Source: Clostridiales bacterium | GTDB lineage: Bacteria > Bacillota > Clostridia > Christensenellales > Borkfalkiaceae | Length of the DNA stretch: 38,224 nt | NCBI GenBank assembly: GCA_015069565.1 | Contig: SVIJ01000009.1 | Span: forward strand, 1 to 38,224 | Direction of reading: 5' to 3' | Shown here: positions 1-38,224 of the stretch, one piece after another | Position numbering within the stretch: the first letter of the stretch is position 1 | Layout of the letters: every line of letters begins with the position of its first letter | Notes under the pieces: generated by a model | Databases searched by the model: none | What the model was told of the DNA's origin: nothing | Seen by the model: only the letters and a program-made list of their open reading frames with translations | Position numbers and translations under genes: made by a program

Positions 1-1925
1 GTCTTTTCAATAAAGTTCGCATTCGTGATTTCAATGAGTACATTGCCCGAAGCTTGAATAAAACGTTTTACCTTGCCTTGAATGATGATCGTATCGCCCA
101 CTACGGGTTTGACTTCTGCAAATTCTCCGTACTTGTTGCCAAGTTTATCGTATAAGCCGTACACGTACAGCGTGTTACCGTCTTGATCTTCGATGGTAAA
201 ATTACCATAATCTTCATTGTGGAACGCTCTAATTTTGCCTTTTACGTAGTATGCCTCTTCCGTTTCTGCGTCATCCGCAAGCGTATTGCCGATTGCATAG
301 ATTTCGGGAATGGTCGAAAGCACGTAGCCGTCGGGTGTCGGCGTCGGCGTTGGCGTAGGATCGGGATCGGGCGTTGGCGTAGGATCGGGATCGGGCGTTG
401 GCGTAGGATCGCTGGTCATATTGCCGTCTTCGATATAGTCCGCTATAAGATCGCGCGCGAACGTCGTTTGATCGTAACGAGCAATCTCTGTTGCCCCGTT
501 CGGTTTATACGTAGAACTGTACGTATCGATGACGATGTAATACGTTCCGTTTACGTCCACGTTGTTGCGAATACTCTCGCCGTACGTACCGCAATAGATA
601 AAGTAGTTATTGTTGTTCGTTTCCAAGAATTGCGATTTCAGCTTCGCGCCCGAAATCGAACAGAGCACCAAGGGGTTATCGAACGGCAGAATGTTCAAAA
701 GGTCGCCGTAGATGATTTGCCCCGAATGCAAGTCGTAAGGACTGCGCGCGCTGAGATAGCCGCCGCCTAAAACAATGTCGTACTGCTCGCCCCAACGCTT
801 GAAGCCAGCCTCGAAATAGAGCCTTGCCGCAAGCTCGCGAAGTTCGTAGCTGTTGCGGAGTCGATCGTTTTTGCCCAGCACCCGCAACCCAACGGCAAGA
901 TCGTCTGCGTATTTCGTCTGCAACATTCCCGCAATGGGAGCCGCCTGTTTATTCGCATACTGACTGTGATATACAACGCACGCTTCGTCTACGGAGAGGG
1001 TGTTTTCAACCAAGTTAATCTTCCCCGACGCATACGAAATGCCGTCGTTATCGCCGCCGCCTTGGATATGGTACACGTCCCCATTGTCCTGCATAACGTA
1101 CGCTTGATGGGTGTGTCCTTCGAATACTAAATCCACACAGCCGTTCGAAAGTATTTCGTTATAGCCCGAATATCCGTCGTGCAAGGAATAGACGATACAG
1201 TCTGCGCCTGCCGCTCTCAAACGGTTGGCTTCCGCTCTGACAAGATCGGTCAGCTCGTTGCCTACCTTAAAATATACGTCCGTTACTTTGTCCGCGGAAA
1301 TCGAGCTGTAACAATCGCCGATTGCGCCGATAATGCCGATTTTTGCACCGCCGCGTTCCACCATCACCGACGGCTGACAGTACGGCGCTCGTTCGCCCGT
1401 CGCGTGCTCGTACACGTTGATGGCAAGATAGACAAAATCCGATTGCGCCGCGTTGCTTTCAATGTATTCCGTGCCCCAGTCGAACTCATGGTTGCCCAGC
1501 GTCATAGAAACGAATCCCATTTCGCTCATCCAGTCGTTGAGAATCATACCGCGCGTGAGGTTCGATTCCCACGCGCCCTGCCACATATCTCCCGACGACA
1601 AAAGCACCGTATTCGGGTTGCGCGTCTTGGCTTCGTTCAAATAGGTGGTCATACCGCCGATGCCCGATTGCGTATCCGTTTTTAAGAATTTCCCGTGCAA
1701 GTCGTTGACAGCGTAAAAATCCACCGATACCACTACGCTGTTGTCGCAAAGGTCGCAAAGCTCGTTGCTATCGTTGTCGACGTGTTGGCAAGAATCATCA
1801 GGAATAGTATCGCCGCCACCGCTTTGCGAGCCGCCAAGCGAACCGCCCGAGCTCATCGGGAAGCTACATCCACCGAACAAGATGCAAGCAAGTATCATTG
1901 TGACAAATTGTAATTTTTTCTTCAT
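1..1925 (-). CDS. 5'-nucleotidase/metallophosphatase-type surface lipoprotein with C-terminal OB-fold-like domain (C-terminus cut by window edge)
   Basis: The reading frame is open from the ATG at 1925 to the window edge. It follows an AAGGAGATAAGG ribosome binding site. The N-terminus is a lysine-rich, hydrophobic signal with Cys near residues 13 and 19, so it is probably a lipoprotein, although the lipobox (FGGC) is imperfect. Calcineurin-like phosphoesterase motifs follow in order: NDLHG, SSGDMWQG, LGNHEFDWG and FEGHTHQ. A 5'-nucleotidase C-terminal domain comes next (LGGGYLSAR, GDLLNILPFDN). A Thr/Pro/Asp repeat linker then leads to a region resembling a nucleic-acid-type OB fold, which is cut off. 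The family (UshA/YfkN/CpdB-like) hydrolyses nucleotides outside the membrane; the exact substrate is not visible. It lies 47 nt downstream of the phosphohexomutase fusion gene, probably in the same operon. Confidence 0.88.
   Translation of the reverse strand, partial: MKKKLQFVTMILACILFGGCSFPMSSGGSLGGSQSGGGDTIPDDSCQHVDNDSNELCDLCDNSVVVSVDFYAVNDLHGKFLKTDTQSGIGGMTTYLNEAKTRNPNTVLLSSGDMWQGAWESNLTRGMILNDWMSEMGFVSMTLGNHEFDWGTEYIESNAAQSDFVYLAINVYEHATGERAPYCQPSVMVERGGAKIGIIGAIGDCYSSISADKVTDVYFKVGNELTDLVRAEANRLRAAGADCIVYSLHDGYSGYNEILSNGCVDLVFEGHTHQAYVMQDNGDVYHIQGGGDNDGISYASGKINLVENTLSVDEACVVYHSQYANKQAAPIAGMLQTKYADDLAVGLRVLGKNDRLRNSYELRELAARLYFEAGFKRWGEQYDIVLGGGYLSARSPYDLHSGQIIYGDLLNILPFDNPLVLCSISGAKLKSQFLETNNNNYFIYCGTYGESIRNNVDVNGTYYIVIDTYSSTYKPNGATEIARYDQTTFARDLIADYIEDGNMTSDPTPTPDPDPTPTPDPDPTPTPTPTPDGYVLSTIPEIYAIGNTLADDAETEEAYYVKGKIRAFHNEDYGNFTIEDQDGNTLYVYGLYDKLGNKYGEFAEVKPVVGDTIIIQGKVKRFIQASGNVLIEITNANFIEK
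347..410. repeat. 24-nt tandem repeat (about 2.7 copies) coding a Thr-Pro-Asp linker
   Basis: Units occupy 347-370, 371-394 and a partial copy 395-410. On the minus strand they encode repeats of TPTPDPDP. This is an extended, rigid interdomain linker in the surface lipoprotein, between the nucleotidase domain and the OB-like domain. Repeats of this kind can change copy number by slippage without breaking the frame. Confidence 0.85.
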
Positions 1926-1972
1926 ATCCTTATCTCCTTTGTCTTTGGTGGAACTCGGTCTATGTTTCTCTT

Positions 1973-4720
1973 TTAGTTCTTCGCCTTTTCGAGCATTTCG
2001 CTAACTGCCGCTTGCAATGCTACAAGGTCTTCTTCTGCCTGTGCCTGCGTTGCCGCTTTCAGCGAATAGTAAATTTTGAGCTTGGGCTCTGTCCCCGAAG
2101 GTCTTACACATACGAACGAGCCGCCGCTCAGTTCATAGTACACGCAGTTGCATTTGGGGATATTAAGCGGCACAACCGTGCCTGCCAAATAGTCCTTCCT
2201 AACGTCCGCGCTATAATCGCGGAAGGCTTCCACCGTCCACTCGCCAAGGTTTTTCACGTCCATCGTTTTGAGCGCGTCCACCACGCCGTTCATTTCCTTC
2301 ATCGCATTCAAGCCCGAATACTGAATGGAAACGTTCTTATCCAAAACGTAGCCGTATTTCGCATAGATTTCCTGCAAGCGCGCATAGACGGACTTCCCAA
2401 CGTAGGAATAATAGCAAACCATTTCCGCGCAGAGCATGGACGCAACCACCGCGTCCTTATCTCTTGCGTGCGTGCCGCGCAGGTAGCCGCAGCTTTCTTC
2501 AAAGCCGAATACGTAGGTGTGCTTGCCGTCCGCTTCCCACTGCTTGATTTTTTCGCCGATGAACTTAAAGCCAACGGGCGTTTCGTAGAGTGCTACGCCG
2601 TAATCTTCACAAAGCGCCTTTGCCATACCCGTAGAAACGAACGATTTCACAACCGCCGCATTTGCAGGCATAACGCCGTCTTCGCTCAGTCTTTGCAGGA
2701 TGTAGTCCAAGAGCAAAATGCCCACTTGGTTGCCAGAGAGCGCCACAAACTCGCCTTCGTTGTCACGAACAACCACTCCCAAACGGTCAGCGTCGGGGTC
2801 TGTACCGAATACGACGTCCGCTTGAATTTCGTTGGCAAGCGCAATACCCATCGACATCGTTTCTTTGTATTCGGGATTAGGAACTTTTACAGTCGAGAAC
2901 TCGGTATCCTTCTTTGCCTGTTCTTCCACCACGGTCACGTTGATGCCAAGCTTTTGCAAAATCGCCATAACGGGCTTATAGCCGCTACCATGTACGGGCG
3001 TGTATACGAGCTTTAAGCTCGCGCCGCATTTTTCCACCGCTTCCTTGGAAAGGGTGAGCGCGGAAAGCTCTTCGATATAGTCTTCGTCCAGTTTTGCAGG
3101 AACAGGTAAGATAAGCGGACTGTTCTTTTCACCAGAAACGGACAGGAAATCTTCGATTTTCGAGATATGCGCCACCACCTTTGCGGTGTCCTCGGGGGAC
3201 ATTTGCGCGCCGTCTTCGCCGTAGACCTTATAGCCGTTGTATTCCTTCGGATTGTGGCTTGCCGTGATCATAACCCCTGCCACCGTCTTCAAATAACGCA
3301 CCGCATAAGAGAGCATGGGAACGGGATGCACGTCGTCGAAAAGGTATGCCTTAATACCGTTCTTTGCCAGCACTTCCGCCGTGACGCGAGCAAACTCTTC
3401 CGATTTTCTACGGGTATCGTAAGAAATCACCACGCCGCGCGCCATCGCTTCTGCCCCGAGCGTTTTGATGAATTCCGCAAGCCCTTGCGTCGCGCGCATT
3501 ACGGTGTAGATATTCATCATGTTCATGCCGTAGCCGATGAGCCCACGCATACCAGCCGTACCGAATTCAGGTTCAGCGGCAAAGCGGTACTCTTTTTCCT
3601 TTTCATCGCTCGCAATCGAAAGCAATTCCTGCTTGCCTTCTTCGCAAAGTCTTTCGTCGTGCAACCAAGCTTCATAATTCTTTTGATATTCCATTGTTTT
3701 ATCTCCATTTTTATTATTTTCGTTGTTTTCAGGTTCGGTATGGGGCGGCTCATCGCTCTGCGCCGTTTCGTCTACGTAGTCAAAAAAGTGCTCCGTATCC
3801 CCCTTACACTCGTTGGTGGCAATATCGTCGAAGGTGACGAAATATTTTTTTCCCTTGATTGTGAAGTAATTGACGTACTGCGCGCAAATCAAAAGCACGT
3901 AAGACATCGGAATCGTGATGAGCAGTCCGCTCAAAAAGGTGAACACAATCGCAATCGCGTTGATGGCTACGATGATATAGACAAGTGCCAAATAGAGCGA
4001 GAACGCCTTTCTATGATGCCGCTTTTCCGATTCACGGACGGCGTGTATGGCTTCCTTCAAGCTCATATTATCTGCCGTAATTGCAGGCATCCACGCTGAC
4101 GTAAAAGTGAGCTTCACCGCCTGCCCGACGGCAATCACCGTCATCGACAAAAAGAGCGAGAGCCCCACGTTTACAAAAATGCAAATCACCGCTACGATCG
4201 CCAGCATAACAAGGTCGATTGCAAAAGCAACGGGTACGTAAACCAAAGCGTACTTGGACGCCTTGCCAAGGTTTGCAACGTATGCTTGGCGGAAAGGAGT
4301 TTCCGCATACGTCGTCATACGATCGTTGATGATACTGCCCACCGAAAAATAACACAGGGTGTCCAAAAAGCGTTGCCCCAAGTATACGATGATGCAAGCA
4401 ACCGCTCTTCCGATGATCTCCCCTGCCATCGTCCATACCAAACCGCCAAAGGCAGGCAGGGATTCGTTTACAATTTCGTCACGCAAGCCTTCAAAGGTGC
4501 TCCCCGACGCGTGACCGGGCATAAACTCGGCAAGCAGGGTGCGAATATCCCCCAAAAGGTTGTTCCATTCCACGCTCGAAAAAATCTCTACGAGCTGGGG
4601 CAAGATCAACACCCCGTACAGCGCCGCGCAAATCACGCCTACCACAAGCTTGTAAACGAGTACACGGGATACGTTTTTGAAGTTCTCCGTCAACAAAGTT
4701 AATGTATTTCTAAATCGCAT
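1973..4720 (-). CDS. Multi-pass membrane protein fused in frame to a complete phosphoglucomutase/phosphomannomutase
   Basis: The ORF is 915 residues. Residues 1 to about 300 carry several hydrophobic segments and resemble the separate membrane protein encoded just upstream (4749-5573). Residues about 300-342 are an acidic, Asn-rich linker. Residues 343-915 (573 aa) form a full-length PgcA-type alpha-D-phosphohexomutase. Its phosphoserine loop TASHNPKEYNGYK has the Ser at mutase residue 146, the metal loop is TDPDADRLG, the sugar loop GFEESCGYL and the phosphate loop RPSGTEPKLK. The enzyme interconverts hexose 1- and 6-phosphates for cell-wall and glycolipid precursors. The first start has AAGGAG 7 nt upstream. 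The mutase Met343 has its own GGAGAT ribosome binding site, so a free 573-aa mutase (1973-3694) is probably also made, or is the main product. The gene sits in an envelope-related cluster. Confidence 0.85.
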   Translation of the reverse strand: MRFRNTLTLLTENFKNVSRVLVYKLVVGVICAALYGVLILPQLVEIFSSVEWNNLLGDIRTLLAEFMPGHASGSTFEGLRDEIVNESLPAFGGLVWTMAGEIIGRAVACIIVYLGQRFLDTLCYFSVGSIINDRMTTYAETPFRQAYVANLGKASKYALVYVPVAFAIDLVMLAIVAVICIFVNVGLSLFLSMTVIAVGQAVKLTFTSAWMPAITADNMSLKEAIHAVRESEKRHHRKAFSLYLALVYIIVAINAIAIVFTFLSGLLITIPMSYVLLICAQYVNYFTIKGKKYFVTFDDIATNECKGDTEHFFDYVDETAQSDEPPHTEPENNENNKNGDKTMEYQKNYEAWLHDERLCEEGKQELLSIASDEKEKEYRFAAEPEFGTAGMRGLIGYGMNMMNIYTVMRATQGLAEFIKTLGAEAMARGVVISYDTRRKSEEFARVTAEVLAKNGIKAYLFDDVHPVPMLSYAVRYLKTVAGVMITASHNPKEYNGYKVYGEDGAQMSPEDTAKVVAHISKIEDFLSVSGEKNSPLILPVPAKLDEDYIEELSALTLSKEAVEKCGASLKLVYTPVHGSGYKPVMAILQKLGINVTVVEEQAKKDTEFSTVKVPNPEYKETMSMGIALANEIQADVVFGTDPDADRLGVVVRDNEGEFVALSGNQVGILLLDYILQRLSEDGVMPANAAVVKSFVSTGMAKALCEDYGVALYETPVGFKFIGEKIKQWEADGKHTYVFGFEESCGYLRGTHARDKDAVVASMLCAEMVCYYSYVGKSVYARLQEIYAKYGYVLDKNVSIQYSGLNAMKEMNGVVDALKTMDVKNLGEWTVEAFRDYSADVRKDYLAGTVVPLNIPKCNCVYYELSGGSFVCVRPSGTEPKLKIYYSLKAATQAQAEEDLVALQAAVSEMLEKAKN
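3692..3706 (-). promoter_or_regulatory. Internal ribosome binding site and start codon for the mutase part
   Basis: On the minus strand GGAGAT (3701-3706) stands 8 nt before an in-frame ATG (3692-3694), exactly where homology to stand-alone phosphohexomutases begins. It lies inside the long fused frame, so the transcript may give two products or the fusion may be only a read-through frame. Confidence 0.65.
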
Positions 4721-4748
4721 AAGCTTTCTCCTTTCCTTTTTCGCCCGA

Positions 4749-5573
4749 TTACTCGTAGTATTTTTTCAAGTCTGCGCGTTCGATTTGCTCGCGGTCGAAA
4801 TAGACCACCTGCATACGCACGCAAAATTGCAATATTAAAATCGCATAAAAGAGCGTTGCTACCGTAATCGAAACGATTTGCGCGTCGGGTAAATACACGG
4901 TTGCTAGAACAATCAAGATTTCCGAGAAAAGCAGGGATACCGCCTGCATCACCGTCAGCTTGCCTTGGATAGGCTCGCAAAGTATCTGACCGTACCGCAA
5001 CGCTTCAAACGTTCTAAAACCCGTGATTTGCATACAGGGCAACCAAAGATATATAAAGGAAATCAAGTACGTCAGCACAAAATGGAACGCCACCCACACA
5101 ATCGGGGCTACCACGTACATCAGCGGCGCGGCAAGCCCTAAGCAAAGGGTCAGTACCGCCGCAAGCACGAGCGTCCAAAGCTCATACACGACAAACGTAA
5201 TCAACACCATGCCCAGCGTAGACATCAAATTGTCGTTCAGTTTTCCCCACAGCCCGTTGAACGTCCGCTTGCCAAAGCGCATATGCTTATCGGTGAACGC
5301 CATAAGTAGCGAAACGCAAACCACAAGCGCCGCCACGCCAAAGACGCCCGCAAGCACCGTTTCCCAAGACGCGAAGTTGAAAATGGACACCGCTTGGAAA
5401 ACTTCGGCAAAGGAAATCTCTTTCCAAATCCCTGCAAGGATTTTTTCATAGATTGCCAAAATCTCTTCGCGCGCCACCGTAAAGGAAAGCAAAAACGCAG
5501 GCAAAATAACAAGCGGAAAAACGTAGAAAAAGTTTTTTAAATTATAGGAAATCGTCTTCAAGGTGTATTTCAT
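4749..5573 (-). CDS. Multi-pass membrane protein, paralogue of the N-terminal part of the neighbouring fusion protein
   Basis: The protein has 274 residues with about six hydrophobic segments and a charged C-terminal tail ending in KKYYE. I do not recognise a family. It resembles residues 1-300 of the downstream fusion protein in overall layout. Both start with a short Lys/Asn-rich stretch (NLKN versus NFKN), then a membrane span, an amphipathic stretch, and a conserved W(L/M)P-x-(M/I) segment followed by an EA motif. Even the ribosome binding sites match: AGGAGAAGCTT-ATG here and GGAGAAAGCTT-ATG there. It is 28 nt from the fusion gene and 29 nt from the transglutaminase-like lipoprotein, so all are likely co-transcribed. 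Function unknown; a tandem duplication is inferred. Confidence 0.8.
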   Translation of the reverse strand: MKYTLKTISYNLKNFFYVFPLVILPAFLLSFTVAREEILAIYEKILAGIWKEISFAEVFQAVSIFNFASWETVLAGVFGVAALVVCVSLLMAFTDKHMRFGKRTFNGLWGKLNDNLMSTLGMVLITFVVYELWTLVLAAVLTLCLGLAAPLMYVVAPIVWVAFHFVLTYLISFIYLWLPCMQITGFRTFEALRYGQILCEPIQGKLTVMQAVSLLFSEILIVLATVYLPDAQIVSITVATLFYAILILQFCVRMQVVYFDREQIERADLKKYYE

Positions 5574-5602
5574 AAGCTTCTCCTATCTTTTGTACGTCAC
5601 GG

Positions 5603-7006
5603 CTATACCGCCCAAGGGGTCGGCTCGCCCAGTTCGTTATAATGCCAGTAGCTTTCAGGGTTCTCCGTCGGCTCCGTTTCGCTGAAATAATAGACGGTCG
5701 CCGTCGAGAAGGTTCCCCCTTGCAAAGGAATGTTCACGTTGGCGTATTCTGCCGCTGTACCTTCGTAATAGATTTTCTTTAACGGACAGTGTTTGAGCGC
5801 ATACGCTTCTATTTCCTGCATGGAAACAGGCAATATAATCTCTTGTATCTTCGGCTCTCCAAACGAGAACCCGAACTCTATCTTCGTCACAGGAAGCCCA
5901 AGATACGTAGACGGGATTCGTATACGGTACTGATCGACCAAATAATCGTCTACGCTACAATGGTCTTCATATACCCGATACTTAAAGCGCGAATAAGACA
6001 AATCCTTGGAAACAGTAGGCAAGATTTCTACCCGCCCCGTCGAATCGGCAGCGCCGCTATCATAGGCAGGCGCGCTATAATCGAAGTACTTCCAGAACAC
6101 GTCTTCGCTGCACAGGAAAAGCGTTTGATCCTTGTTCCCGTCGTCGTTGGTCGCGTCCGTATGATACCATACGCCGTCCAGCTTCACCATATTCCAAGCA
6201 TGGTTCAACGCGTCGTTTCCTACGGAAATACATTCCACGCCGAAAACGTTGGAAAGATAGGTCGTCGCAAAGGTGTACCCAACGCAAACGGAATTCGTGT
6301 TCTTATCCCCGTCAAAGACGCCTACCACATTCCCTGCGTGCGCGCGCACACTCGGATTGCCCTGCTCGTCGTATTCATATTCGACTTGCCCGATTACGTA
6401 TTCGTATATTTTTTCAAACACTTCAAAATCGGTGAGTCCAGCCACGAGCTTCGCGCCAACGGTTTGCACCGCTTCCACAATCTTTGTATCCGCCGCATCC
6501 CGCTCCGCTTTCGTGTCGTACTCCGCCGCGATTACGGGCGAAAGGCTTTCTTCCCCGTAGAGCATATACGAGCCGTCGTAAGCGTAGTACTGCGGACAAT
6601 CCTGATAAAAGGCGTCGAACGCCTGCAACGCCGCGTCCTTCGTCAAGTCAAACGATGCGTAGCGATAATGCCCTAACACACGGTATTCTTCCTTCTCGTA
6701 GGTGTACGTTTTCAGCTCTCTCTTTCCCGCAAAGAACTTATCCATGTCAATGCGCAATTTTTTATAGAACTGCTGTTGCTCGGGTGTGAGCCGCTCGTAA
6801 TAATAAGAGCCGCCACCTTCCGTTCTCGTGTAGACGTAATGATCGTCCACCGTCGCGTCTTCAAAGACTTGATTTTCAATCGCGTCCGTCACCGCGCTTG
6901 CAATCGAACTGAGCAAATCTTCGCACCCAGCAAGCCCAAAAACGGTCGTACAGGCAAGTACCGTCGCAAGAAGCTTTTTAATTTTTTTGATAGCTATGTA
7001 TTTCAT
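5603..7006 (-). CDS. Transglutaminase-like lipoprotein with leucine-rich-repeat-like C-terminus
   Basis: The protein has 467 residues. The N-terminus is a lipoprotein signal with lipobox LAGC (Cys28). A transglutaminase-like (papain-fold) core shows a plausible triad: Cys241 in SVCVGY, His269 in NHAWN and Asp284 in HTDATND. Residues about 350-440 look like BspA-type LRR_5 repeats (LGLPVTKIEF, IQEIILP, LKKIYYEG). Such proteins act at the cell surface as proteases, amidases or crosslinkers; the substrate is unknown. It is the first gene of the envelope cluster that continues into the two membrane proteins, the mutase and the nucleotidase lipoprotein. No Shine-Dalgarno sequence precedes the ATG, and the best promoter places the transcript start 2-5 nt upstream, so the mRNA may be leaderless. 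Confidence 0.88.
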   Translation of the reverse strand: MKYIAIKKIKKLLATVLACTTVFGLAGCEDLLSSIASAVTDAIENQVFEDATVDDHYVYTRTEGGGSYYYERLTPEQQQFYKKLRIDMDKFFAGKRELKTYTYEKEEYRVLGHYRYASFDLTKDAALQAFDAFYQDCPQYYAYDGSYMLYGEESLSPVIAAEYDTKAERDAADTKIVEAVQTVGAKLVAGLTDFEVFEKIYEYVIGQVEYEYDEQGNPSVRAHAGNVVGVFDGDKNTNSVCVGYTFATTYLSNVFGVECISVGNDALNHAWNMVKLDGVWYHTDATNDDGNKDQTLFLCSEDVFWKYFDYSAPAYDSGAADSTGRVEILPTVSKDLSYSRFKYRVYEDHCSVDDYLVDQYRIRIPSTYLGLPVTKIEFGFSFGEPKIQEIILPVSMQEIEAYALKHCPLKKIYYEGTAAEYANVNIPLQGGTFSTATVYYFSETEPTENPESYWHYNELGEPTPWAV

Positions 7007-7014
7007 ACATAGTT

Positions 7015-7043
7015 ATTGTATCATACTTTTTATCATAAATCAA
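7015..7043 (-). promoter_or_regulatory. Sigma-A-type promoter for the transglutaminase-led cluster
   Basis: On the minus strand the -35 is TTGATT (7038-7043) and the -10 is TACAAT (7015-7020), with a 17-nt spacer. A TGA precedes the -10 (extended type). It lies immediately before the start codon at 7006. Confidence 0.6.
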
Positions 7044-7052
7044 TATTTTTAG

Positions 7053-7091
7053 CAAAAAAAAACCGAGCGGTTTTATAAAAACCGCTCGGTT
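7053..7091 (-). terminator. Intrinsic terminator after fucI
   Basis: A perfect 14-bp stem (7061-7074 with 7078-7091) with a 3-nt loop contains the core CCGAGCGG. It is followed on the minus strand by a run of T. It lies 17 nt past the fucI stop and separates fucI from the downstream cluster. Confidence 0.92.
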
Positions 7092-7108
7092 TCACCCGAA
7101 AACTCGGA

Positions 7109-8911
7109 TTATTTAATGTTTTTATACATAGGTCCGTATGCTTGGCAAGCTCTATAATCCTGACCTTCCTTATCCATACCGAACGCATTCCAAGCCGTAG
7201 GACGGTAGATCTTGTCTTCGTCTACGTTGTGCATACATACGGGGATGCGGAGCATCGAACAAAGCGTGATAACGTCCGCGCCGATATGTCCGTAAGAGAT
7301 TGCGCCGTGGTTTGCGCCCCAGTTGTTCATAACGTCGTAAGCGGTCTTGAACGCGCCCTTGCCCGTCACTCTCGGAGCAAACCAAGTGCAAGGCCACGTA
7401 TAGTCGGTACGCTTCCAAAGCTTGTGGGTGACTTCATCGGGAACGGAAACCGTCCAGCCTTCCGCAATTTGCATCACAGGACCAAGCCCCTTCACCATGT
7501 TCAAACGGAGCATCGTGCAAGGCATTTCGCTACGGGTGACGAAACGGGACGAATAGCCGCCGCCACGGAAATAGCCAAGGTCTGCATACGGCCACGTCGT
7601 CGCCTTCATACAAGCGTCGATGTCCGCGTCCGTCATATTCCACCACTGCTTCATGGTAGCGTTGCCGTTTTCATCCTTCACTTCGCCGCAAGCGTCTACG
7701 CAAGCCGCGCCCGAGTTGATAAGGTGAATAAAGCCGTCCGCTTCCTTCGCCTTGCCTTCTACGTCGTAGCCCGTCACGCGCTTGATCGCGTCGCCCGACC
7801 AGTATGTACGAACGTCCGCAAAGATTTGCGCTCTGCCCGTAAGCAGCTTCCCAAACAGCATACAAACGCCGTTCAAGGTATCGTTTTCGGTTGCAAGGAT
7901 ATACGGTTCTCTTGCGCCGTTCCAGTCGAACGTAGAGTTCAAAATACTTTCAGGGAAGTCACAGTTCGGATAGAAGTCCGTCCACTGTCTTTGACCCTGG
8001 AAGCCCGCCGCAATCGCGTTGTGACCAACCATTTCTTCTTCCGCGCCTTCGGGAAGGTTGGGGTTGCCGTTCATCAAATCCTTGATGATGCAAGCCATCT
8101 TTGCGGTGAATTCCCAGTCCTTTTCCTTCTGCTCTGCCGTGCGTTGCAGCTCGGGGGGATTCTTATCAAAGTCGGGATTGCACTTCGCTTTTACCCAAGC
8201 GAGCGCCTTTTCGTATTCCGCTTGATCGTAGATGCCTTCCGTCATTCGGCGGATGATTTCTACTTCGTCCACGCTTTCTACGCGCATACCCAAATATTCT
8301 TCAAAGAGCTCGACGTTTACAATCGAACCTGCGATACCCATACAGATCGAGCCGATTTGCAAATAGGATTTACCGCGCATCGTCGCAACCGCCACCGCGC
8401 AACGTGCAAAGCGGAGCAATTTTTCCGAAACGTCCGCAGGAATGGAAGTATCGTCCAAATCCTGTACTTCGTGGCCGTAGATGCCGAACGCAGGCAAGCC
8501 CTTTTGTGCGTGACCTGCCAAAACCGCCGCAAGGTATACCGCGCCGGGGCGTTCCGTACCGTTGAAGCCCCAAACCGCTTTGATCGTCATAGGATCCATA
8601 TCCATCGTTTCGCTACCGTAGCACCAGCAGGGGGTGACGGTGATGGTGATATCCACCCCTTCCTTGCGGAACTTATCCGCACAAGCCGCCGCTTCTGCCA
8701 CTCTACCGATCGTCGTATCTGCGATAACCACCTTTACGGGCTCGCCATTCGAATAGAATACGTTTTTGGAAATGAGTTCCGCCGCGCTTTTCGCCATGTT
8801 CATCGTCTGCACTTCCAAGCTTTCACGCACCTTCAAAGGTCCGCGTCTGCCATCGATCGTGGGACGGATACCGATTACGGGATAGCTACCGATCAATCTA
8901 GATTTTGCCAT
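7109..8911 (-). CDS. fucI: L-fucose isomerase
   Basis: The 600-residue product interconverts L-fucose and L-fuculose, and D-arabinose and D-ribulose in some members. The start was set at the ATG at 8911 because AAGGAGT lies 9 nt upstream and the protein begins with [11 protein letters not shown], as is usual for the family; the longer frame adds 14 unlikely residues. The family's N-terminal [13 protein letters not shown] and SICMGIAGS-type segments and full length are present. The gene has its own consensus promoter and terminator and no fuculokinase, aldolase or permease beside it. The rest of the pathway must be elsewhere, or the enzyme serves another pentose/deoxyhexose route. Confidence 0.95.
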
Positions 8912-8973
8912 TGTTTTATTACTCCTTAAAATAATTTGCTTTTTTATCCGCAAGCTTTTTGCCTACTTGCCTT

Positions 8974-9002
8974 ATAATAACACAATTTTTTTTCCTTGTC
9001 AA
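8974..9002 (-). promoter_or_regulatory. Promoter of fucI
   Basis: On the minus strand TTGACA (8997-9002), a 17-nt spacer and TATTAT (8974-8979), with an extended TGT before the -10. It leaves a leader of about 55 nt before the fucI start. No obvious operator or CRE site was recognised. Confidence 0.8.
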
Positions 9003-9030
9003 TAGCCGTTTTGGAAATTTTTTATAAAAT

Positions 9031-9061
9031 AAAAAAGAAATGCCCGATTTGGACATTTCTT
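9031..9061 (-). terminator. Intrinsic terminator after the fakA-degV operon
   Basis: An 11-bp stem with one G-U pair (9035-9045 with 9051-9061) has a 5-nt loop. It is followed on the minus strand by TTTTTTATTTTAT. It lies 18 nt beyond the degV stop. Confidence 0.85.
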
Positions 9062-9079
9062 CCTATTTTATTGCAATGA

Positions 9080-9976
9080 TTATTCCAACGGCTCATCTTC
9101 TCTACGCAGGAAAAGCAAGCCGTAGCCTGCAAGCCAAGGTCCGTTATGGCAGCCGCTAACGGGGGATACGATAACAGGCTCGTGATTACATTCGATTCCG
9201 TATTCCCCTTCGATTTCTTCAAGGGTTTTAATCAGCGACGTTCCCGTATAGGTATGCCACAAAATATAATCCTTAGGATCTCTATCCCCGATGATTTCCT
9301 TCAAAATTTCGCAGGTCTTATGCAACGCCTTTTTCGGCGTTCTAACGCTACAAAGCGCACAGCATTCCCCTTCCCTTGAAAAATGCACGACGGGGCATAC
9401 GGAAAGCATCTTCCCAAAGAACGCCTTGCCCCCTTTGAGTCTGCCGTTATAAATAAGGTAATCAAGCTTTCCGTCTACACCCAAGAACTCTTGGTGCTGC
9501 ATCATCCAGTGGATTTCCTTTACGATGCGATCGGTCGGCAAGCCCGCATTGACCATCTCTTGCGCCTTCACCGCCAAAAGCCCTTCGCCAAAGCAGGTGA
9601 TTTTACTGTCGATCACCGTCACCTTCAAACGGTCTGCATATTCTTCACCGACCATGCGGATAAGGTTATACGTGCCACCCAGGTACGCGCTGATTGCGAT
9701 TACAATCGCTTCGTCGTACCCTTCTTCGATCGCTTTATCGAAGTGCGCCATAATCTCGGCGCGCGTGGGCATAGCCGTCTTCGGCAGGTTCTTTTTCGGA
9801 TCTTCAAGCTTTTCCAGCTTTTCGTAAAACTCCACGGGGTCTAAATCCACCCCTTCCAAATACTCCTTCCCTTCAAAGAGTACGCGAATACGGATAATGC
9901 CGATCCCCATCTTTTGATAGCGTTCGGGCGCGTATTCCAAGCAACCCGTTGACGTACAAAATACCTTCGTTTTCAT
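9080..9976 (-). CDS. DegV family protein, fatty-acid-binding subunit of fatty acid kinase (FakB-type)
   Basis: The protein has 298 residues. DegV features are seen: an N-terminal TSTGCLEY segment in the place of the usual DSTSD, the conserved GVDLDPVEFYEKL stretch, PTRAEIMAHF in the place of QPS, and a C-terminal domain ending in a PVSGCHNGPW lid. In this family the protein binds a fatty acid and presents it to FakA for phosphorylation, feeding exogenous fatty acids into phospholipids. The start has GGAGAACACAAAAG upstream. It lies 17 nt after fakA, so the operon encodes a complete FakA/FakB pair. Ligand preference is not visible from sequence. Confidence 0.9.
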   Translation of the reverse strand: MKTKVFCTSTGCLEYAPERYQKMGIGIIRIRVLFEGKEYLEGVDLDPVEFYEKLEKLEDPKKNLPKTAMPTRAEIMAHFDKAIEEGYDEAIVIAISAYLGGTYNLIRMVGEEYADRLKVTVIDSKITCFGEGLLAVKAQEMVNAGLPTDRIVKEIHWMMQHQEFLGVDGKLDYLIYNGRLKGGKAFFGKMLSVCPVVHFSREGECCALCSVRTPKKALHKTCEILKEIIGDRDPKDYILWHTYTGTSLIKTLEEIEGEYGIECNHEPVIVSPVSGCHNGPWLAGYGLLFLRREDEPLE

Positions 9977-9993
9977 CTTTTGTGTTCTCCTTT

Positions 9994-11640
9994 TTATTCC
10001 AACCCGAGAAGGAAGTAATACAGCTCCTGTCCGCAGTCGTATTCCGATATTTCCGCGTCAGGACAAAATTCTTCCACGAGCGCCGCCACTGCTTCGCGTT
10101 CTTCTTCCGACACGTCCACGCCGTACATTACGGTGACGATTTCCTTATCTTCTACGTCCTTCACCGACAAAAGCAACCGCTTCAAGCACTCGATGCGATC
10201 GCTGTCGCTCACGCGCAAATCCTTGTTGACAAAGCCGATATACTCGCCTTTTTTCACGTCCACGCCGTTGATACAAGCATCGCGGATCGAGAAGGTGACG
10301 GACAACGCGTCCACCCCTTCCGCGGCGGATTTCATATTTTCAATCGCCCATTCGGTGTCTTCGCTATCCGACGACACAAAGAGCGCGGCATACCCTTCCT
10401 GCATGGAGCGCGTAGGCAAAACGCACACCTTGACGTTCGGCTCTTCCTTCGCATACTCCTGCGCGGCGGATTCCGCCGCTAATCGAATGTTGCTGTTGTT
10501 GGGTAAAACGACGATATATTCTGCATTCAAGGAGCGGAAGGCTTCCAAGAACGCGCCCGTTGAAGGGTTGTCCTTCGCGCCGCCCAAAATTACAGCGTCC
10601 GCGCCGCTCTCTTCAAAGAGCGCCTTCATCCCTTCGCTCATTGCCACCGCAACGGTCGCCAAATGCTTTTTCGGCAGTTGCGGTTTTTGAGTGCTTTCCA
10701 TGGTTTCTTCGTGTTGCAAGCTCATATTCTCGATTTTCATCGAAAGAAATTCGCCGTATTTTTGGCATTCGTTCAATACCTGCCCAGGGGTTTTGGTGTG
10801 AACATGCACCTTTACCAAATCATCCATACGGACGTACACAAGCGAATCGCCTACGCCTTCCAAGTAGTCCTTCAACGCATTGTCGTCGAAATCTTCAATA
10901 TTCGTTTTTGCCGATTGCAGACGCAGGAAAAACTCCGTACAATACCCAAATTCTAGTTCGCTATCACGAGTGAACGCGGAAAAATCCACCGTAGCATTTT
11001 CGGAAGCAGGCGCTTGCAAATCCACGTCCGCAAACGCAATTTCTTCCCCCATCAAGCCTTCGAGCATCCCTTGCACAAGGTAAAGATACCCCGCGCCGCC
11101 GCTATCGACCACGTTCGCTTCTTTGAGCGCAGGCAACTGCTCAGGCGTATGCCGCAACGCGTCGCTTGCATATTCGATATGCTGCGTAAACCAAGCGTCC
11201 ACACTCTCCGTCGTTGCCGCTTCGGACGCCATACGGAAGACGGTGAGAATCGTACCTTCCACAGGACGAACCACCGACGCGTACCCCGCTTCAACGCCCA
11301 TCGAACACGCTACGGAAAGATCTTCCGCCGCAATCGACTCTTTGCCCTGCAACCCCTTTGCGATCCCGCGAAGGATTTGCGATAAGATAACGCCCGAATT
11401 GCCCCTTGCGCTATACAGCGCGCCGTCCGCAAAAGCGGACATAATCTCGCAAGCGGAGTCACTTTCGCTTCCCGCAATCGCTTGCCAGCCCATTTCGAGC
11501 GTTCTAACCATATTCGTACCCGTATCCCCATCGGGAACGGGAAAGACGTTCAAAGCGTTGATCTCGTCCGCGTGCGCCGCAAGCTTTGCCCGTCCGCCGT
11601 AGAGCATCCGCTTTAACGTTTGTCCGTCAACCGTTTTCAT
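9994..11640 (-). CDS. fakA: DAK2-domain fatty acid kinase catalytic subunit (FakA/YloV)
   Basis: The protein has 548 residues. The N-terminal Dhak-L/DAK2 kinase domain contains NVFPVPDGDTGTNM (Mg-ATP binding), ALYSARGNSGVILSQ and VVDSGGAGYLYL. A middle domain and a C-terminal DegV-like domain follow (residues about 330-548, ending CGQELYYFLLGLE). The enzyme phosphorylates FakB-bound fatty acids with ATP in the cytosol. The start is the ATG at 11640 with AAGGGG upstream. It is first in a two-gene operon with degV, driven by the promoter at 11694-11722. In many Bacillota this gene lies beside rpmB, asp23 and recG; those are not present here. Confidence 0.95.
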   Translation of the reverse strand: MKTVDGQTLKRMLYGGRAKLAAHADEINALNVFPVPDGDTGTNMVRTLEMGWQAIAGSESDSACEIMSAFADGALYSARGNSGVILSQILRGIAKGLQGKESIAAEDLSVACSMGVEAGYASVVRPVEGTILTVFRMASEAATTESVDAWFTQHIEYASDALRHTPEQLPALKEANVVDSGGAGYLYLVQGMLEGLMGEEIAFADVDLQAPASENATVDFSAFTRDSELEFGYCTEFFLRLQSAKTNIEDFDDNALKDYLEGVGDSLVYVRMDDLVKVHVHTKTPGQVLNECQKYGEFLSMKIENMSLQHEETMESTQKPQLPKKHLATVAVAMSEGMKALFEESGADAVILGGAKDNPSTGAFLEAFRSLNAEYIVVLPNNSNIRLAAESAAQEYAKEEPNVKVCVLPTRSMQEGYAALFVSSDSEDTEWAIENMKSAAEGVDALSVTFSIRDACINGVDVKKGEYIGFVNKDLRVSDSDRIECLKRLLLSVKDVEDKEIVTVMYGVDVSEEEREAVAALVEEFCPDAEISEYDCGQELYYFLLGLE

Positions 11641-11693
11641 TCGTACCCCTTTTTTGAATATTTATCATTCGTTAAAACAAAATCATCTTTTTT

Positions 11694-11722
11694 ATTTTAT
11701 CACGATTTACTCGCCTTGTCAA
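11694..11722 (-). promoter_or_regulatory. Promoter of the fakA-degV operon
   Basis: On the minus strand TTGACA (11717-11722), a 17-nt spacer and TAAAAT (11694-11699). No FapR-like palindrome was recognised around it. Confidence 0.78.
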
Positions 11723-11761
11723 TAGAAATGTCATACTTTTTCGTGACGAAAAATTTTTAAC

Positions 11762-11788
11762 AAAAAAGCGCACATTTCGCGCGCTTTT
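11762..11788 (-). terminator. Intrinsic terminator after the helicase-MoxR-VWA operon
   Basis: An 8-bp stem, AAAAGCGC with GCGCTTTT (11764-11771 with 11781-11788), is followed on the minus strand by a T-run. It lies 9 nt past the stop of the VWA gene and closes the three-gene transcription unit. Confidence 0.75.
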
Positions 11789-11796
11789 CCTTGTTT

Positions 11797-13176
11797 TTAT
11801 TTAATTCTTGCCACCACACCCCAAGGCGGAGTGACGTCTTCGTTGTTGATAATCCACATAACGGGAATATCCATCGCCTTCGCTTCATCGGGGAACGGAG
11901 CATAGCCGTCCGTCAAAATAATGATGCAAGCAGGCAAATCGTCTTCCATTTTCTCCGCGACGTAATCAAAGATAATATCAAAGCTCGTGCCACCACCGCC
12001 CACAGGGGTAATCACCTTGAACTCTTCTTCATCCGTGAACGGTTTCGGCTCGGCAACCGCCGCATCAAAAAAGCCCAAAAAGCCTTTGAGCACGCCGCCG
12101 AACTGATCAATCGCCCCCTTCACTTCCGAGTACGCCGTCGTCAGCATTGCCTTGGACATAGACCCCGAAGTGTCGATCATAAACAGGATATTGCGGACGG
12201 TTTCTTCCTTCTCGTTGAAGTCAGGCATATAGAAGTCACCGCCGTCATAGCGACGGTCAGGCGGAGAAAAGGAATAGTCGCAAATATCTTCCTGAATAAA
12301 CGCTTGAAGCAGCGTTCGCCAGTCCGTCTGGGGATTTTTCAGCTCACCTATCGAGCGCGAAATGCCCGCAGGCAAAGTCCCTCTGCCCTGCATTGCCGCC
12401 GCTTCCGCCGCATCCAAAATCCGCTTTTCCCAAAGGTCCTTTTCCATGGGGTCCATCTCCCCTTCGCCCCACTTGGTGTGGTCGTCAAAGCCCTCGTCCG
12501 AACAGCCGTTCTTGTGCCAAGTAGACGGTTTCAACGCGCCCCTGCCCCCTTGTTTTCCGTCTTTTTGATCAGAAGACGAGCTGTCGGGGCTTGTCGAGCC
12601 TTTGCCGCTTTGGCTGTTTTGATTTTGCTGATTTTGGTCTTGATCGCCGCTATTGCCGCCCGAAGACGAGCCGCTACTACCGCTCTTTCCCGAGCCGCCT
12701 TGTTTTTTCGACTGCTTTTCCATTTTATCGACGAGCATTTCATACACTTCTTCCGCCGTGTATTCCACCCCTTCCTTCCCGTCGGGGGCAAGGTGCATCG
12801 CCGTGCCGTACTTGCCAAGGTTGATTGCCCGTTCGCTACCACCTGCGCTCTGCTTGATCGTGGAATTAATTACGATGTCCGACGCGATATTGTACAGGAA
12901 ATGATCCCTATCGCCCGTTCGTTCCAAATGCCGCAGAACGACGTGCATAATCTCGTGCATCATCACGAAGTCCATTTCCTTGTCCGTGAGCTCTTCCAAA
13001 AACTCCTTCCCGAAATAAATAAACTTACCGTCCGTTGCCGCCGTGGGCATATTCTCATCCACCATCATACGCATGTGCATCAAGAGCAGCCCCAAAAAGC
13101 CGTTGTTGCAAAGCACACGCATACGCGATTGCAGCATACGTTGCGTATACCGCCGTTTTTCTTCATCAGTAAGCAT
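11797..13176 (-). CDS. VWA-like domain protein with N-terminal putative metallopeptidase domain (DUF2201 type)
   Basis: The protein has 459 residues. Residues about 1-110 form a zincin-like domain with HEIMH (74-78) and a following NIASD, a possible third ligand at Asp100. Residues about 160-215 are a low-complexity Gly/Ser/Asn/Gln linker. Residues about 328-459 form a VWA fold with an intact MIDAS start, DTSGSMS (335-341). Proteins of this layout usually pair with MoxR ATPases, which act as a motor or chaperone on a client bound by the VWA domain; the peptidase may be catalytic or only structural. The gene overlaps the MoxR gene by 11 nt and is the last gene of the operon with the large helicase. 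There is no signal peptide, so it is cytosolic. Confidence 0.88.
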   Translation of the reverse strand: MLTDEEKRRYTQRMLQSRMRVLCNNGFLGLLLMHMRMMVDENMPTAATDGKFIYFGKEFLEELTDKEMDFVMMHEIMHVVLRHLERTGDRDHFLYNIASDIVINSTIKQSAGGSERAINLGKYGTAMHLAPDGKEGVEYTAEEVYEMLVDKMEKQSKKQGGSGKSGSSGSSSGGNSGDQDQNQQNQNSQSGKGSTSPDSSSSDQKDGKQGGRGALKPSTWHKNGCSDEGFDDHTKWGEGEMDPMEKDLWEKRILDAAEAAAMQGRGTLPAGISRSIGELKNPQTDWRTLLQAFIQEDICDYSFSPPDRRYDGGDFYMPDFNEKEETVRNILFMIDTSGSMSKAMLTTAYSEVKGAIDQFGGVLKGFLGFFDAAVAEPKPFTDEEEFKVITPVGGGGTSFDIIFDYVAEKMEDDLPACIIILTDGYAPFPDEAKAMDIPVMWIINNEDVTPPWGVVARIK

Positions 13177-14287
13177 CGTTTAACAATCTCCCGCTTTTGG
13201 AAAGCCACGCCATGAACTCAGGCAACCGCATCAGCCTTTCCTTGTAGCCGCGCTCGATGGACATATAGTCCTTCAAAAGCACTGCCGAGAAATCGGGCGG
13301 CAAGCACCGAGCATAGACGATAGAATGTCGAATCGCATCCATATCGTCCTTGTGTTTTCTTGCATAGTCGGTCATCGCCGAGCAAAGGGCGTACATCACG
13401 TCGATCCCCTTGGGAACGTACGCTTCCGTGCCCTTAAAAATTTTCTCAATATTCGGAAGCTGGTTGTAGATTTTACACCACGAGCGAAGCTCGATTGCCG
13501 CGCCCGCGCCAACGCATCCGCTTATGTAGGAATACACCGCGTCCACGTCTTCGTTGACGGAATTGAGAATATTGCTGACCATCTCCCAAGAACGGGGGGT
13601 AGGATAAGCAAGATCGTCACCGCCGCCGTCGGCAAGGAGCATATTCCGCTTGAAGGACAAAAAGCCGATCACCTTGCGGTTGACACCCGACGCAATCGCC
13701 CAACGCTTCCAGCTTTCAAAATCCGCTTCCACTTGGATATGGCAAAGACGGTTTGCCAGCGCCTTGGGCATCTTGTAGGCAACCGATTTATCCGTCAGGC
13801 GGTTGCCTGCCGCGATTACGATACAGTTTTCAGGGAGCTTATGCTCCCCGACCACTCTATCCAAAGTGATTTGGTACGCCGCCGCTTGCACCGATTGCGG
13901 CGCGGCGGAAATTTCATCCAAGAACAGGATATTGACGTAAGCAGGACTTTCGTTCATTTGGAAAATGTGCGGTTTGAGCCAAACGGCAAGCGTCTTATCC
14001 GCATTCGCCGTCGGAATACCGCGAAGGTCTACGGGGTTCATAAGGAGCAAGCGGACGTCCACGACGTTGCTACGCTTGCCCGTACGCCGCTCAATTTCCT
14101 TGGCAAGCTGGCGCACAGCCTGCGATTTACCGACGCCGGGCGCGCCCCAAAGCATCACGGACGGAAGCGTCTTCATCGGCAAGCCCTGCCGAATAACGGC
14201 GCAATAAGCGTCGGAGAGCATATCCACCGTCTTTTGTACGGAGAGCGTAGGCACGGTGGTCAATTTTGCATTCGTGTTCGTACTCAT
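13166..14287 (-). CDS. MoxR-family AAA+ ATPase
   Basis: The protein has 373 residues. Walker A is GAPGVGKS (48-55), Walker B is LFLDEI (121-126), a sensor-1-type Asn lies in AAGNR (159-163) and an arginine-finger-type region lies around ALANRL. The DxRxxP-like segment typical of MoxR appears as VDLRGIP. The family remodels or activates partner proteins with ATP, almost always together with a VWA protein, which here is the next gene. The start overlaps the helicase stop as ATGA, so translation is coupled on both sides. The function of this set is not known to me; a stress or defence role is inference only. Confidence 0.92.
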   Translation of the reverse strand: MSTNTNAKLTTVPTLSVQKTVDMLSDAYCAVIRQGLPMKTLPSVMLWGAPGVGKSQAVRQLAKEIERRTGKRSNVVDVRLLLMNPVDLRGIPTANADKTLAVWLKPHIFQMNESPAYVNILFLDEISAAPQSVQAAAYQITLDRVVGEHKLPENCIVIAAGNRLTDKSVAYKMPKALANRLCHIQVEADFESWKRWAIASGVNRKVIGFLSFKRNMLLADGGGDDLAYPTPRSWEMVSNILNSVNEDVDAVYSYISGCVGAGAAIELRSWCKIYNQLPNIEKIFKGTEAYVPKGIDVMYALCSAMTDYARKHKDDMDAIRHSIVYARCLPPDFSAVLLKDYMSIERGYKERLMRLPEFMAWLSKSGRLLNDAY

Positions 14288-17200
14288 TCTTTCTTTACCC
14301 CCAGTTCTTTATCAATTCTTTCCAGTTGCATCTTCAAGTGCGCGATATCATCCGCGTAGGAGTCCGTCTTTTCGAGCTCCGCGCGAATTTCGTCCTTCGA
14401 CATAATGAGCGCCTGTACGTTGTCACGGTAGATTTTGAGTTGCTTGTCCATCCCTTCGAGCACGCTATCCATACGCGAGATTACCCCGAATTGACTTTCG
14501 CCGATCTCTACCTTGTATTTCGTGTTTCGTTTGAGCCAAACGTGCGGCTTGTGCGGCGTGATATACGACGGCAAAATCACGGCAAAGCCCTGATATTGCC
14601 CGATCGTCTTCTCAACCCCTTCGGTGATATCGTATTTTGCGATTGCATCCATCACCGCCTTGCTGAGCGTTTGCCGTTCGTCGAGCGTGTACTCACGCTT
14701 GTAGCGCTTGTAATCGTCCATATCCTGCATACACGCCGAGCAGAGCTTCTTTTGACGCTCCAAGCGTTCGGGGATCTCCGCGTATTCCGCTTCGAGCTGT
14801 TCTTTTGCGTAGATCGCCTTGCGTTGCAGGGTGAGCAAGCGAGAAAGCTCGTTTGCCGTTTCCACACGCTTTTTGATGAGCGGATTGCCGATGGCAAGCG
14901 CCTTGATTTCCGCATAATTGAGCACCACTCTATCAACGTCTTCACTCTCTTTTTCCGTCAGCGTACCCGAAAGAAGCTGAGAGATAAAGCGTTGTTTGTT
15001 TTCAAGCAGCTGCCAAGAATAGGCGTCAAAGCTCCCGTCCGTGACGTAGCGATAGATATACACCTTCTTGTTCTCGTTGCCCTGACGCAGGATGCGCCCT
15101 TCGCGCTGTACCATATCGGACGGCCGCCAAGGGATGTCCAAATGGTGGATGGCAATCAGCTTGTCCTGCACGTTCACACCCATCCCGAGCTTGAACGTAG
15201 AACCGATGAGAACGCGTACCTGCCCCGCCCGAACTGCGTCAAACAGCTCTTCTCGTCGGCTCTCCGACTGTGCGTCGTGGATATAGGCAATCGTGTGATG
15301 GGGAACACCCATTTCAATCAAAAGCCTACGAAGCTCATCGTACACGTTGAAGCTACCCTTCGGCGTAGACGTATCGCAAAAGACGAGCTGTGTGCTTCGC
15401 TTTCCTATCGTCTTAATATAAATATCAAAGACGTTTTCCGCACAGCGCATCACCTTGCAGTTGTATTCGAAGGGTGCAAGCGGCTGCACCAAACGAAGGT
15501 CAAGCGCCGCCTTTCTGCCGTCCATCGTGATTTTGAGCATATTGTCTTCATCACGGCTGACCACACCGCTACGAACATCGTCCGCGCGCTGAGAAATCTC
15601 GTCCAAATAGAGCTTGAACTCTTCCGATTTACCCACCAAGCAGTCGATATATCCGTCCATTTGCGGCAAGCCCGTCGCGCCGTCCGCGCGATAGAAATCG
15701 GCAAAGGACGAAAGAAGCATCGTAAGCTCAGTCAAGTTGTGGAACTTGGAAAAACGGGTTGCCAAGCGGTAGCTGTTCGTGTCGATGTCGATCTCAAAAT
15801 CGGTCGTCTTTTCAGCGAACATACCCACCCAGCTATCGAAATTGTGCAAATCAAGCAAGGTCAACTCGCCGTTTTGCAGGTATTTTTGCATCACGAACAC
15901 GTCGATAATCGAGTTGGTAATCGGCGTACCCGTCGCAAACACGACCCCGCGGCCACGGTTTTGCTTTTGCACGAACCGCACTTTCAGCATCATGTTTTCG
16001 CACTTTTCCGAGCCTTCGCGCGCCCCAAGCCCCATAACGTTGGTGATCTTCGTCCCGACGTCAATGTTCTTATAGTTGTGCGCTTCATCCACAAACAGGG
16101 TCTGAATGCCCAAATCTTCAAAGAAAACCGACTTGTTTTCATCGTCGAGCTTTGCTCGAAGGGTTTGCAAATCCTTTTTAAGCTTGTGCTTTCGCACCAC
16201 GAGCGCGGACGAAAACTTATTTGAAGCATCCTTGATGGCTTCTTCGATCTTTTCCAGCTCTTCTTCGATGCTCTCGATCTTGGTCTTGATGGAAACCAAA
16301 ATACGATCGAAACAGCTATACGCAATCAGGATTGCATCCGCGTCGGTATCCCGCATCGCCACCAAAGTGGCGTCCTTGCGCTTGGGGGTGAAATCCTTTG
16401 GATAAACTTCCATCACCTTCGCCTGCGGATAGAGCTCGCGGAAGATATCTCGCCACTGCGAAACCAAGTTATTCGGCACGACGTACATATTCTTTTTGGA
16501 TACGCCCATACGCTTTAATTCCATACCTGCTGCCACCATAATGTAGGTTTTCCCACAACCTACTTCATGCGCAAGCAGTACGTTCGGGCTGAAAAGAATA
16601 CGCGCCACCGCGTTCTTTTGATAGGGATACAGGAAGGCGTTTTCGTCCATCGTCGGGAAGGTCAAGAAGCTTCCGTCAAAGCGACGGGCGCGCGTAAAGC
16701 CGAAGCGATCTTCAAAGATCGTGCGCAAGCGCTCGGCGCGCTTTTCGTCCTTCCATACCCAGTCCTTAAACTCTTGAATAATCAAATCCTGCTTTGCAAC
16801 GGCAAGGATCGTTTCTTCCTTGTTGATCACGGAAGCCGTCTTCGCCTTTTGCGTGTAGGTAGCCGCGCGCACGATCACCGTATCGCGCACCACCACCGTC
16901 TTCATGTTCAGCGTATATTCCATGATTTCCAAGGCGTTCATACGCGACGTACCGTAAGCCGAGCTTACGCGCACCGCATACTGCCCGTAGGAATAACGGC
17001 TCTTGGCAGGGATTTCCCAGCCGCCCGTCAGCTCGTCGTGGACAACCAAATAGCCAGGACGGAACTTTTCATTGATGCTACTCAAATACGGGCCAAGCAG
17101 GTATTCGATGAAATCGTCAATCACGTCCGTCGGCACCCAAGGCGAACCAAGCGTGACGTAAATTTCATCCCGCGTTGCCGTCTTGGGAAGCAGCTCTTCC

Positions 17201-17574
17201 AAGGCTTCTACGTTCGACGAAAAGAGCTCGGGAAAACGGCGATTCGCTTCCACAGCCAACCGCCATTTACGGCGAAGGTTTCCCGAAAGATAACTATCCG
17301 CCGTTTCCCAGCCCTTCTTGATATCGAGTTCCCACGTTTCAGGATTGAGATAGATCGAGCCTTTGAGCCCGTCCACCACTTCCTGCGGCGTCTTACCGCA
17401 CGCGCTTGCGATGTACGGAACGTCCACTCGGCCGAGCGTGTTCAAGCAGGAAACCAAGCCATCGGCAAGGTTGTCCGCCTGTTCACTCACCTGCACGTCG
17501 TCGTACGCGCCCCAGTCGAGAGAAATCTCCGTCAAGCCTTCATCTTCTTCTTTTTCGTAAGTAAACCATTCCAT
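14284..17574 (-). CDS. Large SNF2/SF2-type helicase related to the helicase half of N12-class DNA methylase-helicase proteins, without a methylase domain
   Basis: The start at 17574 (MEWFTYEK) gives 1096 residues. AAGGGG lies about 8 nt upstream, whereas the longer frame (ATG at 17625) has no properly spaced site. The N-terminal roughly 300 residues resemble the spacer region of phage and conjugative-element methylase-helicases (YLSGNLRRKW). Motifs: HEVGCGKT (336-343), a long charged coiled-coil insertion (about 430-480), DEAH (496-499), ATGTPITNS from 547, and motif VI QREGRILRQG from 823. The C-terminal 250 residues are largely helical. No methylase NPPY/DPPY motif was seen. It is the first gene of a three-gene operon with MoxR and VWA partners and has its own promoter and a structured leader. 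Confidence 0.88.
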   Translation of the reverse strand: MEWFTYEKEEDEGLTEISLDWGAYDDVQVSEQADNLADGLVSCLNTLGRVDVPYIASACGKTPQEVVDGLKGSIYLNPETWELDIKKGWETADSYLSGNLRRKWRLAVEANRRFPELFSSNVEALEELLPKTATRDEIYVTLGSPWVPTDVIDDFIEYLLGPYLSSINEKFRPGYLVVHDELTGGWEIPAKSRYSYGQYAVRVSSAYGTSRMNALEIMEYTLNMKTVVVRDTVIVRAATYTQKAKTASVINKEETILAVAKQDLIIQEFKDWVWKDEKRAERLRTIFEDRFGFTRARRFDGSFLTFPTMDENAFLYPYQKNAVARILFSPNVLLAHEVGCGKTYIMVAAGMELKRMGVSKKNMYVVPNNLVSQWRDIFRELYPQAKVMEVYPKDFTPKRKDATLVAMRDTDADAILIAYSCFDRILVSIKTKIESIEEELEKIEEAIKDASNKFSSALVVRKHKLKKDLQTLRAKLDDENKSVFFEDLGIQTLFVDEAHNYKNIDVGTKITNVMGLGAREGSEKCENMMLKVRFVQKQNRGRGVVFATGTPITNSIIDVFVMQKYLQNGELTLLDLHNFDSWVGMFAEKTTDFEIDIDTNSYRLATRFSKFHNLTELTMLLSSFADFYRADGATGLPQMDGYIDCLVGKSEEFKLYLDEISQRADDVRSGVVSRDEDNMLKITMDGRKAALDLRLVQPLAPFEYNCKVMRCAENVFDIYIKTIGKRSTQLVFCDTSTPKGSFNVYDELRRLLIEMGVPHHTIAYIHDAQSESRREELFDAVRAGQVRVLIGSTFKLGMGVNVQDKLIAIHHLDIPWRPSDMVQREGRILRQGNENKKVYIYRYVTDGSFDAYSWQLLENKQRFISQLLSGTLTEKESEDVDRVVLNYAEIKALAIGNPLIKKRVETANELSRLLTLQRKAIYAKEQLEAEYAEIPERLERQKKLCSACMQDMDDYKRYKREYTLDERQTLSKAVMDAIAKYDITEGVEKTIGQYQGFAVILPSYITPHKPHVWLKRNTKYKVEIGESQFGVISRMDSVLEGMDKQLKIYRDNVQALIMSKDEIRAELEKTDSYADDIAHLKMQLERIDKELGVKKE

Positions 17575-17625
17575 GTGTTCTTCCCCTTCTTTCATACTCT
17601 CATAATTATATTCTACACTTATCAT

Positions 17626-17662
17626 TGTCCCCTATAAGGGACATGCACGCGCCCCTGCGCGT
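17626..17662 (-). promoter_or_regulatory. Two hairpins in the 5' leader of the helicase operon
   Basis: In the minus-strand transcript a GC-rich hairpin (17647-17662; ACGCGC with GCGCGT, 4-nt loop) is followed after 3 nt by a second (17626-17643; TGTCCC with GGGACA, 6-nt loop). They lie between the promoter and the start codon. No T-run follows, so they are not simple terminators. A role in mRNA stability or translation control is inference. Confidence 0.5.
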
Positions 17663-17683
17663 CTATTTTTGTCAAGGTTTTAC

Positions 17684-17712
17684 ATTCTAACACATACTTT
17701 TGAAAAAAGCAA
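17684..17712 (-). promoter_or_regulatory. Promoter of the helicase-MoxR-VWA operon
   Basis: On the minus strand TTGCTT (17707-17712), a 17-nt spacer and TAGAAT (17684-17689), with an extended TGT before the -10. The inferred transcript has a leader of roughly 100 nt. Confidence 0.65.
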
Positions 17713-17782
17713 TACCTTTTGAAGAATTTTTTTGCTTTTTTAATGATTACGATTTCACCCCCGTAATTATTACCTAAACAAA

Positions 17783-17811
17783 AAAACGCCCCGATTAAAC
17801 GTCGGGACGTT
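17783..17811 (-). terminator. Intrinsic terminator after the FNT transporter gene
   Basis: A 10-bp stem with one mismatch (17785-17794 with 17802-17811; CCCGA/TCGGG core) is followed on the minus strand by seven T. It lies 45 nt past the transporter stop and isolates it from the helicase operon. Confidence 0.8.
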
Positions 17812-17855
17812 CTTTGTACAATTTTTTTACAATTTATGGATTTTTTACCGAAATT

Positions 17856-18551
17856 TTACGCCGTTTTGTCGTTTTCCGTACCGCGAAGCATCACTACAAG
17901 CGGCAAAAGCACGCCGCCGATCGCGTTCCCCACAATGGACAAAAGGATATATCCAAGCACGTGCCAGGAAACTTCGCCCAAGAAATAGAAGTACAGCATA
18001 TTCGCCACAGAGTGGTCAAAGCCGCAAAAGGCAAACACAACGATGGGCAAGATCACCCCGACCGTTGTCGAAAGCCCCTTGACGGGCGCATAGTGGGACG
18101 CCCAAATGGACATCGTAATCAAGATTCCGCAAAGCACACCCGAGCAAAGCGCGTTCAGCGCCCACGTATCCGAGTGCAATTTTCCGCCGATAAGCTTGAC
18201 CGCTTCCAGGCTCACTTCCGCATAGATCGGCGAGAAGGTGAGAAGCACCGCCACCACCGCAACGCCCAAGGCATTGCAAAGAAAGCACACGGGCAGCTTC
18301 CACATATTCTTAACGCCCATTTTCGGGATCGCGGCAACCATTCCTGTAAACAGCCGCATATCAAAACTGATGATGGCGTACATCCCCAGCGAGAACAAGA
18401 GTCCGCCAAGAATTTTTCCATAGCCGCCACCCATTCTGCTTGCGGAGATAAGCGACGCAGTACCGCCGATTCCGACGGCAATCCCTGCAAACACCGCCAT
18501 CAGGCAAAAGACGATTAGCTCTCTTGCCGTCATTTTTTCCATTTGTTTCAT
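17856..18551 (-). CDS. Formate/nitrite transporter (FNT) family channel
   Basis: The protein has 231 residues with about six hydrophobic segments. The FNT hallmark appears as FCGFDHSVANM near residue 175, including the central pore His, and an early GGTASL segment matches the first conserved motif. FNT channels move formate, nitrite, hydrosulfide or related small monovalent acids across the inner membrane. In an anaerobe formate export or uptake is the likeliest use, but no pyruvate formate-lyase or other pathway gene adjoins it. The start follows AAGGGTG. It lies 32 nt after yebC, so it may be co-transcribed with it and the RNA methyltransferase. Confidence 0.92.
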   Translation of the reverse strand: MKQMEKMTARELIVFCLMAVFAGIAVGIGGTASLISASRMGGGYGKILGGLLFSLGMYAIISFDMRLFTGMVAAIPKMGVKNMWKLPVCFLCNALGVAVVAVLLTFSPIYAEVSLEAVKLIGGKLHSDTWALNALCSGVLCGILITMSIWASHYAPVKGLSTTVGVILPIVVFAFCGFDHSVANMLYFYFLGEVSWHVLGYILLSIVGNAIGGVLLPLVVMLRGTENDKTA

Positions 18552-18583
18552 CGTTTCACCCTTATTCGTAGTACCCTTGGCGA

Positions 18584-19375
18584 TTATTCTTCGTCGTCAG
18601 GAATTTCTACGTTGTGATAAACGTTTTGTACGTCGTCGTTGTCTTCCAGCGCGTCGATCATCTTCAAGAAGGTTTCCAGCTTATCCTTCGGAAGCTCGAT
18701 ACGGCTGTTGGGAATCATTGCGATTTCCGCCTGCACGAACTTGATCTTGTCTTCTTCTTCGTCGTTTCTTCTGCCCTTAGGCGCAGCAGCAACGAGCTCC
18801 TTGTTCTTTTCTTCCAAATACTTTCTCACGTCGGAGAATGCTTCGGGAGTGGTGAAGATTTCGTAAACGTCGTCGTCCGCGATAACGTCGTCAGCGCCTG
18901 CTTCCAGTGCGTATTCGGTCATCGTATCTTCGTCGAGCTCCACCGTCCTTTCTACAACGATGTAGCCCTTGTTTTCGAAGTTGTACGAAACGCAGCCCGT
19001 TTGACCCATCGAGCCGCCGTGCTTGGAAAGGATTGCACGTACGTCGCCTGCGGTACGGTTTACGTTATCCGTCAAGGTCGCGATGATTACTGCCGAACCC
19101 GCAACGCCGTACCCTTCGTAGGTGAGTTCCTTATAATCAGTGCCGTTCATTTCACCGCTCGCTTTTTTGATCGAACGCTGAATGTTGTCGTTGGGCATAT
19201 TTGCCGCCTTAGCCTTTGCGATGATATCCGCAAGCTTGCTGTTCGTTTCAGGGTTGGGGTTGGACTTCGCCGCTACCGCAATTTCTCTGCCGAGCTTGGT
19301 GAAAATTCTACCCTTCGCCGCGTCAGCCTTACCCTTTTTTGCTTGTATGTTATGCCATTTGCTATGTCCAGACAT
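18584..19375 (-). CDS. yebC: YebC/PmpR/TACO1 family regulatory protein
   Basis: The protein has 263 residues. It starts with the hallmark MSGHSKWHNIQAKKGKAD and contains MPNDNIQRSIKKASGE and the conserved GPGGVA-type segment as YEGYGVAGSAVIIATLTDN. Family members act as transcription regulators, or as translation factors that relieve stalling at proline runs. AAGGAGAAAAAAT precedes the ATG. The C-terminal extension is rich in Asp and Glu. It sits between the TrmH-type methyltransferase (36 nt gap) and the FNT gene (32 nt gap). Confidence 0.96.
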   Translation of the reverse strand: MSGHSKWHNIQAKKGKADAAKGRIFTKLGREIAVAAKSNPNPETNSKLADIIAKAKAANMPNDNIQRSIKKASGEMNGTDYKELTYEGYGVAGSAVIIATLTDNVNRTAGDVRAILSKHGGSMGQTGCVSYNFENKGYIVVERTVELDEDTMTEYALEAGADDVIADDDVYEIFTTPEAFSDVRKYLEEKNKELVAAAPKGRRNDEEEDKIKFVQAEIAMIPNSRIELPKDKLETFLKMIDALEDNDDVQNVYHNVEIPDDEE

Positions 19376-19411
19376 ATTTTTTCTCCTTATCTTCCAACCG
19401 AAAAGGTCAGG

Positions 19412-20170
19412 TTAATCTTCTATCATTTTTTCTTTTGCAAGCACGTACATGGAAATGCCTGCCGCCACTGCCGCGTTCAAGCTTTCCTGCGTCGCTCGCA
19501 TCGGGATTTTTACCGTGTGCCGAGCCGCCTCCCTCACTTCGTCCGAAATCCCGTTCGCCTCATTGCCGATCACAAGTGCGAACTGCTTGGGCGGCGTGAA
19601 CGAGAACACGTTTACCCCACCCATGTCCGCAACGACGAGCGAAACGTCCGCTTCTTTCAATACAGACAAAATATCCGCGCGGTCCGCGATATAGAGCTTG
19701 GTAAAGAACACGCCGCTCATGCTCGCCCTTACGCTTTTGGGGGAAAACGGGTCGGTACACTCTCTCGTCAAATACAGTTCGTCGTAGCCTGCCGCGTTCG
19801 CGGTACGGATGATCGCGCCCATATTGCCAGGGTCAGCCACACCGTCCAAGAAAAGACAGTTCCCCTTCGGCGCGCACAACGGACGTACGGGCGTTTTCAC
19901 CCTGCAAAGCACCCCTTGCGGCGTTTTTTCGTCCGAAAGGTGACGCATTACGTCCTGAGAAACGATCACCAGCTTGTCCTCGTCCACAGGGAAAGGCAAC
20001 GAAACGCCGTCGGTGACGAATATCTTTTCAACGGTCATACCGCCCGAAAGACATTCTTCCGCCATCTTTCTGCCTTCCACCAAGAACGCTCCGAGCTGCT
20101 TCCTGCCCTTTTTCTCTTTTAAGGTCGCCGTTTCTTTGACGAGTGGATTGTTTTTGGAAGTGATAATCAT
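19412..20170 (-). CDS. TrmH/SpoU family rRNA or tRNA 2'-O-methyltransferase
   Basis: The 252-residue product starts at the ATG at 20170 (MIITSKNNPLVKE), the usual family beginning; the longer frame adds 21 unlikely residues. An N-terminal substrate-binding domain (GAFLVEGRKM) is followed by SPOUT motifs: VADPGNMGAIIRTANAAG, LVIGNEANGISDEV and IPMRATQESLNAAVAAGI. It uses S-adenosylmethionine to methylate a ribose in RNA; B. subtilis YsgA, also near the rplT region, is a similar case. The site cannot be read from sequence. The ribosome binding site is weak. Probably the first gene of a unit with yebC and the FNT gene. Confidence 0.92.
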   Translation of the reverse strand: MIITSKNNPLVKETATLKEKKGRKQLGAFLVEGRKMAEECLSGGMTVEKIFVTDGVSLPFPVDEDKLVIVSQDVMRHLSDEKTPQGVLCRVKTPVRPLCAPKGNCLFLDGVADPGNMGAIIRTANAAGYDELYLTRECTDPFSPKSVRASMSGVFFTKLYIADRADILSVLKEADVSLVVADMGGVNVFSFTPPKQFALVIGNEANGISDEVREAARHTVKIPMRATQESLNAAVAAGISMYVLAKEKMIED

Positions 20171-20315
20171 AATACTCAAAACACGCGAAGCTTTATTTGC
20201 CGTAGGAAAATACAAGCAAGACGCGAAGAACACGGCTTTTTTGATGGGAGCGTACTACCTGTACGCGACCAAAAAAAAAGGTGATTTCGACAAAGTATTG
20301 CGCCGTATTTTATAG
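20160..20315 (+). CDS. Possible small protein (51 aa), divergent from the TrmH-type gene
   Basis: A GTG start at 20160 gives a short frame ending at 20315. Unlike the antisense shadows around it, its downstream part reads like a real protein (KYKQDAKNTAFLMGAYYLY, then KKKGDFDKVLRRIL). It is followed 10 nt later by the terminator at 20325-20358, which also works in this direction. There is no good Shine-Dalgarno sequence, and its first codons overlap the start of the TrmH-type gene. I do not recognise a family. Confidence 0.25.
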   Translation: MIIIILKTREALFAVGKYKQDAKNTAFLMGAYYLYATKKKGDFDKVLRRIL

Positions 20316-20324
20316 GCAAAATGG

Positions 20325-20358
20325 AAAAAGCCTTTTCGCTCAGCAAAAAAGGCTTTTC
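20325..20358. terminator. Bidirectional terminator between rplT and the TrmH-type gene
   Basis: A perfect 11-bp stem, AAAAGCCTTTT with AAAAGGCTTTT (20326-20336 and 20347-20357), is followed by T-runs on both strands. On the minus strand it closes the infC-rpmI-rplT operon 12 nt past rplT. On the plus strand it would close the possible small gene ending at 20315. Confidence 0.85.
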
Positions 20359-20369
20359 ATAATCAAAAC

Positions 20370-20720
20370 TTAGAGAGCCGCTTTCGCCTTCTCTACGAGC
20401 GCCGTGAATGCCGCCGCATCGTTTACCGCAAGGTCAGCAAGCACCTTTCTGTTCAGGTTGATGCCCGCCTTGGAAAGGCCGAACATGAACTTGCTGTAGG
20501 AAAGACCGTTGAGTCTTGCCGCCGCATTGATTCTTGCGATCCAGAGTTTTCTGAAATCTCTCTTTCTTCTACGACGTCCGATGAACGCATAGTTCAAGGA
20601 CTTCATAACAGCTTGTCTTGCGATTCTGTAAGACTTGCTCTTGTTGCCAAAGTAGCCTTTGGACAGCTTAAAAATCTTTCTACGCTTCTTAACAGCGTTT
20701 ACTGCTCTTTTAATACGCAT
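20370..20720 (-). CDS. rplT: 50S ribosomal protein L20
   Basis: The protein has 116 residues, the usual length. It starts [19 protein letters not shown] and contains [20 protein letters not shown], highly conserved in L20. It binds 23S rRNA early in 50S assembly. It is the last gene of infC-rpmI-rplT. In Bacillota L20 represses this operon by binding the leader, and a leader with an attenuator is present at 21533-21660. Confidence 0.98.
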
Positions 20721-20738
20721 AACTTAAATCCTCCTTCC

Positions 20739-20939
20739 TTATTTCTTGTAGGGCATCATACTTTTTACGGTATTTTCCTGAGTCGAAGAAACAAGAGTGC
20801 TTTGACGCAAATGTCTTCTTCTTTTGCTGGTCTTGGTTTCTGCTTTGTGGTTCTTACCGCTGTGGGGTCTATTTACCTTACCCGAACCGGTGAGCCAGAA
20901 ACGCTTTTTCGTACTGCTGTGAGTTTTCTGTTTAGGCAT
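20739..20939 (-). CDS. rpmI: 50S ribosomal protein L35
   Basis: The protein has 66 residues. It begins MPKQKTHSSTKKRFWLTGSG and contains HKAETKTSKRRRHLR, as in L35. It is the middle gene of infC-rpmI-rplT, 18 nt before rplT. Confidence 0.98.
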   Translation of the reverse strand: MPKQKTHSSTKKRFWLTGSGKVNRPHSGKNHKAETKTSKRRRHLRQSTLVSSTQENTVKSMMPYKK

Positions 20940-21007
20940 ATATTTATCCTCCGAATATTTTTTTCTAATGGAATATCTTCAACGCGGCAATGCGCGCTAA
21001 ATACGAA

Positions 21008-21517
21008 TTATTTTGCAGGGGAAAGAATCATCAAGATATTTCTTCCTTCGGTGACGGGCGCTTTGTCCATAACCGCTTTCCCGCCGAGCATTTCGAAGAA
21101 ACGCTTCATAACGTCCACACCCATGGATGCGTGCGCTTGCTGACGGCCGCGCATTCTGATGGAAACCTTTACCTTGTTTCCGTCTTGCAGCATTTCCACC
21201 GTTTTCTTTGCCTTTACCTGCAAATCACCCACGTCGATCGTCATCGAAAGATACATTTCTTTGATTTCGATCACCTTTTGATTTTTGCGGTTTTCCTTTT
21301 CACGCTTCGCCTGCTCGAACTTGAACTTACCATAGTTCATAATCTTGCATACAGGGGGTACGGCATTCGGGGAGATCTTTACAAGATCCAAATCCTCTTC
21401 TTCGGCAAGACGCAATGCCTCTGCCGCGCTCATAATCCCGAGCTGTTCGCCGTCTGCGGAAATGACTCTTACTTCCTTATCACGGATATCACCGTTGATT
21501 TGATGTTGGTCTTTAAT
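21008..21517 (-). CDS. infC: Translation initiation factor IF-3 with a probable AUU start codon
   Basis: Starting at the ATT at 21517 gives 169 residues, beginning (M)KDQHQINGDIRDKEVRVIS, the usual IF-3 N-terminus; GAGG lies 9 nt upstream. The longer ATG-started frame (21577) would translate straight through the leader terminator hairpin (21543-21566) and is rejected. The N-domain (LRLAEEEDLDLVKISPNAVPP) and C-domain (KVKVSIRMRGRQQAH) are complete. IF-3 discriminates against non-AUG starts, so an AUU start gives autoregulation, known for infC in E. coli and seen widely. First gene of infC-rpmI-rplT. Confidence 0.93.
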   Translation of the reverse strand: MKDQHQINGDIRDKEVRVISADGEQLGIMSAAEALRLAEEEDLDLVKISPNAVPPVCKIMNYGKFKFEQAKREKENRKNQKVIEIKEMYLSMTIDVGDLQVKAKKTVEMLQDGNKVKVSIRMRGRQQAHASMGVDVMKRFFEMLGGKAVMDKAPVTEGRNILMILSPAK

Positions 21518-21532
21518 GGTCGTGTACCTCGC

Positions 21533-21660
21533 AAAAAAATAATGGGTTGCCAGCATAAGCAACCCATCAAAAGCCATTTTTACAGTTTCCCCCGTAAAAA
21601 ATCACTATTGAGCCGCACAACCTAATCGGGCGGCGAGAAGGATTACTTCTGCTTAGCTTT
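21533..21660 (-). promoter_or_regulatory. L20-type leader with attenuator terminator upstream of infC
   Basis: The minus-strand transcript from the promoter at 21664-21692 first forms small hairpins (AGAAG-UAAUC-CUUCU and a GCCGC/GCGGC pair). It then forms an intrinsic terminator, TGGGTTGC paired with GCAACCCA (21543-21550 with 21559-21566), followed by a run of seven T, just before the infC ribosome binding site. In Bacillota a leader at this place binds L20 and causes premature termination. Assignment to the L20 leader family is by position and layout; a covariance model search would confirm it. Confidence 0.78.
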
Positions 21661-21663
21661 AAT

Positions 21664-21692
21664 ATATTAACACACCCAAACGGGATTGTCAA
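21664..21692 (-). promoter_or_regulatory. Promoter of infC-rpmI-rplT
   Basis: On the minus strand TTGACA (21687-21692), a 17-nt spacer and TAATAT (21664-21669), with an extended TGT before the -10. Confidence 0.75.
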
Positions 21693-21803
21693 GCGATTTT
21701 TTACAGTTTTTTAATTTTTTTTAAGGCTATGTCACAACAAACGATTGATTAGCAACATTCTCTATTTTTTGCAATTTGACGAGTGTTGGATAAAGCCTTT
21801 TGA

Positions 21804-23711
21804 TTAAAACGCCGTTTTTTCTGCGATGTCGGAAAGAACAGTTGCGATGAACTCGTCGGCATTGATCGCGCCCATATCCCCTTTATCTCTACGACGAACG
21901 GCAACCTGCCCTGCTTCCATTTCTTTTTCGCCAACAACGAGCATATAAGGCACTTTTTCCATCTGCGCTTCGCGGATCTTGTAGCCGATCTTTTCGCTTC
22001 TGTCGTCCACCTTCACGCGGATGCCCTTTTCTTTCATTTGCGCCGCCAAAGCGTTTGCATATTCCACCTGTCTATCGGTGATAGGCAGAATTTTTACCTG
22101 CAACGGCGAAAGCCATACGGGGAACTTCCCTGCAAAGTGTTCGATGAGAATACCGATGAAGCGTTCGATCGAACCGAATACTACGCGGTGTACCATAATC
22201 GGTCTGTGCTTTGCGCCGTCCTCGCCGACGTATTCCATTTCAAAGCGCTGGGGAAGCTGGAAGTCGAGCTGAATCGTACCGCATTGCCACGTTCTGCCGA
22301 TGCTGTCTTCCAAATGGAAGTCGATCTTCGGCCCGTAGAACGCGCCGTCCCCTTCGTTGACAACGTATTCAAAGCCCATATCGTCCAAAGCGGAACGCAA
22401 AGCGTCGGTTGCTACTTCCCAGTCTTCGTCGCTGCCCATACTGTTTTCAGGACGGGTAGAAAGCTCTACGTGGTACTTGAACCCAAACAGCGTATATACT
22501 TCGTTGATCAAGCGAACAACGCCCTTGATTTCGTCCTTGATTTGTTCACGCGTCATAAAGATGTGCGCGTCGTCCTGCGTGAAGCAACGAACGCGGAACA
22601 AGCCGTGAAGCTGACCCGATTTTTCGTGACGGTGTACCGTACCAAGCTCGCCCATACGGATAGGCAAATCCTTATAGCTGTGCGGTTCGTTCTTGTAGAC
22701 AAGAACGCCGCCAGGGCAGTTCATAGGCTTGATTGCGAAATCTTCTTCGTCCACCTTCGTCGTGTACATATTGTCACGGTAGTGATACCAGTGCCCCGAC
22801 GTTTCCCAAAGGGAACGGTTGAGCATGATGGGCGTATTCACTTCTACGTACCCGTCACGCGTATGGATTTGACGCCAGTAGTCGATGAGCTGGTTCTTCA
22901 AAATCATACCGTTGGGCAGGAAGAAAGGCAAGCCCTTGCCTTCGTTCATGATTGCAAAGAGTTTGAGCTCCTTACCAAGCTTCGTATGGTCGCGCTTCTT
23001 CGCTTCTTCGAGCATAGTGAAGTACGCTTCCATTTCGTCCTTCTTGGCAAACGCCGTACCGTAAATACGGGTGAGCATCTTGTTGTGCTCGTCGCCGCGC
23101 CAGTACGCGCCTGCAACGCTCGTCAAACGGAACGCCTTGATCTTGCCCGTCGTCGGCATATGCGGGCCGCGGCAAAGGTCGGTAAAGCCGCCCTGCTTAT
23201 AGAAAGAGATCACCGAGCCTTCGGGAAGGTCGTTGATGAGCTCCACTTTATAGTCTTCGCTGTATTCGCTCATGAGCGCAACCGCTTCTTCCTTGGGAAG
23301 AGTAAAGCGTTCGATGGGCAAATTGCTCTTGATGATCTTCTGCATTTCCGCTTCGATCTTCGCAAGATCGGTCTGCGCGATGGGGGTGACGAAATCGACG
23401 TCGTAATAGAAGCCGTTGTCGATCACGGGGCCGATTGCCAGCTTGCAGGTGGGATAGATCGTCTTGATCGCCTGCGCCAAAACGTGCGCGCAGGTATGGC
23501 GATAAACTTGCAAGCCTTCCTTGTCCTTCAAGGTGACAATTTCAAGGCTATCCCCTTCTTGGAGCACCGTAGACAAGTCCACAAGTGCGCCGTTGACCTT
23601 TGCACAGATTGCATTTCTCGCCAAGCCTTCAGAAATCGCCATCGCCGCCTGCATACAAGTAGCGTTTTCTTCCACCGCCAAAGCGTCGCCGCTCTTCAAA
23701 TAAATGTTCAT
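21804..23711 (-). CDS. thrS: Threonyl-tRNA synthetase
   Basis: The protein has 635 residues, full length. The N-terminal TGS domain (about 1-60) is followed by the editing domain with CAHVLAQAIK, the class II catalytic core (PMNCPGGVLVYKN with the zinc Cys, FRVRCFTQDDAHIF, the GSIERFIGILIEH motif 3) and the anticodon-binding domain (VDDRSEKIGYKIREAQMEKVPYMLVVG). It charges tRNA-Thr and hydrolyses Ser-tRNA-Thr. The start has AAGGAGAATATT before it. Expression is controlled by the T-box at 23963-24180. No clear terminator was seen between its stop and the infC promoter, so some read-through into infC is possible. Confidence 0.98.
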   Translation of the reverse strand: MNIYLKSGDALAVEENATCMQAAMAISEGLARNAICAKVNGALVDLSTVLQEGDSLEIVTLKDKEGLQVYRHTCAHVLAQAIKTIYPTCKLAIGPVIDNGFYYDVDFVTPIAQTDLAKIEAEMQKIIKSNLPIERFTLPKEEAVALMSEYSEDYKVELINDLPEGSVISFYKQGGFTDLCRGPHMPTTGKIKAFRLTSVAGAYWRGDEHNKMLTRIYGTAFAKKDEMEAYFTMLEEAKKRDHTKLGKELKLFAIMNEGKGLPFFLPNGMILKNQLIDYWRQIHTRDGYVEVNTPIMLNRSLWETSGHWYHYRDNMYTTKVDEEDFAIKPMNCPGGVLVYKNEPHSYKDLPIRMGELGTVHRHEKSGQLHGLFRVRCFTQDDAHIFMTREQIKDEIKGVVRLINEVYTLFGFKYHVELSTRPENSMGSDEDWEVATDALRSALDDMGFEYVVNEGDGAFYGPKIDFHLEDSIGRTWQCGTIQLDFQLPQRFEMEYVGEDGAKHRPIMVHRVVFGSIERFIGILIEHFAGKFPVWLSPLQVKILPITDRQVEYANALAAQMKEKGIRVKVDDRSEKIGYKIREAQMEKVPYMLVVGEKEMEAGQVAVRRRDKGDMGAINADEFIATVLSDIAEKTAF

Positions 23712-23747
23712 AATATTCTCCTTATACCTTTCGTATATTTTTTAGCT

Positions 23748-23962
23748 GTGTGAATTGATTTGTAAAACAAATCGTGAATTACATACTGCGTATGCGTGAA
23801 TTGCATTTTTCAAACGCGTGAATTGACGGCTTTGCCGTCGTTGCGGAATTTTTTAATATAGCCATAACGCAAGGTCCTACCTTGCAATTCACGTTTTCGC
23901 AAGAAAACATTTCACGTCCGCAAGACAATTCACGAACGCTCACGGCGTTCATTCGCTTTCAC
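23748..23962. repeat. Mosaic of small hairpins joined by a repeated GTGAATT / AATTCAC heptamer, in the thrS 5' UTR
   Basis: On the plus strand GTGAATT recurs at 23750, 23774, 23796 and 23818 (24, 22, 22 nt apart). Each is followed by a short unit, of which 23757-23773, 23782-23794 and 23825-23839 are clear palindromes of different sequence. The right half has the inverse heptamer (AATTCAC at 23886, ATTTCAC at 23909, AATTCAC at 23927) with different hairpins at 23893-23908, 23916-23926 and 23934-23950. The whole block is roughly a large inverted repeat around about 23855. It lies between the T-box terminator and thrS. The family is not recognised. Confidence 0.8.
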
Positions 23963-24180
23963 AAAAAAAGCCCTTAAATGCCCTTCGCAGGGCATTTAAG
24001 GACGCAATAACTTCGTTGCGCGGTTCCACCTTAATTGCTGCAAGCCGCCGCCTGCAACCACTTTCCGCCTATTCAAATGTACCGAACGCAAAGTGGTTTC
24101 AACTCGTTTCGTAGCTATTCGCCTTGCAGCCAAGGAGCGAACTCTCTGTAAACCCGTAAACGTGCCTACTTGTCTTTACG
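23963..24180 (-). promoter_or_regulatory. Threonine T-box leader riboswitch of thrS
   Basis: The conserved T-box AAGGTGGAACCGCG is at 24019-24032 (minus strand). It is followed by a terminator with a perfect 12-bp stem (23972-23983 with 23990-24001) and seven T. Stem I is recognisable: its base pairs GCGTAAAG with CTTTGCGT, AGTA lies on the 5' side of the specifier loop, and an AGAGAG motif follows. The specifier loop reads GAAACCA with ACC (Thr) at 24095-24097, matching the downstream gene. Uncharged tRNA-Thr should stabilise the antiterminator and turn on thrS. Confidence 0.95.
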
Positions 24181-24186
24181 CTATTT

Positions 24187-24215
24187 ATTCTACTCCGTTT
24201 TTTTTCCTTTGTCAA
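24187..24215 (-). promoter_or_regulatory. Promoter of the thrS T-box transcript
   Basis: On the minus strand TTGACA (24210-24215), a 17-nt spacer and TAGAAT (24187-24192). The inferred start is about 24180, at the foot of T-box stem I. Confidence 0.85.
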
Positions 24216-24259
24216 CCTTTTTATATACCTATAAGAAAACTTTTTCACCGTCAAATTGC

Positions 24260-24288
24260 TTGACATATTTTTCCGCGTTCTATATAAT
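24260..24288 (+). promoter_or_regulatory. Consensus promoter of leuS
   Basis: TTGACA (24260-24265), a 17-nt spacer and TATAAT (24283-24288): a perfect sigma-A consensus. It is divergent from and about 45 nt away from the thrS promoter. The leader is only about 30 nt, so leuS has no T-box here. Confidence 0.93.
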
Positions 24289-24326
24289 AGAATGGACTAT
24301 TATATTTTAGGACAGGTATTTAAGCT

Positions 24327-26765
24327 ATGGATATGAAATCCGTTGAAAGCAAATGGCAAGCAAGATGGGAAAAAAGCAAACAGAACTGCTTTAACAAGAA
24401 GAACATCGACAAAAAACTGTACGTTTTGGAAATGTTCTCTTACCCTTCGGGCTCGAAATTACACGTAGGCCACTGGTACAACTACGGCCCTACCGACAGC
24501 TATGCGCGTTTTAAGAAGATGCAAGGCTATGAAGTGTTCCAGCCCATGGGCTTCGACGCATTCGGCTTGCCTGCGGAAAACTACGCAATTAAGACGGGCG
24601 TACACCCCAAAAAGTCCACGCAGGACAATATCGCAACCATGGAAGTTCAGCTCAAAAAGATGGGCGCTATGTTCGACTGGTCGGCGGAAATGATCACCTG
24701 CGAAGAAGACTACTACAAATGGACGCAATGGCTGTTTTTACAGCTCTACAAAAAAGGACTTGCTTATAGAAAGGAAGCCCTGATCAACTGGTGTCCTTCC
24801 TGCGAAACGGTGCTTGCAAACGAGCAGGTTATCGGCGGCGAATGCGAACGTTGCGGCTCGGTCGTTCTTCGCAAGAACATGACGCAATGGTTCTTCAAGA
24901 TCACCGACTACGCGGAAGAGCTTCTTTCCGACCTTGACACCATCGACTGGCCTGAAAAGACCAAGCTCATGCAAAAGAACTGGATCGGCAAATCGACGGG
25001 CTGCGAAATCTATTTTGAATGCGAAACGGGGGATACGATTACGGTATTCACCACCCGCCCCGATACGGTATTCGGCGTAAACTACGTCGTTCTCGCGCCC
25101 GAGCATCCCTTGGTAGAAAAGCTCAAAGCGGCGCATCCTGAAAACGCGGACGCGATCGACGCTTACGTACAATATGCGGCGGAAGCGAACGACATCGATC
25201 GTCTTTCGACGGCAAGAGAAAAGACGGGCGTCTTCACGGGCGCTTACGCAACCCACCCCTTGACGGGCAAGAAAGTTCCCATCTACCTTGCGGACTACGT
25301 TTTGTATTCCTACGGTACGGGCGCGGTTATGGCGGTTGCGGCGCACGACGAACGCGACTACGCGTTTGCCACCAAATACAACCTGCCCATCACGCAGGTT
25401 ATCCAAAAGCGCGGCGGCGAAACCAAGCTCCCCTTCTGCGAAGACGGCATTTTGGTGAACAGCGGCGAGTTTGACGGTCTTTGCGGCGAAGAAGCACGCG
25501 ATGCAATCGCGCTGCATCTTTCCAAGATCGGCAAGGGCGGCAAGAAGGTCAACTACCGTTTGCGTGACTGGTCGGTATCCCGTCAACGCTACTGGGGCGC
25601 ACCCATCCCGATGATCCATTGCGACAAGTGCGGCGTTGTGCCTGTCCCCGAAAAGGATTTGCCCGTGCGCTTGCCCGAAGACGTGGAATTTCGTCCCAAC
25701 GGCAAATCCCCCTTGGCGTCGCATGAAGGCTTTATGAACTGCACCTGCCCCGCTTGCGGCGGCAAGGCGCACCGTGATCCCGACACCTTGGATACCTTCG
25801 TTTGTTCGAGCTGGTACTTCCTTCGTTATCCCGAAGCAAACAACCACAAGGCGGCGTTCACCAAGGAAGTTGCGGACAAGATGCTCCCTGTAGACGTTTA
25901 CGTAGGCGGCAGCGAACACGCTTGTATGCACCTTTTGTACGCGCGTTTCATCACGAAGGCGCTTCGCGATATGGGCTATATCAGCTTCGGCGAGCCGTTC
26001 AAGCGTCTTGTACACCAAGGCATTATCTTAGGCCCCGACGGAAACCGTATGTCCAAGAGCAAGGGCAACGTCGTTTCCCCCGATAAATATATCGAAGAAT
26101 ACGGCTCGGATATCTTCCGTATGTATTTGATGTTCGGTTTCAGCTACACCGAAGGCGGACCTTGGAACGACGACGGCATCAAGTCGATTGCACGTTTCTT
26201 GGATAGAATCGAACGCTTGGTTGTCAAGGCTTTGGAAATGAAGTCGAACAAGAATACCGCGATGAACGCGGCGGAAAAGGAACTCGACTACGTAAAGAAC
26301 AACGCCATCAAGTGCATTGTCCGCGACGTAGAAATGTTCTCCTTCAACACGTCGATTGCAAGAATTATGGAATACGTCAACGCGCTCCAAAAATACGACG
26401 CAGACGTACAGGAAAAGAACTACGCGTTCTATACCGATTCCGTGCTTGATCTCATCAAGATGATTGCTCCCTTCACGCCCCACTTTGCGGAAGAGCTTTG
26501 GGAAATCATGGGCGAAAAGGGCTCGGTTTTGGAAGAAGCGTACCCCGAAGTGAACGAAGCGGCGCTTGTAAAGGCGGAAGTAGAATACGCCGTGCAGGTG
26601 AACAGCAAAATCAAGGCGAAGATGATGATTGCGGAAAACCTTTCCGACGAAGAAATTCAGGCGCAAGTTGCATCGCATCCCGACGTTGCGCCCCTGCTCG
26701 TTGGCAAGAGCGTGAAAAAGTGCATTATCGTCAAGGGCAGACTGGTCAACCTTATCGTCGGCTAA
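24327..26765 (+). CDS. leuS: Leucyl-tRNA synthetase
   Basis: The protein has 812 residues. The class I motifs are HVGH (46-49, HIGH box) and RMSKS (574-578, KMSKS box). A Cys-containing zinc segment ([12 protein letters not shown] with CERCG), the CP1 editing domain ([10 protein letters not shown]) and [15 protein letters not shown] are present. It attaches leucine to tRNA-Leu and edits mischarged tRNA. The start is the ATG at 24327; the ribosome binding site is weak (AGGACAGG 8-14 nt upstream) and the ATG at 24333 is an alternative. It is monocistronic, with its own promoter and terminator, and is one of the few plus-strand genes. Confidence 0.98.
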
Positions 26766-26794
26766 TCCCCCTTGCCCACCCATCGCTCCCCCCT

Positions 26795-26886
26795 GTCATT
26801 CTGAGCGGAGCGGTAGCGCAGTCGAAGAATCCCTTCCTGCCACCTTGGAACGCCCCTTTTGTCATTCTGAGCGCAGTCGAAGAATC
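26795..26886. repeat. Two direct copies of an intergenic GTCATTCTGAGCG...CAGTCGAAGAATC element
   Basis: Copy 1 is 26795-26831 (37 nt, with an 11-nt internal GC-rich insertion). Copy 2 is 26861-26886 (26 nt). Their ends GTCATTCTGAGCG and CAGTCGAAGAATC are identical. Elements of this type are common between genes in gut bacterial genomes; I know of no proven function. They lie between the leuS stop and its terminator, so they would be transcribed as the leuS 3' UTR. Confidence 0.8.
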
Positions 26887-26900
26887 TCTTACAACAACCA

Positions 26901-26937
26901 AAAAACCGTTGGGCAAAACACCCAACGGTTTTTCTTT
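26901..26937 (+). terminator. Intrinsic terminator of leuS
   Basis: A 13-bp stem (26901-26913 with 26921-26933; CCGTTGGG core) has a 7-nt loop and is followed by TTTTTCTTTT on the plus strand. The A-run on the left arm makes it partly bidirectional, so it could also stop the radical SAM operon. Confidence 0.88.
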
Positions 26938-26994
26938 TCGTAAAATCCTCAAAGTGATATATCGTATTTCAACAATGTTCTCGCTTCAAAAAAA

Positions 26995-28092
26995 TCAATC
27001 ATTATATCCCAATACTTTTTGAACGCCAATTATCCAAGCCTTTTCCTGTTCTTCGTTCTCAAACTTAAACTCTCCAAGTTCCCACAGCTTTGCTTGAAAC
27101 TCCGCATTGATTCTAAACACGATCTTATACATTTCGCAATACGGTTTGTCTACTTTATATATATCGCCATTTTTTGAAAAGTTTGCTCCAAAACAAAAAT
27201 GGCAAATTCTTTTATATATACATTCCTTGCAATCGTGTTCCACTCGGCTCATATCCATAAACTCTTTTGGAATATCAACTTCATCGAACTGTTGACTTCT
27301 CTCTTTTACAGATGTGGGCATAAACAAATGGCATGGATACTCTTTCCCATCCACGTCATACAAATGTAAATAATGCTTCGAGCCACAATACGTTCTAAAA
27401 ACGCCGTCATCGCTTCCAAGCAAATACAACGGCTCCATCAAAAAACGGCAATCTGCTTTTACTTCTTTATGCTCAATATACCAGTCTTTCAATAGATTCA
27501 ACTGTTGCTCTAAGATTTTTCCATCTTCTTCCAAATCCCACTCTACGCCATAAGCAAGATTAGAATCTATTTTATTGAACCCCAAAGAAATCAAATGGGT
27601 TATACTATCAAATAAGTATCTCAACCCGAATTTGGAAACAGTCATTTTTACGCCTTGATTTGGATAGGTCTTCGCAAAAAACGCATAGTCAACATCATCA
27701 TATGAATTACTTCTATCATGATCTTGCACCAATTTAATCCCATCCATACTAAGCCCGCAAACAATCCGATCTGTATGCGCCCTCAGCCACGCTTTCATTT
27801 CATCCGTTAAGCGTGTTCCGTTCGTCGTAATAAAAACGCTCCACGGTAAGTCAATTTGCAATGAACATAAATAATCAAATATTGATACTATTGCAGGAAA
27901 CTCCATAAACGGCTCACCGCCAAATAAGTCAAAGATAAACTCATCGTACCCTTCCGTTTCTTTGATTTCCTTATCAATGATCTGCTTTGCTAAATTTAAA
28001 TCAAGGGAAGCCGTAGACTTCCCTTCTTCATAACAATATTTACACCGCAAATTGCATTTATTGGTCAATACTAATGTTATTGTTTTGAACAT
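26995..28092 (-). CDS. Radical SAM/SPASM peptide maturase
   Basis: The protein has 365 residues. The radical SAM cluster motif is CNLRCKYC (Cys13, Cys17, Cys20), with FGGEP at 57-61. A C-terminal SPASM domain carries seven cysteines (236, 254, 288, 291, 297, 300, 319): C-x13-G-x4-C followed by C-x2-C-x5-C-x2-C-x18-C, enough for two auxiliary [4Fe-4S] clusters. Such enzymes install thioether or carbon-carbon crosslinks in ribosomal peptides, or modify sulfatases. Its ATG lies 3 nt after the stop of a Cys-rich 59-residue peptide gene, which makes that peptide the likely substrate. No separate RiPP recognition domain is obvious; the protein begins directly with the SAM barrel. AT-rich codons set it apart from the neighbours, suggesting transfer. 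Confidence 0.93.
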   Translation of the reverse strand: MFKTITLVLTNKCNLRCKYCYEEGKSTASLDLNLAKQIIDKEIKETEGYDEFIFDLFGGEPFMEFPAIVSIFDYLCSLQIDLPWSVFITTNGTRLTDEMKAWLRAHTDRIVCGLSMDGIKLVQDHDRSNSYDDVDYAFFAKTYPNQGVKMTVSKFGLRYLFDSITHLISLGFNKIDSNLAYGVEWDLEEDGKILEQQLNLLKDWYIEHKEVKADCRFLMEPLYLLGSDDGVFRTYCGSKHYLHLYDVDGKEYPCHLFMPTSVKERSQQFDEVDIPKEFMDMSRVEHDCKECIYKRICHFCFGANFSKNGDIYKVDKPYCEMYKIVFRINAEFQAKLWELGEFKFENEEQEKAWIIGVQKVLGYND

Positions 28093-28095
28093 AGC

Positions 28096-28275
28096 TTACC
28101 TACGCGGACAGGGAGAATAACTGGCGCATCCACCGCCACATCCCCTGCAACCGCTACAAGACGCGGCACATCCAGAAACACATATACCCATGATCATATT
28201 CGATGTGTTCACCGTTGCTGGAATCATTTTAAGCTCTTGCAATCTAATCATCAATTTTTCTTTTAATGTTCTCAT
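28096..28275 (-). CDS. Cys-rich RiPP precursor peptide candidate (59 aa, seven Cys)
   Basis: The ATG at 28275 follows GGAG by 9 nt; the stop is at 28096-28098. Residues 1-30 form a charged, Cys-free leader starting MRTLKEKLMIRLQELK. Residues 31-59 form a Gly/Ser/Cys-rich core with Cys at 32, 36, 40, 43, 46, 50 and 56 (spacings 3, 3, 2, 2, 3, 5), ending PCPRR. All cysteines are in the C-terminal half, as in sactipeptide, ranthipeptide and other radical SAM-modified precursors. It is the first gene of a two-gene operon with the SPASM maturase and has its own strong promoter. It does not match the SCIFF spacing I know, and I cannot assign it to a named family. No protease or exporter gene is next to it. 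Confidence 0.82.
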   Translation of the reverse strand: MRTLKEKLMIRLQELKMIPATVNTSNMIMGICVSGCAASCSGCRGCGGGCASYSPCPRR

Positions 28276-28308
28276 ACAAATATACTCCGTATAATATTTT
28301 GTATTTTA

Positions 28309-28350
28309 ACTATACTCTTATTATTGTAAGATGTCAAGTATTTTTCTTAC
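28309..28350 (-). promoter_or_regulatory. Promoter of the peptide-maturase operon with a candidate operator
   Basis: On the minus strand TTGACA (28332-28337), a 17-nt spacer and TATAGT (28309-28314). An inverted repeat GTAAGA-N13-TCTTAC (28326-28331 and 28345-28350) straddles the -35. A second one, AAGTAT-N18-ATACTT (28336-28341 and 28360-28365), reaches toward the XRE start. Both suit binding by the divergent XRE protein; that is inference. Confidence 0.7.
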
Positions 28351-28370
28351 TTTTGTGAGATACTTTTTAT

Positions 28371-28577
28371 ATGGAAAACATTTTTGGCGAACGATTAAAA
28401 GAACTACGACTAGAAAAAGGAATCGGGCAAATAGATTTAGCAAAGAAAATTCACGTCAGTAAAGGTATTATCAGTCTTTGGGAAAACGGTTTTCGTGAAC
28501 TAAAATTATCCAATTTAATTTCCTTAGCTTTATCTTCAGGTGTTTCTATTGACTATTTGGCAGGATTAGAAGATTGA
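28371..28577 (+). CDS. XRE-family helix-turn-helix regulator
   Basis: The protein has 68 residues and is almost entirely one Cro/C1-type HTH_3 domain (about 7-63): RLKELRLEKGIGQIDLAKKI, then VSKGIISLWENG, ending in the typical VSIDYLAGLED. It is divergent from the peptide-maturase operon, with 95 nt between the starts. It is therefore the likely local regulator, and probably autoregulated. The Shine-Dalgarno sequence is weak (GTGAG about 11 nt upstream). It shares the AT-rich composition of the cassette. Confidence 0.9.
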   Translation: MENIFGERLKELRLEKGIGQIDLAKKIHVSKGIISLWENGFRELKLSNLISLALSSGVSIDYLAGLED

Positions 28578-28591
28578 AACTTGCTTTATAT

Positions 28592-28630
28592 AAAAAACAA
28601 GCCTTCCTTGTATAAGAAAGACTTGTTTTT
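28592..28630. terminator. Bidirectional terminator between xre and mrp
   Basis: An imperfect long stem has arms AAAACAAG...CTT and AAG...CTTGTTTT with a GTAT loop and C-A mismatches. It has T-rich sequence on both outer sides and lies between two convergent gene ends. Confidence 0.65.
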
Positions 28631-28634
28631 CTTT

Positions 28635-29489
28635 TTATTCTTCTTTGAAATCGGTCTTCGGCTGGCTTGCGCGCTCAATAATGTCGAAAACTTCCGCAAG
28701 CGCGTCCGTTTCATAGTCTTCAATACGACCTGCGTCCGCAAGCTTCGTGATATTGCCATCCAAAGGCAACCGCGCCGTCGAAGGCACGATATATTCCTTG
28801 GCAAGCGCCTTTACCTTGCTCTCCCCAAACACTTCGATCTTCTTGCCGCAATCGGGGCAGGTAAGATAGCTCATATTCTCAACGATGCCAAGCACGGGTA
28901 CGTTCATCATATTCGCCATATTCACCGCCTTTTCGACGATCATTTTCACCAAATCCTGCGGCGTTGTGACGATCACGATCCCAGCCAAGGGAATGCTTTG
29001 GAATACGGACAGGGGCACGTCACCCGTTCCAGGGGGCATATCAATGAACAAAAGATCAAGGTCCTTCCAAATCACGTCCGTCCAAAACTGCATCACCGTG
29101 CCTGCAATTACAGGTCCACGCCAAACGACGGGCATCGTTTCTTCTTCGAGCAACAGGTTCATGCTCATCAGCTGCATACCCGACGGCGTAAGCACTGTAT
29201 CAATGCCAGCGCTGCTGCCCGTTGCGTGCTCGCTAATCCCGAACATCTTGGGGATGGACGGACCCGTCACGTCCGCGTCCATAATCCCGACCGACTTGCC
29301 CTGCTTTGCCGCATACGACGCCAGTAGCGCCGTCGTCATCGACTTGCCTACGCCCCCTTTTCCGCTGACGACGCCGATCACCTTTTTAATCGACGAATCC
29401 TTGTGGGGGGCTTTTATCATACTCTCTTTCTTCCTCGACGAACAGTTCGACGAGCAAGAAGAACAATCGTGCGTACAATTTTCACTCAT
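28635..29489 (-). CDS. mrp: Mrp/NBP35-family P-loop ATPase, iron-sulfur cluster carrier
   Basis: The start at 29489 (MSENCTHDC) gives 284 residues; AAGGAG lies 10 nt upstream, and the longer frame adds 37 poor residues. The N-terminus has a Cys cluster (5, 9, 12, 16). The deviant Walker A is GKGGVGKS (43-50). DADVTGPSIPKMFG and FIDMPPGTGD follow, and a CPDCG motif lies in the C-terminal third. The family carries and inserts [4Fe-4S] clusters using ATP. It is monocistronic with its own promoter, back to back with the SRP RNA gene. Confidence 0.95.
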   Translation of the reverse strand: MSENCTHDCSSCSSNCSSRKKESMIKAPHKDSSIKKVIGVVSGKGGVGKSMTTALLASYAAKQGKSVGIMDADVTGPSIPKMFGISEHATGSSAGIDTVLTPSGMQLMSMNLLLEEETMPVVWRGPVIAGTVMQFWTDVIWKDLDLLFIDMPPGTGDVPLSVFQSIPLAGIVIVTTPQDLVKMIVEKAVNMANMMNVPVLGIVENMSYLTCPDCGKKIEVFGESKVKALAKEYIVPSTARLPLDGNITKLADAGRIEDYETDALAEVFDIIERASQPKTDFKEE

Positions 29490-29526
29490 AATTTTCAATC
29501 TCCTTTTTGAATTATGCAACGGGATT

Positions 29527-29555
29527 AGTATACCCCTTTTTTTCTTCTTTGTCAA
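29527..29555 (-). promoter_or_regulatory. Promoter of mrp
   Basis: On the minus strand TTGACA (29550-29555), a 17-nt spacer and TATACT (29527-29532). Confidence 0.85.
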
Positions 29556-29606
29556 CGTTTTCGACGAAAAGAGCAAAAATAGCGGATAATTTTCACACAA
29601 AAACGG

Positions 29607-29635
29607 TTGCGTTTCAATGGGAAATGTTGTATAAT
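29607..29635 (+). promoter_or_regulatory. Promoter of the SRP RNA gene
   Basis: TTGCGT (29607-29612), a 17-nt spacer and a perfect TATAAT (29630-29635). The inferred start at about 29641 matches the 5' end of the RNA fold. Confidence 0.85.
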
Positions 29636-29640
29636 GAATA

Positions 29641-29912
29641 GGCTGCGCGTAGGCGGGGAGTTAGCGGCACCCTGTACCCGAAATCCGCTATATCGGGGCT
29701 GAACGCCTTTCTCGGCATCGGCTATGGAAGGTTGCGCGTCGTAAGGAACGTTGATAACAAGGTCTTATGCAACGTGATACCGTGAACCGTGTCAGGACAG
29801 GAATGTAGCAGCACTAAGCGGACCATCGCGTGTGCCATAAGGTAGCTTTGAGGGAGTCACCTGCGGCGTTTCCACTTCGGTGGTCTATGACAAAAAAGGC
29901 TCGCGCAGTTTT
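29641..29912 (+). ncRNA. ffs: Signal recognition particle RNA, large bacterial (Bacillus) type with Alu domain
   Basis: The transcript is about 272 nt. The 5' Alu-domain sequence GCGGGGAGTTAGCGGCACCC and the following CTGTACC...ATCCGCT closely follow B. subtilis scRNA. The S-domain helix 8 reads GTCAGG-ACA-GGAA-TGT-AGCAGC, with a GGAA tetraloop and both conserved internal loops for Ffh binding. The 5' end CTGCGCG pairs with CGCGCAG at 29902-29908, followed by six T. It binds Ffh to target nascent membrane and secreted proteins. Confidence 0.95.
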
Positions 29913-29920
29913 TTATTGCA

Positions 29921-29949
29921 AAAAAGGAACGGTTCTTCCGTTCCTTTTT
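29921..29949. terminator. Bidirectional terminator between SRP RNA and dinB
   Basis: A perfect 12-bp stem, AAAAAGGAACGG with CCGTTCCTTTTT (29921-29932 and 29938-29949), has a 5-nt loop and T-runs on both strands. It serves the plus-strand SRP RNA as a second stop and the minus-strand dinB transcript. Confidence 0.88.
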
Positions 29950-30013
29950 CTCATTTTTTACTGTTTTTTTCGCTGTTTTTTAGCGATTTTTTGCCCATTT
30001 TTTAGCGTTTTTT
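29945..30013. other. Seven T-tracts spaced about one helical turn apart (predicted curved DNA)
   Basis: T-runs of 5 to 7 occur at 29945-29949, 29954-29959, 29964-29970, 29976-29981, 29987-29992, 29998-30003 and 30008-30013. Their centres are 9.5 to 11.5 nt apart. Phased A/T tracts of this kind bend DNA. They lie between the dinB stop and the shared terminator, with AGCG-like spacers between several of them. Confidence 0.7.
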
Positions 30014-30022
30014 AAGCGAATT

Positions 30023-31252
30023 TTAGTCCTTCTTTCCGCGAATATCCAAGCCATTTACTTTCTCATCCGTCAGAACAATCCCACGCTGCAAGCTTGCATA
30101 ACCGTACTTTCCGCGAATGCTTTCCACCGCTTTTTCCGCGCGCTCACGCTTTTCGTAAGCATGATTTTCCCCTTCGATTGCATCCAAAATCGAGAGCTGT
30201 TCAATGTGCCGATCAAAGCCAGAAACGGTCACGCCGATCATACGCACGGACGCGCCGCGCGGATAATGCGCGCAAAATAATTCATACGCCGCGCGCGCGA
30301 TATCGGGACAATGGGTAGTTGGGGAAACCTTCTTTTGGCAGGTGATTTCTTCCAGCTTTTCATTCTTGACTACGATATGTACGGTGTTTGCCTTGCCCAC
30401 GTCCGCATCGCGAAGACGGCTCACCACGCTTTCGGAAAGGGCGTACAGCCACCGTTCAATCTCTTCACGCGAAGTGACGTCGTGCGGAAGGGTCATCGAG
30501 TTGCCGATGGACTTCACTTCTTCCTTTTCCGTATACGGTCTTACAGGCTCGTTTTCTTCGCCGCGAGCGCAAATCCAAAGCTGCCTGCCACGCTTGCCAA
30601 GCGCCTTTATTAGCAGCTCCACGTCCGCTCTTGCCACGTCGCCTATCGTATTCAACCCATACCTGCCCAGCACTTCCGCCGTAGATTTGCCCACATACAG
30701 CAAATCGGTGACAGGCAACGGATAGACGATTTTTTCATAGCTCTCTCTTGTCACCACCGATACCGCGTCGGGCTTTTTGAACTCGGAAGCAAGCTTTGCC
30801 GTCGTCTTGTTAAAGCTCACGCCGATGGATACGGTGACGCCAAGCTCTTCCTTGACCGCCGCGCGGATTTGCTCTGCAATCTCTACGCCGCTACCAAAAA
30901 GCTTGGTGGATGCGGTGACGTCCAAGGAACATTCGTCAATCGAAAGCTCTTCAATTACGTCGGTAAACCGCTCGTAGATACCGCGAACAAGCAACGAGTA
31001 TTTTTTATACTCGTGATGATGGGGCGCAACACGCAAGACCTGCGGACACTTCCGCAAAGCGGATGCAACCGTTTCCGCCGTTTTGATCCCGTATTTTTTC
31101 GCTTCTTCGCTCTTTGCCAAAACAATCCCCTTACGCTTCTTCGGATCGCCGCAAACGATAATCGGTTTTCCTTTGAGCGACGGGTTCAAGACCGTTTCCA
31201 CCGACGCGAAGAAATTATTCAAATCGGAATGCAAAATCACCCGTTCTCGCAT
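30023..31252 (-). CDS. dinB: Y-family DNA polymerase IV
   Basis: The protein has 409 residues. Y-family motifs are HSDLNNFFASVE (Asp10 metal ligand; Phe14/15 steric-gate region) and LSIDECSLDVT (Asp106, Glu107), where the usual Ala after DE is Cys. SIGVSFNKTTAKLASEFKKP and a little-finger domain with VKSIGNSMTLPHDV follow. It performs translesion synthesis. The C-terminus ends in LDIRGKKD and lacks a clear beta-clamp QLxLF motif, although QLSILD near residue 350 could serve. It lies 15 nt after the thioredoxin-reductase-like gene and is probably co-transcribed with it. Confidence 0.93.
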   Translation of the reverse strand: MRERVILHSDLNNFFASVETVLNPSLKGKPIIVCGDPKKRKGIVLAKSEEAKKYGIKTAETVASALRKCPQVLRVAPHHHEYKKYSLLVRGIYERFTDVIEELSIDECSLDVTASTKLFGSGVEIAEQIRAAVKEELGVTVSIGVSFNKTTAKLASEFKKPDAVSVVTRESYEKIVYPLPVTDLLYVGKSTAEVLGRYGLNTIGDVARADVELLIKALGKRGRQLWICARGEENEPVRPYTEKEEVKSIGNSMTLPHDVTSREEIERWLYALSESVVSRLRDADVGKANTVHIVVKNEKLEEITCQKKVSPTTHCPDIARAAYELFCAHYPRGASVRMIGVTVSGFDRHIEQLSILDAIEGENHAYEKRERAEKAVESIRGKYGYASLQRGIVLTDEKVNGLDIRGKKD

Positions 31253-31267
31253 ACCTGCCCCTACCTT

Positions 31268-32125
31268 TTACTCCTTTTTCGCCAAATATTCCACAACGGA
31301 ATGCGCCGCGACGTTCCCTTCGCCCGCCGCTTTTGTATATTGATACGGTCTGCCCGTACAATCCCCTGCGGCAAACAAACCGTCTAAATTCGTCTTGCAC
31401 GCGCGATCGACGACGACATGACCTTTTTCCACCTGCAAGCCGCCTACAAGCGCGGAGGGCGAAACGCTGTCCTTGAGCATAAACACCCCATCCACCGCAA
31501 GCGTTTGACCGCCCTTCAAGGTGATGGACGAAACCTTCAACCCCCCTTCGATTTTTTCAGGCATTTTCACGATTTTTTCTACGTTCTCAGCCGCAATAGC
31601 CACCCCTTTATACAAGGGTAAAAGGTAAACTTTTTTGGCAAGCCTCGCCAAATATTCCACTTCGTGCTCCGCTTCCTTCGTCGTGCAGAGCACCGCAATC
31701 GTCTTGTCCTTATACAGCATACCGTCGCAGGTAGCGCAATAGCTGACGCCACGCCCTAAATACGCTTCTTCCCCTGCAATCGGCTTGACCGTTTCCACGC
31801 CCGTAGCCAAAATCACCGTGCGGCTCTCGTAGGTGTTATCCCCTTCCGCCGTCACAAGGAATTTGCCCTTCATCGCGTACACGCCCGTCACTTTTTGCTC
31901 TATAACGTCAATTTCTTCCCTTGCAAGCTGACTTTTCAATGCGTCGCAAAAATCCGCCCCCGACACGGAATACAGCCCAGGATAATTAGAAACGGTATCC
32001 GCTTTTTCAATCTTTGCCGACAAGGATTTTTTGCCGAGCATAAGAAAACTCTTTCCGTTTGCCTTTAAGGTGAGCGCCGCAGAAATTCCTGCCAAGCCGC
32101 TACCGACGATAATACAATCCAGCAT
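31268..32125 (-). CDS. Thioredoxin-reductase-like flavoprotein lacking the NADPH-binding motif
   Basis: The protein has 285 residues. The FAD-binding VGSGLAGISAA (7-17), the redox-active CATCDG (Cys130, Cys133) and the C-terminal LFAAGDCTG are intact. The place of the NADPH motif GGGxxA reads IAVLCTTKEAEHEVEYLA, and the HRR/R phosphate-binding residues are also absent (VYLLPLYKGVA). This matches pyridine-nucleotide-independent thioredoxin reductases such as the clostridial ferredoxin-dependent flavin type (FFTR), so ferredoxin is the likely reductant. No thioredoxin gene adjoins it. It has its own promoter at 32145-32173 with AAGGAG before the ATG, and dinB follows. Confidence 0.88.
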   Translation of the reverse strand: MLDCIIVGSGLAGISAALTLKANGKSFLMLGKKSLSAKIEKADTVSNYPGLYSVSGADFCDALKSQLAREEIDVIEQKVTGVYAMKGKFLVTAEGDNTYESRTVILATGVETVKPIAGEEAYLGRGVSYCATCDGMLYKDKTIAVLCTTKEAEHEVEYLARLAKKVYLLPLYKGVAIAAENVEKIVKMPEKIEGGLKVSSITLKGGQTLAVDGVFMLKDSVSPSALVGGLQVEKGHVVVDRACKTNLDGLFAAGDCTGRPYQYTKAAGEGNVAAHSVVEYLAKKE

Positions 32126-32144
32126 ACTTTTTCTCCTTTTTTAC

Positions 32145-32173
32145 AGTATAGCACAATCGGATAAAAAAATCAA
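32145..32173 (-). promoter_or_regulatory. Promoter of the flavoprotein-dinB unit
   Basis: On the minus strand TTGATT (32168-32173), a 17-nt spacer and TATACT (32145-32150). No LexA box was recognised near it. Confidence 0.78.
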
Positions 32174-32183
32174 CACCCAAAAG

Positions 32184-32208
32184 AAAAAACGCGCGGCTTC
32201 GCGCGTTT
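32184..32208 (-). terminator. Intrinsic terminator of the arginine operon
   Basis: A 9-bp GC-rich stem, AAACGCGCG with CGCGCGTTT (32187-32195 with 32200-32208), has a 4-nt loop and is followed on the minus strand by a T-run. It lies 15 nt after argF. Confidence 0.88.
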
Positions 32209-32223
32209 CCTTATTTTTCAAAG

Positions 32224-33207
32224 TTAAAGAGTTGCTGCCATCACCGCTTTGATGGTGTGCATACGGTTTTCCGCTTCCGCAAAGACGATGCTCTTTTCAC
32301 TTTCGAACACTTCGTCCGTCACTTCCATCTCAGTAATACCGAACTTTTCGTGGATTTGCTTGCCCACCGTCGTACCCAAATCGTGGAATGCAGGCAAGCA
32401 ATGCATAAACACCGCATCGTCCGCCGCCATATTCATCGCAGACATGGTCACACGGTACGGGGTCAAATCGGCAATTCTTTCCGCCCAAACTTCATCGGGC
32501 TCACCCATCGAAACCCAAACGTCCGTATAGACGACGTTTGCGCCTTGAAGCGCCTTTTGCACGTCGCTTTCCAGCGTCACGCTACCGCCGCTTTCCTTGG
32601 CAAGCTTCTTGCACGTTTCCACAAGCTCTGCGTTCGGAAAATATTTCGCAGGCGCGCACGCCACAAAATGCAAGCCGAGCTTTGCGCAACCGACCATGAG
32701 CGAATTGCCCATATTGTAGCGCGCATCGCCCATATAGACGAACTTCAAGCCCTGCAAACGCCCAAAGCGTTCGCGAATCGTCAACATATCGGCAAGAATT
32801 TGCGTGGGGTGAAACTCGTTGGTCAGTCCGTTCCAAACGGGTACGGACGAATACTTGGCAAGCTCTTCCACGATCTCTTGACCGTAGCCACGGTATTCAA
32901 TGCCGTCGTAAATTCCCGAAAGCACCCTTGCCGTATCGGCAATGCTTTCCTTCTTGCCGATTTGCGAGCCCGTCGGATCGAGATAGGTCGCACCCATTCC
33001 AAGATCGTACGCCGCCACTTCAAAGCTACAACGGGTACGCGTGCTCGTCTTTTCGAAAATGAGCGCCACGTTTTTCCCTTCGCAAAGTCGGTGGGGAATC
33101 CCCGCTTTCTTTTTTGCCTTTAAGTCCGCCGCCAAGTCAATCAAGCCCAAAATTTCTTCCGAGCTAAAATCGAGCAGCTTCAAAAAATCTCTTCCCTTCA
33201 AGTTCAT
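32224..33207 (-). CDS. argF: Ornithine carbamoyltransferase
   Basis: The protein has 327 residues. The carbamoyl-phosphate loop is [12 protein letters not shown]; ornithine-side motifs are MHCLPAFHD and [10 protein letters not shown]. It makes citrulline from ornithine and carbamoyl phosphate. Its start overlaps the argD stop by 4 nt. It is the last gene of the operon, followed by a strong terminator. The biosynthetic context (no arcA or arcC) argues for the anabolic rather than the catabolic enzyme. Confidence 0.97.
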
Positions 33208-34376
33208 ATCCTCTCTCCTTTTGCCGCCGCTTTGATAACGGCAACCGCGCGTTTCAACGCGGACATGGGTATATTCAATGCAGGAAGCAAGCGCAATTTG
33301 TTCTTCGCCTTAATCGGCAATACGCCCATTTCAAAGCAAGCCTTTAAGACTTCGTTTACGTCCTTTTGCGTTCCTACGCCGATCATCAAGCCCAGCCCAG
33401 AAACGCTTACAATCCCTTCCGCGCCCGAAAGCTCCGAAAAGATATACGCCGACTTTTCACGAACCCCTAAAAGCAGTTCTTCGTCGATCCGTTCAATCAC
33501 GGACACCGCGCCTGCCGCCGCGATCGGATTACCGCCGAAGGTCGAGCCGTGAGAGCCTGCCGTCAACGTGTTTTCCACTCGTTCAAAAAGCATCGTAGCG
33601 CCGATGGGAAGTCCACCGCCCAAGCCCTTCGCCGTCGAAACGACGTCGGGGGAAATGCCGTAGCCTTGGAAGGCGTACAAATTGCCGCATCTGCCGTTGC
33701 CCGTTTGCACTTCGTCGATCATCAGCAGAGCGCCCTTTTCGCGGCAAAGGCGTTCTACGCCGAGCACAAACCCCTTATCAAGCGCAATCACGCCGCCTTC
33801 GCCCTGCACAAGCTCCATCATCACAGCCGCGATTTTGCCTTGCTCGAAGCACGCTTCTACGCTCTGTAAATCGTTTGCTGTTGCATACGCAAAGCCCTGC
33901 GGAAAGGGATTGAAATCCTTATGGAAAACGTCCTGCCCCGTCGCCGCAAGCGTCGTCACCGTTCTGCCGTGGAAGCTGTTTTTCAAGGTGATTATCGTAT
34001 AATCCCCCACGCCGTAGGTATCCTGCGCCCACTTTCTTGCAACCTTGATCGCGCACTCGTTGGCTTCCGCGCCCGAGTTGCCAAAGAACACCTTCTTTGC
34101 GCCTGTGCGAAGGCATAAAAGCTCCGCCAAACGAATACAGGGGGTGGAATAATACAGGTTGGACGTGTGCTGAATTTGCGCAAGCTGCGCCGTCACCGCT
34201 TCCGTCCAAGCCTCGTCCGCAACGCCAAAGGTGTTGACGGCAATCCCCGTAGCCATATCAACGTATTCCTTGCCTTCATCGTCGTAGACAAAGCTACCCT
34301 TGCCCGATACCAAGTGCAAATCGAACCGCCCGTAGGTGTTTGCGATATATTGTTTATCCTTTTGCTTAAAACTCAT
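33204..34376 (-). CDS. argD: Acetylornithine aminotransferase
   Basis: The protein has 390 residues. Class III PLP aminotransferase motifs are [34 protein letters not shown] and the PLP-lysine segment [14 protein letters not shown]. It converts N-acetylglutamate semialdehyde to N-acetylornithine using glutamate. The gene overlaps argB by 11 nt and argF by 4 nt, so translation is probably coupled. Confidence 0.97.
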
Positions 34377-35247
34377 CTGCGTCCTTCTTTTCGCGCACGA
34401 ACATCGTCCCTGCGCCTTCGTCCGTCATTGTTTCGATCAAGAGCGCGTGCGGCACTCTGCCGTCCAAAATCGTCACTTTCTTTGCGCCCATGCGAATCGC
34501 GTCGATACAGCATTCCACCTTAGGAATCATACCGCCCGAAATAATGCCGCTTTCAAACAGCGCCGCCGCTTCCTGCAAGTCGATACAAGGAATGAGCGAG
34601 GTATGATCGTTCTTATCGCGCAAAACCCCTTCAATGTCCGTCATCGTGATAAGTCTTTCCGCTTTCAGTTCGCCTGCAATACGCGCCGCCGCCGTATCCG
34701 CATTTACGTTATAGACGTTGCCGTCACGATCGCAACCGACCGTGGAAACCACGGGAATATACCCTTTTTCAAACAAGTCCTGAATGGGGGAAACGTCCAC
34801 CTTCGTGATCTTGCCAACGTAGCCCAAACGCTCGTCCTTCACTTCCGCTTCAATCATGTGCGCGTCCATACCCGAGATCCCGACCGCTCTTCCGCCGAAG
34901 TGCCCGAGCAAATTGACAAGGCTCTTGTTGATTTTCCCCGCCAAGACCATTTGCACCACTTCCGCCGTTTCCTTGTCCGTCACGCGCAAGCCGTCGACAA
35001 ACTCCGATTTCTTGCCGATGCGTTGCAGCATTTCGGTGATTTCAGGGCCGCCGCCGTGCACGAGCACGACCTTTACCCCGACCAAGGACAAAAGCACGAT
35101 GTCTTCCATCACCTGTTCTTTGAGCTGTTGGCTGATCATCGCGTTGCCGCCGTATTTGACAACGATCACCTTGCCGTTGTACTTTTGTATGTAGGGCAGA
35201 GCCTGCGTGAGTACTTCCGCGCGCCCTGCGTTGCTCAATCTTACCAT
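34366..35247 (-). CDS. argB: Acetylglutamate kinase
   Basis: The protein has 293 residues. Amino acid kinase motifs are VVKYGGNAM, VLVHGGGPEI and NADTAAARIAGELKAE. It phosphorylates N-acetylglutamate. The N-terminal helix (AEVLTQALPYIQKYNGK) is of the kind found in arginine-inhibited kinases, so feedback control is plausible. It lies 25 nt after argJ. Confidence 0.97.
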   Translation of the reverse strand: MVRLSNAGRAEVLTQALPYIQKYNGKVIVVKYGGNAMISQQLKEQVMEDIVLLSLVGVKVVLVHGGGPEITEMLQRIGKKSEFVDGLRVTDKETAEVVQMVLAGKINKSLVNLLGHFGGRAVGISGMDAHMIEAEVKDERLGYVGKITKVDVSPIQDLFEKGYIPVVSTVGCDRDGNVYNVNADTAAARIAGELKAERLITMTDIEGVLRDKNDHTSLIPCIDLQEAAALFESGIISGGMIPKVECCIDAIRMGAKKVTILDGRVPHALLIETMTDEGAGTMFVREKKDADEF

Positions 35248-35272
35248 GATGTATCCTTCTCCTTCTTTGCCC

Positions 35273-36490
35273 TTAGGTTCTATAATCGCCGTTGATCTTT
35301 ACGTAATCGTAGGTGAGATCGCAGCCCCAAGCCACGCTTTCGCCATCGCCGTCGCGAAGAACTACGTCAATGCAAATTTCGTCTTCAATCAATACCTGCT
35401 TGGCAGTTTCTTCGGAAAAATCAATCCCTGCGCCATACGCGCAAACCTGCACCGAGCCTGCCTTAGAGCGGAATGCAACGTCAATTTTCGTCACGTCTAC
35501 GTCCGCGCCGCTATAACCGATGGCGCAAAGCACACGCCCCCAGTTTGCATCCGAGCCAAACATCGCCGCCTTGACAAGGGACGAGCAAATCACGCTCTTT
35601 GCCACCGTCTTAGCCGTCGCCAAATCCTTTGCGCCGGAAACCTTGCATTCCAGCATCTTCGTCGCGCCTTCGCCGTCACCTGCAATCTTTTTGCAAAGGT
35701 AGACCGTCACGCTATTGAGCGCCTGCATAAACGCTTCAAAAGCTTCACCCTCGCAGGTAATCTCGTCGTTGCCTGCCATACCGTTTGCAAGCACCGTCAC
35801 CATATCGTTGGTGGACGTATCCCCGTCTACGGAAACCATATTGAAGGTATTTTCGATATCCGAAGACAGCGCTTTTTGCAGCATTTTCGGGCTGATTTTG
35901 CAATCGGTAGTAATGAAGACAAGCATCGTTGCCATATTTGGATGAATCATGCCCGAGCCCTTTGCAATACCGCCGATTTTGCATTCCACGCCGCCGACCG
36001 TGAAGGAAACCGCTATCTCTTTTTTGCGGGTATCCGTGGTCATAATCCCTTCTGCGGCATCGTCGCTCTTATCGTCGGCAAGCCCTGCCACAAGCGCGGG
36101 AATACCGTTTGCAATCGGCGTGATATCCAAGGGCTGACCGATAACGCCCGTAGACGCAATCACGACGTCGGAAGGGGAAATCCCCAGTTCCTTTGCCAAG
36201 AGCGCACACGTCTTTTCCGCCACTTCTACGCCGTCGGCGTTGCAGGTGTTCGCGTTGCCGCTATTGCAGATGATTGCCTTTGCGTACCCGTCCGCAATAT
36301 GTGCCTTCGTCACGTCCAAGGGCGCGCCCTTTACCTTATTCGTCGTATACACGCTTGCCGCCGCCGCAGGCACTTCCGTGTAGATGAGCGACAAATCCTT
36401 TTTCGTACGGTTCTTGCGGATGCCCGCGTGAATGCCGTTTGCCTTAAAACCTTTTGCGGCGCAAACGCCGCCGTCTATTACTTTAATCAT
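35273..36490 (-). CDS. argJ: Bifunctional glutamate N-acetyltransferase / ornithine acetyltransferase
   Basis: The start at 36490 (MIKVIDGGVCAAKGFKA) gives 405 residues. AAGGA lies just upstream with suitable spacing; the ATG at 36496 is a close alternative and the full frame (36550) runs back into argC. The family N-terminus GGVxAxKGF, the central PNMATMLVF with the autoprocessing Thr, and STGVIG are present. It recycles the acetyl group from N-acetylornithine to glutamate and so closes the cyclic pathway. This agrees with the absence of argA or argE here. The SD overlaps the argC stop. Confidence 0.95.
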   Translation of the reverse strand: MIKVIDGGVCAAKGFKANGIHAGIRKNRTKKDLSLIYTEVPAAAASVYTTNKVKGAPLDVTKAHIADGYAKAIICNSGNANTCNADGVEVAEKTCALLAKELGISPSDVVIASTGVIGQPLDITPIANGIPALVAGLADDKSDDAAEGIMTTDTRKKEIAVSFTVGGVECKIGGIAKGSGMIHPNMATMLVFITTDCKISPKMLQKALSSDIENTFNMVSVDGDTSTNDMVTVLANGMAGNDEITCEGEAFEAFMQALNSVTVYLCKKIAGDGEGATKMLECKVSGAKDLATAKTVAKSVICSSLVKAAMFGSDANWGRVLCAIGYSGADVDVTKIDVAFRSKAGSVQVCAYGAGIDFSEETAKQVLIEDEICIDVVLRDGDGESVAWGCDLTYDYVKINGDYRT

Positions 36491-36498
36491 ATCCATCC

Positions 36499-37452
36499 TT
36501 ATAATTCTAATCCTGTGTTTTTGGGGAAACCAAGCGCAATATTCATACACTCAATCGCCGCGCCCGACGCGCCTTTTCCAAGGTTGTCGTAGGTTGCCGT
36601 GAGCAAAATCCGCTCGTCGTTACCGTGGACGCTGATGCGCATACAGTCCTTGCCCGAATACGCCGCCGCCGATAAAAATCCCGTCTTTCCGTCGCCGTCC
36701 GCATCCGAATAAAAGACAATTTCGCCCGTATAACGGTCTTTGTACGCCTTTCGAATATCGTCCAAGCCCCCTTGAATTTGGCTTGCATGCAAGGGAACGG
36801 TGACAAGCATTCCGCTATAAAAATCACCCACGATCGGGCAAAATACAGGCGCGTTCGCAATGCCCGTAATCCCCTTCATTTCCTTCAAATGCTTGTGTTG
36901 CTGCGTGATCGCATACTGCTCGGGCGCATCCAAAAGCGTAGAGCGCTCGGGGGTAGTATACTCGGCAATCATGTTCTTGCCGCCGCCAGAATATCCCGTC
37001 AAGGAATGGCAGGACAAAAGCGCGTCCTTAGGCAAAATCCCCTTTTCAATCAAGGGATAGACGAGCGCGATAAAACCGCTCGCGTGGCAGCCAGGAACGG
37101 CAATCCGCTTGCTCGACGTCAGCTTTTGTAAAAACGCTTCGCCAAGCTCAGGGAACCCATATGCCCAGTCCGCATTCGTGCGGTGCGCCGTTGACGCGTC
37201 AATCACCACCGTTTCAGGGTTGTCGACAAGCGCGACCGATTCCACCGCCGCCGCATCGGGCAAGCAAAGGAACACAACGCCCGCTTGGTTCATAATCTTC
37301 TTTTTGGTTTCAGGGTCTTTGCGCTTATCTTCGGGAATCGTCAAAATTTCGATATCCGCCCTTCCAGAAAGGCGTTCGAGAATTCGAAGCCCCGTCGTCC
37401 CTGCGCCGCCGTCAATGAATACTTTTTTCATCTCTCTACCGTCCAAGCTCAC
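36499..37452 (-). CDS. argC: N-acetyl-gamma-glutamyl-phosphate reductase, short (type 2) form
   Basis: The protein has 317 residues starting at GTG 37452. AAAGGA lies 5 nt upstream and the GTGA overlaps the argH stop, so translation is coupled; ATG 37431 (MKKVFIDG) is a less well supported alternative. The nucleotide-binding IDGGAGTTGLRI, the catalytic Cys in VPGCHASGF and SLTGYSGGGK are present. The length and the PGCHASG form fit the type 2 ArgC subgroup rather than the longer type 1. It reduces acetylglutamyl phosphate to the semialdehyde. Confidence 0.95.
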   Translation of the reverse strand: MSLDGREMKKVFIDGGAGTTGLRILERLSGRADIEILTIPEDKRKDPETKKKIMNQAGVVFLCLPDAAAVESVALVDNPETVVIDASTAHRTNADWAYGFPELGEAFLQKLTSSKRIAVPGCHASGFIALVYPLIEKGILPKDALLSCHSLTGYSGGGKNMIAEYTTPERSTLLDAPEQYAITQQHKHLKEMKGITGIANAPVFCPIVGDFYSGMLVTVPLHASQIQGGLDDIRKAYKDRYTGEIVFYSDADGDGKTGFLSAAAYSGKDCMRISVHGNDERILLTATYDNLGKGASGAAIECMNIALGFPKNTGLEL

Positions 37453-38224
37453 AAAAGTCCTTTCACGTACGCAACCTGCGCGCGAACGGATGCAGGGGAC
37501 GCGCCCCCTTCCGAGTTGCGCTTGGAAACGCAGGTTTCCAGCGAAATCTCTTGATACAGGTCTTCCGCAAACAAGTCGCTATATTTTTTATATTCGTCAA
37601 GCGGGAAGGTATCGAGTACGCAGTCCTTTGCGATACACTCCGCAACGATTTGCCCAACGATTTTATACGCCGAGCGGAAAGGCATTCCCTTCTTCGTCAA
37701 ATAATCGGCAAGGTCGGTGGCGTTGATAAAACCCTTTTGCGCCGCCTTGTAGGTATTTTCAGGCAATACCTTCATCGTCGCAACCATCGGTGCGAACACT
37801 TCCAAGCATACCTTGACCGTATCGAGCGCGTCGAAAACACATTCCTTGTCTTCTTGCATATCCTTGTTATAGGCAAGCGGCAAGCCTTTGAGCACCGTCA
37901 AAAGCGCCATAAGATCGCCGTATACCCTGCCCGTTTTGCCGCGAACAAGCTCCGCCATGTCGGGGTTTTTCTTTTGCGGCATAATCGACGAGCCCGTCGT
38001 GTAGCTATCGTCAAGCTCGATAAACTTGAACTCCCAGCTACTCCAAAGAATAATCTCTTCCGAGAAACGGGAAAGATGGGTCATCACGAGCGCGAACGCG
38101 GAAAGAAGCTCCACGCAAAAATCACGGTCGGAAACCCCGTCGATGCTGTTTGCCGTCACGCCGTTCATACCGAGTTGTTCTGCCACAAAGCGGCGGTCGG
38201 TCGGTTAGGTCGTGCCTGCAAGCG
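37449..38224 (-). CDS. argH: Argininosuccinate lyase, C-terminal part, with an in-frame TAA near the window edge (possibly broken)
   Basis: From a GTG at 38186 the frame is open for 245 residues and includes the lyase signature GSSIMPQKKNPDMAE and the C-terminal helix region. Reading upstream in the same frame gives LAGTT-stop-PTDRRFVAEQLG, where family members have GTTYPxDR. TAA at 38205-38207 replaces an expected tyrosine codon (TAC to TAA, one base). The N-terminal half lies outside the window. Intact ArgH cleaves argininosuccinate to arginine and fumarate. The other five arg genes look intact, so this may be a sequencing error, a recent mutation or a real pseudogene. If translated only from 38186 the catalytic N-domain would be missing. 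Confidence 0.88.

Follow-up and report, generated by a model that had tools for sequence, protein, structure and literature searches.

Introduction

The systems closest to the locus described here are the PapB/PapA, CteB/CteA and CXXX-repeat systems. According to the portions of the reports consulted, PapB joins Cys to Asp/Glu in CX3D (PMC9413430), and CteB, of the SCIFF type, uses an N-terminal RRE to bind its leader (PMC8326336). CXXX-repeat systems are represented in NCBIfam by TIGR04115, TIGR04119 and TIGR04114/04117/04118. In the portions of open-licence PMC literature covered, the family accessions and the term "CXXX-repeat" led to nothing on this family, no description of the maturase clade or the XRE module presented below was found, and two genome-mining papers (PMC9062424, PMC10352776) did not use the term CXXX.

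Here we analyzed a cassette that we consider likely to be a real, compact RiPP system: a divergent member of a maturase clade that lacks an RRE and has no family model, placed under an XRE-operator switch typical of its genus.

A three-gene cassette flanked by housekeeping genes

The cassette covers about 1.7 kb of the window, by which we mean the whole 38,224-nt stretch of DNA analyzed. On the minus strand lie a precursor peptide gene (28096..28275, 59 aa, stop codon at 28096-28098) and a maturase gene (26995..28092, 365 aa) that begins 3 nt past its end. Divergent from both, on the plus strand, is a gene for a 68-aa XRE regulator (28371..28577). The coordinates given for these genes in a preliminary description were exact to the base, and its remarks on the 3-nt spacing and on composition were equally sound: GC content is 0.356 for 26940-28633, compared with 0.507 and 0.508 in the 5 kb on either side. 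Neither a protease nor a transporter gene adjoins the cassette, as had been stated, the flanking genes being leuS (TIGR00396, 1003 bits against a cut-off of 548) and a gene for an mrp/ApbC-like ATPase (hereafter mrp; best model 314.7 bits, under its cut-off of 450). A search for peptidase C39 in the genome (82.8% complete) returned none. Three features treated below were not mentioned in that description: paired operators, the absence of an N-terminal RRE, and relatives that lack the insert. Elsewhere in the window, a bacterial large SRP RNA was found at 29643-29908 (plus strand, 169.1 bits).

The maturase belongs to a clade without a model of its own

The maturase carries the radical SAM cysteines C13, C17 and C20 (CX3CX2C) and, as previously noted, a complete set of SPASM cysteines (C236, C254, C288, C291, C297, C300 and C319, the last run being CX2CX5CX2C). 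All 10 Fe-S cysteines are invariant in an 8-row alignment. Together with a Pfam match of 40 bits and a structure model that matches the CteB fold, this identifies the protein as a radical SAM/SPASM RiPP maturase in the broad sense; ChlB (9gm3), whose entry title names a leader complex, is also a fold match. Since the radical SAM matches begin at residue 2-3 and the first cysteine is at residue 13, there is no room for an N-terminal RRE.

The best NCBIfam model of the maturase was TIGR04115 (139.5 bits, cut-off 350), and the PapB model NF047865 gave 135.8 bits (cut-off 340). When eight other clade members were scored against the family models, their best values (100.9-161.3 bits) were also far below the cut-offs, and the PapB model outscored TIGR04115 in seven of them. 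In a 45-row tree, 27 rows including the window formed one clade (support 96/91). Outside it fell L157, seven rows from viral contigs, the SCIFF-type rows and four loci from the class sample (L049, L051, L056 and L060); the tree omits the near copies L162 and L171, and also L050. The branch of the window maturase is long (1.17), no starred group includes this protein, and its place within the clade is poorly supported. The clade has no NCBIfam model of its own and lies near the CXXX-repeat, PapB and SCIFF maturases.

These results bear on the possibility, which we regard as real though unlikely, that this is a CXXX-repeat RiPP system of the usual kind (TIGR04115/TIGR04119/TIGR04117 type) that has simply diverged. 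Its appeal is that the best NCBIfam matches of both maturase and peptide are CXXX models (TIGR04115 and, at 21 bits, TIGR04117), and that the peptides of relatives have mostly three-residue gaps between cysteines, two of the seven tested barely passing the TIGR04114 repeat cut-off of 20 (20.7 and 22.2). Against it stand the scores of the window maturase and of the eight clade members, the preference of seven of these for the PapB model, and the comparison with L157. This TIGR04115 protein reaches 487 bits and bears a fused TIGR04119 domain (278.8 bits), and the tree places it outside the clade. At the window locus, the TIGR04119 domain was outside the best 25 families of the maturase and was found in none of the adjacent genes.

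Cysteine-rich peptides lie near most maturases of the clade

To define close maturase relatives, we used a profile threshold of E <= 1e-60 and genomes that are species representatives, many of them incomplete. Such relatives occurred in 14 of 398 family, 8 of 395 order and 3 of 398 phylum genomes (overlapping samples, with the genome of the window counted each time). The class sample had matches at E <= 1e-40 in 51 of 391 genomes and added L048 alone, the remainder being at 1.1e-59 or weaker. Further loci were L003 and L004 (genome contigs), L156 (a plasmid record) and L158 (a phage-labelled record). The first two came from a single-sequence contig search that yielded three loci, the third of which (L005) was dropped because it matches residues 5-174 only; matches were present in 62 plasmid and 65 phage records, of which three (H1, H2 and H11) were examined. 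From at least 309 viral relatives, 80 loci were kept, at most 33% identical, of which 7 entered the tree and 25 the structure alignment. The resulting clade set comprises 27 loci with 29 maturases, places met twice (L046, L047, L159, L173 and L174) being counted once.

By a fixed criterion, a CxxxC-type peptide was encoded within 2.5 kb of the maturase in 25 of the 27 clade loci, which span several phyla. The preliminary description had held that maturase homologues without a cysteine-rich neighbour would speak against its reading of a minimal RiPP cassette, and this linkage sustains that reading. Most of the peptides adjoin the maturase directly, with one gene in between in L007; in the two exceptions, the peptide has 48 aa with two cysteines (L048) or 47 aa with three (L156). 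Across 30 family peptides, the window's included, 142 of 179 gaps between cysteines are of three residues and 19 are of two. Within the three-residue gaps, the second residue is mostly Gly (65) and the third is Ser or Thr in 76 (S 44, T 32). The other adverse outcome named in that description, a peptide frame without purifying selection, did not appear among relatives either. Each of 10 pairs of related peptides, which have sequences in common and so are not independent, had more synonymous than nonsynonymous change per site, with dN/dS of 0.01-0.24 in seven and saturated dS in three; by this measure, the relatives' peptides look to be under purifying selection.

Gene arrangement varies within this set. 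One CxxxC peptide lies between two different clade maturases in L003 (2616-5245, a Prevotella MAG) and in the faecal phage-labelled contig L158 (681-3777). In L004 (5104-7107, a Synergistaceae MAG), three CxxxC-repeat peptides with 9, 15 and 9 cysteines follow one another and precede one maturase. The Phocaeicola plasmid record L156 encodes two copies of a 47-49-aa peptide (3062-3205 and 4694-4843) that end in CGCSGDCGSNWM, the first directly 3' of a clade maturase. L178 (G1149:C162) encodes two 118-aa precursors in tandem, both with a core that mixes CxxC and CxxxC and a similar Cys-poor tail after it.

The window peptide has, as previously reported, cysteines at residues 32, 36, 40, 43, 46, 50 and 56 and none in residues 1-31, which divides it into a leader (residues 1-31, 28183-28275, minus strand) and a core (residues 32-59, 28099-28182, minus strand). 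It is the sole ORF in the 38-kb window to satisfy a cysteine-rich criterion (at least three CxxxC, or at least four CxxC/CxxxC, in an ORF of under 200 aa). The same criterion gave two matches in 47 comparison loci (163 kb), namely a SCIFF-like peptide in L196 and the window peptide again, in L201, the window's own mrp locus. Searched for at E <= 0.1 in 61 relatives, the 59-aa peptide had matches in 11 genomes, its own included, none of the others convincing; the best match outside its own genome (E 0.002) lies within a 594-aa frame.

The peptide does not stand alone. It belongs, as a diverged sequence, to a CXXX-type family; the sole NCBIfam match is TIGR04117 at 21 bits, under the cut-off of 50, so that no CXXX target model was passed. 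The first cysteine is at residue 32 in 9 of the 29 other family peptides as well. Likeness of the leader to the family is weak (an equal or higher score in 679 of 20,000 shuffles), and residue 2 is Arg rather than the Phe of 17 of 24 relatives. The leader has hydrophobic residues at positions 4, 8, 12 and 15 and probably forms a helix. The core departs from the family in several respects: three of its six gaps (3,3,2,2,3,5) are of three residues and two are CxxC, Ser/Thr precedes Cys in one of the six, Thr is absent, and there is neither D nor E.

An XRE regulator and a predicted operator pair recur at other loci of the genus

The XRE protein consists of a DNA-binding domain alone (HTH_3, 43.9 bits), and its closest solved structures are the ICEBs1 Xre regulator (7t8i), the 434 and P22 repressors and C.AhdI. 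Between its gene and the peptide gene, a ribosome-binding site, GGAG, read from the sequence, lies 9 nt upstream of the peptide ATG (28285..28288, minus strand), and upstream of it the promoter scan placed a promoter-like site, TTGACA-17-TATAGT, that would serve the peptide and maturase genes (28309..28337, minus strand; 11 of 12 positions). Two predicted operators are dyads: O1, TCTTATTATTGTAAGA, falls within the 17-nt spacer of that promoter (28316..28331), and O2, TCTTACTTTTGTGAGA, 10 nt upstream of the XRE ATG (28345..28360), could partly cover an extended -10 element of XRE. Because the scan returned no more promoter-like sites than chance (7 in 2 kb, 6.2 expected), the weight of the promoter site comes from conservation.

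Some XRE match was present in 56 of 57 genomes of the genus, and we examined the best 12 loci, the window and 11 others whose XRE is 63-82% identical to the window's and which lack the RiPP. An equivalent of the divergent promoter (at least 10 of 12 positions) was present in 9 of the 12. The two best dyads upstream of the XRE start were exactly 29 bp apart in all 12, and in 10 both had at most one mismatch; O1 is divergent in L199 and L200, with symmetry kept in the former. The shared pattern TCTTAYNNTTGTRAGA is expected 0.06 times in the window, and its only perfect matches in the genome are O1 and O2, figures that weigh little because the pattern was written from O1 and O2 themselves. At two mismatches, it gave 33 matches in the genome against 23 for a reversed control, near background. 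The operator pair, in a pattern derived from these same loci, was found at 7 places in 39 genomes of the genus, which coincide exactly with the 7 XRE loci that this sample contains, with none for the reversed control, and viral contigs had no exact match to it.

Six of the 11 other loci have a clear divergent gene, and these differ. They encode a DUF4177 protein (L190), a bacterial PH domain (L191), a zinc ribbon (L194) and, in L193, L197 and L198, proteins that match nothing in Pfam at cut-off; SHOCT, considered as a label for the L197 gene, was rejected for want of Pfam support. L192 and L196 have the promoter and no clear gene; L195, L199 and L200 have neither a clear gene nor a good promoter, a 157-aa gene in L195 having been rejected as cargo because it lies downstream of XRE on the same strand. 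The flanking genes identified, at loci other than L191 and L195, differ too (acyltransferase, gltX-like/pyruvate kinase, dapB, dus, tgt, short-chain dehydrogenase/leuS, DHH and lgt), so the XRE-O1-O2 unit occupies several places in the genome. L199 and L200 share a common place (84% identical neighbour), and L197 adjoins leuS, as the window does, with other cargo. The divergent XRE gene at a shared promoter region stands as first described. XRE is not a private regulator of the RiPP, since XRE and its operators occur in 11 other loci without it.

Conversely, XRE-like genes were found in 5 of the 27 maturase-clade loci, the window among them, and XRE was rejected as a general RiPP partner on this count. 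More distant divergent XRE genes occur at RiPP loci of other genera, namely the near copies L164/L165 and L176. The dyads there have other sequences: L164 and L165 each have two, 30 bp apart, and L176 has one exact dyad. XRE control of such RiPPs may have arisen more than once.

The cassette is an insertion between leuS and mrp

In three loci of the same genus (L202, L204 and L223), leuS and mrp lie tail to tail (3' end to 3' end) with no insert between them. The gap measures 1869 nt in the window and about 139, 61 and 70 nt in these loci, where the bounding stop codons were chosen by eye. Of the 29 mrp loci compared, only in these three did the fetched stretch include leuS, so the genus as a whole does not keep this order. 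In the window, leuS is followed by a bidirectional terminator hairpin (26901..26934), which would also close the maturase transcript at its 3' end. A like hairpin stands past leuS in L202, where the insert is absent, which argues that the leuS terminator predates the insert and that the insert starts past it. We place the AT-rich inserted segment at 26940..28633, with approximate ends. No good direct repeat was found joining its two ends, and no genes beyond the three of the cassette were recognized in it. A hairpin 3' of XRE (28593..28630; 17-nt arms, 88% complementary), missing from the list of the terminator scan, is probably the XRE terminator. In the window, GTCATTCTGAGCG occurs twice between leuS and its terminator (26794-26899), together with a 30-nt pair at 83%; in L202, a GTCATTCTGAGC stretch is found past the leuS terminator.

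The maturase was absent from all 56 other genomes of the genus searched, many of them incomplete. A cassette present in 1 of 57 genomes might have been captured under an alien promoter and be decaying, its core losing acceptor residues, and the long maturase branch, the aberrant cysteine spacing and the scarcity of Ser/Thr before Cys fit such a history. We nevertheless find it improbable: all three ORFs are intact, the ribosome-binding site, the 11/12 promoter and both dyads are in place, 10 of 10 Fe-S cysteines are kept, and the clade member L178 also mixes CxxC and CxxxC, in two intact copies.

Proposed mechanism

In the reading we favor, that of a functional RiPP cassette under a genus-typical switch, the single promoter-like site would serve the precursor peptide and then, 3 nt on, the maturase. 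Kinship to the CteB, PapB and CXXX maturases suggests that the leader is bound directly by the maturase, on its barrel/SPASM surface without an RRE, and that radical thioether links are installed from core cysteines to nearby residues, at -2 Da each. By analogy with these enzymes, the product may carry carbon or thioether crosslinks. Alternatively, the peptide could be an unmodified, Cys-rich metal-binding peptide and the radical SAM gene could act elsewhere; the density of CxxC/CxxxC suits metal binding, and an adjacent protease or exporter is absent, but the 3-nt adjacency and the 25 of 27 linkage to the maturase across several phyla make this very unlikely.

XRE would bind two sites: O1, which occupies the whole spacer between the -35 and -10 of the peptide promoter, and O2, upstream of the XRE start. 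It would repress the cassette through the former and itself through the latter, a dual repression that the sequence evidence strongly suggests. The divergent layout with operators could also suit a toxin-antitoxin-like pair, with XRE as antitoxin or repressor and the peptide as toxin, as could the weak likeness of XRE to the RstR model (36 bits, cut-off 80) and to HipB-like models. We give this little credence, as XRE pairs with quite different genes in relatives, which leaves no fixed toxin, and a maturase is not a usual component of such systems. Least probable of all is a SCIFF ranthipeptide system: a Cys-rich peptide with a SPASM maturase of CteB fold would fit, but membership was ruled out by the model score (TIGR03974, 79.7 bits against a cut-off of 425), the missing RRE and the tree, a SCIFF-type maturase is encoded elsewhere in the genome (L002, G000:C18:20351-21376), and the peptide matches no SCIFF model at E <= 10, in line with the earlier remark that its spacing is not that of SCIFF.

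Returning to the repressed RiPP cassette, the control module and the RiPP would together make up a single insert of 1.7 kb between leuS and mrp. XRE probably does not sense the peptide, since it lacks a sensor domain and is retained as the cargo changes; derepression would more likely come about by loss or dilution of the repressor, or by entry into a repressor-free cell. For the product, we favor a small crosslinked peptide whose synthesis is confined to times when the switch is open. More tentatively, XRE-O1-O2 could be a genus-wide, location-changing dock with exchangeable cargo, here a RiPP pathway, that acts as a transfer timer: cargo would be expressed in a recipient that lacks the repressor and turned off as XRE accumulates. 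The likeness to restriction-modification controller proteins on which this timer draws, in the portions of two reports consulted (PMC3115060, PMC8053105), is speculative.

Significance and comparison with known systems

The exchangeable-cargo switch is the most surprising part of the finding. If the regulator is part of a control unit that changes place, rather than of the peptide pathway, regulators that neighbour a RiPP need not sense it. The cassette also provides a concrete, testable candidate operator, and its RRE-less maturase clade offers a two-gene pair, 424 residues in total, that is suited to testing leader recognition.

As in the CXXX-repeat system, a radical SAM/SPASM enzyme adjoins a CxxxC-rich peptide; unlike it, the window maturase scores far below the cut-off, has no TIGR04119 domain or partner, falls in a separate clade and faces a peptide with CxxC beside CxxxC. 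The PapB/PapA (freyrasin) ranthipeptide system shares a multi-Cys substrate, and its model NF047865 gives the window maturase 135.8 bits, but this stays under the cut-off and the core of the window peptide, having no Asp or Glu, offers no CX3D/E. From CteB/CteA, the window system differs in lacking the N-terminal RRE. The regulatory half carries a RiPP as its cargo, with no adjacent phage, ICE or restriction-modification genes, and resembles ICEBs1 Xre, the 434 and P22 repressors and C.AhdI in two respects: an HTH-only XRE protein related to them by sequence, and paired dyads at a divergent promoter region.
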